Source: Hydrotalea sp.
GTDB lineage: Bacteria; Bacteroidota; Bacteroidia; Chitinophagales; Chitinophagaceae
Direction of reading: 5' to 3'
Length of the DNA stretch: 64,000 bases
NCBI GenBank assembly: GCA_027364735.1
Contig: DAHXOT010000017.1
Location: 124,001 to 188,000 of the forward strand
Shown here: positions 1-64,000 of the stretch, one piece after another
Layout: each line of letters opens with the position of its first letter
Numbering within the stretch: the stretch's first letter is position 1
Translations under genes and position numbers: made by a program
The notes under the pieces: generated by a model
The model's input: only the letters and a program-made list of their open reading frames with translations
What the model was told of the DNA's origin: nothing
Database searches by the model: none

Positions 1-1
1 T

Positions 2-304
2 TTCTTTCTATTTATAGGACTGCTCCGGAATCAACCCAAAAGATTAAGTAAGCAATTGGTACAAGTAATAAGTTTTATTTCAATGATTTCTTATTCTTTA
101 TACTTAATTCACTTTAATGTGTATTATAGTATTGTGTTGCCTATTCTTAGAAAAATATATCATAGTCAGTATGTAAATATTCATGTATGGGGAGCCCTCT
201 CTTTGCTTATTACATTTTTATTTTCGTTTATAACGTATAGGGTTGTAGAGCAACCTTTTTTGGCATTAAAGAAAAGAGTATTAGTTACCAGTGAAAGCAG
301 ATAA
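2..304 (+). CDS. Acyltransferase family 3 (OafA-like), C-terminal fragment
   Basis: The reading frame is open to the left edge of the window, so only the last ~100 residues are present. The fragment has two hydrophobic helices and the family-typical pieces SYSLYLIHFNVY and YRVVEQPF near the end, as in membrane O-acyltransferases of the OafA/acyltransferase_3 family, which acetylate surface sugars. It overlaps the next gene by 14 bp and so belongs to the polysaccharide operon. The family call rests on the last two helices only. Confidence 0.7.
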   Translation, partial: FFLFIGLLRNQPKRLSKQLVQVISFISMISYSLYLIHFNVYYSIVLPILRKIYHSQYVNIHVWGALSLLITFLFSFITYRVVEQPFLALKKRVLVTSESR

Positions 305-1412
305 ATTACCCGTTGTGTTGTTGGTATCTACCGGTTTAGGTAGTATTTATAGAGGATACGAATCTTTTACTGCAGAATGTTTTGAATCACTAAAAAATAA
401 TACATCTTTTCAGCTTATTTTATTAAAAGGTGCAGGCAATAAAAAGCCTTCGGAACTGGTAATTGGTAATTTTAAAAGAAATGGTAAGATAACATACTTA
501 TTGTCGAAGGTGATTAAAAAAGAACCTTATTGGATTGAACAATTTTCTTTTGCAATTGCTATGTTGCCTGCCATTATTCGCCTTCGGCCGGCAGTTATTT
601 ATTACAGCGATTTTGTATTAGGTACGTTTTTATGGCATGGTAGAAATTGGTTAAAGTTTAAGTATAAATTATTGTTTTCTAATGGAGCTCCAAATGGTCC
701 GCCGTTTACGCGAATGGATCATATTCAGCAACTTCTTCCAATATATCTTGAACAAGCTTGTGCGGCCGGTACACCCGTAGAAAAACAAACCTTATTGCCT
801 TATGCCATTCAAATAGAACCTATTGATAATTTACTAGCTCTGTTGCAAAAAAAAGATGTAATAAGGCATTCACTTCAATTGCCGATAAATAAAAAAATTA
901 TTGTGAGTGTGGGTGCAATCAATTCGCAGCATAAGCGAATGGATTATGTAATAAAAGAGTTTGCAGCATTGCCTCAAGATGATTATTTTCTTATTCTATT
1001 AGGACAAATAGATGAATTAAGTGCACCTGTTATAGAATTGGCAAACAAATATGTATCGGCCAACAATTTTTTAATAAAGCAAGTGGCAAAAGAAGAGATA
1101 CCATCTTTTTTATTGGCAAGCGATTATTTTATATTGGCTTCTTTAAACGAAGGCTTACCAAGAGTATTACCCGAAGCTTTAGCAGCAGGTTTGTTACCTA
1201 TTGTACACGATTACACTGTTACAAGGCAAACGCTAGGGCATTATGGTGTTTATAGAAACCTACAGCAAAACGGACAATTAACGAATGCCATTTTGGAAGT
1301 TGATAATAGGACTACAACAAAAAAAGAATTGATAGAGTTTGCAATGAAAACGTATTCTTGGGATGCATTGAGAGATAGATATATAAATATGCTTAAAGGG
1401 AATGTTGGATGA
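291..1412 (+). CDS. Glycosyltransferase family 4
   Basis: 373 residues with a GT-B fold layout. The C-terminal half carries the GT4 nucleotide-sugar signature EGLPRVLPEALAAG (E-x7-E type) after a Rossmann-like segment around residue 200 (KKIIVSVGAINSQHKRMD). It probably adds one sugar to a lipid-linked repeat unit or exopolysaccharide at the cytoplasmic face of the inner membrane. The start is GTG, overlapping the preceding acyltransferase by 14 bp, and the end overlaps the next gene by 4 bp, which suggests translational coupling. Donor and acceptor cannot be read from the sequence. Confidence 0.8.
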   Translation: MKADKLPVVLLVSTGLGSIYRGYESFTAECFESLKNNTSFQLILLKGAGNKKPSELVIGNFKRNGKITYLLSKVIKKEPYWIEQFSFAIAMLPAIIRLRPAVIYYSDFVLGTFLWHGRNWLKFKYKLLFSNGAPNGPPFTRMDHIQQLLPIYLEQACAAGTPVEKQTLLPYAIQIEPIDNLLALLQKKDVIRHSLQLPINKKIIVSVGAINSQHKRMDYVIKEFAALPQDDYFLILLGQIDELSAPVIELANKYVSANNFLIKQVAKEEIPSFLLASDYFILASLNEGLPRVLPEALAAGLLPIVHDYTVTRQTLGHYGVYRNLQQNGQLTNAILEVDNRTTTKKELIEFAMKTYSWDALRDRYINMLKGNVG

Positions 1413-2566
1413 TAGTAGTGGGATATTTATACAATACCAACGGCATGGCCACCTGGTGCATAGAAACTGCATACGCCTTACATGAAGCCGGCGAAAATGT
1501 ATTATTGGTGCATGCTCCATCGGTTAAATTGCCTGCTAATCTTCCTTTTAAAACGTTGTGTTTTTCATTCAACTCTACTAATAAATCGGTAATTGCAAAA
1601 GTTGGTTTGATGGGTAAGATGAACTCTTTTCTAAACGTGTTTTCAAATGCAAGTACCGGCTTTTCTTATAAAGTGTACGAGCAATTAACGCAGGATGGAA
1701 AAAAAGTTCATTCTTTTTTCCTTAATCAAAGTAATATGATAGATCCGCGTGTGCCTATCCCTCAATATGTGTGCAGTTGGGTGTACCCTTTTAATATCAA
1801 TTATTATTTAAAAACAGCTTTCTTATCATTAGAGCAGGGTTCTATTAAAAATAAAATACTTACCATAGCCAATGCCATAGGCTTTTACAGAAAAGATAAG
1901 GCATCATTTAAAGCTGCAACAAAAGTATTAGCATTAACACCCGCAATGCAGCAAAATTTATTGCAACAAAATTATAAAGCAGTGTTATTGTCTCCTTGTT
2001 GTGCAGTTGAACAAAACGTAAAAAAGGTAGCCGATACAGTTATTGAAAGGAAGATAAAGGTAATTATGTGTGCATTGGATTTAAGTAGTAAACGAAAAAA
2101 CCTAACATGGGTAATGGAGCAATTGAATTCACTGAAAGATACAGAACTGGAAATTATTTTAATAGGAAGAACGGGAGAGGATATGGAACAACTCATTGCA
2201 GTATCGCCACATACAATCATACAAAAAGGCATATTAACAAGAGAAGAAATTATTAATGAATACAATAAAGCCGATATTTTCCTGTTTGCATCGCTTTCCG
2301 ATGATTGGGGTTATGTATTAACAGAAGCAATGAGCAAGGGGCTTGCTGTTCTTGCCCCATATCAGCATCCATTCAATTATATTGTTGGTTATGAAGATTA
2401 TCTTTTTGAACCCGGCAGCAAGCATTCTTTTTTAGAAAAATTCTGTAGGCTGTTAAAAAATAAAGATGCATTGCATAATGCACAAATACATTGTTATCAA
2501 AGAACAAAACAATTTTTTTCAAGAGAAAATTTTGTATCGGCTTCTAAGGGTTTAAGTTTGATATAA
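1409..2566 (+). CDS. Glycosyltransferase family 4
   Basis: 385 residues. The N-terminus (GYLYNTNGMATWCIETAYAL) resembles the acceptor domain of GT4 enzymes, and the C-terminal domain has a donor-binding segment DDWGYVLTEAMSKG where Asp replaces the usual first Glu of the E-x7-E motif. Overlap with the upstream gene is 4 bp (ATGA) and the downstream gene starts 1 bp after the stop, so it lies in a tight operon. It is a cytoplasmic sugar transferase for the surface polysaccharide; linkage and sugar are unknown. Confidence 0.78.
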   Translation: MIVVGYLYNTNGMATWCIETAYALHEAGENVLLVHAPSVKLPANLPFKTLCFSFNSTNKSVIAKVGLMGKMNSFLNVFSNASTGFSYKVYEQLTQDGKKVHSFFLNQSNMIDPRVPIPQYVCSWVYPFNINYYLKTAFLSLEQGSIKNKILTIANAIGFYRKDKASFKAATKVLALTPAMQQNLLQQNYKAVLLSPCCAVEQNVKKVADTVIERKIKVIMCALDLSSKRKNLTWVMEQLNSLKDTELEIILIGRTGEDMEQLIAVSPHTIIQKGILTREEIINEYNKADIFLFASLSDDWGYVLTEAMSKGLAVLAPYQHPFNYIVGYEDYLFEPGSKHSFLEKFCRLLKNKDALHNAQIHCYQRTKQFFSRENFVSASKGLSLI

Positions 2567-2567
2567 T

Positions 2568-3377
2568 ATGCTATTTTCAATAATCATACCTACTTGTAAT
2601 AGAAACAACTTATTGGCCAAGTGCTTAAATTGCTTGCAGTATGAAGTACAAGGATTAAGTGCAACTGATTATGAAGTAATTGTTACAGACGATAGTAGTA
2701 ATAATCTCGCTAAAGATTTTCTTACCGTAAATTTTCCATGGGTACAATGGGTAGAAGGACCGAAACGAGGGCCGGCTGCTAACCGAAACAATGGTGCTAA
2801 ATATGCAAAAGGAGAATGGTTGGTATTTTTAGATGATGATTGTGTACCTGAATCAACTATTTTAAAAGCGTATGAAAATGCTATCAACTGCTATCAAAAT
2901 ACAATGGTATTCGAAGGAAAAGTTATAGCCGAACGCCAGAAGCAAAGTTTGGCCGAAGAAGCACCTATTAATGAGCAAGGAGGATATTTATGGTCTTGTA
3001 ATTTTCTCATTAAAAAATTATTATTTACAGAGATAAAAGGCTTTGATGAAAACTTTCCTTATCCTGCTATGGAAGATATTGATTTGCAAATAAGATTGCA
3101 AAAGATAACCACAATTATTTTTGTTAATGAGGCAGCAGTGATGCATCCATGGAAAATAATAAAACCATTTACAAGTATAATCAAGCATTTACAATCGCAT
3201 AAATATTTTGCTCGCAAACAGAAAGTGTATGGAAATTTCTCTTATAGGTGGAGTAGATGTAAAATATTTCTTGGCCAATTTTTTCTTATTACAAAAGAAT
3301 TAGTTGGTTTTTCCGGAAGAGGTTTCTTTATTTATTTAGAAAGAAATATACTTAACTTCCTATTAATTTTTTATTAG
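2568..3377 (+). CDS. Glycosyltransferase family 2
   Basis: 269 residues with a complete GT-A fold signature: FSIIIPTCNRNNLL at the N-terminus, VIVTDDSSNN for nucleotide binding, the metal-binding FLDDDCVPE (DXD) near residue 90, and the EDIDLQIR acceptor-site motif near residue 170. It is an inverting sugar transferase of the polysaccharide locus. The C-terminal ~40 residues are aromatic and hydrophobic and may touch the membrane. A 62-bp gap follows, the first real gap in the operon. Confidence 0.85.
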   Translation: MLFSIIIPTCNRNNLLAKCLNCLQYEVQGLSATDYEVIVTDDSSNNLAKDFLTVNFPWVQWVEGPKRGPAANRNNGAKYAKGEWLVFLDDDCVPESTILKAYENAINCYQNTMVFEGKVIAERQKQSLAEEAPINEQGGYLWSCNFLIKKLLFTEIKGFDENFPYPAMEDIDLQIRLQKITTIIFVNEAAVMHPWKIIKPFTSIIKHLQSHKYFARKQKVYGNFSYRWSRCKIFLGQFFLITKELVGFSGRGFFIYLERNILNFLLIFY

Positions 3378-3439
3378 AATAGTAGTAGAGATATATCTTG
3401 GTAAATAAAGTTTATAAATAGAATTATTCAACTATCATC

Positions 3440-4414
3440 ATGAATTTTACTTGTTCCATTTGTGGTAATTACGCAGATAATAAAGTTTGGAAAGCCAGAG
3501 AAATGATGCTGGGTTTACGAGATGAGTTTGAATATGTTGAATGTGCTAATTGTGGTTGTTTGCAAATTGTAAGCATACCCGAAAATCTTGCAAAATATTA
3601 TCCTAAAAATTATTACAGTTTAAATGATGATCCGTCATTATTTTTCAAAGGCACTTTTAAAGCTTGGCTAAAAAAGCAAAGAGATTATTTTGCTATTACC
3701 GGAAAAGGGTTTGTAGGAAAATTGGTTCAATCTAAAATGCCCAATCATTCTATTGAACTGTTTAATTTCAGGCATATTGCCATAAAAAAATCAGCAAAAA
3801 TTTTAGATGTAGGTTCGGGTACAGGTATTATTCCGTATGTTTTTAAAAATGCCGGCTTTAAGAATATTACCGGAATTGACCCTTATTTGGAAAAAGATAT
3901 GGTATTTAATAATGGACTTACTATTCGAAAGCAATCATTACTCGATATTAACGAAAAGAACTGGGATATTATTATGTTCAATCATTCTTTTGAACATATT
4001 GCCGAACCCAAAAATTATTTAATTAAAACTGCTTCTTTGTTAAAGCCAAAAGGCATCTGTATTATTCGAATTCCAACGGTTTCCTCATACGCTTGGCAAA
4101 ATTATAAAGAGAATTGGGTTCAATTAGATGCACCACGTCATTTATTTTTATATAGTATTAAAAGTTTAGAAATTTTGGCTGCACAAACCGGTTTCGATTA
4201 TGTAAAAACTTCTTATGAATCCACTGCTTTTCAATTTTTAGGAAGCGAGCAATATCAAAAAGATATTTCGTTATTAAACGATAATCGTTCTATGTATTGC
4301 GGCAATATTTCTTTATTTACTGCTAATCAAATTAATGATTATAAAGCGGAAGCTATTCGTTTAAATAACGAGAAATTAGGAGATTCTATTGCTGCTGTTT
4401 TTATAAAAAAATAA
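3440..4414 (+). CDS. Class I SAM-dependent methyltransferase with N-terminal zinc ribbon
   Basis: 324 residues. The N-terminus has a four-Cys pattern (CSICG ... CANCGC) that probably binds zinc. Then comes a Methyltransf_23-type domain with the SAM-binding motif ILDVGSGTG near residue 120 and the family-typical DAPRHLFLYS around residue 235. Family members methylate sugars or other metabolites; in this locus a sugar or polysaccharide substrate is likely but not shown. The next gene starts 4 bp after the stop. Confidence 0.8.
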   Translation: MNFTCSICGNYADNKVWKAREMMLGLRDEFEYVECANCGCLQIVSIPENLAKYYPKNYYSLNDDPSLFFKGTFKAWLKKQRDYFAITGKGFVGKLVQSKMPNHSIELFNFRHIAIKKSAKILDVGSGTGIIPYVFKNAGFKNITGIDPYLEKDMVFNNGLTIRKQSLLDINEKNWDIIMFNHSFEHIAEPKNYLIKTASLLKPKGICIIRIPTVSSYAWQNYKENWVQLDAPRHLFLYSIKSLEILAAQTGFDYVKTSYESTAFQFLGSEQYQKDISLLNDNRSMYCGNISLFTANQINDYKAEAIRLNNEKLGDSIAAVFIKK

Positions 4415-4418
4415 ACAA

Positions 4419-5429
4419 TTGTTCAGTTCCAATCAACTGCCTTTAGTTTCAGTTATTATTCCTACATATAATTATGCAGGGTATATTCTGGAAGCTATTA
4501 AAAGTATTCAAAGCCAACAATATCCAACTGATAAAATTGAGGTTATTGTGGTAGATGATGGTTCAACCGATAATACCAAAGCATTAGTAGAATCATACAA
4601 GGGTGCACTAAATATTCGATATTTTTTTCAAGAAAATAGTGGCAAGGCATCGGCAACAAGAAAAGGAATTAATGAGGCAAAAGGTGAAATTATTTTTAAT
4701 CTGGATGCCGATGATTTTTTTTTCGATACTAAAATTGCAAAGGTGGTAGATGTGTTTGAACAATATCCGGAAGTAGTGCATGTTGGGCATCCTGCTACTA
4801 TTATATATAACTCGGATAATAAGCAATATTTGGAGAATATTACCTATATTGATTGTAATACACCTATAGATGGTAAGCAATTAATGTTCTCTTTTTTAGC
4901 AAAAAATATTTTATACGGCGGTGGTTCAACTTTTGCTTGTAGAAAAAAAATATTGGATAATAATTATTTATTGAATGAAGTAGATATGTACACCGATGAG
5001 TATTTACTTTATGCAACTCTATTGAAGGGCAAATCGTATTTCATTCAAGATAGCTTGTCTGTATGGCGGATTCATCAAAACAATTATTCTGTAGGAATTT
5101 TATCGAAAGAGATGTTGTTATTTAAACGAAAAAGATTACTTAATAGTGCTAAAGGATTAATGATGGCTATGCAGCCAATGCTTACTGATACTACATTGCA
5201 AGTCTTATTGATGATAAAACATTATACACGTTTACTGCATTATTATCAAGAAGAAAACGATACCATAAATTGGTTCTTGAATTTGATGAAAATGATGGGA
5301 TTTATGAGTAATCACTTTTTTATTATTAGCGGCAATTGGAAGCAAATAATCAAGAATTATACATTGGTTAATAGATTTTTGCCTCCTTTTATTTATAAAA
5401 TATTTAAAAAATATCAAACCGATAAATAG
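4419..5429 (+). CDS. Glycosyltransferase family 2
   Basis: 336 residues. The start must be TTG, because the conserved strand VSVIIPTYNYAGYI begins 10 residues in and no ATG or GTG lies in frame between it and the upstream stop. GT2 motifs are intact: VVDDGSTDNT for nucleotide binding and FNLDADDFFF containing the DXD metal site. The C-terminal ~120 residues are helical and basic. It is a cytoplasmic sugar transferase of the surface-polysaccharide locus. Confidence 0.82.
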   Translation: MFSSNQLPLVSVIIPTYNYAGYILEAIKSIQSQQYPTDKIEVIVVDDGSTDNTKALVESYKGALNIRYFFQENSGKASATRKGINEAKGEIIFNLDADDFFFDTKIAKVVDVFEQYPEVVHVGHPATIIYNSDNKQYLENITYIDCNTPIDGKQLMFSFLAKNILYGGGSTFACRKKILDNNYLLNEVDMYTDEYLLYATLLKGKSYFIQDSLSVWRIHQNNYSVGILSKEMLLFKRKRLLNSAKGLMMAMQPMLTDTTLQVLLMIKHYTRLLHYYQEENDTINWFLNLMKMMGFMSNHFFIISGNWKQIIKNYTLVNRFLPPFIYKIFKKYQTDK

Positions 5430-5471
5430 AAAAATATTTTACGCAATTTAAGAAATGTTTAAAACAAACCA

Positions 5472-6353
5472 ATGCTTAACAGAATAAGAAAATTTTCTAG
5501 AAATATTCATTTTATCCGAAAATTTATTGCCTATACAGTTGTGCCTTCCGGACTTTTTGATAGGTTCATTATCAATTATCAATTAGATAAAGGCTGGATT
5601 GAAAGGAATAATATTGTATTAGAAAGTGCCGACAATGAGAAGATACCCCGAGTGCCCAATGCCGGTACAATAAAAAACGGAAAACAGTTAATGCACAACG
5701 GATTAAAAATTAATTTGGGTAGTTATTATGGGCCGGAAGTAACTCGTTTATTACTGGATAATAAAGGAGTGCACGAACCTCAAGAAGAATTGGCATTTAT
5801 GCAAATATTGCCTTTTATGAAAGAAGGTGCTGTGATGATTGAAATGGGAGCATTTTGGGGTTTTTATTCTATGTGGTTTCAGCAAGTAGTTCCTCTTGCA
5901 AAAAATTATCTTATAGAACCCGATAAATTTAATATGGAAAGTGGAAGAAGAAATTTTCAATTAAATCATTTGAAAGGAAATTTCTTTAATTATTTTATTG
6001 GCGATAAAACGGTACGTGTTAAAAAAGGTACTTCTACTATTTGTATAGACGATTTTATAGTAGAACAAGGAATTGATTTTGTTGATTTGTTGCATAGCGA
6101 TATTCAAGGTTTTGAAGGAAAAATGTTAGAGGGAGCTTCAATGCTATTGCAAAACCAACGAGTAGGATATATTTTTATTTCAACACATTCCGATGAATTG
6201 CATTATCAGTGTATAGCGTATTTGCAAAAACTGAATTTTCATATTGTTGCATCTGCCGATATGAAGCAAAGCTTTTCATTGGATGGGTTAATTGTTGCAA
6301 AAAATAAAGCATATCCTGGTCCCGATGTAATTGATATTTCTTTAAGAAAATAA
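5472..6353 (+). CDS. FkbM family methyltransferase
   Basis: 293 residues. The middle region has the FkbM layout: a SAM-binding segment (MIEMGAFWGFYSMWF), then a strand with YLIEPD, and the characteristic VDLLHSDIQGFEGKMLEGA near residue 210. FkbM enzymes O-methylate hydroxyls on sugars or polyketides; here a sugar residue of the polysaccharide is the likely target. This is the second methyltransferase of the locus, so the glycan probably carries at least one O-methyl group (inference). Confidence 0.8.
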   Translation: MLNRIRKFSRNIHFIRKFIAYTVVPSGLFDRFIINYQLDKGWIERNNIVLESADNEKIPRVPNAGTIKNGKQLMHNGLKINLGSYYGPEVTRLLLDNKGVHEPQEELAFMQILPFMKEGAVMIEMGAFWGFYSMWFQQVVPLAKNYLIEPDKFNMESGRRNFQLNHLKGNFFNYFIGDKTVRVKKGTSTICIDDFIVEQGIDFVDLLHSDIQGFEGKMLEGASMLLQNQRVGYIFISTHSDELHYQCIAYLQKLNFHIVASADMKQSFSLDGLIVAKNKAYPGPDVIDISLRK

Positions 6354-6365
6354 TATAGTATTTCG

Positions 6366-7583
6366 ATGCATGTTCTTTGTATAATATGTGATGATCAATG
6401 GATGTCTGTCAATTTTAGTGAAGGATGGAGAAGATTGGGAGCAACTGTAGAAGAATTTAAATATGCTGTAGGAGTGGTGCGTGGCAATTTCAGTAAGCAA
6501 TCTTCGGCAGAAGTAAAAAAAATCAATCATCAAATAATTGAAAGAGCAAAAGCCTTACATAATAAGGGGCAATTGGATCTTATTTTTTGTTCTTTATTAG
6601 ACGATTTTGTTTTTCCTGAAACCTTGGTAGAACTTAAAAAATTAAAAGTGCCATTGGTGAATTATCATGCCGATATGGTACCATTATGGTTTAGAAGTTT
6701 AAAAACGGCTAAATACTTCGATTTGTTTTGTTGTGCCCAGCGGTATAATATAAATAAATTAGCTCAAACAGGTGCTAAGGTATTCTATCTTCCAATGGCA
6801 TCTAATCCTTCTATACAACAAAAAATACTTTCTAAATCGCAGCTTGCATCCGAAGTGCAGTTTAATGGAGTAAGTTTTTTAGGTGCACCAATTGGTTATC
6901 GGCCATCTATATTGGCCAATATTTATTTCAATGGTATTCCTTTGCGTATTTATGGGCATCATTGGGATTGGGTAAAAAGAAATATTTCTTCAGTTAGCAA
7001 TAATTCTACTCAGCAAGTGTATGTAAATGGTATTCCTTTTTTTAGCGAGAAACAATTACACGATCTGTACTATTATCTTTTACCTCGATTAAAAGCCGAG
7101 GGTGCTTATATTGCCGCATTGGCACTTAGCAGATTTCGGCATAAATTTTTTGCAAAAAAATTTGATGCAGAAGAATTTTATGCTCATATTCCGCCGGCTT
7201 GTATTAATGGTCATTATGCAAAAACCGATTTTGACTATTTAGTTCGTTCTGCCGCTATTAATATTGGTTTTACGCATGTAGCAGGTAATTACGGATCAAG
7301 GTGGGAGAAGAAGCAGATACGATTGAGAGAATTTGAAATACCAATGGCTGGTGGTTTCTATATTACACAATATTGCGATGAGCTACCGGAATTATATACT
7401 ATTGGAAAAACAATAGAAGCATGGAAAACTAAAGAAGAGTTAATAGAAAAAGTACACTACTATTTGCAACATGCCGATGAAAGAAATGAAATTGCTTTTA
7501 ATGGCTATCAATATGCCATAAATAACCATACATGGGAAAATAGGTTTAGAAAAATTTTGAATCAACTAGCAGTGAGCGTGTAA
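6366..7583 (+). CDS. Glycosyltransferase, CgeB-like
   Basis: 405 residues. The pattern fits CgeB-type glycosyltransferases: an N-terminal Rossmann-like half (MHVLCIICDDQW) and a C-terminal half with IRLREFEIPMAGGFYITQY followed by an end rich in HY, TWENRF and similar pieces, as in the Glyco_trans_1_2 domain. It has no classical E-x7-E motif, which is usual for this group. The start is 12 bp after the FkbM gene. A 118-bp gap follows, after which codon use changes. Confidence 0.7.
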   Translation: MHVLCIICDDQWMSVNFSEGWRRLGATVEEFKYAVGVVRGNFSKQSSAEVKKINHQIIERAKALHNKGQLDLIFCSLLDDFVFPETLVELKKLKVPLVNYHADMVPLWFRSLKTAKYFDLFCCAQRYNINKLAQTGAKVFYLPMASNPSIQQKILSKSQLASEVQFNGVSFLGAPIGYRPSILANIYFNGIPLRIYGHHWDWVKRNISSVSNNSTQQVYVNGIPFFSEKQLHDLYYYLLPRLKAEGAYIAALALSRFRHKFFAKKFDAEEFYAHIPPACINGHYAKTDFDYLVRSAAINIGFTHVAGNYGSRWEKKQIRLREFEIPMAGGFYITQYCDELPELYTIGKTIEAWKTKEELIEKVHYYLQHADERNEIAFNGYQYAINNHTWENRFRKILNQLAVSV

Positions 7584-7701
7584 ATAAAAATGTATGCGGT
7601 TCATTACTAAATGCGATGAGGCATAATGGTATTACTCGTTTTATACTGGGTAATGTTAAAAAAATGGATAGTGCAAAAATATGCAATATTCATAAACTGA
7701 T
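7584..7701 (+). other. Intergenic segment with an open frame lacking a start
   Basis: This 118-bp gap is the longest so far in the operon. One frame overlapping the end of the previous gene stays open through the gap until a TAA just inside the next gene (about 45 codons) but has no plausible start or recognisable domain. It may be a remnant of a replaced gene at the edge of the following three-gene block, or chance. Confidence 0.3.
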
Positions 7702-8829
7702 ATGGCTGATGTAATAATAGTTTCTCCCAATTTGCCACCCGTAATTTGCGGTGTAGGTGATTACAGTTTTTGCCTTTCCCTGCAATTGCACAAGAGAAAT
7801 ATCAGTTCTTTAGTTATTGGAATAGGGAAGGAACAGAGCGTATATTCTGATGAGATAAAATCAATATCTGTCAAAGAATTTAAGTGTATTAGTTGCTGGG
7901 ATCATTTGCTTCAACACGATATAAAACGACCCAGTTTATTTTTATTCCAGTATGTACCCTATACTTACAGCAAAAAAGGGATTCCGTTTTATTTAATTTT
8001 TATTTTTTTACTTCTAAAACTTAGAAATCGTAAGACCATCATTATGTTTCATGAGGTGGGAGTAAGAACAGGCTTGCATTTTGGAATTAAGCAAAACCTG
8101 ATTGGGATTGCACAAAAAATGATTGCTGTTGGTTTGAAATGGCTTTCTTATGCATCTTTTACTTCAACAAACTTTAATGCTTCTTTGCTTTTGGATACAA
8201 AAATGGAATTATTGCCAATCCCATCTAATTTCGAGCATATTAAGTATGAACGAGCTTCCTCCGATAATAATGGATTAATCTATATTGGTTGTTTTGCATC
8301 AAGAGTGAATTTATTTTTTATTGAAGTTATAAAAGAAGTAGTAAAGAAAAGAAGCAATATAAGATTCATATTAATAGGAAAATTCAACCCTGATTACCCG
8401 AATATTCTTGAAAAAGTTGGATTTACAATACATGAAAACATTATTGTTACAGGGGTTGTGGATCCCTTGAACATGAAACGATTCTTGGGGCAGTTGCAGC
8501 TTTTTTTACATTTGGAAGAACTGGGAGAGGATGGGATAGGAGGTGGATCTTTAAAAAACGGGTCCCTGGCTGCTGCTTTGGAACTGGGTATTGCTACAAT
8601 TACAGCTTGTGGAGATATGACTGATTTATCCTTGCTCAAAGACAATGAAAATGTTGTATTTGTTAAAAACCCTTATTCTCAGCAAAGCTGGATTGACAGT
8701 ATCTTGAATATGTTGGACAGCCCCTCACGATTAGAAAGAATTGGAAACGGTGCAAGGAATTTATATAAAGAATACTTGAGTTGGGAAATAGTTGTAAAAC
8801 GTTATTGTAATTTAATAACTAAGGATTAA
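7702..8829 (+). CDS. Glycosyltransferase family 4
   Basis: 375 residues. The N-terminus DVIIVSPNLPPVICGVGDYS is the acceptor-domain opening of GT4 enzymes with a Gly-rich loop. The C-terminal half has LIYIGCFASRVNLFF and a degenerate donor-site region (GSLKNGSLAAALELG) in place of a clean E-x7-E. It is the first of three tightly packed genes (1-bp overlap with the next) whose Leu and Arg codon use differs from the flanking genes. Probably a sugar transferase acting with the polymerase two genes downstream. Confidence 0.72.
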   Translation: MADVIIVSPNLPPVICGVGDYSFCLSLQLHKRNISSLVIGIGKEQSVYSDEIKSISVKEFKCISCWDHLLQHDIKRPSLFLFQYVPYTYSKKGIPFYLIFIFLLLKLRNRKTIIMFHEVGVRTGLHFGIKQNLIGIAQKMIAVGLKWLSYASFTSTNFNASLLLDTKMELLPIPSNFEHIKYERASSDNNGLIYIGCFASRVNLFFIEVIKEVVKKRSNIRFILIGKFNPDYPNILEKVGFTIHENIIVTGVVDPLNMKRFLGQLQLFLHLEELGEDGIGGGSLKNGSLAAALELGIATITACGDMTDLSLLKDNENVVFVKNPYSQQSWIDSILNMLDSPSRLERIGNGARNLYKEYLSWEIVVKRYCNLITKD

Positions 8830-9674
8830 TGAATGATCTCACTATGGTAACAGCTATTATAACAAGTTACAATGAGCAAGCAGCGAAAATAAACCAAACC
8901 TTGCAAAATCTTCTGGGGCAAAAAACTTTAATCAGTAAAATCATTTTAGTAGATGACGGATCTTGGCGTATTCCTTTGCAACTTGAGAACCTTGTAAGGG
9001 ATGATAGAATCATGATTATTTCGTTACCAAATAATCATGGTATTTCAGAAGCTAGGAATATTGCTATTCAGCAGGTATTAACTGATTATTTACTAATCCA
9101 GAATATTGAAATTACGTTGGCTGCTGACTGGATTACCGAGTGCCTAAAGCTGATACAAAGAGAGCAAAATATTGGAGCTGTTTATGGGAAACTGGTACCA
9201 GAAAGTGGAAATAAATTGATTACAAAGTGGCGAATGCGTTTTCAGGAGCAAAAATATCCAAGTCAAGAGGGAATCAGCTCATTTGCACCTGGACATGCTG
9301 TTTTATTCAGGCGGGCTGCTATGTTAGCAGTAAATGGGTATGATAAGCAGTACAGAATAGTTAATGAAGACGCTGATATATGCAAGCGGATGGGGAAAAG
9401 GGGATATGTGACTTATTATACACCCAATGCCTTGTGTTTTTCCCACCAAAAAGACACTATTCACCTGATTTGTAAAAAGCAGATAGTCAGACTTACTTCA
9501 GGTAGAATAAATGAACTGGGGGTAATTAATTTTTTGAAAGAGAATATACGTGACTTTACAAATCGCATTATAAGAAATATTATAAAGTTACGTTGGTATT
9601 TTTTGCCAATTGATATATATATATTTTTTGCAGGATTTTACTTTTATTTTATTCGTTCCAAACGAAAGCCTTAA
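8829..9674 (+). CDS. Glycosyltransferase family 2 with altered DXD site
   Basis: 281 residues. GT2 landmarks are present: TAIITSYNEQ, LVDDGSW, and the late motif VNEDADICKRMGKRG. The position where GT2 enzymes carry the metal-binding DXD reads YLLIQNIEITLAADW, so the two Asp appear replaced by Gln-Asn-Ile-Glu. The enzyme may use another residue for metal or be impaired. The C-terminal ~40 residues hold a hydrophobic aromatic stretch that may be a membrane anchor. The start ATG overlaps the previous stop by 1 bp. Confidence 0.75.
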   Translation: MNDLTMVTAIITSYNEQAAKINQTLQNLLGQKTLISKIILVDDGSWRIPLQLENLVRDDRIMIISLPNNHGISEARNIAIQQVLTDYLLIQNIEITLAADWITECLKLIQREQNIGAVYGKLVPESGNKLITKWRMRFQEQKYPSQEGISSFAPGHAVLFRRAAMLAVNGYDKQYRIVNEDADICKRMGKRGYVTYYTPNALCFSHQKDTIHLICKKQIVRLTSGRINELGVINFLKENIRDFTNRIIRNIIKLRWYFLPIDIYIFFAGFYFYFIRSKRKP

Positions 9675-9675
9675 T

Positions 9676-10971
9676 ATGTCTTACTTCAACAGTTATACGA
9701 ATATATACAGATCTTTTATCAATAAACAGGTGAAAGCATATTTATTTATTTTAGTTTTTACCTTGCTTAGTGGTGCAATTCGGAAATGGATAATTATAAA
9801 CCCAGCTTCTGGAAACATAATTTTTTTGTTACAACTACTTGTTTTTTTTGTTTTTGTTCTTATTGATGGAAATGGTTCTTGGAAAGTTGTAAGAAATGGT
9901 GCTATTTCTGTCTATATAATACTCCTGTTGGTAGAATGGATTAATCCATTGAATCTTACCTTTTTTCATGGAGCGCTAGGGTTTGTTCTTCACTTTGGTT
10001 TATGGTTTTCAGCCTTTTATTATATAGCTAATAGAGACAAATTTGATTTACGACCATTAATGCCCATTATAATTTTATTTTGTATCAGTGAAATTGTATT
10101 GGCTTTTATACAGTACCAGTTGCCTGCTGATAATTTTATAAACCGTTATGCAGATGAGAAGCAGGTAGGAGGTAATTATGCTTATGTAGGTCAGGCAGTA
10201 AGAGTAACGGGTACCTTTTCTTATATCAGTGGGTTTAGTGCCTACTTGCTTTTTCATATGTATTTTGTATGGGCACTAGTTAAAATGCAGTATAAACCTT
10301 CTGTTACTTTATCACTTCTTTTTTTTGGATTAATAGCTGCATTCATGAATGGTTCTCGCGGTGCTACCTACGTATATGTAATAGTCATGGGGTATATGTT
10401 ATTTGCAGAAATACGTGGTCTAAATCTATTTTTATATATTAAGCGTTTAATAATACCAGTAGTATTGGTAGTACTAGTTTTTCTGGCAAGAGGACAACTT
10501 GGTTTGGAAAGTAATGTATCGACTGCTTTTGACAACTTTGATGAGCGAAGGGAAAGTGGAATCGAATCCGGAGAGGAAACTAATAGAATTTTTGGTCCTT
10601 TTAGGGAAGTGTATAATTTCAAAGGCAGGTTCCCTGTTATGGGTGTAGGAATAGGTTCTACTTACCAGGGGGCACAGGCGATGTTTGGAACTTCTCCTTA
10701 TGTACTCGAATATGGGTTTATTGAAAATGAACTGACAAGAATAGTACTAGAAGGCGGATTTCTGTTGCTTATTTCTCGGCTTTTATTAGCCTTTTATTTT
10801 TCCCAGTTTCTTAGCTTTAAGAAGCTTACTAAATATTTTATCTTCATATTATTTTTTGTGACTCCTACTATTTTTAACGTATATAACGCAGTATTCACTT
10901 TTCTTGGCATTGCAATTTTGGATAATGTATATTATCATATTGAAAAGGAGAAGCTATTAAAATCACCATGA
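9676..10971 (+). CDS. O-antigen polymerase/ligase-like membrane protein
   Basis: 431 residues from the ATG that follows the previous stop by one base; a longer TTG frame begins inside the preceding gene but adds an improbable N-terminus. The protein has about ten hydrophobic segments and a large polar loop (roughly residues 285-345, rich in Glu, Arg and Gly) late in the chain, as in Wzy polymerases and WaaL ligases. It contains ATMNGSRGATY-like spacing (AFMNGSRGATYVYV), typical of the Wzy_C domain. Likely role: joining polysaccharide repeat units on the periplasmic side. Polymerase versus ligase cannot be decided. Confidence 0.72.
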   Translation: MSYFNSYTNIYRSFINKQVKAYLFILVFTLLSGAIRKWIIINPASGNIIFLLQLLVFFVFVLIDGNGSWKVVRNGAISVYIILLLVEWINPLNLTFFHGALGFVLHFGLWFSAFYYIANRDKFDLRPLMPIIILFCISEIVLAFIQYQLPADNFINRYADEKQVGGNYAYVGQAVRVTGTFSYISGFSAYLLFHMYFVWALVKMQYKPSVTLSLLFFGLIAAFMNGSRGATYVYVIVMGYMLFAEIRGLNLFLYIKRLIIPVVLVVLVFLARGQLGLESNVSTAFDNFDERRESGIESGEETNRIFGPFREVYNFKGRFPVMGVGIGSTYQGAQAMFGTSPYVLEYGFIENELTRIVLEGGFLLLISRLLLAFYFSQFLSFKKLTKYFIFILFFVTPTIFNVYNAVFTFLGIAILDNVYYHIEKEKLLKSP

Positions 10972-12104
10972 TGCATCTTTTATACATCGGAGAAAATCCT
11001 ATCCAAAATACTCGGCCTTACCGTTTAATGCAGTTGCATCCTTCTCTGCAAGTAAAAGTAGTATATACCGGAAGTCATACGGCTTTTGCAGCGAGGCAAC
11101 AGGAACATATTACTCAAGCAGCATTTGATTTAGATTTATTGAAAGGATATACTTCTATTTTGGCAGATGGTAAATGGAGTGTTATTAAAAATGAACTGAA
11201 TTGGGCCGATGTTATAGTAATATATGGGCACCATAGCAGCTTATTTAAGAAAGCGTTATTCTATGGATTTATAAAAAGAAAAAAAATCATTCTTACAACC
11301 GATGCTACTTATAAAGAGGCTACCGCACAAAGTAAAGGATGGAAGTTATGGGTAAAACCTTTTTTGTTGCGATTATTGTATCAGCATTTGGCCGATGCGG
11401 TTTGGGTACCTTCTACAGCTTCGCAACAATTTTTAGAATCTATAGGCATTCGTTCTTCAGTTATTACCGTTACTCCTTATGTAGTAGATGAAGATTTTTT
11501 TAGTTCGGTTGTAGCTTCAACCAATAGAAATATTTTACGCCATACGTGGAATGCCTTAGCGAAAGAAGTAGTTTTTATTTATTGTGCCAAATGGATTGAA
11601 CGGAAAAGACCTTTGGATGTGCTTAAAGCTTTTGCTAACATGCCCAATAATTGCCGATTGGTAATGATTGGTGAGGGACCATTACGATTAGCCATAGAGC
11701 AAATGATTAATGATTTGACTATTTCTGAAAGAGTTTTTTTACCCGGATTAATTAAATACAGCGAACTACCCAAATATTATTATTCTGCCGATTTGTTGGT
11801 TTTTTCCTCCGATCACGAGCCTTACGGATTACCCGTTAATGAAGCTATGCTTTGTAGCATTCCGGTAATTGTAAGCAATAGAATTGGTGCTCGATTAGAT
11901 TTGGTAGAAGAAGGAAAAACCGGATGGGTGTATGAATCGGCTAATGTGCAAAGTTTAACCGAAAAAATGTTATACGCAGCATTGCACCAAGATACTATTC
12001 AATCTATGGGTAAGTTGGCATTCGAGAAAATGAAATATTGGAGCAGCGAAGTGAATGTACAGCGTCAAATAGATTTGTTTATGGCTAAAGGCTGGCTTAA
12101 CTAA
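10968..12104 (+). CDS. Glycosyltransferase family 4
   Basis: 378 residues with a clear GT4 C-terminal domain: IYCAKWIERKRPLDVLKAF starts the donor domain near residue 205, and HEPYGLPVNEAMLCSIPVIV supplies the E-x7-E signature near residue 285. The start overlaps the polymerase gene by 4 bp (ATGA). Codon use returns to that of the rest of the locus. It is a retaining sugar transferase for the surface glycan, substrate unknown. Confidence 0.82.
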   Translation: MMHLLYIGENPIQNTRPYRLMQLHPSLQVKVVYTGSHTAFAARQQEHITQAAFDLDLLKGYTSILADGKWSVIKNELNWADVIVIYGHHSSLFKKALFYGFIKRKKIILTTDATYKEATAQSKGWKLWVKPFLLRLLYQHLADAVWVPSTASQQFLESIGIRSSVITVTPYVVDEDFFSSVVASTNRNILRHTWNALAKEVVFIYCAKWIERKRPLDVLKAFANMPNNCRLVMIGEGPLRLAIEQMINDLTISERVFLPGLIKYSELPKYYYSADLLVFSSDHEPYGLPVNEAMLCSIPVIVSNRIGARLDLVEEGKTGWVYESANVQSLTEKMLYAALHQDTIQSMGKLAFEKMKYWSSEVNVQRQIDLFMAKGWLN

Positions 12105-12109
12105 AAAAT

Positions 12110-13108
12110 ATGCGCATTGTTGTTGTTTCTTTAACCTTTTTACCGAATGTTGGCGGACTGGAAAATATTATGGCAGGATTGGCCGAAAGCTGGTCGCAAT
12201 TGGGCCATCAGGTAACAGTGTATACCCAAACAGCAAGTGCCATTCCCGATAATTATTCCTACAAAGTAGTACGAACCATTTCTCCTTTCACTCTTTATGG
12301 TGCAGTAAAAAAGGCCGATATATTACTCGAAGCTAATATTAGTTTACAAACATTTTTAGTAGGATTATTGCATTCAAAAAAATGGATAGTTACACATCAT
12401 TTACCTTATCAGCATGATAAAGGATGGAAGGGAAAACTAAAAAATTGGGTAACCAAATTTTCGCACAATATTGCCATCAGCCATTATATTGCCAATCAGT
12501 TAAAAGGAAAAGCAACAGTAATTAATAATTTTTATCATCCTATATTTAAAAATAATATCCCTTATACTAACAGAAAAAAAGATTTGGTTTTTGTAGGAAG
12601 ATTGGTTTCTGATAAAGGAGCCAATTTATTGATAGAATCGCTTAAAATGGTACAAGAAAAAATTCCTGAATGTCAATTAACAATTATTGGCTCAGGTATA
12701 GAAAAAGAAGCTTTACAAAAACAGGCTAAACAGCTCAATTTACACAATGATATTGTATTTGAAGGAGTAGTTACGGGCAATTCATTGGTTAGTTTATTAA
12801 ATGAACATAAAGTAATGGTAATACCTTCTGTATGGGATGAACCCTTTGGCGTTGTTGCATTGGAAGGATTGGCTTGTGGATGTGCTGTTGTTTGTGCCGA
12901 TAGAGGCGGATTAAGAGAGGCTTTGGGGAATTGGGGATTTTATTATAAAAATAATAATAGCCGAGAAATGGCTGCTGCCATTGAACATGCATTGATGCAA
13001 TATGCGCATTTTGCTCAGCAATACCAATTAGTGCATAATTATCTTCAAGAAAAGAAAATGCCTGTTATTGCATTGCAGTATGTAACTTATTTTAAAACTA
13101 TAGCATAA
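12110..13108 (+). CDS. Glycosyltransferase family 4
   Basis: 332 residues. The N-terminus RIVVVSLTFLPNVGGLENIM is the classic GT4 opening with a GG loop; the donor domain starts at DLVFVGRLVSDKGANLLIES, and WDEPFGVVALEGLACGCAVV gives the E-x7-E motif. It starts 5 bp after the previous gene. A standard retaining sugar transferase in the polysaccharide operon, donor unknown. Confidence 0.85.
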   Translation: MRIVVVSLTFLPNVGGLENIMAGLAESWSQLGHQVTVYTQTASAIPDNYSYKVVRTISPFTLYGAVKKADILLEANISLQTFLVGLLHSKKWIVTHHLPYQHDKGWKGKLKNWVTKFSHNIAISHYIANQLKGKATVINNFYHPIFKNNIPYTNRKKDLVFVGRLVSDKGANLLIESLKMVQEKIPECQLTIIGSGIEKEALQKQAKQLNLHNDIVFEGVVTGNSLVSLLNEHKVMVIPSVWDEPFGVVALEGLACGCAVVCADRGGLREALGNWGFYYKNNNSREMAAAIEHALMQYAHFAQQYQLVHNYLQEKKMPVIALQYVTYFKTIA

Positions 13109-13114
13109 TTTATA

Positions 13115-14323
13115 GTGAAGATTCTTATCTCTAATCCTTCTAAACAATATTCGCATCAAACCGTAAAAGCATTGATGCAGAAACATACGGTTATTTTTGC
13201 TACATCTTTTTGGCATAAACCCCAAAACGTTATTGGTAAAATATTGAGGTTGTTTCCTCTGTTGCGAAAAGAATTGGATAAAAAAACAGATAGCAGTATT
13301 CCTGTTGAATATGTGTACACACATTGGTCGGGTATTTTGTATAAATTTTTTGGCAGGTTTTTAATTAAGGATGTGGAGCAGTGGTCATTTATGGAAGATA
13401 GGATTCATGATCAATGGGTTTCTCGAAAAATTCGAAAATGGCAACCGCAGTTGGTGATAGGATATGAAAAAAGTTGTTTAAAAACTTTTACCGTTGCACG
13501 TTCATTAGGAATTACTACTTTATTAGATGTGGCGCAGGTGCATACCGGTTTTATTGAAATGTTGAGAAATCGGTATTCTTTTTTTAAAACTATTTCTGGA
13601 ACAGAAAGCTTATTTCAGAAAATTCATTTGCGTAAAAAACAGGAATACGATTTAGCCAATCATATTATGGTATTGTCTTCTTTTGCTCAACAAACTTTTA
13701 TTAACAATGGAATTGAGGCTCATAAAATAAGTAAAGTACATTTAGGATTTAATCCTAATCAGTTTCAAATAAAGAACTTTTTAATAAGTTCTGAGGATGC
13801 TCCCTTGCGTCTCATTTTTGTAGGAATTGTAACATTAAGAAAAGGAATTGCCTTGTTAGTGGAAGTAATGCAAGAATTACTTCCGTTTCCGATAGAATTA
13901 TTAATAGTTGGACCAAGAGGCGATGCTTCTTATCTGGTAAATACTAAAAGCGAATATCGGAATATTAAGTATTTGGAATATTTGTCGCATAACGATTTGG
14001 TGAAAGCTTTACAGGAAAGTGATGTATTGGTAATGCCAAGTTATTTAGATAGTTGGGCTGCTGTTGTGGTAGAAGCTATGGCTTGTGGTTTACCGGTAAT
14101 TGTTTCGGATAATACCGGTGCCAAAGATATTGTGAACGACTCTAATGGTATTATCATTTCAACGGGTAATAAAGAGCAATTAAAGCAAGCTGTATTATTT
14201 TATTTTAATAATAAGATAGAGGTTAATTTAATGGGCAAAGCTGCTGCTAAAAAAGCAACACAATATAGTTGGATAAATTATTATCAAGAAATTGATACTG
14301 TTATTCAACAATTAAAAAAATAA
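13115..14323 (+). CDS. Glycosyltransferase family 4
   Basis: 402 residues. The start is GTG, 6 bp after the previous stop; the N-terminal strand MKILISNPSKQYSH follows immediately, supporting it. The donor domain has LRLIFVGIVTLRKGIALLVE and the signature LDSWAAVVVEAMACGLPVIV, where Asp replaces the first Glu. It probably transfers one sugar of the repeat unit. Confidence 0.82.
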   Translation: MKILISNPSKQYSHQTVKALMQKHTVIFATSFWHKPQNVIGKILRLFPLLRKELDKKTDSSIPVEYVYTHWSGILYKFFGRFLIKDVEQWSFMEDRIHDQWVSRKIRKWQPQLVIGYEKSCLKTFTVARSLGITTLLDVAQVHTGFIEMLRNRYSFFKTISGTESLFQKIHLRKKQEYDLANHIMVLSSFAQQTFINNGIEAHKISKVHLGFNPNQFQIKNFLISSEDAPLRLIFVGIVTLRKGIALLVEVMQELLPFPIELLIVGPRGDASYLVNTKSEYRNIKYLEYLSHNDLVKALQESDVLVMPSYLDSWAAVVVEAMACGLPVIVSDNTGAKDIVNDSNGIIISTGNKEQLKQAVLFYFNNKIEVNLMGKAAAKKATQYSWINYYQEIDTVIQQLKK

Positions 14324-14366
14324 TTAGTTATTTATTTATCATCAATCGTAATTTTTTTTTCTTCTT

Positions 14367-16163
14367 ATGTGTCGTATAGCCGGAATAGTTAACAAACAAA
14401 ATAAACCTACCGAATCGTTAATAACACAAATGCGTGATGCTATGCGGCATGGCGGCCCTGATGATTTTGGATTGTATATTGATGAAGATCGCTCACTGGC
14501 TTTTGGTCATCGTAGATTATCATTAATCGATTTATCAATATTAGGTCATCAGCCAATGACCGATGCGGATAATAATATAGTAATCATTTTTAATGGTGAG
14601 ATATATAATTTTCAGATTATAAAAGAGCAGCTACTTGCAAAAGGATATCATTTTAAATCATCTTCCGATACCGAAGTAATTATTTATGCTTATTTAGAAT
14701 GGGGCACCCAATGTTTTTCATACCTCAATGGCATGTTTGCTTTAGCCTTGTTAGATAAACGCAGTAATCAACTTATATTGGCAAGAGATCATGCAGGTAT
14801 TAAGCCTTTGTATTATAGTATTGATAAAAACAGCATCTATTTTTCTTCAGAAGTAAGAGCATTTAAAGCAATTCAGCCCAATTGGCCCGAAAATGATAAT
14901 TGGAAAAAATATTTTTTATTATTTGGGCACTTACCCGAGCCTATTACTACATTGAAAAATGTGCAACCATTAGCCAAAGGCAGCTATTTAAGCATACAAT
15001 TAGATACATGGCAAGTGCAACACCAAGCCTTTCAGCATTTTTATTTTAATTATACTTTTTATAAAGAAGATAAAGTATTGCCATTAATTAAAGAAACTTT
15101 AAAAGATGCAGTACAACGGCATTTAATTTCTGATGCGCCAATTGGTTTATTTTTAAGCGGAGGAATTGATTCTAGTTTATTAACTATTTTGGCAAAACCT
15201 TTTACGGGCAATAACTTAAAAACCTTATCAATTGTTTTTGATAACGATAAATTCTCCGAAAAAAAATATCAAAATATTATCATTAACGCAACTGGTGCAC
15301 AGCATCAATCTTTTTTAGTAACGGAGCAAAAGTTTAAAGAGTCAATTCCCGATATTATCCATGCAATGGATCAGCCGAGTAATGATGGTATCAATTCTTA
15401 CTTTATTTGCAAATATGCGAGAGAGTATGGATTAACTGCAGTTTTAAGTGGGTTAGGTGCAGATGAATTATTTGGTGGGTATAATTCTTTTAAAAGAACC
15501 AAATTAGTGAACGCTGTTAAGTGGTTGCCCGATTTTATGTTTGAAGTAGCTAACCTTTTTCCCGATGATAAAAGAAAGAAAGCTAATTTTCTGCAACTTA
15601 AAAACGGGTTAGGGGAATATTTGTTTAATAGAGGTTTTTTTATTCCTGCTCAAGTAGCACAACTGTTAGATTGTACCGAAGAAGAAATATTGACTTTATT
15701 AAATGAAGTAGCTCTACCTCAATTTACCGAAAAACTATTGCCATTAGAAAAAGTAAGCTATTTTGAAACAAACTTGTACATGCTCAATCAATTATTAAAA
15801 GATACAGATTATATGAGTATGTGGCATAGTTTAGAAGTACGAGTTCCTTTCTTAGATAAAGAATTAATGCAATTGGTGTATAATATTGTACCGGAAGTTC
15901 GGTACAATCAACATCAAATTAAACATTTATTAATTAAGGCATTTAAAAATGAATTACCCGAGGCAATATGGAACCGTGCTAAACAAGGATTTGTTTTTCC
16001 ATTTGAAACATGGATGCAGCATGTTTCTTTTCACAGAACCGAAAAACATTTTAAACAATTATACAAAGGATTGGTAAATGGCAATGTACATTGGAGTAGG
16101 TATTGGTGCTATTTATTAAGTAATGCCGAAAATATTCAGGTAAAAGATAATCATAAATTGTAG
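14367..16163 (+). CDS. asnB: Asparagine synthase (glutamine-hydrolysing)-like amidotransferase
   Basis: 598 residues in the AsnB two-domain order. Cys2 directly after Met1 (MCRIAGIV) is the glutaminase nucleophile, and RHGGPDDFG with NGEIYN lie in the class II amidotransferase domain. The synthetase domain has the pyrophosphate loop LFLSGGIDSSLL near residue 265 and SGLGADELFGGY. Members inside polysaccharide loci often amidate a uronic acid or aminate a precursor rather than make asparagine, so the substrate here is open. It lies between GT4 genes with a 43-bp gap before it. Confidence 0.82.
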   Translation: MCRIAGIVNKQNKPTESLITQMRDAMRHGGPDDFGLYIDEDRSLAFGHRRLSLIDLSILGHQPMTDADNNIVIIFNGEIYNFQIIKEQLLAKGYHFKSSSDTEVIIYAYLEWGTQCFSYLNGMFALALLDKRSNQLILARDHAGIKPLYYSIDKNSIYFSSEVRAFKAIQPNWPENDNWKKYFLLFGHLPEPITTLKNVQPLAKGSYLSIQLDTWQVQHQAFQHFYFNYTFYKEDKVLPLIKETLKDAVQRHLISDAPIGLFLSGGIDSSLLTILAKPFTGNNLKTLSIVFDNDKFSEKKYQNIIINATGAQHQSFLVTEQKFKESIPDIIHAMDQPSNDGINSYFICKYAREYGLTAVLSGLGADELFGGYNSFKRTKLVNAVKWLPDFMFEVANLFPDDKRKKANFLQLKNGLGEYLFNRGFFIPAQVAQLLDCTEEEILTLLNEVALPQFTEKLLPLEKVSYFETNLYMLNQLLKDTDYMSMWHSLEVRVPFLDKELMQLVYNIVPEVRYNQHQIKHLLIKAFKNELPEAIWNRAKQGFVFPFETWMQHVSFHRTEKHFKQLYKGLVNGNVHWSRYWCYLLSNAENIQVKDNHKL

Positions 16164-16195
16164 ATTTGTTGTATAAATATATTTAAACATAAATA

Positions 16196-17317
16196 TTGAA
16201 ACAACCATTACCTAAAATAGTATTTCTTTATTTAACGGGATTTTCTTTTACGGGAGGAATTGAAAAGTTTAATCGCAGTTTCTTAAAGGCATTACACGAA
16301 TTAAGTGTAGATGGGTATATTGATGCTGATGGCTTTTCTTCTTATGATAGTGCTACCGATGAAAAATATTTTCCTCGTTTACGTTTTAAAGGGTTTAAAG
16401 GAAATCGCTTTTTTTTTGTTTTCTATGCTATCATTCAATCATTACAATATCAATCAATCATAATCGGCCATATTAATCTTAGTATTATTGGGTTTGTAAT
16501 AAAAAAAATTAAGCCAAGTGTTAAAGTAATTATGATAACGCATGGCATTGAAGTATGGAGAGAACAATCGAATTTAAAAAAGAAAACACTTGAAAAAGCC
16601 GATATTATTTTAAGTGTAAGCAATTTTACAAAACACAAATTATTGGATTTTAATCCGCATCTAAATCCGGATAAAATAAAAATTTTTCCAAATACTATTG
16701 ATACATATTTTAAGTTGCCTAAAATATTTTCAAAGCCCGAATATTTACTGCAACGCTATGCTATTGAGGCGAATAAAAAAATACTATTAACTGTTACTAG
16801 AATGGCTTATTCCGAAAAATATAAAGGATATGATGAAGTAATTGAAGTATTGGGTATGTTAAAAGAAAGAAGGAATGATATTGTCTATTTAATTTGTGGT
16901 AAAGCAGAGCCGGAAGAAAAAAAGCGTATTGAACAACTAATTTTGCAATATCAATTAACCGATTATGTGAAGTTGATTGGATTTGTGGAAGATTATGAAT
17001 TAAATGATCATTATTTGTTGAGCGATCTGTTTGTTATGCCAAGTAAGAAAGAAGGTTTTGGTATTGTATTTATAGAATCGCTTGCCTGTGGCAGAAATGT
17101 TATTGCAGGCAATAAAGATGGAAGTACAGATGCATTAATGAATGGGGCTTTAGGTACTTTAATCGATCCAGATGATATACATGAATTAGAGCAAGCTATT
17201 GAAAAAGTACTTGATACTCCTACAGAAAATGGTGCCAACTTGCAAACTCGAGTATTAGATGCTTTTGGATTTGAAAAGTATAAAGAAAGGTTGCTGACAA
17301 TCTTGCAAGAAGTATAA
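16196..17317 (+). CDS. Glycosyltransferase family 4
   Basis: 373 residues. The start is TTG; the first strand (KQPLPKIVFLYLTGFSF) begins at once and no ATG fits before the conserved GGIEKFN loop. The donor domain opens at KILLTVTRMAYSEKYKGYDE, and KKEGFGIVFIESLACGRNVI is a full E-x7-E motif. Sugar transferase of the locus, donor unknown. Confidence 0.83.
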   Translation: MKQPLPKIVFLYLTGFSFTGGIEKFNRSFLKALHELSVDGYIDADGFSSYDSATDEKYFPRLRFKGFKGNRFFFVFYAIIQSLQYQSIIIGHINLSIIGFVIKKIKPSVKVIMITHGIEVWREQSNLKKKTLEKADIILSVSNFTKHKLLDFNPHLNPDKIKIFPNTIDTYFKLPKIFSKPEYLLQRYAIEANKKILLTVTRMAYSEKYKGYDEVIEVLGMLKERRNDIVYLICGKAEPEEKKRIEQLILQYQLTDYVKLIGFVEDYELNDHYLLSDLFVMPSKKEGFGIVFIESLACGRNVIAGNKDGSTDALMNGALGTLIDPDDIHELEQAIEKVLDTPTENGANLQTRVLDAFGFEKYKERLLTILQEV

Positions 17318-17339
17318 GCGAAAGAGGGTATAATTAATT

Positions 17340-18491
17340 ATGATTGCTAAAAAAAAAATACTAATTGTGTATAGTTATTTTTATCCGGGTTACAGGGCTG
17401 GCGGACCTATTCAATCTTTAGCAAATATCATAACAGCATCCTCATCGCTCTATGAGTATATGGTTATTACATCGGCATACGATTTAAATTTATCTACCCC
17501 ATATCCTAATATTGAAATTAATTCGTGGAATACAATTTTTATAAAATCTGTACCTGTTACTATTTGGTATGCCGATAAAAAAATTAGTTATACGCAGATG
17601 CGTAAGTTATTTGTAAATGCTGCACCCGACATAATTTTTATTAATGGTTTGTATACACAGTGCTATTTTTTTTATCCTTTATTAATTCGTTTTTTTCAGT
17701 ATCATCATCCAAAATATATTATTAGTCCCAGGGGTATGTTACAATCAGGAGCATTGGCAGTAAAACCATTTAAAAAATATGGGTATTTAAAATTATTGCG
17801 TTGGTCGGGGTTGCTTAAAAATATTATTTGGCATGCAACAACTGCAGATGAAGCTAAAGATATTTATCAGCGAATTAATAAAAATGCAGTGGTAAAAATT
17901 GCTGCCAATATTCCTGCATCTCCTGTAGATATAATGGTTAATGCGGCTAAGCAGCAAGATGCATTGCACTTAATTTATCTTTCTGTAATTACAGAAAAGA
18001 AAAATTTATTGTTATTAATACAAACATTATTGCTGTGCAGATCTGCTATTTATTTAGATATTTATGGACCGATAAAGGAAGCAGATTATTGGAATACTTG
18101 TAGCAAAGCAATAGCACAATTACCAAAGCATATTAGTATAAAATATCAGGGAGATATTATACCTCAAAAAGTGCAGCAAACCATTTCGCAATATGATGCA
18201 TTAATTCTATTAACTAAAGGAGAAAATTTTGGTCATGCTTTATTCGAAAGTTTGAGTGTAGGAAGACCAATTATTACCAGTTATTTTACTCCATGGAATA
18301 ATTTACAAGCTAAAAATGCAGGGTGGAATATCGATATTCATCAACCCAAAAATATATCGGGTTTGTTAGATGAATTAAGTGTACAAACCAATCAATCATG
18401 GCAATTGTATTGCACAAGTGCATATCAATTGGCAAAGGATTATTGTAAACAATCAAATTTTATAGAAGCATATCAGAACTTATTTTCATAA
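17340..18491 (+). CDS. Glycosyltransferase family 4
   Basis: 383 residues. The opening KKILIVYSYFYPGYRAGGPI is typical of GT4 enzymes with the substrate-binding GG loop. The signature GENFGHALFESLSVGRPIIT gives E-x7-E near residue 300. It is followed 10 bp later by the carbamoyltransferase gene, so the sugar it adds may be the one later carbamoylated (inference from position only). Confidence 0.83.
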   Translation: MIAKKKILIVYSYFYPGYRAGGPIQSLANIITASSSLYEYMVITSAYDLNLSTPYPNIEINSWNTIFIKSVPVTIWYADKKISYTQMRKLFVNAAPDIIFINGLYTQCYFFYPLLIRFFQYHHPKYIISPRGMLQSGALAVKPFKKYGYLKLLRWSGLLKNIIWHATTADEAKDIYQRINKNAVVKIAANIPASPVDIMVNAAKQQDALHLIYLSVITEKKNLLLLIQTLLLCRSAIYLDIYGPIKEADYWNTCSKAIAQLPKHISIKYQGDIIPQKVQQTISQYDALILLTKGENFGHALFESLSVGRPIITSYFTPWNNLQAKNAGWNIDIHQPKNISGLLDELSVQTNQSWQLYCTSAYQLAKDYCKQSNFIEAYQNLFS

Positions 18492-18501
18492 ACTTTTTTA
18501 A

Positions 18502-20229
18502 ATGATTATTTTAGGTATCAATGCATATCATGCCGATTCTTCTGCAGCCATATTTAAAGATGGTGTAATGATTGCAGCAACTGAAGAAGAGCGGTTTAGA
18601 CGAATTAAACATTGGGCAGGTTTTCCTGTATTGGCAATAGAATTTTGCTTACGCGAGTTGAATATAAGTTTGCAAGAGGTAGATCATATTGCAATTGGAA
18701 GAGACCCAAGTGTTAAGTTTTGGAATAAATTATTATTCTTATCAAAACATCCGTTTAGTTCTTTTCATTTTGTAAAAGATCGGTTCTTTAATCAAAAAAA
18801 AGTTGCCAGTATTGAAGAAATATTGGCCGATTTATCGGGAGTGGATGCTTTTGTTTTAAAACAAAAAATTCATCAGGTTGAACATCATCGGAGTCATTTG
18901 GCCAGTGCTTTCTTTGCCTCACCTTTTGAAGAGGCTGCTGTACTAAGTATAGATGGCTCAGGAGATTTTACTACCACCATGATTGGAATTGGTAAAGCGA
19001 ATCACATACAAGTAATAGATTCGGTAGATTTTCCGCATTCATTAGGAATTTTTTATACTGCATTTACGCAGTTATTAGGTTTTCCTCATTATGGTGATGA
19101 ATATAAAGTAATGGGATTGGCTCCTTATGGCGAACCTAAATATGTAAACAAGCTCCAAGATTTAATTACCTGTACAAGCGATGGTTTATTCCAATTAAAT
19201 CTTTCTTATTTCCGTTCGCCATCTAAAGGTTTTGTTGGTTATGGCGAAGATCATTTGCCGGTGGTGCCTGCTTTATTCGGGCAAAAAATGGAAGCATTGT
19301 TTGGTAAGGCAAGAACAAAAGATGCACCACTTACACAATACCATAAAGATTTAGCGGCATCGGTTCAAAAAATAACCGAAGAAACTATTTTTCATATTTT
19401 AAATAATTTACATAAAAAAACAGGAGTTGAGGCAGTTTGTATTGCAGGTGGAGTGGCACAAAATAGTGTAGCCAACGGAAAAATTACACGTAATACACCT
19501 TTTAAAAAAGTATATATCCCATCCGCAGGTCACGATGCAGGCATTTCTATGGGGGCAGCACAATTTGTGTATCATCAAACACTTCATCAGCCAAGGGTAA
19601 ATCCGGTGTATAGTGCCTATACAGGGGCCAATTTTTCATCCAAAAAAATAGCCGCAATTCTACAAGAAAAAGGAATTAATTATAAAATATTAAAGCCGGA
19701 AGAATTATACACGTATGTAGTAGAAAAGTTAATAAATGGCGGTGTGGTAGGTTGGTTTAATGGAAGGGCAGAGTTTGGTCCACGTGCATTAGGAGCAAGA
19801 AGCATTTTGGCCGATCCGCGAAGAGCCGATGCCAAAGATTTATTAAACATAAAAATTAAACGAAGAGAGAGTTTTAGGCCGTTTGCTCCAAGTATTTTAG
19901 AAGAATATGTAACCGAATATTTTGAAGTGAATGATATAGTACCCTTTATGGAAAAAGTTTTTCCTATCAAGCCATCAAAACGTGCTTCAATTCCTGCTGT
20001 AACACATGTAGACGGAACGGGCCGATTACAAACAGTAAACAAAAAAATATCGCCTCACTATTATCAGTTAATTGAAACCTTTCGGCAAAAAACCGGCGTA
20101 CCTATTTTATTGAATACATCTTTTAATGAAAACGAACCTATTGTTAATACACCACAAGAGGCATTAGATTGTTTTTTAAGAACTAGTATGGATATGTTGG
20201 TATTGGAAGATATTGTAATAGAAAGATGA
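18502..20229 (+). CDS. Carbamoyltransferase (NodU/TobZ family)
   Basis: 575 residues, normal for the family. The N-terminal ASKHA-fold domain begins IILGINAYHADSSAAIFKDG and holds the His-rich VEHHRSHLASAFFASPF and SIDGSGDFTTT. The C-terminal YrdC-like carbamoyltransferase domain contains NGRAEFGPRALGARSILADP and LLNTSFNENEPIVNTP. NodU-type enzymes move a carbamoyl group from carbamoyl phosphate, via carbamoyl-adenylate, onto a sugar hydroxyl. This predicts an O-carbamoylated sugar in the glycan made by this locus. Confidence 0.9.
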   Translation: MIILGINAYHADSSAAIFKDGVMIAATEEERFRRIKHWAGFPVLAIEFCLRELNISLQEVDHIAIGRDPSVKFWNKLLFLSKHPFSSFHFVKDRFFNQKKVASIEEILADLSGVDAFVLKQKIHQVEHHRSHLASAFFASPFEEAAVLSIDGSGDFTTTMIGIGKANHIQVIDSVDFPHSLGIFYTAFTQLLGFPHYGDEYKVMGLAPYGEPKYVNKLQDLITCTSDGLFQLNLSYFRSPSKGFVGYGEDHLPVVPALFGQKMEALFGKARTKDAPLTQYHKDLAASVQKITEETIFHILNNLHKKTGVEAVCIAGGVAQNSVANGKITRNTPFKKVYIPSAGHDAGISMGAAQFVYHQTLHQPRVNPVYSAYTGANFSSKKIAAILQEKGINYKILKPEELYTYVVEKLINGGVVGWFNGRAEFGPRALGARSILADPRRADAKDLLNIKIKRRESFRPFAPSILEEYVTEYFEVNDIVPFMEKVFPIKPSKRASIPAVTHVDGTGRLQTVNKKISPHYYQLIETFRQKTGVPILLNTSFNENEPIVNTPQEALDCFLRTSMDMLVLEDIVIER

Positions 20230-20259
20230 TATTATTTGTAGAAAATAAAATATTTTGTA

Positions 20260-20997
20260 TTGAAAGTTTCTATTATTACAGCAGCTTATAACAGCGATGA
20301 AACTATTGCAGATACCATTCTATCTGTTCAACAGCAAACTTATTCTAATATGGAGCACATTATTATTGATGGTGCTTCTACCGATAAAACATTATCTATT
20401 ATTCAGCATTGGCATAAGGGACAAATTATTTCTGAAAAAGATGAGGGTATTTATCATGCAATGAATAAAGGCATTGCCATTGCCAATGGCGATATTATTG
20501 GTATTCTTAACTCGGATGATTTTTATTCTTCCAATAATGTGATAGAACAAATTGTAAATCTTTTTCAACAAACTAATTGCGATGCGGTTTATGGCGATTT
20601 AATTTATGTTGATGCCAAAAACACCAATCGTATAAAACGCAAATGGATTTCCGGAAAATATTCAAGAGCTTCTTTTTTATATGGATGGATGCCTCCGCAT
20701 CCAACTTTTTTCATTAAAAAAAAATATTATCAGCAGTTTGGTAACTTTAATCTTCAATTAGGTTCTGCAGCAGATTACGAATTAATGTTGCGTATGTTAT
20801 TAAAGCATCAATTGCAAGCTGCTTATTTGCCTAAAGTGATAGTTACAATGCGAGTTGGGGGCATTAGTAATAAAACAATCAGAAATAGAATTTTTGCTAA
20901 TAAAAACGATAGATTGGCTTGGGTTATCAACGATTTAAAGCCTTATTTTTTTACTTTATATTTGAAACCACTTAGAAAAATTATACAGTTTATTTAA
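20260..20997 (+). CDS. Glycosyltransferase family 2 (WcaA-like)
   Basis: 245 residues starting at TTG, since the conserved first strand KVSIITAAYNSDETI follows immediately and no other start is available. The motifs IIDGASTDKT, SEKDEGIYHAMNKGI and GILNSDDFY (metal site) match the colanic-acid type GT2 group. It is the last glycosyltransferase of the locus, placed just before the nucleotide-sugar synthesis genes. Confidence 0.85.
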   Translation: MKVSIITAAYNSDETIADTILSVQQQTYSNMEHIIIDGASTDKTLSIIQHWHKGQIISEKDEGIYHAMNKGIAIANGDIIGILNSDDFYSSNNVIEQIVNLFQQTNCDAVYGDLIYVDAKNTNRIKRKWISGKYSRASFLYGWMPPHPTFFIKKKYYQQFGNFNLQLGSAADYELMLRMLLKHQLQAAYLPKVIVTMRVGGISNKTIRNRIFANKNDRLAWVINDLKPYFFTLYLKPLRKIIQFI

Positions 20998-21010
20998 TTA
21001 ATTATATTTT

Positions 21011-22126
21011 ATGAATAAAACAGCATTGATAACAGGTATAACGGGTCAGGATGGGGCATATTTGGCGGAATTTTTATTAAAGAAAGGATATTTGGTACAT
21101 GGCATTAAAAGAAGAAGTTCTTTATTTAATACACAGCGAATAGATCATTTTTATGAAGATCCGCATGTTCCGGACAGACATCTAACATTGCATTATGGCG
21201 ATTTAACGGATAGTACTAATTTAATAAGAATAATACAAGAAGTACAACCCGATGAGATTTATAATTTGGCAGCCATGAGTCATGTGCATGTAAGTTTTGA
21301 AGAGCCGGAATATACCGCTAATGCTGATGGCATAGGAACTTTACGAATATTAGAAGCTGTGCGATTGTTAGGATTAACCAAAAAAACAAAAGTATATCAG
21401 GCATCCACATCGGAGTTATATGGATTGGTACAGGCCGTTCCGCAAAGCGAGACTACACCTTTCTATCCCCGTTCACCGTATGCAGTAGCAAAGCTCTATG
21501 CATACTGGATTACAGTCAACTACCGCGAAGCTTACAATATGTATGCTTGCAATGGTATATTATTCAACCACGAATCGCCGCAAAGAGGCGAAACATTTGT
21601 AACAAGAAAAATTACAAGAGCCGTTGCTAAAATAGCATTAGGCTTGCAACACACGTTGTACTTAGGTAATTTAAACAGTAAAAGAGATTGGGGTCATGCG
21701 AAAGATTATATAGAAGGCATGTGGTTAATTTTACAACAAGAGAAAGCAGAAGATTATGTATTAGCCACAGGAGTAACAACCGAGATAAGAGAATTTGTTC
21801 GAATGGCATTTGCAGAAGTAGGGATAGAAATAGGATTTAGAGGAAAAGAAGCGGCAGAAGAAGGATATGTTATTCGATGCAACAATACCAAGTATCAATT
21901 AGAAACGGGTAAAGTGGTAGTAAAAGTAGATGCCAAATATTACCGACCAACTGAAGTAGATTTATTGATAGGAGATGCTACCAAAGCACAAACCAAATTG
22001 GGTTGGAAACCAAAGTACAATTTAGCTGCCTTAGTACAAGAAATGGTAGAAGCTGATATGGCTTTATTCAGCAAAGAAAAACATTTGAAAGAGAGTGGAT
22101 TTAATATCAGCAATCAGTTTGAATAG
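21011..22126 (+). CDS. gmd: GDP-mannose 4,6-dehydratase
   Basis: 371 residues. The NAD(P)-binding [16 protein letters not shown] and [16 protein letters not shown] are diagnostic of Gmd, as are [13 protein letters not shown], the catalytic Thr/Glu region QASTSELYG, and the YxxxK pair in [10 protein letters not shown]. It converts GDP-D-mannose to GDP-4-keto-6-deoxy-D-mannose in the cytoplasm. It is followed by the fucose synthase gene, so the pair makes GDP-L-fucose for the polysaccharide. Confidence 0.95.
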
Positions 22127-22148
22127 AAAGTATACAGTATAAAAATAG

Positions 22149-23084
22149 TTGAACGTGAATAAAGATTCAAAAATATACATTGCAGGGCATAGAGGAATGG
22201 TAGGCAGTGCAATAGAAAGAAAGTTACGTAAGGAAGGGTTTACAAATATTATTGCTAAAAGTTCTAAGGAATTGGATTTAAGAAACCAGCAAATGGTAAA
22301 TACTTTTTTTCAAGAACATACACCCCACTACGTTATATTGGCTGCGGCAAAAGTAGGAGGTATTGTTGCCAACAATACGTATAGATCAGAATTTATTTAT
22401 GATAATTTAATGATGGAGGCAAATATTATTCATGCCGCTTATGTGTATGGAGTAAAAAAATTATTATTTCTTGGCTCATCATGTATCTATCCTAAATTAG
22501 CTCCTCAGCCATTAAAAGAAGACTATTTATTATCGGGATATTTAGAGCAAACCAATCAGCCGTATGCCATTGCAAAAATTGCGGGTATTGAATTGTGCGA
22601 TAGCTATAGAGCACAATATGGTTGCAATTTTATATCGGCTATGCCAACTAATTTGTATGGGCCAAATGATAATTACGATTTAGAAAAATCGCATGTATTG
22701 CCAGCCTTGCTACGAAAATTTATTACAGCTAAAAGAAACAATGCTCCGTTTGTAGAACTATGGGGAACAGGCTCGCCTCGGAGAGAGTTTTTGCATGTAG
22801 ATGATTTGGCAGATGCTTGTTATTTTTTATTACAAAATTATAACGAGAAGGGATTGGTAAACATAGGTTGGGGAACAGATGTAACGATATTGGAGTTAGC
22901 ACAATTAATAAAAAAAATTGTAGGTTATGAGGGAGATTTAAACTTCGATACAACTAAACCAGATGGCACTCCGCAAAAATTGATGGATGTAACTAAATTA
23001 AAAAATTTTGGGTGGACTGCAAGCATTGGTTTAGAGCAAGGCATACAAATGGTATATGATGTAATAAAAGATTCAATTTGGTAA
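22149..23084 (+). CDS. fcl: GDP-L-fucose synthase
   Basis: 311 residues. The NADP-binding loop IYIAGHRGMVGSAIERKL, the motif AAAKVGGIVANNTYR, the catalytic Ser in LGSSCIYPKLAPQPL and the YAIAKIAG YxxxK pair identify the epimerase/reductase that turns the Gmd product into GDP-L-fucose. The start is TTG, with a possible GTG two codons on; no ATG precedes the Rossmann strand. It sits 22 bp after gmd. Confidence 0.94.
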   Translation: MNVNKDSKIYIAGHRGMVGSAIERKLRKEGFTNIIAKSSKELDLRNQQMVNTFFQEHTPHYVILAAAKVGGIVANNTYRSEFIYDNLMMEANIIHAAYVYGVKKLLFLGSSCIYPKLAPQPLKEDYLLSGYLEQTNQPYAIAKIAGIELCDSYRAQYGCNFISAMPTNLYGPNDNYDLEKSHVLPALLRKFITAKRNNAPFVELWGTGSPRREFLHVDDLADACYFLLQNYNEKGLVNIGWGTDVTILELAQLIKKIVGYEGDLNFDTTKPDGTPQKLMDVTKLKNFGWTASIGLEQGIQMVYDVIKDSIW

Positions 23085-23091
23085 TTAATAA

Positions 23092-24063
23092 ATGGGTATG
23101 AAAATTTTAGTAACAGGTGGCGCAGGTTTTATTGGCTCAAACTTAGTAGAAAAACTATTAAACCATAATCAAGTATCAGGTGTGCGGGTATTAGATAATT
23201 TGGCAATAGGATCTATTCAAAACATTAAAGAGTTTTTCGATCATCCTAAATTTGAATTTGTAGAAGGCGATATTTGCAATTATGCCACTTGTTTAAAATC
23301 TACCGAAGGTATTAACTTAATTTCTCATCAAGCTGCATTAGGCTCCGTGCCCCGTTCTATTAAAGACCCATTAACTACTAATGCTGTTAATATTACCGGC
23401 ACGCTTAATATATTTACTGCTGCAAAAGAAAATAATATCCAAAGAATTGTGTATGCTGCCAGCTCTTCAACCTATGGCGATTATCCGGATTTACCTAAAA
23501 CTGAAGATAAAATAGGCAATCCTTTATCGCCTTATGCTGTTACAAAATATGTAAATGAGCTGTATGCAAAAGTGTATGCCACAGTTTATGGTTTAGAATT
23601 AATAGGGTTAAGGTACTTTAATATATTTGGGCCTAAGCAAAACCCTAAAGGGCCTTATGCTGCTGTTATTCCTTTATTTTGCCAAGCTATAATTAATAAA
23701 CAATCTCCAAAAATCAATGGCGATGGGTTAATTAGTAGAGATTTTACCTACATTGATAATGCTGTAATGGCAAATATATTGGCTTTATTTACTACCAATA
23801 GTAATGCCTTAAATCAGGTATATAATATTGCTTGTGGCGAACAAACTACTCTATTACAATTATTGAACGAAATAAACTTAATTGCCAATAGCAATATTCA
23901 GCCTATTCACCTGCCGGATAGACCAGGTGATATAAAACATAGTTTGGCTGATATATCTAAAGCAAAAAATTTATTAAATTACACTTCAATTATAAATGTA
24001 AAGCAAGGGCTTCAAAAAACGTATAATTGGTATCTTCAAAATTCAAAATTCCTTTCATTATGA
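23092..24063 (+). CDS. UDP-N-acetylglucosamine 4-epimerase-like (WbpP/TviC type)
   Basis: 323 residues of the short-chain dehydrogenase epimerase class. Motifs are VTGGAGFIGSNLVE at the NAD site, HQAALGSVPRSIKDP, AASSSTYGD, LSPYAVTKYVNELYA with the YxxxK pair, and RYFNIFGPKQNPKGPYAAVI. These match the WbpP/TviC group, which interconverts UDP-GlcNAc and UDP-GalNAc (or the uronic acid forms). A second ATG two codons in is equally good. The stop overlaps the rfbB start (ATGA). Substrate assignment is by motif resemblance. Confidence 0.82.
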   Translation: MGMKILVTGGAGFIGSNLVEKLLNHNQVSGVRVLDNLAIGSIQNIKEFFDHPKFEFVEGDICNYATCLKSTEGINLISHQAALGSVPRSIKDPLTTNAVNITGTLNIFTAAKENNIQRIVYAASSSTYGDYPDLPKTEDKIGNPLSPYAVTKYVNELYAKVYATVYGLELIGLRYFNIFGPKQNPKGPYAAVIPLFCQAIINKQSPKINGDGLISRDFTYIDNAVMANILALFTTNSNALNQVYNIACGEQTTLLQLLNEINLIANSNIQPIHLPDRPGDIKHSLADISKAKNLLNYTSIINVKQGLQKTYNWYLQNSKFLSL

Positions 24064-25112
24064 AAAACATTTTAATTACAGGCGGCGCAGGTTTTATTGG
24101 TTCGCATGTTGTACGATTATTTGTTACTAAATATCCCCAATACAAAATTGTAAACCTCGATGCATTAACCTATGCCGGCAACTTAGAAAATTTAAAAGAC
24201 ATTGACCATTCGGCTAACTATTTTTTCGAAAAAATAAATTTATTAGATGCGGATAAATTGAATGAAGTGTTTAAAAAACATCAAATAACCGATGTTATTC
24301 ATTTAGCTGCAGAATCGCATGTTGACAGATCTATTGTATCTCCATTAGATTTTGTATATACCAATATTATTGGCACAGTAAATTTATTAAATACTGCAAG
24401 GCATGCATGGAAAGAAAATTATAGTCAACATTTATTTTATCATATCTCAACCGATGAAGTATATGGTGCATTGGGCGAAACCGGCTTATTTACCGAATCA
24501 ACTCCGTATCATCCCAATTCTCCTTACTCTGCCAGTAAAGCTTCATCCGATCATTTTGTAAGAGCTTATGCCGAAACCTATCACATGCATACGGTAGTTT
24601 CTAACTGTTCTAATAATTATGGACCATATCATTTCCCCGAAAAACTCATTCCTCTTTTCATTAATAATATCATCAATAAAAAACCTTTGCCGGTTTATGG
24701 CGATGGATTGTATACCCGAGATTGGTTATTTGTAAAAGATCATGCATTGGCAATTGATTTAATTTTTCATGAAGGGAAACCTGATGAAACCTATAATATT
24801 GGTGGATTTAACGAATGGAGAAATATTGATTTGGTAAAACTATTGTGTAAGTTAATGGACGAAAAATTAGGAAGAGAAATGGGAGAAAGTGAACAACTAA
24901 TTACGTATGTAAAAGACCGCCCCGGGCACGATAGAAGATACGCCATTGATGCTACTAAAATTAATAAAGAATTAGGTTGGAAGCCAACTGTAACTTTTGA
25001 AGAAGGGTTAAGCCAAACAATTGATTGGTATTTAAGTAATACAGAATGGCTAAACAACATAACCAGCGGAGCATACGAAAAATACTACAACTTGATGTAT
25101 ACAAACAGGTAA
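24060..25112 (+). CDS. rfbB: dTDP-glucose 4,6-dehydratase
   Basis: 350 residues from the ATG that overlaps the preceding stop; the frame extends 11 codons upstream but that extension lies within the previous gene. The NAD site is ILITGGAGFIGSHVV. The catalytic region STDEVYGALGE, with the Asp-Glu pair typical of RmlB, is followed by YSASKASSDHFVRAY, then SNCSNNYGPYHFPEKLIP. It makes dTDP-4-keto-6-deoxyglucose from dTDP-glucose supplied by rfbA two genes downstream. Confidence 0.94.
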   Translation: MKNILITGGAGFIGSHVVRLFVTKYPQYKIVNLDALTYAGNLENLKDIDHSANYFFEKINLLDADKLNEVFKKHQITDVIHLAAESHVDRSIVSPLDFVYTNIIGTVNLLNTARHAWKENYSQHLFYHISTDEVYGALGETGLFTESTPYHPNSPYSASKASSDHFVRAYAETYHMHTVVSNCSNNYGPYHFPEKLIPLFINNIINKKPLPVYGDGLYTRDWLFVKDHALAIDLIFHEGKPDETYNIGGFNEWRNIDLVKLLCKLMDEKLGREMGESEQLITYVKDRPGHDRRYAIDATKINKELGWKPTVTFEEGLSQTIDWYLSNTEWLNNITSGAYEKYYNLMYTNR

Positions 25113-25173
25113 TAAAAAATGTATAAGCGGGTAGCAGTTGTTGTATAAGTAATTATTTATAAAAGTGTATATC

Positions 25174-25731
25174 ATGAAAGTGCAAGAAACCAAATTAAAA
25201 GATTGTTTTATTATTCACGATACGGTATTCGAAGATCCTCGAGGCTATTTTTTTGAAAGCTTTAATCAGCAACGCTTTGCAAGTATGATTGGGTTGAATG
25301 TTTCATTTGTGCAAGACAATCAATCAAAATCTACCAGAGGCGTTTTACGAGGTATTCATTTTCAACAAGGCGAATATGCACAGGCCAAATTAGTACGTGT
25401 TTTAAAAGGTAAAGTATTAGATGTTGCTGTTGATTTACGTATAGATTCTCCCACTTTTGGTCAATGGGAAAGTATTGAACTATCCGAAGATAATCATTTG
25501 CAATTTTTTGTTCCAAGGGGTTTTGGACATGGTTTTGTTGTATTAAGTGCGGAAGCTGTATTTTTTTATAAATGCGATAATTTGTATAATAAAGCATCTG
25601 AAGGTGGCATTATATATAATGATAACAAGCTCAATATTGATTGGAAAATTGCTGCCAATGAAGTACAATTATCTGAGAAAGACAGTCTGTTACCATCCTT
25701 TAATGAAATTAAACAATCCTTAAAATTCTAA
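25174..25731 (+). CDS. rfbC: dTDP-4-dehydrorhamnose 3,5-epimerase
   Basis: 185 residues from ATG 25174; a GTG three codons earlier is possible. RmlC signatures are FFESFNQQRFA, QDNQSKSTRGVLRGIHFQ (with the catalytic His), VVDVRIDSPTFGQW-like VAVDLRIDSPTFGQW, and FVPRGFGHGFVVLS. It epimerises C3 and C5 of dTDP-4-keto-6-deoxyglucose. It lies between rfbB and rfbA; no rfbD reductase is seen in the window, so the end product may be finished elsewhere. Confidence 0.93.
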   Translation: MKVQETKLKDCFIIHDTVFEDPRGYFFESFNQQRFASMIGLNVSFVQDNQSKSTRGVLRGIHFQQGEYAQAKLVRVLKGKVLDVAVDLRIDSPTFGQWESIELSEDNHLQFFVPRGFGHGFVVLSAEAVFFYKCDNLYNKASEGGIIYNDNKLNIDWKIAANEVQLSEKDSLLPSFNEIKQSLKF

Positions 25732-25734
25732 ACT

Positions 25735-26595
25735 ATGAAAGGCATTATTTTGGCAGGTGGAAGCGGTACAAGATTGTACCCTATTACAAAAGGTATTAGC
25801 AAGCAGTTAATGCCAATTTACGATAAGCCAATGATTTATTATCCTTTATCAGTACTTATGTTGGCGGGTATTAACGAAATACTAATTATAACTACACCGG
25901 ACGATTCTTCTCAATTTCATAGATTATTAGGCGATGGACATGAAATTGGTTGTAAATTTTCTTATGCTGTACAAGCTATTCCCAACGGATTAGCACAAGC
26001 TTTTGTAATTGGTGAAAAATTTATTGGGAAAGATAAAGTGGCATTAGTTTTAGGCGATAATATTTTTTATGGATCTGGTTTTAGTAAATTGGTACAATCT
26101 TTTAATAATATAGAAGGGGCGGCCATTTTTGCGTATGAAGTGCATGATCCGGAAAGATATGGTGTAGTTGAATTCGATGACCAATTTACTGCCATATCTA
26201 TTGAAGAAAAGCCAAAACAACCTAAATCAAACTATGCAGTACCCGGATTATATTTTTATGATAATACTGTGGTAGAAATTGCTAAAAATATTCCAGCTTC
26301 TCCACGCGGTGAATATGAAATTACCGATGTTAATAAAGTATATCTGCAACAAAATAAACTAAAAGTGGGCGTAATGAGCAGAGGTACAGCATGGTTAGAT
26401 ACCGGCACTTTCGATTCGTTGAGCGATGCATGCGAATTTGTAAGGGTTATTGAAAAACGCCAAAGCCAAAAAATAGGCTGTATAGAAGAAATAGCCTATA
26501 GAATGGGATTTATAGATAGAGAGCAATTAGTAAAATTAGCCGATAAATATGCTAAAAGTGGATATGGCGATTATTTGCGAAAAGTAAAATTATAG
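25735..26595 (+). CDS. rfbA: Glucose-1-phosphate thymidylyltransferase
   Basis: 286 residues, the usual RmlA length. The signature [20 protein letters not shown] at the N-terminus, [20 protein letters not shown], and [10 protein letters not shown] are all intact. It makes dTDP-glucose from glucose-1-phosphate and dTTP and so feeds rfbB and rfbC. It is the last gene of the polysaccharide operon, followed by a strong hairpin terminator. Confidence 0.95.
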
Positions 26596-26615
26596 TAGTA
26601 AAATATATTTCTGGA

Positions 26616-26653
26616 AAAGGGAGCATGTATAATGATGTATACATGCTCCCTTT
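26616..26653. terminator. Bidirectional terminator between rfbA and the convergent dehydrogenase gene
   Basis: A perfect 16-bp inverted repeat (26616-26631 pairs with 26638-26653) with a 6-base loop ATGATG, A-rich on the left and T-rich on the right, so it can end transcription from both sides. It closes the polysaccharide operon on the + strand and the ksgA-dehydrogenase operon on the - strand. Confidence 0.9.
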
Positions 26654-26666
26654 ATTTTATAGAATA

Positions 26667-27596
26667 TTAAATACCCAATTTATCTAAAATAATTTTACTC
26701 ATTTTATAAAAGGCTTCGTGGCTATATCCGGCAATATGTGGAGTAACAATTACATTAGGTTGTGTAGTTAAAAAGTGTAATTGTTCTTCTTCTTTAGCAG
26801 AATAAGTTTTGAGATGTTCATTTTCTAATACATCAATTCCGGCAGCTTTTATTTTTTTATTTTTAATAGCCCTTATTAAAGCATCGGTATCGGTAACTTT
26901 CCCTCTGCACATATTTAAAAAATAGGGTTGTTGTTGTAGTGCGTTAAAAAAATGATCATTTGCTAAGTGCACTGTTTCATCGGTTAATGGAACGTGCAAG
27001 CTAATAACATCGGCGTATTTAAAAATTTGTTTTGGTTCTGCTTCTCTTATATAACCGTTTGCAAAACCATTTTTATATTTATCGTAAGCCAAAACGGTAA
27101 CCTCAAAAGAGGCTAATAATTTAGCAAATGAGCTTCCCGTATTGCCAAACCCAATAATACCAACAGTTTTACCATATAATTCATCTCCTTTATTTTCGTC
27201 TCGCAACCATTTTTTGTCTTTTACTTCAATAAAACTTTTAGTAATACGGTTCATTAAGTTTAAGAGTAAGCCGAGTGTATGTTCTGCAACCGCATTGCGA
27301 TTACCTTCCGGGCTATTTACACATTTTATTCCTTTACTATTGGCATAAGCCTCATCAATTTGGTCCATTCCGCTGCCCAATCTTCCAATCCATTGTAATT
27401 CTTTGGCTTCATCTAATAATGGCTTATCAATTACAATTCTTGTAGTAGCAATTAAGCCATGAATATCTTTAATTACAGTTATTAATTCGTTATAAGTAAT
27501 AGAAGAAGCATTAATTACTTCGTAGCCTTTTAATGTTAAAGTTTCTGATAGGTAAGGATGTGCTTTTCCGGTAATAATTACTTTTTTCTTCATCAT
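26667..27596 (-). CDS. D-isomer-specific 2-hydroxyacid dehydrogenase
   Basis: 309 residues. The substrate domain contains [11 protein letters not shown], the NAD domain has [18 protein letters not shown] (GxGxxG), and the active-site residues are seen as Arg in [13 protein letters not shown], Glu in [10 protein letters not shown] and His in [12 protein letters not shown]. It resembles phosphoglycerate dehydrogenase without the regulatory ACT domain, so 3-phosphoglycerate, hydroxypyruvate or another 2-hydroxyacid could be the substrate. The start overlaps the end of ksgA by 4 bp, so both are probably co-transcribed. Confidence 0.85.
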
Positions 27597-28348
27597 AACA
27601 TTTTATAAGTTAAAGCAGCAAAATCTAATATGCTTAATTGTTCTGCACGTTTATTAAAAATTGCATCTTGTAAAGTTATTTCATCAAATAATGATCGAGT
27701 TGCATTTCGTAAAGTTTTTCGGCGTTGATTGAAGGCTGTTTTTACAAGTATAAAAAATTTCTTTTCGCTTTCCATTTCAAATGCTGTATCTCGTAGGGTT
27801 AGTTTTATTACTCCGCTCATAACTTTAGGTGGCGGATTAAAGCAGCCGGGCGATACATCGAATAAATATTCTACATGATAAAATGCTTGTATTAATATGC
27901 TTAAAATGCCATAAGTTTTGTTATTGGGCTTAGCCGCAATACGAAGTGCAACTTCTTTTTGAAACATGCCAATTACTATTGGTACCTGCATTTTCCATTC
28001 TAAAATTTTAAATAAAATTTGAGAAGATATGTTATAAGGAAAGTTGCCAACCACAGTAAATTGCTCGGCATAAGGTGCATCAATCTCTAAAAAATTTTGA
28101 TGAATTATTTTTCCATCAATTGCCGGATAGGTTTGTTTAAGATAAACAACTTTTTCAGTATCTAATTCTACCGCTTTAAAATTAATGTTGGGTAGCTGTA
28201 ACAAATATTTTGTAAGTGCTCCGGCTCCCGGACCTACTTCTAATAAATTATTGAACTGAGTTTCTTTTAATGCAGCAACAATTTTTTTACATACATTTTC
28301 ATCTTTTAAAAAATGTTGCCCCAAACTTTTTTTCAGTGTGTATTGCAT
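27593..28348 (-). CDS. rsmA: 16S rRNA dimethyladenosine transferase KsgA/RsmA
   Basis: 251 residues. Typical pieces are [14 protein letters not shown] at the N-terminus, the SAM-binding [15 protein letters not shown], and the catalytic motif IV as [10 protein letters not shown] (NLPY in most homologues, Phe here). The enzyme dimethylates two adjacent adenines near the 3' end of 16S rRNA during small-subunit maturation. A promoter -7 box lies 5 nt before the ATG, predicting a leaderless transcript shared with the dehydrogenase gene. Confidence 0.95.
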
Positions 28349-28353
28349 TGAGG

Positions 28354-28361
28354 CAAAAGTA
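28354..28361 (-). promoter_or_regulatory. -7 box TACTTTTG before rsmA
   Basis: On the - strand the sequence reads TACTTTTG, a full match to the Bacteroidota TAnnTTTG -7 element, ending 5 nt before the rsmA ATG. The -33 element is not obvious. The spacing would place the transcription start at or next to the A of the ATG. Confidence 0.6.
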
Positions 28362-28456
28362 AGTGTAAATATTATTTTAAGCTAAGTCTTATATTTAAGT
28401 AAAACCCTTTTACTACTTGTGTAATATTCTTATCTTCACCATTCAAATTTTTAATA

Positions 28457-29554
28457 ATGAATAGTGAATTGCAAAAGCCCGTTATTGGTTTTACATGTGG
28501 AGATATTAACGGCATTGGTATTGAACTGATTATTAAATCTTTAACCGATCATCGTATATTAGATATATGTGTGCCCGTTGTTTTTGCCAGTAATAAGAGT
28601 ATTAATTTTTATAGAAAGAGTTTGCCCGACATTAACTTTATGTACAATAGTACCAAAGAGTTTAATAAATTAAGCTACAAACAAATAAACATTTTTAATT
28701 GCTGGGAAGAAGAAGTACAAATTAATCCGGGAACGTTAAATGAAATAGGTGGTAAATATGCTTTTTTATCATTACAAGCGGGCGTAAAAGCATTAAAAGA
28801 AAAAAATATTCATGCATTAGTAACCGCACCAATTCATAAAAAAAATATTCAATCAGATAAATTTAAATACAGTGGTCATACACCTTATTTAATGGCCGAG
28901 TTTAATGCCCCCGATGTAGTAATGTTTTTAGTAGCCGATAATATGCGTGTAGGTTTATTAACAGAGCATGTTGCCATTAATGAAATTGCAAAATATATTA
29001 CCAAAGATAATATTATTAGTAAACTAAAACTAATGCATAAAAGTTTGGTAGAAGATTTTGGTATTGATAAACCTCGCATTGCCGTATTAGGATTAAATCC
29101 TCATGCCGGCGATGAAGGGTTAATTGGCACTGAAGAAGAAACGGTTATTCGTCCGGTAATTAAAGAAATTAAGCAACATAATATTTTAGCTTTTGGCCCA
29201 TATAGTGCAGATGCATTTTTTGCCAGAGGACATTACGAAAAATTCGATGCTGTTTTGGCAATGTATCACGATCAAGGTTTAATTCCTTTTAAATCTTTAT
29301 CTATTGGTGAAGGCGTAAATTTTACTGCAGGTTTAAATGCCATACGCACAAGTCCCGATCATGGTGTGGCTTTTGATATTGCAGGAAAAAATAAAGCAGA
29401 TAATACTTCTTTTTTAGCTGCAACTTTTATGGCCATTGATATTATAAGAAGAAAATATGATTATGCCGATGCCAGAAAAAATCCTTTGAAAAAATTAAGT
29501 GCCCGATTATTTGCTAATGCTGTGGATGAGAAAGTAGATGAAACAGAAGGTTAA
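28457..29554 (+). CDS. pdxA: 4-hydroxythreonine-4-phosphate dehydrogenase
   Basis: 365 residues. The N-terminus IGFTCGDINGIGIELI is the PdxA opening, TAPIHKKNIQ and YSGHTPYLMAEF carry substrate and metal ligands, and MYHDQGLIPFKSL plus RTSPDHGVAFDIAGK are strongly diagnostic. It oxidises 4-phosphohydroxythreonine in pyridoxal phosphate synthesis. It is divergent from rsmA, which recalls the pdxA-ksgA pairing known in many bacteria. A weak TATCTTCA box lies at 28431. Confidence 0.93.
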   Translation: MNSELQKPVIGFTCGDINGIGIELIIKSLTDHRILDICVPVVFASNKSINFYRKSLPDINFMYNSTKEFNKLSYKQINIFNCWEEEVQINPGTLNEIGGKYAFLSLQAGVKALKEKNIHALVTAPIHKKNIQSDKFKYSGHTPYLMAEFNAPDVVMFLVADNMRVGLLTEHVAINEIAKYITKDNIISKLKLMHKSLVEDFGIDKPRIAVLGLNPHAGDEGLIGTEEETVIRPVIKEIKQHNILAFGPYSADAFFARGHYEKFDAVLAMYHDQGLIPFKSLSIGEGVNFTAGLNAIRTSPDHGVAFDIAGKNKADNTSFLAATFMAIDIIRRKYDYADARKNPLKKLSARLFANAVDEKVDETEG

Positions 29555-29588
29555 TACATTGCATTAGTGAAATTAATTTTATACTGTT

Positions 29589-29963
29589 ATGAGGCTTACA
29601 TCCGATATTAAATTTAAAAAATTAATTGTAATAGGAGATCGTGTTCTAATTCGTTTAAGTAAACCCAATGATCAAACAGCAAGTGGATTATATCTTCCGC
29701 CGGGCGTGCAAGAAAAAGAAAAAGTACAACAGGGTTATATTATAAAAACAGGTCCTGGTTATGCCATTCCCATTGCTGTAGAAAATGAATCGTGGAAAGC
29801 AGAAGAAGAAGATCAAGTAAAATATATTCCGCTACAAGCTAAAGAAGGCGATTTAGCAATTTTTTTATTAAGCGGTGCTACAGAGGTAATGTATGAAGCG
29901 GAGAAATATTATATTGTTCCGCAAAGTGCTATTTTAATGTTAGAGCGAGAAGAAGATTTGTAA
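29589..29963 (+). CDS. GroES-like (Cpn10 family) co-chaperone domain protein
   Basis: 124 residues. The N-terminal half matches Cpn10: VIGDRVLIRLSKPNDQTASG, then GLYLPPGVQEKEKVQQGYI with the mobile-loop region, and GDLAIFLLSGATEV-like end. It is longer than GroES (~95) because of an insert of about 25 residues between the two halves (roughly 58-85). No groEL is adjacent; the gene stands alone between pdxA and recQ. It may assist a chaperonin or serve another role; function is inferred from the fold only. Confidence 0.75.
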   Translation: MRLTSDIKFKKLIVIGDRVLIRLSKPNDQTASGLYLPPGVQEKEKVQQGYIIKTGPGYAIPIAVENESWKAEEEDQVKYIPLQAKEGDLAIFLLSGATEVMYEAEKYYIVPQSAILMLEREEDL

Positions 29964-29969
29964 TTATGT

Positions 29970-31871
29970 TTATTTTATTTTGATAATAACAGATTGGCGA
30001 TGAACTATTTTTCCTTCACTTTCTAAAAATTCAACTGCTTTCCAAAAAGTATCTTTTTTGATGGAATGATGTAATTGTATTAACTGATGAACAGTAATAC
30101 CGTTGGCAGGAATGGATTGCCATATTTGTTGTATAATTTCTGTAAAATTTTGCAAGGAAGTTGGTTTACTTTTTTGTTGTAAACAACAATCGCAGATACC
30201 ACATGCCCACGTACTAGTTTCTCCAAAATATTTTGCTATTAATTCATTACGGCAAGTGCTAATGTGCAAATAATTAATCATAGCATTTACCCTTTGCAGG
30301 TATTGTTGTTTTCTTTCAAAATATCTTTTGTAATTTATTTCAAGCGAAGTAGCCGAAGCTCGGTTAGTTAATAAATTTATTTGCGGAGTTTCTTTATGGC
30401 GTAAATAATCAATAATGCCTAATGATTTTAATTGTTGCAAATGCGAGTAAACTTTTTCGTAAGATAGTTTGCATAGTTTGGCAATTTGTTTTTCGTTAAT
30501 AGAAACACGGTTATCGTAAATTCCCGAATAAGTTCGCAATAAGCATTTAATAACGGCATCTAATTCTGGATGCGTTTTTTCTACATCATTTAAAATAATT
30601 TTGCTAGTAGTAAATTGTACTTGTGAGGGTAAAAAAATATCTTCAGTAAAACTTACATAACCTTCTTGTTCTAATACTTTTAAAACTGCAATAACTTGTT
30701 GAATAGAAATTTGAAATTTTTGAGTAAAGTCTATTAAATTAAAATCGTAATAATTTCCTGCACCAATGCCAATGGGTATTTGTAAATAATCGGCTAATGA
30801 TTGATATGTTTGTCGGATGTCAGCAATATCCGGAAATCGTTCTTCAACAATATTGTTTAAATATTTTTCATCTTCAGTTTGGTATAATAAAATGGCGTAC
30901 GCTTTCTTTCCATCACGTCCGGCTCTTCCTGCTTCTTGATAATAATTTTCTATACAATCGGGAGTATCAAAATGAATCACTGTTCTTACATCTGGCTTGT
31001 CAATTCCCATTCCAAAAGCATTTGTGCAAACAATTACACGGGTAGTATTATTCATCCAATCTTGTTGCTTCTTATTTCTTTCGTTATAGTGTAATCCGGC
31101 ATGATAAAAATCGGCAGAAATATTTTGTAACTGTAAAAGCGTACAAACATTGTTTGATTGTTTTCTGCTGCGGCAATATACAATAGAAGGGCCGGGAACA
31201 CTTTGTAAAATAGCAATTAGCTTATTGATTTTACTTTCAACTTTAAAAACAGAATACGATAAATTTTTTCTTTCGAATGATTGATGAAAAACTTGATAAT
31301 TAGTAAAATGTAATTGCTTAATAATATCTTCTTGTACAATGATTGTTGCCGAGGCAGTTAATGCAATGATGGGTATATTGGGCAGTTGTTTTCGTAAATT
31401 GGCAATGTTTAAATAAGATGGACGAAAATCGTATCCCCATTGCGAAATGCAGTGAGCTTCATCAATTGCAATAAATGAAATAGTTAAGTGCTGTATATAT
31501 TCTTTAAATAAATTACTCTCTAACCGTTCGGGCGATAAATATAAAAGTTTGTAATAACCTGTGGTAGCTTTATTAAAAGTTTCGTGTACTTCATACAAAC
31601 TCATACCACTACTAATGTACAGTGCAGGAATATTTTTTTTATTAAGATTTTCAACCTGATCTTTCATTAAAGCAATAAGTGGAGAAATAACCAAACAAAT
31701 ACCTTCCTTCATTAAAGCAGGCACTTGAAAGCAAATAGATTTTCCGCCACTTGTTGGTAATAATGCTAAAGTATCTTTGCCGTTAATTACAGATTCAATA
31801 ATAGATGCTTGTTCTCCACGAAATGAAGAATAGCCCCAAAATTGATGTAGTACTTCTTTTGCTGATTGCAT
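29970..31871 (-). CDS. recQ: ATP-dependent DNA helicase RecQ
   Basis: 633 residues. Walker A is LPTSGGKSICFQVPAL, the DExH box is FIAIDEAHCISQWGYDFRP, and the C-terminal helicase domain has CTNAFGMGIDKPDVR and YYQEAGRAGRDGK. The zinc-binding cluster appears late (near residue 555, CGICDCC), after a winged-helix-like insert of ~160 residues, and no HRDC domain follows. This 3'-5' helicase acts in recombination and fork repair. It ends 6 bp from the convergent GroES-like gene. Confidence 0.92.
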   Translation of the reverse strand: MQSAKEVLHQFWGYSSFRGEQASIIESVINGKDTLALLPTSGGKSICFQVPALMKEGICLVISPLIALMKDQVENLNKKNIPALYISSGMSLYEVHETFNKATTGYYKLLYLSPERLESNLFKEYIQHLTISFIAIDEAHCISQWGYDFRPSYLNIANLRKQLPNIPIIALTASATIIVQEDIIKQLHFTNYQVFHQSFERKNLSYSVFKVESKINKLIAILQSVPGPSIVYCRSRKQSNNVCTLLQLQNISADFYHAGLHYNERNKKQQDWMNNTTRVIVCTNAFGMGIDKPDVRTVIHFDTPDCIENYYQEAGRAGRDGKKAYAILLYQTEDEKYLNNIVEERFPDIADIRQTYQSLADYLQIPIGIGAGNYYDFNLIDFTQKFQISIQQVIAVLKVLEQEGYVSFTEDIFLPSQVQFTTSKIILNDVEKTHPELDAVIKCLLRTYSGIYDNRVSINEKQIAKLCKLSYEKVYSHLQQLKSLGIIDYLRHKETPQINLLTNRASATSLEINYKRYFERKQQYLQRVNAMINYLHISTCRNELIAKYFGETSTWACGICDCCLQQKSKPTSLQNFTEIIQQIWQSIPANGITVHQLIQLHHSIKKDTFWKAVEFLESEGKIVHRQSVIIKIK

Positions 31872-31897
31872 AGGTTAGTTGATGAAGATACAAATCA

Positions 31898-34027
31898 TCA
31901 AACAACTTTCTTAAAATTCAACCGGATAGAGTTTAATGCCAGAACCACATCGCTTAATCCCATGAACAGTGCACCAAATGTTGGACTTAAAAATCCTAAT
32001 GCAGCAACCGGTATAGCAACAATATTATAAGAAAAAGCCCAGAATAAATTTTCTTTAATGGTAATGTAGGTATGTTTTCCTAAACCTAATGCTAATGGTA
32101 AATTTTTTAATCCATGATTCATTAAAACAACTTGTGCACTTTGCATGGCAATATGGCTCGAATCGCTTAAAGAAATACCAATAGTTGCTTTTGCTAAAGC
32201 CGGTGCATCGTTAATGCCATCCCCTACCATTGCAGTAGGTGCTTGTTGCGTATAAGCCGAAATTTTTTCTAATTTTTGTTGAGGGGTTTGTTCGGCTATT
32301 ACTTCGTCAATGTCTAACTGTTGTGCAACTTTATTGCATGTTTCTTTTTTATCTCCACTAAGTAAAATGGTTGTAATGTTTTTAGCTTTTAATAAGTGTA
32401 TTATTTGTTTTGCTTCGGGCCTAATTTCATCGGCTACATCCATCCATCCAAGTAATTCATTATTTTTAGTAATGTATATATTGTGCAATGCATCTGTGGT
32501 TAATGTTTCAGCTATTTTATATGATCCTGCTAAAAAAGTATTTCCTTCTTTATCTATTGCTTTAACGCCTACACCTTTTATTTCAGTAACAGTAGTCCAT
32601 TTAATTTCATCTTTTGTTTTCCATTCTTTGGTAATTGCTTTTGCAATAGGGTGCGTAGCATATTTTTCTAATGAGTAAACAATGCGTTTTGCTTCAGCTT
32701 CTTGAATATGAAAATTAGTAGCAGCAATTTTAAATTCTCCGGTAGTTAGCGTTCCGGTTTTATCAAACACAACTTGTTTAATATCTTTAAATGATTCTAA
32801 GCTTTTAGCATTTTTAAGTAAAACGCCATTTTTTGCTGCTCTTCCTAAGCCTACGGCAATAGCAGCAGGCGTTGCCAATCCCATGGCACAAGGGCAAGAG
32901 ATTACCAATACGGCAATACTTCTTAATAAACTATTTCCAAAACCAATTGGTGTAAAAAAATAGTTTGCGGCTAAAGTTATTACAGCAATGCTAACCACTG
33001 TTGGAACGAATATGGCACTAATTTTATCGGCCATTTGTTGCATGGGTGGTTTTTCTGTTTGGGCATCTTTTACCATGCGTAAAATATTGGCAAGTACAGT
33101 ATCTTCTCCTACAGCAGTAATTTGTGCTTTTACTGTTCCGGTTTCTAAAATGCTTCCACCAATTAAAGTATCTTTCATTTTCTTTTCAATAGGAACACTT
33201 TCGCCGGTTATTATGGCTTCGCTAACATTTGCTTGGCCCCACAATATTTTGCAATCCATTGGAACGTGTTCGCCGGTTTTAATTAACACCAAATCGCCAA
33301 CATGTAAGGCGGTATTTTCTACTTGAAATATTTGTTCTTGATGGTGTTCATCAAAGGCAATCATATTGGCCATTACCTTTTGTGTTGATGCTAATTGTTT
33401 TATTGCAGCTTGTGTTTTTTCAACAGAAGTATCTTCTAACCAATTGCCTAAAAAAACTAAAGTGATGGTGGCACATGCTGTTTCAAAGAATAAATATTCA
33501 TTAGTATTGACAGCAAATAAACCATATAAACTATACACAAATGCAGCAGTAGAGCCCAGTGTTATTAATACATTCATGTTAGGAATACCTTTGGTTAAAC
33601 TTTTTAAAGCACTTCTTCCAAAGAAATCCATTCCTACAATATAAACGGGTATTGTTAATGCTAATTGAAGATAAGGATTCATTAATGCATGAATAGTAAC
33701 ACCCGGAATCATGTGTAATATAAGTGGGGCGGTAAAAATAAAGCAAAACCAAAAGCGTTGTAAATGATTACTAAACGAAAAGCGTTTCAATCCATGTGTA
33801 TGTGTAGCAGATGATGGAGTATTGTTATGCACTACCTTATAGCCAAGGTTTTTAATTCCTTTTTCTACTGTGTCTTTCGATATTTCTGAGTTTATTTCAA
33901 AGCTAACATCGCCACCAATAAAATTTACTTTTACATTTTGTAAACCTTCTTCTTTTAAGTATTTATCAATTGTTAAAGCACAATTGGTACAACTCATTCC
34001 ATCAACTTTCCAATTAACTTTTTCCAT
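31898..34027 (-). CDS. copA: Copper-translocating P-type ATPase
   Basis: 709 residues from ATG 34027, where the heavy-metal-associated domain begins; a longer frame adds seven unlikely residues. The order is one HMA domain (GMSCTNCA, two Cys near 13 and 16), eight predicted membrane helices, TGES in the actuator domain, the CPC metal site in VISCPCAMGLATPAA, the phosphorylation site DKTGTLT and the HP motif ATHPIAKAI. These mark a P1B-1 ATPase that exports Cu(I). A TAACTTTG box lies 34 nt upstream. It is followed by recQ, 26 bp away. Confidence 0.93.
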   Translation of the reverse strand: MEKVNWKVDGMSCTNCALTIDKYLKEEGLQNVKVNFIGGDVSFEINSEISKDTVEKGIKNLGYKVVHNNTPSSATHTHGLKRFSFSNHLQRFWFCFIFTAPLILHMIPGVTIHALMNPYLQLALTIPVYIVGMDFFGRSALKSLTKGIPNMNVLITLGSTAAFVYSLYGLFAVNTNEYLFFETACATITLVFLGNWLEDTSVEKTQAAIKQLASTQKVMANMIAFDEHHQEQIFQVENTALHVGDLVLIKTGEHVPMDCKILWGQANVSEAIITGESVPIEKKMKDTLIGGSILETGTVKAQITAVGEDTVLANILRMVKDAQTEKPPMQQMADKISAIFVPTVVSIAVITLAANYFFTPIGFGNSLLRSIAVLVISCPCAMGLATPAAIAVGLGRAAKNGVLLKNAKSLESFKDIKQVVFDKTGTLTTGEFKIAATNFHIQEAEAKRIVYSLEKYATHPIAKAITKEWKTKDEIKWTTVTEIKGVGVKAIDKEGNTFLAGSYKIAETLTTDALHNIYITKNNELLGWMDVADEIRPEAKQIIHLLKAKNITTILLSGDKKETCNKVAQQLDIDEVIAEQTPQQKLEKISAYTQQAPTAMVGDGINDAPALAKATIGISLSDSSHIAMQSAQVVLMNHGLKNLPLALGLGKHTYITIKENLFWAFSYNIVAIPVAALGFLSPTFGALFMGLSDVVLALNSIRLNFKKVV

Positions 34028-34061
34028 AAAATAAAAATAAAGTGCCAAAAAAATATTTAAG

Positions 34062-34069
34062 CAAAGTTA
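34062..34069 (-). promoter_or_regulatory. -7 box TAACTTTG before copA
   Basis: The - strand reads TAACTTTG, matching TAnnTTTG, 34 nt before the copA ATG. No clear -33 TTTG is visible at the expected distance, so the assignment rests on the -7 element and its position. Confidence 0.5.
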
Positions 34070-34272
34070 TTAAACAGGCTAATGTATTGTACAGTTCTTA
34101 AAGTATTTTCCAATACCGTAAAATGCTACCTTTTGTACAAAATAAGCGTATAACAAAAAGATTTTTTTTGTAAAGAATAGCTAAACACTTTTTTAGCAAT
34201 TAAAATACAACCTGATATAAGAAATATTGTATTGGTAAACGCAATAACTAAGTGTATAAAAAGCATACAGAT

Positions 34273-34280
34273 TATATTTG
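34273..34280 (+). promoter_or_regulatory. -7 box TATATTTG before tsaE
   Basis: TATATTTG matches TAnnTTTG and ends 4 nt before ATG 34285. This supports ATG 34285 over the upstream GTG as the tsaE start, and predicts an mRNA beginning at or near the start codon. Confidence 0.55.
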
Positions 34281-34284
34281 TATT

Positions 34285-34713
34285 ATGGATGCAATTTTTG
34301 AAATGGGGCAACTGCCATTGGTTGCAAAACAATTTGTAAAGCAAATAACAAAAAGTAAAATATGGGCTTTTTATGCACCAATGGGTGTAGGTAAAACCAC
34401 TTTTATTCAGGCAGTGTGTAAAGAACTTAAAATTAATGAAACAGTTAATAGTCCAACTTTTTCTATTGTTAATGAGTATAAAAGTTTGGTAGTTGGTACT
34501 GTGTATCACATGGATTGGTATCGGTTAAAAGATGCAGAAGAAGCCATCAATGCGGGCATAGAAGATATTTTATTGAGCGGAAATATATGTTTTATAGAAT
34601 GGCCCGAAAAAGCAACCAACTTGTTACCCGAAACAAGTGTAGCTGTTTTTATGGAAGTATTAGATGATGTAACTCGAAGAATTTTTATTCCATCACCATA
34701 CGAAGAAGATTAA
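34285..34713 (+). CDS. tsaE: tRNA threonylcarbamoyladenosine biosynthesis ATPase TsaE
   Basis: 142 residues from ATG 34285; the GTG 11 codons earlier lies upstream of a promoter box. Walker A is APMGVGKTTFIQAV, followed by NSPTFSIVNEYKS and HMDWYRLKDAEEA, and CFIEWPEKATNLLPE near the end; all are TsaE hallmarks. It is the ATPase partner of TsaB and TsaD in making t6A at position 37 of tRNAs that read ANN codons. It precedes the alanine dehydrogenase gene by 64 bp. Confidence 0.93.
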   Translation: MDAIFEMGQLPLVAKQFVKQITKSKIWAFYAPMGVGKTTFIQAVCKELKINETVNSPTFSIVNEYKSLVVGTVYHMDWYRLKDAEEAINAGIEDILLSGNICFIEWPEKATNLLPETSVAVFMEVLDDVTRRIFIPSPYEED

Positions 34714-34777
34714 ACCGCAATAAAAGCAGTAACTTCAAATTCCAAATCATCTATCAGAAATATCAAATGTCTGCAAC

Positions 34778-35992
34778 ATGTCTTCAACCAAACCCATTAT
34801 TTCTACTTCATTTACTTACGAAACTTTAGAAGAAACATTAGATGTAAAGCCGCAAGGAGCCAATTTGCAAATTGGTATTCCGAAAGAATTTGCATTTCAG
34901 GAAAATAGAATAGCATTAATACCCGATGCTGTAAACGTTTTGGTTAATAATGGTCATCATGTAATAGTTGAGCACGATGCAGGAGAAGGCAGTAACTATT
35001 CTGATAAAGATTATAGCGAAGCAGGTGCTAAAATAATTTATAATAAGGCCGAAATATATAAAGCTCCTATGCTAATTAAAAGTGCTCCGGTTGTTGAGGA
35101 AGATTTGGCTTTATTGCAAATGAATCAAACTATTATTTCTCCCATTCATCATTCGGCATTAAAAGCCAATATTATTGAAAAGATGATGGAGAAAAGAATA
35201 ACGGCTTTGAGTTACGAAAATTTAAAAGATGATAGCGGTACGTATCCCATTGTTAGGAGTATGAGCGAAATTGCCGGAAGTGCTTTAATGCTAATTGCCG
35301 GACAATACTTAAGTAGCTTTAATAAAGGGAAAGGTGTATTGTTGGGGGGCATTAGTGGTATACCGCCTACAAAAGTTGTTATTATTGGTGCAGGTATTGT
35401 TGGCGAATTTGCAACACGTAATGCATTGGCTTTAGGAGCCAGCGTAAAAGTGTTTGATAATAATGTGTACAGGTTAAAACAGTTACAAAATAATTTAGGA
35501 CAAAGGGTTTGGACCAGCGTTTTAGAACCACGTATTTTAGCCAAACAATTAAAAACATGCGAAGTGGCAGTTGGTGCTTTAAGTAGCGAATACGGAAGAG
35601 CCCCCATTGTTGTATCGGAAGAAATGGTTGCTTCTATGCGTGCAGGAAGTATTATTATTGATGTAGCAATAGACCGTGGCGGATGTTTTGAAACCAGTGA
35701 ATTAACTACCCACGAAAAACCAATTTTTGTTAAGCACGATGTTATACATTATTGTGTACCCAATATTCCTAGTGGTTTTGCAAGAACTGCAAGTCAGGCT
35801 ATTAGCAATGTGTTAATGCCATTAATTTTACAAATAAGTGATGAAGGCGGAATGGAAGAAATGGTATGGCATAACTTTAATTTGCGAGAAGGAATATATT
35901 TATTTAAAGGAGCATTAACCGATTTTTATATCAGCCAAAAATTCGATTTAAAGTTTACCGATTTAAATTTATTGATTGCGAGTAGAAGATAA
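34778..35992 (+). CDS. ald: Alanine dehydrogenase
   Basis: 404 residues. After a ~30-residue N-terminal extension comes the AlaDh/PNT domain (IGIPKEFAFQENRIALIPDA), then the NAD-binding VVIIGAGIVGEFATRNALAL near residue 205, and CVPNIPSGFARTASQAISN near the end. Ald reversibly deaminates L-alanine to pyruvate and ammonia. The extension before the IGIPKE strand is longer than in the well-studied Bacillus enzyme. A terminator lies ~130 bp downstream. Confidence 0.85.
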   Translation: MSSTKPIISTSFTYETLEETLDVKPQGANLQIGIPKEFAFQENRIALIPDAVNVLVNNGHHVIVEHDAGEGSNYSDKDYSEAGAKIIYNKAEIYKAPMLIKSAPVVEEDLALLQMNQTIISPIHHSALKANIIEKMMEKRITALSYENLKDDSGTYPIVRSMSEIAGSALMLIAGQYLSSFNKGKGVLLGGISGIPPTKVVIIGAGIVGEFATRNALALGASVKVFDNNVYRLKQLQNNLGQRVWTSVLEPRILAKQLKTCEVAVGALSSEYGRAPIVVSEEMVASMRAGSIIIDVAIDRGGCFETSELTTHEKPIFVKHDVIHYCVPNIPSGFARTASQAISNVLMPLILQISDEGGMEEMVWHNFNLREGIYLFKGALTDFYISQKFDLKFTDLNLLIASRR

Positions 35993-36123
35993 GTATTTAA
36001 TAGAACGATGATAATGCAGATGTAATGCTGCATTTCAGAAAATATCGGTTATATTTTTTATTCTCAACCGCCTGTTGTAGCCGTATTGACTTGTTACTTT
36101 ATATACGAAATAATAGTTACAAT

Positions 36124-36147
36124 AAAAAGAGGTTTATTCCTCTTTTT
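36124..36147 (+). terminator. Hairpin terminator downstream of ald
   Basis: AAAAAGAGG (36124-36132) pairs perfectly with CCTCTTTTT (36139-36147) around a 6-base loop; the T run completes a rho-independent terminator, usable on either strand. The segment 35993-36123 shows nothing else recognisable. Confidence 0.75.
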
Positions 36148-36209
36148 CTGTATATGTATTCATACTACCTTTATACTGTGTGGGTTTAATTTACTTAAAA
36201 CTCAAAAAT

Positions 36210-36371
36210 ATGAAACCCAACTATTACTTACTCGTAGCTATAATAATAGGTTTTATACTACCGGTAAGTTGTAAAAAAGACCCAACCTGTAGACCAACTA
36301 AGTCTTTTACCACCCGCTACCACAACTGGAGCAAATACTTTTGGTTGCATGACAAGTGGACCATTAACTAA
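36210..36371 (+). pseudogene. Frameshifted lipoprotein remnant
   Basis: The frame from ATG 36210 encodes a lipoprotein signal ending in LPVSCKKD, then turns into an unlikely tail and stops at 36371. Removing one A from the run of six after the Cys codon restores SCKKTQPVDQLSLLPPATT followed by TGANTFGC, a stretch well known from small Bacteroidota lipoproteins (LPPAT...G.NTFGC). With that change the frame also runs on without a stop into the next gene. The gene is probably broken by a 1-base insertion and truncated, or the sequence has an error at the homopolymer. Confidence 0.6.
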
Positions 36372-36390
36372 TTTTTTAAAATCAATAATT

Positions 36391-36888
36391 ATGAAATTAC
36401 TGAAATTTACATTGCTTATAACAACCGTTACAAGCCTTCTGCTCTCCGGCTCTTGCCATAAAATAGATTCCAACACTGCACAATTTTATATACAATGCAA
36501 AATTAATGGGCAAGATTATCTGCCAAATAATTGCGCCAATTGTATGCGAGGACAATTACTTGGCGACACGGTTTTCCTTATGAATGCAAATGCTGGATAC
36601 GAAAGTGTTGCAATAGGAATAATTAAATTAGATAAGACCCCCATTTCCGTGACAACATATATTCTTAATGATAATCTGCAACAAAACGGGATTTATGATA
36701 ATTCACCTCAAGTAAATGATATTTTTAAAACTGATAGTTCAAGAGTAGGAGTGTTAATTATTACAACTCTAGATAAAACCAACAGAATAATTGCAGGTAA
36801 TTTTTATTTTAAAGCATATAACCCTGTACAAAATAAAGTTGTAAACATTACTAATGGCATTTTCAGATTAAATTATACCATTAATTAA
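36391..36888 (+). CDS. Putative lipoprotein of the DUF6252-like type
   Basis: 165 residues from ATG 36391, where a clear signal peptide starts (MKLLKFTLLITT ... LLLSGSC), with a lipobox Cys near residue 24. The mature part begins with FYIQCKINGQDYLPNNC, a pattern like Bacteroidota lipoproteins of the DUF6252 type, and has a beta-rich C-terminus ending in GIFRLNYTIN. Probably an outer-membrane or periplasmic lipoprotein of unknown role. Its stop overlaps the convergent ABC ATPase stop. The longer frame from 36349 includes the tail of the upstream remnant. Confidence 0.6.
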   Translation: MKLLKFTLLITTVTSLLLSGSCHKIDSNTAQFYIQCKINGQDYLPNNCANCMRGQLLGDTVFLMNANAGYESVAIGIIKLDKTPISVTTYILNDNLQQNGIYDNSPQVNDIFKTDSSRVGVLIITTLDKTNRIIAGNFYFKAYNPVQNKVVNITNGIFRLNYTIN

Positions 36889-37505
36889 TTTTTAAAATCC
36901 ATGATAGATATTTTTTCTTCACAAAAATCATATTCATTTACATCGTTGCTACTTACAATTACTATTTTTTCTCTGCAATAATTGTTAATGAGTTGGTGAT
37001 ACAAATGGTAACCTGTGGTATCTAAGTTGGTGCAAGGCTCATCCAGTAAAAGAATGGCAGTTTGGGCAAAAATGGCTTGTGCTAATTTTATGCGTTGTTT
37101 CATTCCGGAAGAAAAATACCTTATTTGTTTGTTGGCAGCTTTTTCTAAATTAATTTCTGCCAATATTTGTTGTACAGAAGTATTTTTTAATAAAGGCTTA
37201 AACGAAAAGTGGAATTGAAGAAACTCTTTGGCTGTCATTTCCTCAATTAATTCTACATAAGGTGCAACAATAGAAATTTCTTGATAAATAGCAGCATCGT
37301 TCACCAAACTATTGTTGATAGAATATTGTATGCTTCCTTCGCTAAGGTTACTGCTTCCTGCAATACATTGTAATAAAGTACTTTTTCCGCTGCCATTAGG
37401 GCCGGTAATTACATACGATTTTTGTTTGGTAAACTGTATTGAAAGGTGTTTAAATATCCAATCTTGATTAAATCTTTTTCCGGTATCTGTAAGTTGGATA
37501 ATCAT
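36885..37505 (-). CDS. ABC transporter ATP-binding protein
   Basis: 206 residues. Walker A is GPNGSGKSTLLQC, the Q-loop region is AIYQEISI, the signature is FSSGMKQRIKLAQAI, and Walker B is ILLLDEPCTNLD. The short, single ATPase resembles the CcmA-like and other export ATPases. No permease gene is adjacent, so the transported substrate is unknown. It lies 21 bp after lpxA on the same strand and is likely in that operon. Confidence 0.82.
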   Translation of the reverse strand: MIIQLTDTGKRFNQDWIFKHLSIQFTKQKSYVITGPNGSGKSTLLQCIAGSSNLSEGSIQYSINNSLVNDAAIYQEISIVAPYVELIEEMTAKEFLQFHFSFKPLLKNTSVQQILAEINLEKAANKQIRYFSSGMKQRIKLAQAIFAQTAILLLDEPCTNLDTTGYHLYHQLINNYCREKIVIVSSNDVNEYDFCEEKISIMDFKN

Positions 37506-37526
37506 AAGTTATAGGCAAAAATTCGG

Positions 37527-38360
37527 CTATTCTTCTTCATTACCGCCTTTGGTATATTTTTTAATAATTCCTCTGCCGCTTTCTCTAATAAAAGTAACAA
37601 TTTCGTCTCTCTCATCGCTGGCAGGTAATTCTTCTTCAATAAATTCTAAAGCCTGAGAAACATTCATTCCTTTATTAAAAATTATTCTATAAATATCGAG
37701 AATATGGTTAATTTTTTGAAGTTCAAATCCACGGCGTTTTAAACCAATGCTATTTACACCGCCATAGCTTAATGGATTGCGAACAGCTTTAATATAAGGT
37801 GGTACATCTTTACTTACTAAGCTACCGCCGGCTATATAAGCGTGTTGCCCAATTTCTACAAATTGATGTACAGCACTAACGCCTGCAATCCAGGCCCAAT
37901 CGCCCATGGTAACATGGCCGGCAATTTGAACGCTATTGCTGATAATGCAATTATTGCCAATAATACAATCGTGTGCAATATGGCTGTAGGCCATAATTAA
38001 GCAATTATTTCCAACAGTTGTTTTCCATCTGTCCGACGTGCCACGGTTAATGGTAACAAATTCTCTAATGGTGGTATTATCGCCAATGGAAACAGTAGTT
38101 TTTTCGCCATTAAATTTTAAATCTTGCGGAACACCCCCTAATACTGCGCCCGGAAAAATTCTGCAATTTTTGCCAATACGCGTACCTTCCATAATGGTTA
38201 CATTACTACCAATCCAAGTGCCTTCGCCAATTTGAACGTCTCCATGAATTACCGTAAATGGATCAATCTTAACATTAGGAGCTAACCTTGCATTAGGATC
38301 GATGTACGTATAGGGATGTGTCATCCTGCTTTTGGGTTTAGAGGCTATTAGTGTTTCCAT
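37527..38360 (-). CDS. lpxA: UDP-N-acetylglucosamine acyltransferase
   Basis: 277 residues. The hexapeptide-repeat beta-helix fills residues ~20-195, with the LpxA active-site His region NNCLIMAYSHIAHDCIIGNN and the downstream helical tail. It adds the first 3-hydroxyacyl chain to UDP-GlcNAc in lipid A synthesis. The natural start may be the second Met (residue 13, position 38324), where homologous proteins usually begin with the HPTA-like strand. It lies downstream of lpxD and lpxC/fabZ; a -7 box sits in the 97-bp gap. Confidence 0.93.
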   Translation of the reverse strand: METLIASKPKSRMTHPYTYIDPNARLAPNVKIDPFTVIHGDVQIGEGTWIGSNVTIMEGTRIGKNCRIFPGAVLGGVPQDLKFNGEKTTVSIGDNTTIREFVTINRGTSDRWKTTVGNNCLIMAYSHIAHDCIIGNNCIISNSVQIAGHVTMGDWAWIAGVSAVHQFVEIGQHAYIAGGSLVSKDVPPYIKAVRNPLSYGGVNSIGLKRRGFELQKINHILDIYRIIFNKGMNVSQALEFIEEELPASDERDEIVTFIRESGRGIIKKYTKGGNEEE

Positions 38361-38420
38361 AATTTGTAAGTAGAGACACTAACAGCGATAAAAACGATGC
38401 CAGAAAAACCGGCTAATTTG

Positions 38421-38428
38421 CAAAAATA
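38421..38428 (-). promoter_or_regulatory. -7 box TATTTTTG before lpxA
   Basis: The - strand reads TATTTTTG in the gap between lpxC/fabZ and lpxA, about 60 nt before the lpxA start. It suggests that lpxA and the ABC ATPase gene have a promoter of their own, in addition to any read-through. Confidence 0.45.
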
Positions 38429-38456
38429 AAGGTATTAGCAATATTTTAAGAAGCCA

Positions 38457-39863
38457 TTAACCTCTTTTTATTACTTGTGCTACCAAATCGGCTTCGGTAG
38501 CCAATTTACCGCTTACATAAACTGTTCCTTTCATTTCGCAGATACCACGCCTGATAGGAGCAGTTAATTCCATTTTTAAAATCATTGTGTCTCCGGGTAC
38601 TACTTTTTGTTTGAATTTGCAATTATCTATTTTTAAAAAATAAGTATCGTATTTGCCTTCGGGCATGCCATTTATGGCTAAAAGTCCTCCGGTTTGTGCT
38701 AAAGCTTCTATTTGTAAAACACCCGGCATTACCGGATTGTTGGGAAAATGACCTTGAAAAAACCATTCGTTAAAAGTAACGTTTTTAATTCCTATAATAT
38801 GTTTATCGGTTAGTTCAATAATTTTATCTACTAATAAAAATGGGAATCGATGGGGTAAAGTTTTTTCTATTTTTTCGAGTGTAAAAACCGGTGGTAAAGA
38901 TGCATCATACACCGGGACCCCTTTCATGTGTTTATTTTTTCTGATGTACTGTTTTATTTTTTTAGCAAATTCTACATTGGTACTGTGCCCGGGCCTGTTG
39001 GCAATAATTCTGGCTTTTATTGGATAACCTATTAATGCCAAATCTCCAATAACATCTAATAATTTATGTCTTGCAGGTTCGTTAGAGAAACGTAATTCAA
39101 GATTATTTAGGTAACCTTCATTCTTTACTTCAATTTTTTCTCTTTTAAAGGCTTTTGCTAAGCGGTTCATTTCAACATCGGTAACGGGTTTATCTACCAC
39201 AACAATAGCATTATTAATGTCTCCGCCTTTAATTAAATCATTATCTAAAAGCATTTCTAATTCATGTAAAAAGCAAAATGTTCTGCAAGGTGCAATTTCG
39301 GATTTAAATTCTTTAATAGATTTTAGTCCGGCATGTTGTGTACCTAAAACGGGACTATTAAAATCTATTAAGGTAGTAATTTGATAATCGATAGATGGAA
39401 GAGCTACCATTTCAACACGTTTTACATCATCGTAATGGTAAATATTTTCGCCAATGCTATACCATTGTTTTGCAGCTTCTTGTTCAACTACACCTATACT
39501 TTCAATTAATTCTACAAAAGGTTCTGAACTACCATCTATAATAGGAATTTCGGGGCCATTTAATTCAATTAAACAATTATCAACACCCATGCCTACCAAT
39601 GCTGCTAAAATATGTTCAACAGTACTTACTTTGGCATCGCCAACTTGTAAAGTGGTACCTCTGGAGGTATCGGTAACCAAATCGCAATCGGCTTTAATGA
39701 TAGGTTGGTTAGGAAGGTCAATTCTTTGAAATTGAATACCAAAGCCCGGATTAGCGGGTTTAAGAGTTATATCAACTGTAATACCTGTATGTAAGCCTGT
39801 ACCATTAATATTGATAGAGCTATTTAAAGTATGTTGAAAATCGGGGTTAAAGGTAGTATCCAT
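38457..39863 (-). CDS. lpxC-fabZ: Bifunctional LpxC deacetylase / FabZ dehydratase
   Basis: 468 residues in two parts. Residues ~10-300 are LpxC, the zinc deacetylase that commits lipid A synthesis: INGTGLHTGITVDI, VSTVEHILAALVGMG (zinc His) and LLDVIGDLALIG. Residues ~315-468 are FabZ: LPHRFPFLLVDKI with the active-site His, and GHFPNNPVMPGVLQIEALAQ. The fusion is a known arrangement in Bacteroidota. A promoter with -33 and -7 elements lies 57 nt upstream. Confidence 0.95.
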   Translation of the reverse strand: MDTTFNPDFQHTLNSSININGTGLHTGITVDITLKPANPGFGIQFQRIDLPNQPIIKADCDLVTDTSRGTTLQVGDAKVSTVEHILAALVGMGVDNCLIELNGPEIPIIDGSSEPFVELIESIGVVEQEAAKQWYSIGENIYHYDDVKRVEMVALPSIDYQITTLIDFNSPVLGTQHAGLKSIKEFKSEIAPCRTFCFLHELEMLLDNDLIKGGDINNAIVVVDKPVTDVEMNRLAKAFKREKIEVKNEGYLNNLELRFSNEPARHKLLDVIGDLALIGYPIKARIIANRPGHSTNVEFAKKIKQYIRKNKHMKGVPVYDASLPPVFTLEKIEKTLPHRFPFLLVDKIIELTDKHIIGIKNVTFNEWFFQGHFPNNPVMPGVLQIEALAQTGGLLAINGMPEGKYDTYFLKIDNCKFKQKVVPGDTMILKMELTAPIRRGICEMKGTVYVSGKLATEADLVAQVIKRG

Positions 39864-39919
39864 TTTAACGAATTTTTTTTAGGCTGAAAATAATGCTGTA
39901 GCTGTTTGACTAATTTTAT

Positions 39920-39947
39920 CAAAAATAAAACATATTGTGTTAAACAA
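39920..39947 (-). promoter_or_regulatory. Promoter of lpxC/fabZ
   Basis: The - strand has TTG (39945-39947), then 17 nt, then TATTTTTG (39920-39927), a complete Bacteroidota promoter layout (TTG-N17-TAnnTTTG). It lies 56 nt before the lpxC/fabZ start and just downstream of lpxD. Confidence 0.65.
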
Positions 39948-39951
39948 TACT

Positions 39952-41010
39952 TTAGTTAATGTCAGATACTCGTTCAGCAATTAATTGTTGAATAATTTTT
40001 TCTAATTCTTGAATTCTTTTTTCTAATTCGGGTAAATTTCTAAAAACAGCTTGGCTTCTTAATGAGCTGTTATAATCAAAAGCAGGAGTACCATTTACAG
40101 CCGTATTGTTTTTCTTAATAGATTTTGTAATACCACTTTGTCCATTAATTTTACTACCATCTGCAATAAAAATATGACCTGCCGTACCTACTTGTCCGCC
40201 CATCATAACGTTATTGCCTACTTTGGTACTTCCGCTAATACCCGATTGGGCTGCAATTACGGTATTATTTCCCACTTCTACATTATGAGCAATTTGAATA
40301 AGGTTATCTAATTTAGCCCCCGATTTAATAATGGTTGATCCCATGGTTGCTCTATCAATGGTAGTATTGGCTCCTATTTCCACAAAATCTTCAATAATTA
40401 CATTGCCAATTTGTGGTATTTTTTTAAAGCTTCCATCTTGTTGTGGAGCAAATCCAAAACCATCGCTGCCAATTACTGTGCCTGCATGTATGGTTACGTG
40501 ATTGCCAATTGTACAATCGAAATAAATTTTAACTCCGGCATGCAAAATGGAATTGTTTCCTATTGTAACATTATCTCCAATAATAGTACCCGGAAATAGT
40601 TTTACATCATTACCAATAATTGTATTCTCTCCAATATATACAAAAGCGCCTATAAAAACATTGGTACCAATAGTAGCTGAAGAGGCAATATAATTGGGTT
40701 GTTGAATACCAATTAATTGTTGTGTTTTAATTTCTTGGTATTTAGTTAATAAAACTGCAAAAGCAGAGTAGGCATCGGGAACGCGAATTAAAGAAGTTTG
40801 AACTTTTTGTTTTAAATCGAAACTTTCATTAACAATAACAATAGATGCCTGAGTAGTATAAACATATTCTTCGTACTTAGGATTTGCTAAAAAAGAAAGT
40901 TGCCCTTTATTTGCTTCTTCAATTTTTCCGAATGATGATACTGTTGCAAGAGCATCTCCTTCAACTTTACCATTAACCATTAATGCTATTTGTGCGGCAG
41001 TAAATTGCAT
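39952..41010 (-). CDS. lpxD: UDP-3-O-acylglucosamine N-acyltransferase
   Basis: 352 residues. The N-terminal ~100 residues form the uridine-binding LpxD domain ([19 protein letters not shown]), then a long left-handed beta-helix of hexapeptide repeats with the catalytic His region [20 protein letters not shown], then a helical tail. It adds the N-linked acyl chain in lipid A synthesis. It is the first gene of the lpxD - lpxC/fabZ - lpxA cluster on the - strand. Confidence 0.95.
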
Positions 41011-41073
41011 GAGTTGTTTTTTTTGGTTAACTAAAAATTATTGTATGCAGGAGTATATTTATAATTGAAATAA

Positions 41074-42291
41074 TTAAGTTAATGAACAAATGTAAAATTT
41101 TTTAACAGGCATTGAAATAGTTTGATGAATTAATGGTGCATCAATTGCGGTAATATCCTTTACAGTACCGTCTTTAAAAAGGATGTTAATTCTTTCATCG
41201 CTTGTTTTGTACATGGTATTTTTTGCTTCTCCGGTAAAAACAAAATAAGTTGCTTCCTCCGGCGAAATAGCCAACTTTTCAATTGCTTCATCCATTTTTG
41301 CAGTAATTTGACTTGTGTTAAAAGGCTCGGATTGTAGTTTTATTTTTAATAAATTTCTATTTAATAATCGGGTGCTTAATTGGCTTAAAACAAAATCGGG
41401 GTGGGTGCTCCATTTTTTTACTGCAAACGTAATATCGGCATCATCTAATTTACAAAATTGTTCTAAGGTTTTTTTGTCAAGTACATTGGTGTAATCAAAT
41501 AAAAAATAATCTAATAGTCCGCCTGTTTTTATATTTATATCGGTATTGTTTTGTTGGTATAATAATTTTACTCTTTTTAAAATGGTTACCAGCATTTTTT
41601 CGGCGGCTAAAACTGTTTTATGCAAATAAACTTGCCAATACATTTGTCGCCTTGCAACTAAAAATTTTTCAATGCTGTAAATACCTTTTTCTTCAACCAT
41701 TAATTGATTGTTGTGTATTATCAGCATTTTTAAAATTCTGTCGTAACCAATAACACCTTCACTTACACCGGTATAAAAACTATCTCTGGTTAAATAATCC
41801 ATTCTATCCACATCTATTTGTCCGCTGATTAATTGGTGTAAAAATTTTTTAGGATACTTATCAGTAAAAATATCAATGGCTGTTTCTAATTCGCCATTAA
41901 AATCTTCGTTCATGGCTTGCATAATTTGCAAGCTTAATGTTTCATGATGGATGTTAGGAATTAACTGATGTTCTAATGAGTGAGAAAATGGACCATGACC
42001 AATATCGTGTAATAAAATAGCGGCTTTAGTGGCTATTTCTTCTTCAGTTGTTATAATGGTTCCTTTGGCTTTTAATTCGTTAAGTGCATTGCACATTAAA
42101 TGATAAGCACCTAAAGAATGATGTAATCTGGTATGTACAGCACCCGGATAAACCAAAAACGCTAATGCCATTTGATGAATACGCCGCAAACGCTGATAAT
42201 ACGGATGAGCTATAATATTAAATATTAACGAATGTTCAATGGTAATAAAACCATAAACCGGATCGTTAATTATTTTTCTTTTACTACTCAT
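41074..42291 (-). CDS. HD-domain phosphohydrolase
   Basis: 405 residues. The HD core reads LHHSLGAYHLM for the first His, then ILLHDIGHGPFSHSLEH for the HD pair, and GQIDVDRMDYLTRDSFYTG, a pattern shared with dGTPase-like and YdhJ-type HD proteins. The substrate is probably a nucleotide, but it cannot be named from the sequence. It is divergent from porX. A TATTTTTG box lies 29 nt upstream. Confidence 0.85.
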   Translation of the reverse strand: MSSKRKIINDPVYGFITIEHSLIFNIIAHPYYQRLRRIHQMALAFLVYPGAVHTRLHHSLGAYHLMCNALNELKAKGTIITTEEEIATKAAILLHDIGHGPFSHSLEHQLIPNIHHETLSLQIMQAMNEDFNGELETAIDIFTDKYPKKFLHQLISGQIDVDRMDYLTRDSFYTGVSEGVIGYDRILKMLIIHNNQLMVEEKGIYSIEKFLVARRQMYWQVYLHKTVLAAEKMLVTILKRVKLLYQQNNTDINIKTGGLLDYFLFDYTNVLDKKTLEQFCKLDDADITFAVKKWSTHPDFVLSQLSTRLLNRNLLKIKLQSEPFNTSQITAKMDEAIEKLAISPEEATYFVFTGEAKNTMYKTSDERINILFKDGTVKDITAIDAPLIHQTISMPVKKFYICSLT

Positions 42292-42320
42292 ACATGTTGC
42301 TGTTTTGTTAAAGCAGCCTG

Positions 42321-42328
42321 CAAAAATA
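42321..42328 (-). promoter_or_regulatory. -7 box TATTTTTG before the HD-hydrolase gene
   Basis: The - strand reads TATTTTTG, a match to TAnnTTTG, with 29 nt between it and the start codon. The -33 element is unclear. Confidence 0.5.
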
Positions 42329-42437
42329 CAATTTGTATAGCGAGATGAAATATTTTTAATAAGTAAGTAAATTGAGTTGAAGTTATTTCAGCACTTCAAA
42401 ATTTTAAAAAACTTGTGTACAGCTTAAAAAACCAATT

Positions 42438-43997
42438 ATGATTTTAGCTACAATTATTTGGGTTGATGATGAAATAGAAAGTTTGCAATCGCAAAAAATA
42501 TTTTTAGAAAATAAAGGGTATAAAGTACTAACATTTACGAATGGTTTTGAAGCAATAGAATTTATAAAAAACAATGAGGTAGATGTGTTTTTATTAGACG
42601 AAACAATGCCGGGCATTTCCGGGCTGCAAACCTTGCAAAAAATTAAAGAAATTAAACAATACATTCCGGTTGTATTAATTACAAAAAATGAAACCGAAAC
42701 ATTGATGGATGAAGCAATTGGCCGACAAATAACCGATTATTTATTAAAGCCTGTAAATCCCAATCAGGTATTGCTGAGTTTAAAAAAAATAATTGATAAT
42801 AAGCGTTTAGTTGCCGAAACTACTACTACAGCTTATCAGCAACAGTTTAACCAACTGTTTATGGCTTTAAACGATAATCCAAGTTATAATGAATGGATGG
42901 AAATTTATAAAAAATTAGTGTATTGGGAATTGGAGATGGAGAAAAGTAATAGCCCCGAAATGCGTGAAGTATTTGCATTGCAAAAAGACGAAGCCAATAC
43001 AGCATTTTTTAAATTTGTTTCAAAAAATTATGCTAAATGGATCAACCCAAAATCTATCGAATCGCCAATTATGAGCCATAATTTATTTCAATTTAAAGTA
43101 TTGCCACATGTAGAAAAAGGCATACCTGTTTTTTTTATATTAATTGATAATTTGCGATTCGATCAATGGAAATCTATTCAACCTTTATTTGCAGAAAATT
43201 TTAAAATTTTAGAAGAAGAAACATTCTATTCTATTCTTCCAACAGCTACACAATACAGTAGAAATGCTATTTTTAGCGGGTTATTGCCTATTGATATAGA
43301 AAAACAATTTCCGGAGCAATGGAAAAATGATGAAGAAGAAGGCGGTAAAAATTTGTTTGAAGAAGCTTTTCTTAAAGCACAATTAAAAAGATTAAAAAAA
43401 GAAGATATTAAGGTTGGATATACTAAAGTTTTAAATCATAGTGATGGACAAAATTTGGTTAATAATATCCATAATTTATTAACGAACGATTTAAATATTA
43501 TTGTGTACAATTTTGTAGATATGCTTAGTCATGCCAGAACAGAAATGGAAGTGCTAAAAGAATTGGCAAGTGATGAAACAAGTTATAGAAGTGTAACTAA
43601 AAGTTGGTTCGAACATAGTCCTTTGCATCAAGCACTAAAAAAAATTGCCGATAAAAAGTGTAAATTAATTATAGCAACCGATCATGGATCGGTAAGGGTA
43701 AAAACGCCATTTAAAGTAGTAGGCGATAAGCAAACTACTGCCAACCTTAGGTATAAGCATGGAAGAAATTTAAATTACGAATCCAAAGATGTGCTTGCAT
43801 TTAAAGATCCTCACGAGGCAGGCTTGCCCGTTCCTACGGTTAATTCATCTTTTATATTTGCCAAAGAAGATGGATATCTATGTTATCCCAATAACTATAA
43901 TCATTTTGTAAATTATTATAAAAATACTTTTCAGCATGGTGGTATTAGTTTAGAAGAAATGATTATTCCAATAATTAAAATGAGTAGCAAAGTGTAA
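42438..43997 (+). CDS. porX: PorX: response regulator with PglZ domain
   Basis: 519 residues, close to the Porphyromonas PorX length. The N-terminal receiver domain has the acidic pair WVDDE (residues 10-11), the phosphoacceptor Asp54 in FLLDETMPG and the Lys in LLKPV. A helical linker leads to a PglZ (alkaline-phosphatase-like) domain with LIDNLRFDQW, the Thr of PTATQYSRNAIFSG, and IATDHGSVRV. PorX works with the histidine kinase PorY and sigma factor SigP to control type IX secretion, and its PglZ domain has been reported to act on phosphodiesters. No kinase gene is adjacent here. Confidence 0.93.
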   Translation: MILATIIWVDDEIESLQSQKIFLENKGYKVLTFTNGFEAIEFIKNNEVDVFLLDETMPGISGLQTLQKIKEIKQYIPVVLITKNETETLMDEAIGRQITDYLLKPVNPNQVLLSLKKIIDNKRLVAETTTTAYQQQFNQLFMALNDNPSYNEWMEIYKKLVYWELEMEKSNSPEMREVFALQKDEANTAFFKFVSKNYAKWINPKSIESPIMSHNLFQFKVLPHVEKGIPVFFILIDNLRFDQWKSIQPLFAENFKILEEETFYSILPTATQYSRNAIFSGLLPIDIEKQFPEQWKNDEEEGGKNLFEEAFLKAQLKRLKKEDIKVGYTKVLNHSDGQNLVNNIHNLLTNDLNIIVYNFVDMLSHARTEMEVLKELASDETSYRSVTKSWFEHSPLHQALKKIADKKCKLIIATDHGSVRVKTPFKVVGDKQTTANLRYKHGRNLNYESKDVLAFKDPHEAGLPVPTVNSSFIFAKEDGYLCYPNNYNHFVNYYKNTFQHGGISLEEMIIPIIKMSSKV

Positions 43998-44036
43998 ATT
44001 GTGAATAAGTACATTTAAAAAAAGGTAAGCGAATTG

Positions 44037-44044
44037 TATTTTTG
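44037..44044 (+). promoter_or_regulatory. -7 box TATTTTTG before the 89-residue gene
   Basis: TATTTTTG lies 17 nt before ATG 44062, a normal short leader distance. No clear TTG is placed at -33. Confidence 0.45.
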
Positions 44045-44061
44045 TTACATCAATTAGAGCG

Positions 44062-44331
44062 ATGAAATTTACACAACATAACTTAGATAAATTAGAAGCT
44101 ATATTAGCTGAAAATGATTATACAATTCGGTATGAGAGAGGTACATTTCAAAGTGGATGGTGTTTGCTTGAAGCAAAAAAAATTGTAGTGCTAAATAAGT
44201 TTTTAGATATTGAAGCACGCATGAATACACTAATGGAATTAATTCCGCAATTGCAAATAAATATTGATAAATTAACACACGATAGCCAAAAAGTATATGT
44301 AGAAATAATGGCTAAAACTCTTGTGGTATAA
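44062..44331 (+). CDS. Small conserved-looking hypothetical protein
   Basis: 89 residues, no signal peptide or membrane segment. It begins with a helix (QHNLDKLEAILAENDYTIRY), a short beta segment (GWCLLEAKKIVVLNKFLD) and a C-terminal helix. I do not recognise the family with certainty; its compact cytoplasmic layout, its own promoter box and its place after porX favour a real gene. Function unknown. Confidence 0.65.
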   Translation: MKFTQHNLDKLEAILAENDYTIRYERGTFQSGWCLLEAKKIVVLNKFLDIEARMNTLMELIPQLQINIDKLTHDSQKVYVEIMAKTLVV

Positions 44332-44367
44332 CAATAATTTTATTATCATTAACAACTATTGTTTCTT

Positions 44368-44375
44368 TATTTTTG
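44368..44375 (+). promoter_or_regulatory. -7 box TATTTTTG before the MBL hydrolase gene
   Basis: TATTTTTG ends 4 nt before ATG 44380, predicting that the transcript starts at or next to the start codon. An out-of-frame ATG at 44376 lies between. Confidence 0.55.
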
Positions 44376-44379
44376 ATGA

Positions 44380-45159
44380 ATGGGAACGCCTTCTATTCAC
44401 ATTACTTTTTTAGGTACAGGTACCAGCAGTGGTGTTCCAATGATTGCTTGTGATTGTGATGTTTGTACTTCAACAAACCCAAAGGATAATAGATTGCGGA
44501 GCAGTATTTTGGTAGAATCTGCCACAACTACTTTTGTAATAGATGCCACACCCGATTTTCGCTATCAAATGTTGCGAGCAAAAAATAAAAAATTAGATGC
44601 TGTACTATTTACGCATCCGCATAAAGACCATATTGCAGGCTTGGATGATGTAAGAGCCTATAATTATATTCAAAAAAAACCTATGGAAATATTTGCAAAT
44701 GCTATAACTATAGAAGCTTTGCAAAGAGAATTTTATTATGTATTTACAGAAAAAAAATATCCGGGAATACCACAACTTACAATTCATAAAATTGACAACA
44801 TCCCATTTACTATTGGCGATATTCATATTATCCCCATTTTAGTTTGGCATTTGAATATGCCGGTTCTAGGATATAGAATAAATAATTTTACTTATATTAC
44901 AGATGCAAATAGAATTGATGATATTGAAAAAGAAAAAATTAAAGGATCGGAAATTATTGTGTTAAATGCGTTACGGAAAGAGCAACATATATCGCATTTT
45001 ACATTAACCGAAGCAGTAGCATTGGCTCAAGAATTACAAATACCAAAAGCTTATTTTACACATATTAGTCATCAATTGGGCAAACACGAACTTGTAAATA
45101 AAGAATTACCAAGCCACATGGAGTTGGCTTACGATGGATTGACTATTTTACACATATAA
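44380..45159 (+). CDS. Metallo-beta-lactamase fold hydrolase, PhnP-like
   Basis: 259 residues. The N-terminus HITFLGTGTSSGVPMIACDC matches PhnP-type proteins, including the DCDVC Cys pair that in PhnP binds an extra zinc. The catalytic HxHxDH is FTHPHKDHIAGLDDVR. Further ligands are in YITDANRI and AYFTHISHQLGKH. PhnP relatives hydrolyse cyclic phosphodiesters; the substrate here is not known. The next gene follows at 29 bp. Confidence 0.85.
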   Translation: MGTPSIHITFLGTGTSSGVPMIACDCDVCTSTNPKDNRLRSSILVESATTTFVIDATPDFRYQMLRAKNKKLDAVLFTHPHKDHIAGLDDVRAYNYIQKKPMEIFANAITIEALQREFYYVFTEKKYPGIPQLTIHKIDNIPFTIGDIHIIPILVWHLNMPVLGYRINNFTYITDANRIDDIEKEKIKGSEIIVLNALRKEQHISHFTLTEAVALAQELQIPKAYFTHISHQLGKHELVNKELPSHMELAYDGLTILHI

Positions 45160-45188
45160 CCTTCGCAGATAACAATCTTGAAAAGGTT

Positions 45189-46088
45189 ATGAAACAATTT
45201 TTAAAAGACTATTTTACTTTTTCTAAAAAGGAACGAATTGCTGTATTTATTTTATTACTGCTAATAGGCATTGCAATTGCCTTACCTTATTTCTTTTCAA
45301 AAGAAAAACCTTTCCCCAAGGAAAATGCCACATTAACTTCTGTAATGAATACTATTAATGCCAACCAATTACAAAATGACTCTGTAAATGCTGTGCAATT
45401 ATCGCAGCCTATAGCAGATAATACTTTGCCGGAACAAAAGAATAACTTGTTTTTTTTTGATCCGAATATGATTGATGCAGATGGATGGAAAAAATTAGGA
45501 GTAAGAGAGAAAACCATTCGCACTATTTTAAATTATAGAAGTAAAGGAGGCAAGTTTATAGTAGCAACCGACATTCGTAAAATATGGGGATTAAAAAAAG
45601 AAGAAGCCGATAGGCTAATTCCATTTATTCAAATACAAAACAATATTGCTGTAAAGCAGTATAATAAAACATATCCTGCCCTAAAAAATAGCGAGCCTTT
45701 AGAAATAAACACAGCAACACCTCAGCAATTGAGGCAATTTTTAGCTGATGCATCTTTAGCATACCGAATAGTTAATTATCGAAATAAATTAGGAGGCTTT
45801 ATCGGTTTAACGCAAATAAAAGAAACCTATGGCATTACCGATTCTTTGTATCAAACCATACAAAATCATCTTACTATCAATACTTCGGCAATCAATAAAA
45901 TAAATATTAATCAGGCTACAGAATACCAGCTTGCTGCTCATCCATATATTAAAACAAGTATTGCTAAAGCTATTATTATATACCGAAATCAATATGGAAA
46001 TTATCAAGCTGTTGATGATCTTAAAAAAATTGTATTTATCGGCGATGATGTTTTTCAAAAAATATATCCGTACCTAACGGTGCAATAA
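45189..46088 (+). CDS. Membrane-anchored helix-hairpin-helix (ComEA-like) protein
   Basis: 299 residues. A membrane helix at residues ~15-33 (ERIAVFILLLLIGIAIALPY) is followed by a low-complexity linker and three helix-hairpin-helix DNA-binding repeats, for example EINTATPQQLRQFLADASLA and KININQATEYQLAAHPYIK. ComEA-type proteins bind DNA outside the inner membrane during uptake; with dprA also in the window this fits natural transformation, but the link is inference. Two hairpins follow the gene. Confidence 0.75.
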   Translation: MKQFLKDYFTFSKKERIAVFILLLLIGIAIALPYFFSKEKPFPKENATLTSVMNTINANQLQNDSVNAVQLSQPIADNTLPEQKNNLFFFDPNMIDADGWKKLGVREKTIRTILNYRSKGGKFIVATDIRKIWGLKKEEADRLIPFIQIQNNIAVKQYNKTYPALKNSEPLEINTATPQQLRQFLADASLAYRIVNYRNKLGGFIGLTQIKETYGITDSLYQTIQNHLTINTSAINKININQATEYQLAAHPYIKTSIAKAIIIYRNQYGNYQAVDDLKKIVFIGDDVFQKIYPYLTVQ

Positions 46089-46206
46089 TGATATGTGATA
46101 GATGAAATTGTAATTAAGTAGTTGTAGAATTATGACCACTATATAACAATAATAAACTTTTAATTTTTCTGATAGTTACATTGTTTAGTAGGTTATAAAA
46201 AGCAGA

Positions 46207-46226
46207 AGCCCTCCAAAAAGAGGGCT
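46207..46226 (+). terminator. Hairpin terminator after the helix-hairpin-helix gene
   Basis: AGCCCTC (46207-46213) pairs with GAGGGCT (46220-46226), followed by AATTTTAT. A plausible rho-independent terminator about 120 bp after the stop. Confidence 0.6.
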
Positions 46227-46290
46227 AATTTTATCAGTATAATACATTAAGAACCACAATTGGCATGCAAGTTGCGAATCTTATGGCAAT

Positions 46291-46318
46291 AAAAAAAGAG
46301 GAAAAAACCTCTTTTTTT
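46291..46318. terminator. Second hairpin terminator in the 46089-46404 gap
   Basis: A perfect 11-bp inverted repeat (46291-46301 with 46308-46318) rich in A on the left and T on the right, loop of six A. The 316-bp gap between the two flanking genes holds these two hairpins, and I see no coding frame in it. The 64 bases between them are not explained. Confidence 0.75.
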
Positions 46319-46404
46319 ATTCAAGAAAATAGCTTAGGGTTGCATTATTATAAGTAGTAAATCCTTGTCAACTTTATCAATGAAATTCGGTAAATTCAAA
46401 CGAT

Positions 46405-47040
46405 ATGATAAAAGTAGCTATTGTGGATGATCATTCATTGATGCGTGAGGGTATCAGAAATGTGTTGCGTATACATAAAAATATACAAGTTATACTTGAA
46501 GCGGCCAACGGTAAAATATTAATTGATTTGCTTAAATCAGGAAATCTTCCACATATTGTTTTATTAGATATTCAAATGCCCGAAATGGATGGCTATCAAA
46601 CATTGAGTTATTTAAAAGATCATTATCCTTCTATAAAAGTAATTATGTTATCAATGATTTATGATGATTTTGTTGTAAGTAATTTAATGCAACGTGGGGC
46701 TTCGGCATTTATTTCTAAAAATATAGAGCCTACTACTTTAGTAGAAACTATTGAAAGAACTTATTTAAATGATGAGAAGCATAAAAAGGGTGCAACAAAA
46801 GCCCCTATTCCCGATAAGGAAGGGAAAGAATCGATGCCTTTACTTACTGATAAAGAATTAGAATTATTAAAATACTCTTCTACTCATTTAACCTATAATC
46901 AAATAGCCGCACTAATGTTGATGAGTCCTAAAACATTAGAGCATTACAGAATTAGCTTATTTAAAAAAATGAAAATACAAACACGTTCGGAATTGGCTGC
47001 TTTGTCAGTTCGAATGGGATTTGGTAAAACCAGTTTCTAA
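46405..47040 (+). CDS. LuxR/NarL-type response regulator
   Basis: 211 residues. The receiver domain has VAIVDDHSLMREGIRNVL, the phosphoacceptor Asp55 in IVLLDIQMPEMDGYQTL and SAFISK. The C-terminal LuxR-type helix-turn-helix (residues ~148-205) reads LTDKELELLKYSSTHLTYNQ and then ALMLMSPKTLEHYR. It is a DNA-binding transcription regulator controlled by an unknown histidine kinase; no kinase gene is adjacent. It is convergent with the small gene downstream. Confidence 0.9.
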   Translation: MIKVAIVDDHSLMREGIRNVLRIHKNIQVILEAANGKILIDLLKSGNLPHIVLLDIQMPEMDGYQTLSYLKDHYPSIKVIMLSMIYDDFVVSNLMQRGASAFISKNIEPTTLVETIERTYLNDEKHKKGATKAPIPDKEGKESMPLLTDKELELLKYSSTHLTYNQIAALMLMSPKTLEHYRISLFKKMKIQTRSELAALSVRMGFGKTSF

Positions 47041-47047
47041 TACAACC

Positions 47048-47206
47048 TTAATCTTCAGTATTATCGGTTTTAAAAATATTATCTACAGCGCCGCCTAACA
47101 TTGGAAATTTTTCTTTTACAAAGTTGGCAATAGCTTGAATGGCTTTTTTGGCTTGTTCGGGGGTAATACCTGTTTCTTTTATTAAGCGTTCAATTAATTC
47201 GTTCAT
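47048..47206 (-). CDS. Small helical protein, function unknown
   Basis: 52 residues from ATG 47206 (MNELIERLIKETGITPEQ...); the frame extends 13 codons upstream but with an unlikely N-terminus. The chain is a short helix pair with the pattern TGITPEQAKKAIQAIANFVK followed by a Pro-rich end, like small Bacteroidota proteins with a DUF2267-type or similar helical repeat. Its own stop lies 8 bp from the convergent response regulator. Real gene likely, role unknown. Confidence 0.6.
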   Translation of the reverse strand: MNELIERLIKETGITPEQAKKAIQAIANFVKEKFPMLGGAVDNIFKTDNTED

Positions 47207-47262
47207 ATATAATATTAAAATGTAGTTATTGAATAACCTGCACAAGATAATTTTGATAATGA

Positions 47263-47296
47263 AAAAAGCGATGAGAAGTTATGCCCATCGCTTTTT
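47263..47296. terminator. Terminator downstream of clpX
   Basis: AAAAAGCGATG (47263-47273) pairs perfectly with CATCGCTTTTT (47286-47296). On the - strand it follows the clpX stop by 20 bp and ends in a T run; on the + strand it could also end transcription. Confidence 0.75.
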
Positions 47297-47315
47297 ATAA
47301 ATGTGAGCATCTGTA

Positions 47316-48548
47316 TTATGCTACTTTTAATAAATTTAATTTACTCTTACCAAACATTCTTTCGGCATAGTCGGCTGAAATATGTAAGTAAGTTTCTCCA
47401 GTTCCGGGCATTTCAAACATTGCATCGGTTAATATACTTTCGCAAATACTTCTTAAACCTCGAGCACCTAATTTATATTCTAATGCTTTTTCAACCATAA
47501 AGTCTAATACTTCTTCATCTATTTTTAATGTTATATTTTCTAATTCAAATAGTTTGTTATACTGCTTAATCAGCGAGTTTTTAGGTTCGGTAAGAATATT
47601 ACGTAAAGTTTCTTTATCTAAAGGATTTAGGTGTGTAACAATAGGTAAGCGACCTAATAATTCGGGTATTAATCCAAAGCCTTTTAAATCTTGGGCATTA
47701 ATAAATTCTAATAAATTATTGCGTTGTGCATCTTGCAATTCTTTATTTACATTAAAGCCTATTGCGTTGGTATTTACTCTTCGGGCAATTACTTTATCAA
47801 TACCATCAAATGCTCCGCCACAAATAAATAAAATATTCCTAGTGTCTACTTTAATCATTTTTTGTTCGGGATGTTTTCTTCCGCCTTGTGGTGGAACTAA
47901 AACTTCTGTTCCTTCAAGCATTTTTAATAATCCTTGTTGAACGCCTTCTCCACTTACATCTCGTGTGATAGAGGGATTATCGCCTTTGCGAGCAATTTTA
48001 TCTATTTCATCAACATACACTATTCCTCTTTCTGCAGCAGGCACATCGTAATTGCAATTTTGTAATAAACGGGTAAGCATGCTTTCAACATCTTCTCCAA
48101 CATATCCGGCTTCGGTAAAAACGGTTGCATCAACAATAGCAAATGGAACATTGAGCATTCGGGCTATGGTTTTAGCCAATAATGTTTTTCCTGTTCCGGT
48201 TTCGCCTACCATAATAATGTTGCTTTTTTCTATTTCAACATCATCGGTTTGTTTATGGGCAATTCTTTTGTAGTGATTGTAAACTGCCACTGATAGAACT
48301 TTTTTTGCATCGTCTTGCCCTATTACATATTCATCTAAAAAGCTTTTTATTTCGGATGGTTTTTTAATATTTAGCTTAAAATTGGAAGAAAGATTGTCAT
48401 TTTTTACATTTAATTCTTGTGCAATAATTTCTTGTGCATGCTCAACGCAATTTTCGCAAATATGGCCTTCTTGGCCGGCAATAAGTATTTTAACCTCATC
48501 GCGATTGCGACCACAAAATGAACAATGTAAATGACTTTGTTTAGACAT
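47316..48548 (-). CDS. clpX: ATP-dependent Clp protease ATP-binding subunit ClpX
   Basis: 410 residues. The N-terminal zinc domain has four Cys (CSFCGRNR ... CENC), Walker A is [18 protein letters not shown], Walker B is [14 protein letters not shown], and the later [10 protein letters not shown] and [11 protein letters not shown] belong to ClpX. It unfolds tagged proteins and feeds them to ClpP. It lies directly downstream of two clpP genes on the - strand; a -7 box in the gap may give it its own promoter. The gap between clpX and clpP contains a weak palindrome at 48663. Confidence 0.95.
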
Positions 48549-48648
48549 GATTTTTAGTTGTATCAGTTGTAATAAATGAATGGTTTATTTCATTCGTTAG
48601 TCAACTGATAAATTAATACAGCTTATTTATATTTTAAATTCAATAAGG

Positions 48649-48656
48649 CAAAGTTA
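48649..48656 (-). promoter_or_regulatory. -7 box TAACTTTG before clpX
   Basis: The - strand reads TAACTTTG, a match to TAnnTTTG, about 100 nt before the clpX start and after the clpP stop. The -33 element is not clear. Confidence 0.45.
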
Positions 48657-48723
48657 CACTTTTCCTGTAAAGGAAGGCGAATGATTGGTAATTAAAGAAA
48701 ATTGAAAGCCACGTAAACTGTAT

Positions 48724-49374
48724 TTATAGCTTTGTTACAACGGCATCAACAATGCCATAGTCTACAGCTTCTTTTGCATTCATCCAATAATCTCTATCAA
48801 AATCTTTCATAATTTGATCTACAGATTTACCGCAATTTTCAGCTAAAATTGTAGCTCCAATTTCCTTGGTTTTACGCATTTGTTCGGCTTGTATTTCTAT
48901 ATCGGCAGAAGTTGCTTGAAAATATCCGCTTAAGCTGGGTTGGTGTATCATTACTTCTGCATGAGGATAGATATATCTTTTACCTTTTTTCCCTACGCTT
49001 AATAAAATAGAACCCATGCTGGCAGCCAATCCCATGCAAATGGTACTTACCGGCGATTGTATTAATTTAATGGTATCGTACATTACCATGCCACTTGTAA
49101 CAACGCCGCCCGGACTATTAATATATAATTTAATTTCTTCGCCTGGTTTATCGGCATCTAAAAGTAGCAGTTTGCTTACAATATCTTTTGCACTTTTATC
49201 GTCAACAACTCCCCATAAATACACGGCTCTTTTCTCAAAGAAGAGTTTTTCCATTTTTTTTACAATAAAGCCGGGTTGTTGTTCTTGTTTTTCTTCTTGT
49301 GGCTTTTCTTCTTCTTCATCCTCATTTAAAAAAGGATTAATAATATATTTTGACTGAATTTTATTTATTTCCAT
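48724..49374 (-). CDS. clpP: ATP-dependent Clp protease proteolytic subunit, divergent paralogue
   Basis: 216 residues from ATG 49374; a TTG frame 14 codons longer is possible. The catalytic Ser119 in GLAASMGSILL, His144 in AEVMIHQPS and the Asp near 195 in DRDYWMNAKEA are present. It has an unusual acidic N-terminus (residues ~18-34, mostly Glu and Gln). It lies 63 bp downstream of a second clpP and upstream of clpX. The pair may form mixed ClpP1P2 rings, or one may have a special role (inference). Confidence 0.9.
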   Translation of the reverse strand: MEINKIQSKYIINPFLNEDEEEEKPQEEKQEQQPGFIVKKMEKLFFEKRAVYLWGVVDDKSAKDIVSKLLLLDADKPGEEIKLYINSPGGVVTSGMVMYDTIKLIQSPVSTICMGLAASMGSILLSVGKKGKRYIYPHAEVMIHQPSLSGYFQATSADIEIQAEQMRKTKEIGATILAENCGKSVDQIMKDFDRDYWMNAKEAVDYGIVDAVVTKL

Positions 49375-49437
49375 CTTTTGAAAAGATTTTATTGGTATTG
49401 AATATTGAAAATGCAATTTTTGGATGATTAAATAGGT

Positions 49438-50133
49438 TTAATCTTTCTTTTCTTTTCTTGGATTGATTAAGAGTACTTCATCTACCAAGCCATATTCTTT
49501 TGCTTCTAAAGCAGTCATCCATAAATCTCTATCGCTATCTTTTGTAATAGTTTCAATAGATTTTCCTGTGTGGTTGGCAGTTATTTCGTACAATTCTTGC
49601 TTTAATTTTTTAATTTCTTTAGCTGTAATTTCAATATCACTTGCTTGCCCACCAATTGCTCCACTTGGTTGATGAATCATTATTCTGCTATGTTTTAAAG
49701 CAGTTCTTTTTCCTTTTACACCGGCACATAATAATATTTGTCCCATACTGGCTGCTATGCCTGTGCAAATGGTTGCAATATCCGGACTAACAAATTGCAT
49801 AGTATCATAAATGCCTAAACCTGCATAAACGCTACCGCCGGGGCTATTAATATACATTTGAATATCTCTGCTTCTATCAACACTATCCAAAAATAAAAGC
49901 TGTGCTGTAATTATGTTAGCCACATAATCGTCAATGCCTTGCCCCAGAAAAATAATTCTATCCATCATTAAACGGCTAAAAACATCCATTTGAGCAATAT
50001 TTAAAGGCCTTTCTTCAATAATATATGGCGTAAGGTTTGTTGGGTTAAACTGCGTTTTAAAACTATGCAAGGTATTACTACTGATACCTTTGTGTTTTAT
50101 GGCATATTTTTCAAATTCTTTTCCTAAGTTCAT
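49438..50133 (-). CDS. clpP: ATP-dependent Clp protease proteolytic subunit ClpP
   Basis: 231 residues. The catalytic triad Ser129 (TGIAASMGQILL), His154 (SRIMIHQPSGA) and Asp203 (DRDLWMTALEA) is intact, and the Gly-rich IGGQASDIEI is typical. The first ~35 residues are a propeptide-like extension. This copy resembles canonical ClpP more than its neighbour. It is the first gene of the clpP-clpP-clpX cluster. Homologous clusters often have a tig gene upstream; here a restriction-modification unit lies there on the other strand. Confidence 0.94.
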   Translation of the reverse strand: MNLGKEFEKYAIKHKGISSNTLHSFKTQFNPTNLTPYIIEERPLNIAQMDVFSRLMMDRIIFLGQGIDDYVANIITAQLLFLDSVDRSRDIQMYINSPGGSVYAGLGIYDTMQFVSPDIATICTGIAASMGQILLCAGVKGKRTALKHSRIMIHQPSGAIGGQASDIEITAKEIKKLKQELYEITANHTGKSIETITKDSDRDLWMTALEAKEYGLVDEVLLINPRKEKKD

Positions 50134-50319
50134 CGGTTATTATTTATGGAATGAAGGTAAGTGTTTTGCAGTTTCAAATACCGTGCAAACTAATTGAAGC
50201 GACAAAATTGCAGTTCTATTATTGCAGAATAATTGATAAGTATATTGGTTACAATAGTGTAGCTGTTGTGGGTAAGGCAATTAAATTTCCACATTTTTAA
50301 AATATATTCAGTAAAAACT

Positions 50320-50327
50320 TATTTTTG
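50320..50327 (+). promoter_or_regulatory. -7 box TATTTTTG before the methylase gene
   Basis: TATTTTTG ends 4 nt before ATG 50332, which supports that start over the frame beginning at 50266 and predicts a leaderless transcript. No clear TTG lies at -33. Confidence 0.55.
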
Positions 50328-50331
50328 GAAT

Positions 50332-51360
50332 ATGCCTAAAAAACTTGAATTAGTAACTGACGAAGTAATATCAACAGCTGAAGATTTATTTCAACCTTAC
50401 AATTTAAAGGCAAAACCTTTTTTGAAATGGGCTGGCGGAAAAGGACAATTACTTCAGAAATTTCAAGAGCTTTATCCTCAAAAATTAATTGACAAAAAAA
50501 TAAAAAATTATTACGAACCTTTTTTGGGAAGTGGTGCAGTTTTTTTTGACATTGCACAAAACTACGAAATTGAAAATGCTTTTTTGTATGACATCAATGA
50601 AGAGCTGGTTTTGACTTATCAAGTTATTCAGAAAGATGTTTCTAAACTAATTAACTTTTTATATCATTATCAAAAATCTTATTATCGGCTAAATAAAAAA
50701 CAACAGGAAGAATACTTTTACGAGCAAAGAACAAATTACAACTTACAAAGATTTAATATTGACTACAACAAATATTCTGAACAATGGATTTCACGAGCAG
50801 CACAATTAATTTTCTTAAATAGAACTTGTTTTAATGGGCTCTATCGAGTTAATTCAAAAGGCGATTTTAATACGCCAATTGGCGACTATGAAAATCCAAC
50901 CATTTGCGATGAATATAATTTGCTTTGCGTTTCCAAAATTTTAGAAATAGCAACAATAAAAAAAGCCGACTTTAGACAAGTTAAAAGAGAGCTTAAAAAT
51001 AATTCATTTGTTTATTTTGACCCACCCTATCGACCGATAAGTAAAACTGCAAACTTTACTGCATACAGTAAACATGACTTTGATGACAAAGAGCAATATG
51101 ACTTATCTAGTTTATTTAAATATATTCATTCAAAAGGTGAATTTGTAATGCTTAGTAATTCAGACCCCAAAAATAACGACATTACAGACAATTTTTTTGA
51201 CGACATTTATCAAGATTTTAATTTAATTAGAATTCCCGCTAAAAGAATGATTAATTCAGACAAAACCAAAAGAGGAAAAATAAATGAAATTGTTGTAACA
51301 AATTATTCTTTTCAAACATGCAAAAAGGAACAAAAGGAAACATTACAGGCAATCAGTTAG
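50332..51360 (+). CDS. dam: DNA adenine methylase, D12 class
   Basis: 342 residues. The SAM-binding FLKWAGGKGQLL (residues 30-41), YYEPFLGSGAVFFDI, the typical FLNRTCFNGLYRVNSKGDFN and the catalytic DPPYRPIS (from 230) mark a D12-class N6-adenine methylase like Dam or M.DpnII. The target sequence cannot be read off, though GATC is common in this class. 17 of 23 Asp codons are GAC, against 2 of 24 in porX, which suggests recent transfer. It overlaps the next gene by 43 bp and with it forms a likely type II restriction-modification unit. Confidence 0.88.
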   Translation: MPKKLELVTDEVISTAEDLFQPYNLKAKPFLKWAGGKGQLLQKFQELYPQKLIDKKIKNYYEPFLGSGAVFFDIAQNYEIENAFLYDINEELVLTYQVIQKDVSKLINFLYHYQKSYYRLNKKQQEEYFYEQRTNYNLQRFNIDYNKYSEQWISRAAQLIFLNRTCFNGLYRVNSKGDFNTPIGDYENPTICDEYNLLCVSKILEIATIKKADFRQVKRELKNNSFVYFDPPYRPISKTANFTAYSKHDFDDKEQYDLSSLFKYIHSKGEFVMLSNSDPKNNDITDNFFDDIYQDFNLIRIPAKRMINSDKTKRGKINEIVVTNYSFQTCKKEQKETLQAIS

Positions 51361-51806
51361 AAGTAGCTGTTAAAACAGTTTTATCAGGTAAAGGCTTTCA
51401 AATTGTGAGCTACAGAAGTTGGAAAAAAAATCCTGACAAATATGGAAAAGAGTTGTTGCTCGAAAATGTACCATTCACAACAATTTATCATCACAAAGGG
51501 AATACAGAATTTTTATTGTTATCAGACAAATACAAACTTCATATTCGCATTGAATGCAAATGGCAACAAGTTAAGGGATCGGTTGACGAAAAACTTCCTT
51601 ATTTATATTTAAACAGTATCGAGGCAATGCCAGAAAAATCAATTATGATTTTAATTGACGGTGCTGGTTGGAAACCTGGTTCTATTAAATGGTTAAGAGA
51701 GGCAGTTAAAAATAAAATTTACACAACAGAACAAAATAATAGCAAAACAATTTTTGTTTTTAGTATAACCGAATTTTTCACTTGGGCAAATAACATTTTT
51801 GTTTGA
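51318..51806 (+). CDS. PD-(D/E)XK nuclease superfamily protein, probable restriction endonuclease
   Basis: 162 residues. A helix with Glu15 (ITGNQLEVAVKTVL) is followed by a strand ending in Asp70 and then HIRIECKWQQVKGSVDEKL, where Glu79 and Lys81 form the ExK of the PD-(D/E)XK core. The small size and the 43-bp overlap with the adenine methylase gene suggest that it is the restriction partner. All four Asp codons are GAC, as in the methylase. The role as restriction enzyme is inferred from context; a DNA-repair or phage-type nuclease is the alternative. Confidence 0.72.
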   Translation: MQKGTKGNITGNQLEVAVKTVLSGKGFQIVSYRSWKKNPDKYGKELLLENVPFTTIYHHKGNTEFLLLSDKYKLHIRIECKWQQVKGSVDEKLPYLYLNSIEAMPEKSIMILIDGAGWKPGSIKWLREAVKNKIYTTEQNNSKTIFVFSITEFFTWANNIFV

Positions 51807-51999
51807 CAAAGAAGCCCACCTACAACAAAAGTGCTATGCTATTACTATTGCGACAACACACATTTGAACTAAACAGATTTGCAAACTTTATATTTTATTC
51901 AACTAAAAATTAAAAACGCAACGGTGTAAGCACAAAGCTGGTTTACACATTTGATATCAATCAAAACAAGTGGTTAGCTTTATAACTTTATGTTCAAAA
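51807..51999. other. Gap between the restriction unit and guaB
   Basis: 193 bp with no plausible gene, RNA or promoter that I can recognise. Its composition is less A-rich at the left end and contains short imperfect repeats. It is the right edge of the transferred unit; no clear direct repeat marks an insertion. Confidence 0.4.
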
Positions 52000-53499
52000 T
52001 TATTTTCTGCTGTAATTAGGTGCTTCTTTTGTAATATCAATATCGTGAGCATGGCTTTCTTTCATACCTGCGTTGGTTATTTTTACAAAAGTTGCTTGTT
52101 GTAAATCTTTAATAGTTGTAGCTCCGCAATAACCCATACCGGCTCGCAATCCTCCAACAAATTGATATACTACTTCGCTTAAATGCCCTTTATAGGCTAC
52201 TCGTCCTTCAATACCTTCGGGTACAAATTTTTTAATATCATCTTCTACATCCTGAAAATATCTGTCGCTGCTACCTTTACTCATAGCTCCTACACTTCCC
52301 ATACCTCTATATTCTTTAAATTTTCTTCCTTCATAAATAATCGTATCGCCGGGGCTTTCTTCTACTCCTGCAAAAACACTACCCATCATTACCACATTAG
52401 CACCTGCAGCTAAAGCTTTTACCATATCGCCGGTATAGCGAATACCACCATCGGCAATTACAGGAATATTTCTGGCTTTTAATGCTTTTGTTGCCTCCAT
52501 AATAGCAGTAAGTTGTGGCACACCTGCACCTGCAACAATACGGGTAGTACAAATAGAGCCGGGACCAATACCTACTTTAACTGCGTTGGCACCCGCATCG
52601 GCTATGGCTTTAGCACCGGCAGCAGTACCAACATTGCCGGCAATAATTTGTAAATCTTTAAAATTTTTTCGTAGCAATGCAATAGCCGAAATAACACCTT
52701 TGCTATGCCCATGGGCACTATCTAAAGTAACAATATCTACTCCAACTTGTTGTAATGCAGCAGCTCTATCTAATAAATCTTTGGTAATTCCCAATGCAGC
52801 ACCAACTACTAAACGGCCTAAATTATCTTTTACGGCATTAGGAAAATTGCGAATTTGTAAAATATCGCGATAAGTGATTAGTCCAATTAATTTACCGGTT
52901 TTGTTTACAACAGGTAATTTTTCAATTTTATATTGACGAAGAATTTTTTCTGCTTTTTTTAAGTCGGTTCCATCGGGAGCGGTAATTAAATTTTCTTTTG
53001 TCATTACTTCACTTACTTTTCTTCTTTTATTATCGCTCTCAAATCGTAAATCTCGGTTCGTTAAAATACCTACCAACATTTGGTTTTGATCAACAATAGG
53101 AATTCCGCCTATTTTATTTTCTTTCATTAATTGTAAAGCATCTCCAATAGTAGCATCTACTCTTAAAGTAATAGGATCGATAATCATTCCACTTTCGCTT
53201 CTTTTCACTTTGCGAACTTGATCGGCTTGTTTTTCAATGCTCATATTTTTATGTAAAATACCTAAGCCGCCTTCACGTGCTAAGGCTATAGCCAAATTAG
53301 CTTCTGTAACCGTATCCATTGCTGCAGAAAGCATTGGAACATTTAAAACTATTTTTTGTGTTAGATGAGATCGGATATCAGTTTCTCGAGGTAATACCTG
53401 GCTATATGCGGGCATTAATAATACATCATCGAAAGTTAAACCTTCGCCGAATAAGCGAGATGATTGTTTTTGTGTGTGGGTAGATTTTATTGTTGCCAT
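52000..53499 (-). CDS. guaB: Inosine-5'-monophosphate dehydrogenase
   Basis: 499 residues from ATG 53499; a TTG two codons earlier is less likely. The barrel starts at [19 protein letters not shown], a CBS domain pair occupies residues ~95-215, the catalytic Cys is in [13 protein letters not shown], and the flap has [17 protein letters not shown]. It oxidises IMP to XMP, the first step of GMP synthesis. A full -7 box lies only 3 nt before the ATG. It is divergent from the BtuB-like receptor gene. Confidence 0.95.
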
Positions 53500-53502
53500 T
53501 TG

Positions 53503-53533
53503 CAAAAATAAGGATATGCGTTTTTTCTGCCAA
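53503..53533 (-). promoter_or_regulatory. Promoter of guaB (near-leaderless)
   Basis: The - strand has TTG (53531-53533), 20 nt, then TATTTTTG (53503-53510), with only CAA between the box and ATG 53499. The transcription start should fall on or slightly inside the start codon. Confidence 0.55.
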
Positions 53534-53552
53534 TCTTAAATTTTTATACAAA

Positions 53553-53585
53553 TTGTTTTGTTTAAGTGTACATCCTATACTTTTG
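53553..53585 (+). promoter_or_regulatory. Promoter of the BtuB-like receptor gene
   Basis: TTTTG (53556-53560), 17 nt, then TACTTTTG (53578-53585), a full TAnnTTTG match. It lies 19 nt before ATG 53605, a normal short leader. Confidence 0.6.
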
Positions 53586-53604
53586 CTGCCTTAAAAATAG
53601 TTGT

Positions 53605-55509
53605 ATGAAAAAAAGTATTATTTTATTAACCTTAAGTTGGATAGGTAATTTTTGTTTTGGTCAAGATAAAGAATTAGATCCTGTTACAGTAGTAGGAACA
53701 ATAACTCCTATTAATGCTTCTGAAACAGGAAGAAATATTTTTGTATTAAAAGGAAGCGAGATTGCTGCATTGCCTGTAAAATCGTTAGATGAATTATTGC
53801 GATATATTCCGGGAGTTGAAGTGCAAAGTCGTGGTACAATGGGATCGCAAAGCGATTTTACTATTCGAGGTGGAACTTTTCAGCAAGTATTGGTTATTGT
53901 AGATGGATTGCGTTTAAATGATCCTAATACCGGTCATTTCTCTTCATATATTCCTGTAACACTTGATGAAATTGAGAAAATAGAAATACTAAAAGGCCCG
54001 GCTTCTGCATTATATGGTTCTGATGCTGTTGGTGGTGTAATTAATATTATTACTAAAGCATTTGTAAAACGGAATAAACAAGCCAATGAGTTGAATGCAG
54101 CTATTTCGGCAGGGCAATTGGGATTATTGAATGGAAGTATTTCTCAATTGTATTCTAATGGAAAAACAACATTTCAAATTGCAGGATTAAGTAACAATGC
54201 AGATGGGCAAGCACAAAGAGGTATTGATGGTTTTGTACATAACAATACTTTGGGCATTGCTGTTAGCCATAATTTTAACCATTGGAATGTAGCTTTCAGA
54301 ACTTCGTATGATAGCAGAAATTTTGCAGCCCAAAATTTTTACACCAATTTTATTTCGGATACAGCTCGTGAAAAAGTAAAAACTTTTTGGAATCAAGTAA
54401 ATCTTACCTATCAAAAAAATAATAATCAGGTTTCTGTATTAGCAGGATTTAAAAATACCGAAGATAATTTTGCTTTTAATAATGTAAGTACTGCAAATTC
54501 AAGTTTTTCGAATTTATTTCAATTATCTGCGTTTTATGTGCATCAGTTTTCTGCAAAAACTATAGTAACAAATGGATGGCAATATGTTGGACGGAATATC
54601 AACTCTAACGATCGAGGTAATCATACTGTTAATCAGTTTGCTGCTTATAGTATATTACAACAAACTTTTGCTAAAAATATTTTTATTAATTCTTCTTTAA
54701 GATATGATTGGAATGAGATTAGTGGCGGTACTGTTATTCCGCAAATAAATATTTCTTATAGAAAAAATAATATACAATTGAGAGGTAGTGCAGGCAATAC
54801 TATACGTTATGCCGACTTTACAGAATTGTATAATAATTACAATAAAACGTTGGTTACGGCGGGTAAAATTGGGAATCCTTTTTTATCGGCCGAAAAAACA
54901 GTGAATTACGAATTAGGAGTTGATTGGTTTGCGAAAAAATATGTAAAAATATCTTTCGATATTTTTCAGCGTAACTCCAATGGGTTAATTGATTGGGCTA
55001 ATACATCGTACAACGATATGCCCCGAAAAGAAAATTTATTACAAACGGGTACTTATTTATTGGCAAAAAATATTTCTCAAGTTATTACTTCCGGTGCCGA
55101 GTTGGATATGCAATTTAATAAAGCAGTATCTGTAAACAGTAGCCTAATGGCTAATGCCGGATTGGTATGGTTAAATTCCGAAGCCGGTAATGGCCCATTA
55201 ACTTTATATTTATCATCTCATGCTAAATTTCTTTCTAATTTTTCTTTTAAATATTTGTACAAAAATTTTGCTATTAGTTTAAATGGAATTTATAAAGTTA
55301 GAACACCGCAAATGGGCACAGCAGTTATTGCTGCAGTTTCGGAAAATTATTTTGTAATGAATATGAAGCTTGAGAAAAAACTTGTATTAAATAAGTTACT
55401 TGCCTTTGCCGAAGTAGATAACATTTTTAATGCAACGTACAACGATTTTTTAGGAACAACAATGCCTCAACGTTGGTTAATGGCCGGAATACAATTTTAT
55501 TTAAAATAA
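53605..55509 (+). CDS. TonB-dependent outer-membrane receptor, BtuB-like
   Basis: 634 residues from ATG 53605, where a signal peptide starts (MKKSIILLTLSW ... CFGQ). The plug domain (residues ~25-145) holds LDELLRYIPGVEVQSRG, DFTIRGGTFQQVLVIVDG and ILKGPASALYGSDAVGGVIN. The rest is beta-barrel, ending with the aromatic terminus (GIQFYLK). It imports a scarce ligand, such as cobalamin or a siderophore, using TonB energy; the ligand cannot be told and no riboswitch is seen. It is too short for the SusC class. Convergent with dprA. Confidence 0.88.
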   Translation: MKKSIILLTLSWIGNFCFGQDKELDPVTVVGTITPINASETGRNIFVLKGSEIAALPVKSLDELLRYIPGVEVQSRGTMGSQSDFTIRGGTFQQVLVIVDGLRLNDPNTGHFSSYIPVTLDEIEKIEILKGPASALYGSDAVGGVINIITKAFVKRNKQANELNAAISAGQLGLLNGSISQLYSNGKTTFQIAGLSNNADGQAQRGIDGFVHNNTLGIAVSHNFNHWNVAFRTSYDSRNFAAQNFYTNFISDTAREKVKTFWNQVNLTYQKNNNQVSVLAGFKNTEDNFAFNNVSTANSSFSNLFQLSAFYVHQFSAKTIVTNGWQYVGRNINSNDRGNHTVNQFAAYSILQQTFAKNIFINSSLRYDWNEISGGTVIPQINISYRKNNIQLRGSAGNTIRYADFTELYNNYNKTLVTAGKIGNPFLSAEKTVNYELGVDWFAKKYVKISFDIFQRNSNGLIDWANTSYNDMPRKENLLQTGTYLLAKNISQVITSGAELDMQFNKAVSVNSSLMANAGLVWLNSEAGNGPLTLYLSSHAKFLSNFSFKYLYKNFAISLNGIYKVRTPQMGTAVIAAVSENYFVMNMKLEKKLVLNKLLAFAEVDNIFNATYNDFLGTTMPQRWLMAGIQFYLK

Positions 55510-55512
55510 GCT

Positions 55513-56610
55513 TTATGCCAAAGAATACATTTTTCCGGGGAGTGATGTAATAATATTTTGCAACTCTAAGTTTAAAATAGCAGCTGCTACAGAACTACTG
55601 CTAAGATTGCTTTTTAAATAGAGTTCATCAATATGTACTGTTTCTTTTTTTTCTAATAATTGCGTAATTATTCTTTCGTCATCATTCAATTCTATAAATA
55701 ATTCTCTTTGTTTTTTGGGTAATGATTTTTTGAGTTCACTCCAGCCCATTTCAAATAAAAAGTGTTCAACCGAAGTAAAAATAACAGCTTTGTTTTGTTC
55801 AATTAATTGTAAGCATCCACTGCTTTTGGCATCTGTTATTTTTCCGGGAACTGCAAATACATCTCTATTGTAATTATAAGCAAGTTCGGCAGTAATCATA
55901 CTTCCGCCTTTGCTGGCTGTTTCAATAACAATGGTTGCATCGGCAATGCCTGCAACAATTCTATTTCGGCGTGGAAAATGATGTTTATCTGCTTTTACGT
56001 TTTGTGTAAATTCGGTAAGTAATCCGCCATTTAATAACATTTCTGTTGCTAAATTTTTGTGTTGTGACGGATAAATTGAATTTAATCCGTGAGCTAACAC
56101 GCCAATAGTTGGAATATTAAATTGTACCGATTTTTTATGTGCTATAGCATCTATGCCAAAAGCTAATCCGCTTGCTATTACTATATCTTGAGACGATAGT
56201 TCTTCAACAATTTGTTCGGTAATTTTTTTTCCGTAATCGGTATTATTTCTAGTTCCAATAATGCTGATTATTTTAGAATTATTTAGGTTGGCATTACCGC
56301 GGTAATACAGTAATGTTGGCGAATCGTAACAATTTAATAACCGTTGCGGATAATTTTTATCGGTAATGAATAATGGTTTAATATGGTATTTTTCGCAGAA
56401 ACTAATTTCATCTTCAGCTTCTTTAAAATTGTTGAAATCTTTAATTTGGTTGGCTCTTATTTCACCAATATTTTCTATCAAGCTCAACTCTTTTTTCTTT
56501 GCCTTAAAAATATTTTCGGCAGTGCCAAAATGCTCAATCAATTGTTTTGCCTGAACAACCCCAATGCCATTAATTAATGTGAGAGATATTTGATAGAGTA
56601 ATTCGTTCAT
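55513..56610 (-). CDS. dprA: DNA-processing protein DprA
   Basis: 365 residues. An N-terminal SAM-like helical region (LTLINGIGVVQAKQLIEHFG) precedes the Rossmann fold with SIIGTRNNTDYGKK, ASGLAFGIDAIAHKKS, HGLNSIYPSQHKNLA, the basic FPRRNRIVAGIAD and KGGSMITAELAYNYNRDVFA. A C-terminal winged-helix domain follows. DprA loads RecA on incoming single-stranded DNA during transformation. It is convergent with the receptor gene, with 3 bp between stops. Confidence 0.93.
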   Translation of the reverse strand: MNELLYQISLTLINGIGVVQAKQLIEHFGTAENIFKAKKKELSLIENIGEIRANQIKDFNNFKEAEDEISFCEKYHIKPLFITDKNYPQRLLNCYDSPTLLYYRGNANLNNSKIISIIGTRNNTDYGKKITEQIVEELSSQDIVIASGLAFGIDAIAHKKSVQFNIPTIGVLAHGLNSIYPSQHKNLATEMLLNGGLLTEFTQNVKADKHHFPRRNRIVAGIADATIVIETASKGGSMITAELAYNYNRDVFAVPGKITDAKSSGCLQLIEQNKAVIFTSVEHFLFEMGWSELKKSLPKKQRELFIELNDDERIITQLLEKKETVHIDELYLKSNLSSSSVAAAILNLELQNIITSLPGKMYSLA

Positions 56611-56699
56611 AGGCTACTAAATTAATATAAATAATTTATAGCATTTAGTAAATCGTTTCCTATAATGTTATTCTTAATCTATAAGCTCTCATGCATTAA

Positions 56700-58607
56700 C
56701 TACAACCCTACTACTACAATTTCTGTTCTTCTGTTTTTTGCTCTTCCTTCTTCTGTGTTATTATCGGCTATTGGTTTTGAATCGCCTAATCCTTTATATA
56801 ATATTCTATTGGCTTCAATACCTTGATTTACCAAATATTGTGCAACACTTAATGCTCTATTTTTTGATAAAGTTGCATTTGCTTCGGCATTTCCAATATT
56901 ATCGGTATGTCCATTTACTTGAATATGTACTGTGGAATTATCTTTTAAAATTTCAACTAATTTATCTAATTCTATTTTGCTTACCGGTAATAAATTGAAT
57001 GAATTGCTGTTGAACTGAACATTTTTTAAAGTGATAGCAGTATTTACAGCAATAGCTTGTAGCGGAATGTCTTTTTGGTAGGTACTGTCCGATGGGTTAT
57101 CCTGTAAATTATAAACTTCGGAATAGAATAAATATCCTTTTCTGTTTACCGTAAAAGTGTAATTTTTTCCTGATGGTAGCGGAACAAAATATTTTCCTTT
57201 TTCATCGGTTTGAATATGCATGATTGTTTGTTGTGTATTATTATCAACTAAATCAATACCGGAAGGCAATCCTTTTTTGGTTGATGCATCAAATACTTTT
57301 CCTTTAATATATAAAGTTTTATTAGGCTGAATGTCTTTTCTTAATTTAAATTTATATAAATCTAAACCACCACGACTATCACTTTTATCGCTTGCATAGT
57401 ATGCAGTTAATCCATCCGATGAAATACAGATGCTGCCTTCGTTTTCAATGGTATTAATAGGATAGCCTAAATTTTCAGGGTTACTCCAACTCCCATCGTT
57501 ATTTTTTCTGCATATAAATAAATCGGTTCCTCCGTATCCCGGTAATCCATCCGATGTAAAATATAATGTTTGATTATCTGCATGTATATAAGGAGCCATT
57601 TCATCGCCGGCTGAATTGATTTGTGGGCCCATGTTTTTTGCAGGAGACCATCTGCCATTTTTTTGGCGAATGCTATAGTACAAATCTTTTCCACCGTATC
57701 CGCCGGGCCTGTTACTGCTAAAATATAAAACGTAGTTATCGGGACTTATTGATGGAGAGCTGTCCCAATATTCGCTGTTAATTGTTGGACCAAGATTTTC
57801 CGGCTCACTCCATCCTTCGGGTGTTAAGTAAGAAATATATAAATCGAAATCGCCCAAACCATTTTTAAAATTTCCTGCAAATAAAAGCCATTCGCCATCT
57901 GCCGAAACTGTAATGCCGCCTTTCGATGGTTCTATATTGATATCGCCGTTTATTTCTTTGGCTTTTGTATAAATGCCCTTGTGCAAATTGCTTTGCATAA
58001 AATCTTCCCTATAGCCTTCACCTCTTCTTGTAAAAACCAATAAACTATCATCAATACTTACCGATGGATAATATTCCGATTGTGCGGAGTTAATGCTATC
58101 GCCTAAGTTAATTGGAAGAAAAATATAATTAGTGTTGGGATGATTTTTTTGATATTGAATTGCAAAATTGTAACAACGTTGACGGTATTGTGCACTTTTG
58201 ATACTTCTATAATTTAAACTTGGAATACTTAAGAATTGTGTAACAGCTTGCAGGGCCTCTGTAAATTGACCATTACCGGCTAAGTTAATAGAATAGGGAA
58301 GCAAGTAAGGTTTACCATATATACTATCTTTTTTAATGGCTTTTTCGTAATAGGTAATTGCGGCTTTATAGTTTTTTAATTCGCCGTAAGCACCTGCTAA
58401 CGATAGTTGGGCATCTAAAAAATTACTATCCAGTATAACAATTTTTTGTAACTGTGGTATAGCTTCTTGTACAGATCCTTCACTCATTTTTTGTAATACA
58501 TTAGTATATAGCGTAATTAATTTTGAAGAAACAAGGTCTCTTTTATACACTTGTGCAATAGATTGAAATGAAGCAAGTATCCCAATAAGTATTAAAATTT
58601 TTTTCAT
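56700..58607 (-). CDS. PorE-like OmpA family protein with TPR, PD40 and CRD domains
   Basis: 635 residues. A signal peptide (MKKILILIGILASFQSIAQ) is followed by tetratricopeptide repeats (~35-130), WD40-like PD40 repeats (~190-420; DLYYSIRQKNGRWSPAKNMG is typical), a carboxypeptidase-regulatory-like beta-sandwich (~430-510) and a peptidoglycan-binding OmpA domain with VNGHTDNIGNAEANATLSKN. This is the domain order of PorE of the type IX secretion machine; a lipobox Cys is absent. Similar proteins exist in several copies in this phylum, so a specific PorE role is uncertain. Confidence 0.8.
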   Translation of the reverse strand: MKKILILIGILASFQSIAQVYKRDLVSSKLITLYTNVLQKMSEGSVQEAIPQLQKIVILDSNFLDAQLSLAGAYGELKNYKAAITYYEKAIKKDSIYGKPYLLPYSINLAGNGQFTEALQAVTQFLSIPSLNYRSIKSAQYRQRCYNFAIQYQKNHPNTNYIFLPINLGDSINSAQSEYYPSVSIDDSLLVFTRRGEGYREDFMQSNLHKGIYTKAKEINGDINIEPSKGGITVSADGEWLLFAGNFKNGLGDFDLYISYLTPEGWSEPENLGPTINSEYWDSSPSISPDNYVLYFSSNRPGGYGGKDLYYSIRQKNGRWSPAKNMGPQINSAGDEMAPYIHADNQTLYFTSDGLPGYGGTDLFICRKNNDGSWSNPENLGYPINTIENEGSICISSDGLTAYYASDKSDSRGGLDLYKFKLRKDIQPNKTLYIKGKVFDASTKKGLPSGIDLVDNNTQQTIMHIQTDEKGKYFVPLPSGKNYTFTVNRKGYLFYSEVYNLQDNPSDSTYQKDIPLQAIAVNTAITLKNVQFNSNSFNLLPVSKIELDKLVEILKDNSTVHIQVNGHTDNIGNAEANATLSKNRALSVAQYLVNQGIEANRILYKGLGDSKPIADNNTEEGRAKNRRTEIVVVGL

Positions 58608-58686
58608 GTAAAAATGTGTACAGCAATTTCGGTAAAAACAAGCTAATATGATTGTTAAAAGAAGTTAGAAGCGGATATTTTTATGG

Positions 58687-59343
58687 TTATGGAACATGAA
58701 TGTATTTGTGAATTTGCAAACTAATTTGCCATCTAGGATTGGCCTTAACATAATCAATAATTAGTGGGGTAACAATTGCTCGTTTATCCCATTCCGGTTG
58801 AAGATATAATTTGCATGATGGTGAAACTTGTTGTGCATATTCTTCAGCCCATTTTAAATCCGATGAATTAAATATTACCACTTTAAGTTCGTTGGCTAAA
58901 GGCAAAATTTCGGGCAAAGGGCGTTTGAATTTTTTGGGAGAAAGGCAAATCCAATTCCATTTTCCTGATAAAGGAGATGATCCGGATGTTTCAATATTTG
59001 TTTTAAAACCTGCAGCTTGCAAAGCGGTAGTTAATTCGGTTAATGAATGAAGTAGCGGCTCGCCTCCCGTAATTACAGCAATATTATTTTCGGCAGAAGA
59101 ATAATTGTGGTTCTCCTTTATTTCTTGAACTGCGGTAGAAACAATTTCAGGTATCGATTTTTTTGTATGTATATTTTCATCCCAACTTTCCTTTACATCG
59201 CACCAAATACATCCTACATCACAACCTCCTAAGCGAATAAAATAAGCAGCCTTGCCTTGATGAAAACCTTCACCTTGAATGGTATAAAACGATTCCATTA
59301 CCGGTAAAAGGGTAGGAGTAAATATTTTGTTGGAAGCCTGCAT
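58687..59343 (-). CDS. queE: 7-carboxy-7-deazaguanine synthase
   Basis: 218 residues. SFYTIQGEGFHQGKAAYFIR and the radical SAM cluster C-x3-C-x2-C at Cys41, Cys45 and Cys48 (GCDVGCIWCD) are typical, followed by VITGGEPLL and LSPKKF near the middle. It makes the 7-deazaguanine ring for queuosine from CPH4. It lies 9 bp after folD on the same strand, so the two are probably one operon. Confidence 0.93.
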   Translation of the reverse strand: MQASNKIFTPTLLPVMESFYTIQGEGFHQGKAAYFIRLGGCDVGCIWCDVKESWDENIHTKKSIPEIVSTAVQEIKENHNYSSAENNIAVITGGEPLLHSLTELTTALQAAGFKTNIETSGSSPLSGKWNWICLSPKKFKRPLPEILPLANELKVVIFNSSDLKWAEEYAQQVSPSCKLYLQPEWDKRAIVTPLIIDYVKANPRWQISLQIHKYIHVP

Positions 59344-59352
59344 GAAAATTAA

Positions 59353-60228
59353 TTATTGTTTTGTAAGGTATGCTTGAAGTGTATTTTTTAGTAAACCCGC
59401 AATAGTCATTAAGCCAACACCACCCGGAACGGGAGTTATGTATGAGCACATTGGTGCTACTTCATCAAATGCAACATCACCTTTTAGTCTAAATCCTTTT
59501 TTGGCAGAGGCATCTTCAACGCGAGTAATACCTACATCAATTACTACAGCACCGGGTTTTATCATAGATTGTTTTACAAACTCCGGTTTACCTAATGCAG
59601 CTATTAAAATATCTGCTTGCAAACATATTTCGTGTAAGTTAGGAGTATGTGAGTGGCAAATAGTAACAGTGCAATTGCCATATTGGTGATTGCTGCTTAA
59701 TAAAATACTCATGGGTCTGCCAACAATATTACTTCTTCCAATAATTACAGCATGTTTTCCTTTTGTTTGAATTGAATAATGTTCTAATAAAAGCATAATT
59801 CCAAAAGGAGTGGCGGGAATAAATGTTGGTAATCCTTGAACTAATTTTCCGGCATTTACAGGATGAAATCCATCTACATCTTTTTCAGGTGTAATTGCTT
59901 CAATTATTTTTTGTTCGTTGATATGTTTTGGTAAGGGTAATTGAACCAATATTCCGTCAATAGACGAATTGGTATTTAATTCGTGTATTGCATGTAATAA
60001 CTCATTTTCTGCAATGGAAGAATCTAAACGGATTAAGGTAGATGTAAAACCTATTTCGGAGCAATTTTTTACTTTACTTGCTACGTACGTTTCGCTGGCT
60101 CCATTATTCCCCACAATAATTACAGCAAGATGCGGCGGACGTTTATTGTTGGCCTTTAATAAGTCAACCTGCAATTTTAGTTGTTCTTTTACCGCATGCG
60201 ATGCAGTTTTACCATCTAAGAGTATCAT
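59353..60228 (-). CDS. folD: Bifunctional methylenetetrahydrofolate dehydrogenase / cyclohydrolase
   Basis: 291 residues. The family signatures are ASETYVASKVKNCSEIG (with the catalytic Lys), ILVQLPLPKHINEQKI, the KDVDGFHPVNAGKL segment, VIIGRSNIVGRPMS for NADP binding and PVPGGVGLMTIAGL at the end. It interconverts 5,10-methylene-, methenyl- and 10-formyl-THF. A TACCTTTG box lies 5 nt before the ATG, predicting a leaderless transcript that includes queE. Confidence 0.95.
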   Translation of the reverse strand: MILLDGKTASHAVKEQLKLQVDLLKANNKRPPHLAVIIVGNNGASETYVASKVKNCSEIGFTSTLIRLDSSIAENELLHAIHELNTNSSIDGILVQLPLPKHINEQKIIEAITPEKDVDGFHPVNAGKLVQGLPTFIPATPFGIMLLLEHYSIQTKGKHAVIIGRSNIVGRPMSILLSSNHQYGNCTVTICHSHTPNLHEICLQADILIAALGKPEFVKQSMIKPGAVVIDVGITRVEDASAKKGFRLKGDVAFDEVAPMCSYITPVPGGVGLMTIAGLLKNTLQAYLTKQ

Positions 60229-60233
60229 AAATA

Positions 60234-60241
60234 CAAAGGTA
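60234..60241 (-). promoter_or_regulatory. -7 box TACCTTTG before folD
   Basis: The - strand reads TACCTTTG, a classic TAnnTTTG, with 5 nt before the folD ATG. The predicted transcription start falls on the start codon. The -33 element is not clear. Confidence 0.6.
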
Positions 60242-60442
60242 AGCGTAGAATGGAGTTTTTAAAAACATAATTAAATTATATGTGTAAGTTTATGATTAAT
60301 ATATTTTCATAAATAATTGATGAAAATATGCAGCAAAACCGTACGGCAAGTTGTCTATGAGCTTATATGTATTTTTAACAAAATATTCGTCTTTTATTAA
60401 CAATTTGTTTATTTTGCAATTTCGTAATCAATTCTTAAACAC

Positions 60443-63400
60443 ATGCAAATGAGAAAAATTAAACTTTTACTGCTCATGCAAATATTGATGGTATCGTTTG
60501 TATTTGCACAAGTTCGTACAGTAACCGGTAAGGTTACAGATTCAAAAGGAAATCCTGCCTCTTTTGTTACAGTATCCTTAAGGGCGCTAAAACGGCTGTA
60601 TCTGCTAATGAAAATGGGCTTTTTTCTATTAAAGCCAAAACAGGAGATGTATTGGTTATTAGTGGTATAGGATTACTTTCTAAAGAAATAAAAGTTACCA
60701 CCGAGCCATTATTAAATGCAGTAGTAACAACTGCTAATGACAACTTAACAGAAGTTGTAGTTACAGCGTTTGGTATTAAAAAACAAGCGAAAGAATTAGG
60801 CTATTCGGCCACTACAGTTCAAAGCAAAGATTTAAATGTAGCTAAACCGGTAAACGTAGTAAACGGATTAACCGGTAAAGTTGCGGGGTTACAAATTAAC
60901 ACTGTTAATAACGGTTTATTTGCACCTACAAGAATTGTATTACGTGGTAACAGATCAATTACCGGTAACAATCAACCTTTGTTGGTAGTAGATGGAGCCA
61001 TTTTTTATAATGATATCAGTACATTAAACCCAGAAGATATTGCAAGTATTAACGTATTAAAAGGCTCCAGTGCCTCAGCAATATACGGTTCAGATGCCTC
61101 TAATGGCGTATTAATTATTACTACTAAAAAAGGAAGTAGAGGAAAACCAACAGTTAATTTTTCTTCTACTGTACAATTGGAATCAGTTTCTTATATGCCT
61201 GCTTTACAAAATCAATTTGGAAGTAATGGTGGAGAGAAATTTGTAAATGATTTTAATGATTTGAATACCTATATTCCATACGAAAATCAAAGTTATGGTC
61301 CTCGGTTTAATGGCAAAATGGTGCCTTTGGGCAGGCCTGTTGCCGATGGTAGTGTATTAATGGTGCCCTATAGTGCCAGACCAAATGAAAAGAGAAACTT
61401 TTTCAATACCGGATTAACTACTCTAAATGATGTATCATTTCAATCTGGCGATGAAAATGGAAGATTTTTTATGAGTTTGCAAGATGTAAACAGTAAAGCT
61501 GTTATGCCCGGTGATTATGGACGTAGAGATGTATTTAGAGTGGGTGGAGATAAAACCTATGGTATTTTTTCTGCCAGTTATTCTTTAGCATATACCTATA
61601 AGTATCAAAATACAACCAATACAGGTACGGTGTATCAAATGGTAATGAATACTCCGGCACATGTACCACTTACCAGCTTAAAAGATTGGCGAAATAATAA
61701 ATTTGCCGATATTAATGGTTTTTATAATGATTATTTTGATAATCCTTATTGGGATATTGATAATTACAGAAATAAAACAACCGATAATAATCTTACCGGT
61801 AATGTACAGTTTGGATTAAGGCCAACCAAATGGTTAAACTTAACTTATCGGTTAGGAATGACCAACTTGAGTAGCCGTTATGAGTTTACCGGAGGACCTA
61901 AAGTATATTCTACTTATGCCGCAACCAACTCAACTGTTTTGTACTCTAATTCTGCAGGTACAGGGATAGATACAGTTACAGAATCTCCCAAATATATTGC
62001 CTCTCAAGGTAATCAGTCAGCATCATATACCAATTCAGTTTATTCTAATTTCTTACTTACTTCCGATTTTGTTGCCAACTTCAATAAAAACATAAGCAAA
62101 GATTTTAATTTAAATGCTTCTATTGGTACAACTTATATTGGCAATAAATTATCCGGAGTTTATGTAAATGCTCCTCAATTAGTTGTGCCGGTATATAATG
62201 TAAAAAATGTATCGGGTTTGCCAAATATTAGTAATGGTGGTCTTTATGATAACTATGTGCGAGAAGCTAGAAAGTTTGGATTATTTGGAGATGCAACTGT
62301 AGGATATAAAAATTTAGCATTTATACATGGTTCTTACAGAGGCGATGTTGATTCCAGATTATCTAAATCTAATCGGTTTATTCCTTATTACGATGTAGAT
62401 GGTTCTTTAATATTAAGTGATCTGTTTCCTTCTATTGTAAGTAATAAAGGATTAACTTTTGCAAAAATTAGAGCAGCCTATTCTGTAACAGGTAATGCCT
62501 CTGCATTGGGTGGTGGATCTCCTTATATAGGTTATGGTGCTTATGTAATTAATCCTACCTATAATGTTTCTCCCGGATTTCCTTATGGAAGTTTAGGTGG
62601 TTACTCTTTAAACACAACTGTTGCCAATCCTAATTTAAAACCCGAAAAAGTAAATGAAACTGAAGTAGGTATTGAATTGGGTTTTATGAACAGACTTTAT
62701 TTAACAATGGCAGCCTATCAGTCTGAACTAACCGATGGTATTGTAAGAGCCAATACGGCATCTTCTTCCGGTTTTTATAATGCGTTGTTAAATGCAGCTC
62801 ATACGCAAAATAAAGGGTTAGAATTAGAATTATCAGGCAATGTTTTAAAAACTAAAAATGTTTCTTGGAACTTAAATGTAAACTACACTTATAATGAAAG
62901 TAAAGTGGTTTCAATTAATGGTAATGTAAAACAATTGGGTATTTCTAATGCAATTGTTGATGGAAGTAATGCCAATGCCTATGCAGTAGTTGGATATGCT
63001 TTTCCGGTTATTGAAACACGTGATTGGGTAAGAGACCCTCAAGGCAGAGTAGTGGTGGATAGAGTTACAGGTAATCCAAAAGCTGATCCTAATTTAAAAG
63101 TGTTTGGACAAGCGACTCCAAAGAACATTTTAGGGCTAACTTCCAACTTTACATGGAAACAATTTACATTTACTGTTACGATGGATTATCGTGGTGGATA
63201 TAAAATATTTAACTCCATTGGTCAGTACATGGATTTTACAGGTATCAGTGCAACCACAGCATCCACCAACCGTCAACGTTTTGTATTCCCCAATTCTTCT
63301 TACTTTGATGCAGCAAAAGGACAATATGTTGCCAATACCAATATTATGGTTGATGATGCTAATTTTAATTTTTGGCCCGGATTATACCGTAGTGTAGGTT

Positions 63401-63669
63401 CAAACTATATTACCAGTGCTGCTGCTTGGAAGTTGAGAGAAGTAGCTATTGCTTACGAAATTCCTAGAAAAGTGTTTGCCGCTACTAAAATTGTTCAACG
63501 TGCAGTATTTACATTATCTGGAAGAAATTTATTAATGATTAGACCAAAATCTAATTTGTGGACAGATCCTGAATTTAGTGATGGAACAGGTAATGATGCA
63601 GGTAGAACATCTACCAATCAGGCACCACCAACCAGATTATTCAGTGCAACACTATCCGTTACTTTCTAA
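60443..63669 (+). pseudogene. susC-like: SusC/RagA-like TonB-dependent outer-membrane receptor, frameshifted
   Basis: The first frame (60443-60670) gives a signal peptide and the start of a carboxypeptidase-like domain (TVTGKVTDSKGNPASFVTVS), then loses sense near 60580. The rest of that domain (GAKTAVSANENGLFSI) continues in the next frame, which runs 1005 residues through TEVVVTAFGIKKQ, the plug (VLKGSSASAIYGSDASNGVL), and a SusC-size barrel ending ATLSVTF. One missing A in TTAAGGG would restore a single ~1,075-residue protein. Whether this is a true mutation or a sequencing error is open. A susD-like gene follows. Confidence 0.85.
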
Positions 63670-63692
63670 ATTCAACTTTAAAATTTGTTACT

Positions 63693-64000
63693 ATGTATAA
63701 AATAATTAAATCTTATATCTTTCAATCAGCATCGGCCTTATTGCTATTAACAGCAGTAGGTTGTAAGAAAGGTACTTTCGATATTAATGATACCAATCCA
63801 AACGTTCCGTCAACTGTTGCTCCTCAATATGTTTTATCATCATCATTAGCTTCTACCGCTACATTAGTTTCCGGTAATCCGGGTGGTGGTTCTATTAGTG
63901 GCAACGATTTGTTTAATATGTACATGGGATATTGGGCAGTAAGTGGCGATTATATTCCTAATGCTTCATTAGTGCAGTATACACTAACTACAGATTTTGG
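63693..64000 (+). CDS. susD-like: SusD/RagB-like outer-membrane lipoprotein, 5' part
   Basis: Starts at ATG 63693, 23 bp after the susC-like stop, and runs off the right edge. The signal peptide ends in LLLLTAVGCKKG with the lipobox Cys, then FDINDTNPNVP, a typical SusD opening, then SSLASTATLVSG and LFNMYMGYWAVSGDY. SusD-type proteins bind sugars or other ligands at the cell surface and pass them to the SusC partner. The ~100 residues present fit the SusD-like_2 subgroup; the ligand is unknown. Confidence 0.85.
   Translation, partial: MYKIIKSYIFQSASALLLLTAVGCKKGTFDINDTNPNVPSTVAPQYVLSSSLASTATLVSGNPGGGSISGNDLFNMYMGYWAVSGDYIPNASLVQYTLTTDF

Follow-up and report, generated by a model that had tools for sequence, protein, structure and literature searches.

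The 64,000-nt stretch of Hydrotalea sp. DNA analyzed here (hereafter, the window) carries, between clpP and guaB, two overlapping genes that raise the question of whether they form a restriction-modification unit, which site such a unit would recognize, and how it came to lie there. The first gene (M, 50332..51360, + strand) runs from an ATG at 50332 to a TAG at 51358-51360 and encodes, on ORF, Pfam and TIGR evidence, a 342-aa D12-class N6-adenine DNA methyltransferase of the Dam/DpnM family. The second (R, 51318..51806, + strand) runs from an ATG at 51318 to a TGA at 51804-51806 and encodes a 162-aa nuclease of the PDDEXK_11 family (PF20472), a putative restriction endonuclease as judged from the ORF, Pfam, alignment and a structure model. 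The two reading frames overlap by 43 bp (51318..51360, + strand), an arrangement that may couple their translation. The initial annotation had described a D12-class methylase and a 162-residue PD-(D/E)XK protein overlapping by 43 bp, and the coordinates, PF02086 and PF20472 all agree with this description. As argued below, we consider it highly probable that the locus is an ordinary Type II restriction-modification unit directed at GATC, which has a compact nuclease and came to lie between clpP and guaB by recent acquisition.

The assignment of M is straightforward. PF02086 (D12 class) matches it with an E-value of 7.3e-55 and 186.9 bits, against a cut-off of 22, and TIGR00571 (dam) with an E-value of 7.7e-77 and 258.6 bits, against a curated cut-off of 114.85; the DPPY motif is present, and a sequence search of the PDB returned DpnM (2dpm) as its closest solved relative (E 3.9e-52). 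A TTG lies upstream in frame with M, at 50266, and the alignments with several relatives begin at residue 1 of M, in line with the ATG start. No other D12 match occurs in the host genome.

The nuclease had initially been regarded as of a type that could not be named; R proves to belong to Pfam PF20472, PDDEXK_11, a family whose name is based on its fold (E 5.3e-50, 169.4 bits against a gathering cut-off of 23.7), and the acidic-ExK core of this family is present in it (E64, E79, K81). The candidate active-site residues E15, E64, E79 and K81 are all invariant in 12 aligned R proteins, no R alignment including the loci with internal stops in R (L004, L022), the partial L027 or the frameshifted L007/L029, L008/L030 and L035. 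When two of the mini forms described below were added, E79 and K81 were still invariant and E15 nearly so, residue 64 being D in the minis, and K81 is replaced by Arg in two phage relatives (L213, L222). An AlphaFold model of R, predicted from an alignment (A3) from which L031 was omitted, has a mean pLDDT of 84.5, with the stretch 81-90 at 66, and PD-(D/E)XK enzymes came top in structural comparison, with BstEII as the best match (Z 9.3, rmsd 3.8, 134 aligned). Since the rows after BstEII stand at Z 7.5, with Z 7 to 8 being common, we take this match as evidence of fold only; Foldseek alone gave zero matches to the model at E <= 0.001. Together, model and alignment predict a PD-(D/E)XK fold with an acidic/lysine active site. 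Other searches with R gave little: in the PDB, the single sequence retrieved nothing relevant (weak matches to two phosphodiesterase entries, E 0.17 and 0.2) and the R profile no match, NCBIfam and PADLOC gave no match to the window R at E up to 1, and PHROGs gave weak matches alone (E 0.013 and 0.29). In the literature searched, we found no mention of PF20472 or PDDEXK_11, and no report of restriction-modification for Hydrotalea.

That M and R belong together, as the initial annotation had proposed in calling them a two-gene restriction-modification unit, is indicated by their linkage elsewhere. An adjacent D12 methylase was found at 19 of 21 distinct close R loci, defined by a tblastn identity of at least 49%, with the window counted and repeat records (L003=L019, L007=L029 and L008=L030, the last pair recognized by equal identities only) counted once; the two others are L027, where the start of R is missing and there is no methylase match, and L034, which is cut by a contig end. 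Among the carriers compared, the pair lies in unlike contexts, so that methylase and endonuclease are adjacent and move as a unit, as in Type II systems of the P subtype. Moreover, in five loci (L004, L007=L029, L008=L030, L022 and L035), a stop or frameshift interrupts R, whereas M stays open, with no stop before residue 326; sequencing errors are possible where broken R genes come from MAGs, and one of the five, L007=L029, comes from an isolate, Hydrotalea flava CCUG 51397, at a coverage of 293. The reverse case, M in three frames beside an intact R, was seen once, in L026, at a coverage of 1.86x. Such linkage, across unlike contexts and with loss of R while M is kept, is the pattern of restriction-modification units. 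The disruption of R in five relatives could also suggest that the window pair is a relic, M acting as an orphan regulatory methylase beside an inactive R. We regard this as quite unlikely, given that the window R is full length and has its active-site residues, and that dN/dS between it and L019 is 0.036, with dS close to saturation; R is intact in the window and, by this comparison, appears to be under purifying selection.

Related arrangements were seen in other settings. Among plasmid records, R has one match, 49% identical, on an Alicyclobacillus plasmid with the same Dam-then-nuclease gene order as in the window; this plasmid protein, searched in turn against plasmids, matched itself alone, and phage records searched with R gave no match. 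At L010:449-2783, a D12-like methylase, a 172-aa PDDEXK_11-like protein and an N6/N4 methylase form a three-gene unit, made of the same gene kinds as DpnII-type units, and at L038:1294-2719 a nuclease lies near an N6/N4 methylase with no D12 match. In genome G050 (L241/L242), a DpnII-type endonuclease gene is split over two reading frames beside an open gene that we take by eye to be a D12-like methylase, which may be a further instance of R decaying while M is retained.

We then asked how the pair came to its present site. On the left lies clpP (49438..50133, − strand), a conserved host gene identified from its ORF and from comparison with G037, the sole genus-mate compared; on the right lies a gene (52000..53505, − strand) that we recognized by eye from its ORF as guaB, presumably encoding IMP dehydrogenase. 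The segment 50272..51982 has no counterpart in G037, the breakpoints being sharp. On its left side, the two genomes are 95% identical across 5.27 kb, ending at about 50271, and on its right side, homology is regained at about 51983 and covers the end of guaB as far as the contig extends (472 bp, 87%). At this junction G037 has instead some 0.54 kb, in which lies a 137-aa ORF (L103:7808-8221), weakly lipocalin-like at 17.9 bits, under the cut-off of 22.4, whose product has one weak match elsewhere in the genome of the window (25%, E 5.9e-4). The clpP-guaB junction thus carries different cargo in two species. A PF20472 search of G037, which is 86% complete, gave no match; across the host family Chitinophagaceae (f1, which includes Hydrotalea flava), PF20472 was above cut-off in 11 of 294 genomes, the host's own counted, and across the phylum in 8 of 395, these positives including some distant or marginal members.

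The surroundings of the pair differ among carriers too. The 11 carrier contexts compared have almost no flanking genes in common, likenesses being limited to a small protein shared by L019, L023 and L028 (34-60%), one match between L019 and L020 (32-33%) and one between L020 and L023 (48%); only downstream flanks were compared for G298, whose stretch starts inside the pair, and for G522, whose stretch starts just before M. The small protein, which adjoins the restriction-modification pair and has a GRHKCAGCAY-like motif, is encoded at L019:4725-4988, L023:3604-3858 and L028:2355-3227; in L028, it is 290 aa long and additionally has a NOV_C domain. Housekeeping proteins, whose GuaB and DprA names we assigned by eye, are discordant with the pair: G298, of another class, resembles the window at 77% in R and 72% in M, yet at 61% in GuaB and 34% in the DprA-like protein, and G011, of the same family, at 69% and 62% for R and M with 70% and 46% for the two others. 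In the closest pair (L003=L019, genome G248), the values are 87%, 84%, 83% and 68%. Because the site differs in G037, because the flanks of carriers differ and because the housekeeping proteins are discordant, recent acquisition of the pair by horizontal transfer at the clpP-guaB site, already suggested by the initial annotation, is supported by these comparisons. The opposite view, an old pair inherited vertically at this site, could appeal to the occurrence of the closest R and M in the same family and to the depletion of GATC in both the host and its near relatives (see below); it is contradicted by the different content of the G037 site, where the pair is lacking, by the unlike neighbors of the carriers and by the G298 and G011 values, and we judge it extremely improbable. 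As had been noted before, no mobile-element flanks are seen beside the pair: a repeat search around it gave short imperfect two-copy repeats alone, the longest being of 38 nt at 74% and lying within the segment, and an Rfam scan of 49500-52500 gave no match at gathering score.

The case for recent transfer had originally relied on aspartate codons, with GAC in 21 of 27 in the pair against 2 of 24 in the gene at 42438-43997, a porX-like gene so labeled by that earlier reading, and these counts are exact (M, 17 GAC and 6 GAT; R, 4 and 0). In the other window ORFs of at least 150 aa, GAC accounts for 82 of 883 Asp codons (Fisher p 3e-16 against M and R together), and the GAC fraction of M, 0.74, compares with a maximum of 0.31 elsewhere on this contig, in 72 genes of 10 or more Asp codons from seven further 20-kb stretches. 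The overall codon usage of the two genes is nevertheless not extreme, lying within the range of 53 window ORFs (M fifth lowest, R tenth lowest), and the M genes of seven other carriers vary, from 17 of 23 GAC in L002, as in the window, to between 3 of 20 and 10 of 22 in the remaining six. For both reasons, we consider the Asp bias by itself a modest sign of transfer, and the comparative evidence stronger.

We turned to the site that the pair would recognize, for which the initial annotation had suggested a possibly new specificity. The base contacts of E. coli Dam on GATC are reported to include K9, Y119, L122, R124 and P134 (PMC10073500). As read from the alignment of M with PDB sequences, M has K, F, L, R and P at these positions, and DpnM has the identical contact set, including F at the position of Dam Y119. 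The contacts are kept in an alignment of 31 rows (the window and 30 relatives, or 28 distinct loci given three repeat pairs; L027, L034 and L038, with no methylase match, and D12 methylases with other targets lie outside it), K being found in 30 of 30 covering rows and the aromatic residue, L, R and P in 31 of 31. In addition, four phage relatives of R (L234, L235, L236 and L237) adjoin a methylase of PF05869, a phage-type Dam family unrelated to D12, which we take, going by its name, to be GATC-type. If R itself reads GATC, such an exchange of methylase partner would be expected. Because the Dam contacts are kept in M and its partners and because phage R genes stand beside an unrelated Dam family, GATC is most likely the target of the pair, a prediction drawn from sequence comparison. 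A restriction-modification system for another or longer site, such as a GAT-containing hexanucleotide, with a new specificity of R, is on this evidence unlikely: D12 enzymes with targets other than GATC do exist, and R has a single plasmid match (49%), while sequence searches gave it no relevant relative of solved structure, but M and the other methylases examined retain the five contact positions, R is paired with the unrelated Dam family in four phage relatives, and it resembles the catalytic half of DpnII (see below). Our literature search found nothing on Dam versus M.EcoRV specificity.

We also considered GATC avoidance in the host as a test of specificity and rejected it. Based on tri- and dinucleotide counts, 547 GATC sites were observed in 455 kb sampled from the host against 941 expected (0.58), and the window alone has 78, against a mean of 118 in dinucleotide shuffles. 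Several non-carriers are depleted to the same level (G037, 0.58 in 97 kb; G010, 0.57; G007, 0.58), and the depletion is therefore not diagnostic; others stand at 1.10 (G015), 1.20 (G018), 1.08 (G009) and 0.71 (G014, 24 kb). Such non-carriers may hold other GATC systems; of 117 family genomes, one alone (G050), which is none of these, matches Pfam DpnII. Ratios in carriers are 0.23 (G248), 0.36 (G052), 0.57 (G061), 0.48 (G298) and 0.46 (G522), with 0.57 in Hydrotalea G142, where R is broken, and 0.70 in the mini carrier G233; the low values in G248 and G052 are suggestive only. In the same host sample, CTAG and GCGC are strongly depleted (0.13 and 0.26 of expected), and for GCGC the ratio falls to 0.0 in the G248 and G052 samples, a hint that this lineage has further restriction systems.

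The family extends to phages and to smaller forms. A single-sequence scan of viral contigs with R confirmed no locus, whereas a profile scan found 32 PDDEXK_11 loci; neighborhoods were listed for 22 of them (10 judged redundant were skipped, and near-duplicates remain in L213/L214 and L238/L239), and methylases were searched by tblastn in all 32. A methylase adjoins R in 10 of the 22 neighborhoods, six being D12 (L209, L210, L213, L214, L222 and L225, four of them typed) and four PF05869. In the 12 others, neither motif scan nor tblastn found a methylase beside R, and PDDEXK_11 proteins would therefore not be restriction enzymes only. In L215, L220, L221, L223 and L232, a stand-alone PDDEXK_11 gene with no methylase found adjoining precedes an ORF of 508-514 aa; L215 lies between a 3'-5' exonuclease/UDG gene (before) and a family A DNA polymerase (after). 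Mini members are encoded at L009:1420-1809 (− strand, 129 aa), L036:1423-1821 (− strand, 132 aa) and L037:1486-1902 (+ strand, 138 aa), each immediately preceding a D12-like methylase that has the Dam contact residues. The model of the L037 mini (pLDDT 83.9) matched BstEII (Z 10.1, rmsd 3.6, 120 aligned), AF1548 and Can2 (both Z 10.0) and also Holliday-junction resolvases, and a mini R searched against plasmid and phage records gave no match. At 129-138 aa, the minis are, to our knowledge, among the smallest candidate restriction enzymes.

The setting of L215 and the resolvases matched by the mini model would also fit a repair or replication nuclease, either nicking under Dam guidance as MutH does or of a phage type, carried along with a Dam methylase. 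For the window R we find this very hard to credit beside the M-R linkage at 19 of 21 close loci in unlike contexts and the loss of R with M kept. The probabilities that we attach to the alternatives are not mutually exclusive. According to the preferred reading, a GATC-specific restriction-modification unit, M would methylate host DNA at the GATC adenine and so protect it from R, a PD-(D/E)XK nuclease that would cut GATC in incoming unmethylated DNA, probably as a dimer on this palindrome, and the pair would serve as defence. GATC restriction-modification systems are common, and the locus itself is therefore ordinary. What rises above routine is the family, with its stand-alone phage genes, two unrelated methylase partners and mini forms. 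Were R confirmed, a Pfam family named by fold alone would gain a function and a target, the minimal size of a GATC-cutting enzyme would become clearer, and bacterial restriction enzymes would have a testable link to the stand-alone phage nucleases of PDDEXK_11.

Finally, we compared the pair with known systems, starting from DpnII. By Pfam score, R is no DpnII member: PF04556, N-terminal region included, gave no match to the window R at E up to 1. Two phage PDDEXK_11 proteins approach this profile below its cut-off of 23 (L211, E 1.9e-4, 21.3 bits; L215, E 2.7e-3, 17.5 bits), over its C-terminal positions 143-265, and the R of L028 matches positions 150-266 of 290 in PADLOC REase_II PDLC03548 (E 0.0033). 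A profile comparison of 19 PDDEXK_11 with 7 DpnII-type proteins aligned 118 columns (probability 70%, E 4e-5, score 39.0), placing E79 on the DpnII glutamate (ExK/ExN) and DGAGW on DG.GW; a rerun scored 39.8, against a best of 23.4 among 60 column shuffles. Four Mrr/AF1548-like proteins used as a control scored as high (41.3) although their aligned core was shorter, at 72 columns, so we do not propose that R is related to DpnII exclusively. The comparison shows a likeness that points to common PD-(D/E)XK ancestry, the co-linear match being longer with DpnII. Tentatively, and with rather less than even confidence, we propose PDDEXK_11 as a separate compact lineage of GATC restriction nucleases that has only the catalytic half of DpnII, lies beside two unrelated Dam families, stands alone in phages and includes, in the minis, some of the smallest restriction endonucleases. 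A further protein alignment (A5) comprises a selection of 18 relatives.

DpnII-type systems (PF04556), such as that of Lactococcus lactis pSRQ700, thus resemble the window pair in having a Dam-type D12 methylase with the contact residues and an adjacent nuclease with a co-linear catalytic core, DG.GW motif included. They differ in that R, at 162 aa, is missing the N-terminal half of the seven DpnII-type proteins (285-309 aa) and has ExK in place of the ExN common to all seven, and in that pSRQ700 has a second methylase gene where the window pair has one methylase. E. coli Dam and DpnM share with M the family, the DPPY motif and the GATC-contact residues; Dam is solitary in E. coli, whereas M has a partner nuclease. 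BstEII (9ibq), which recognizes GGTNACC, is a 286-residue chain with 13% identity to R. The Alicyclobacillus plasmid member of PDDEXK_11, annotated as "PD-(D/E)XK nuclease superfamily protein," differs in nothing of principle from R.
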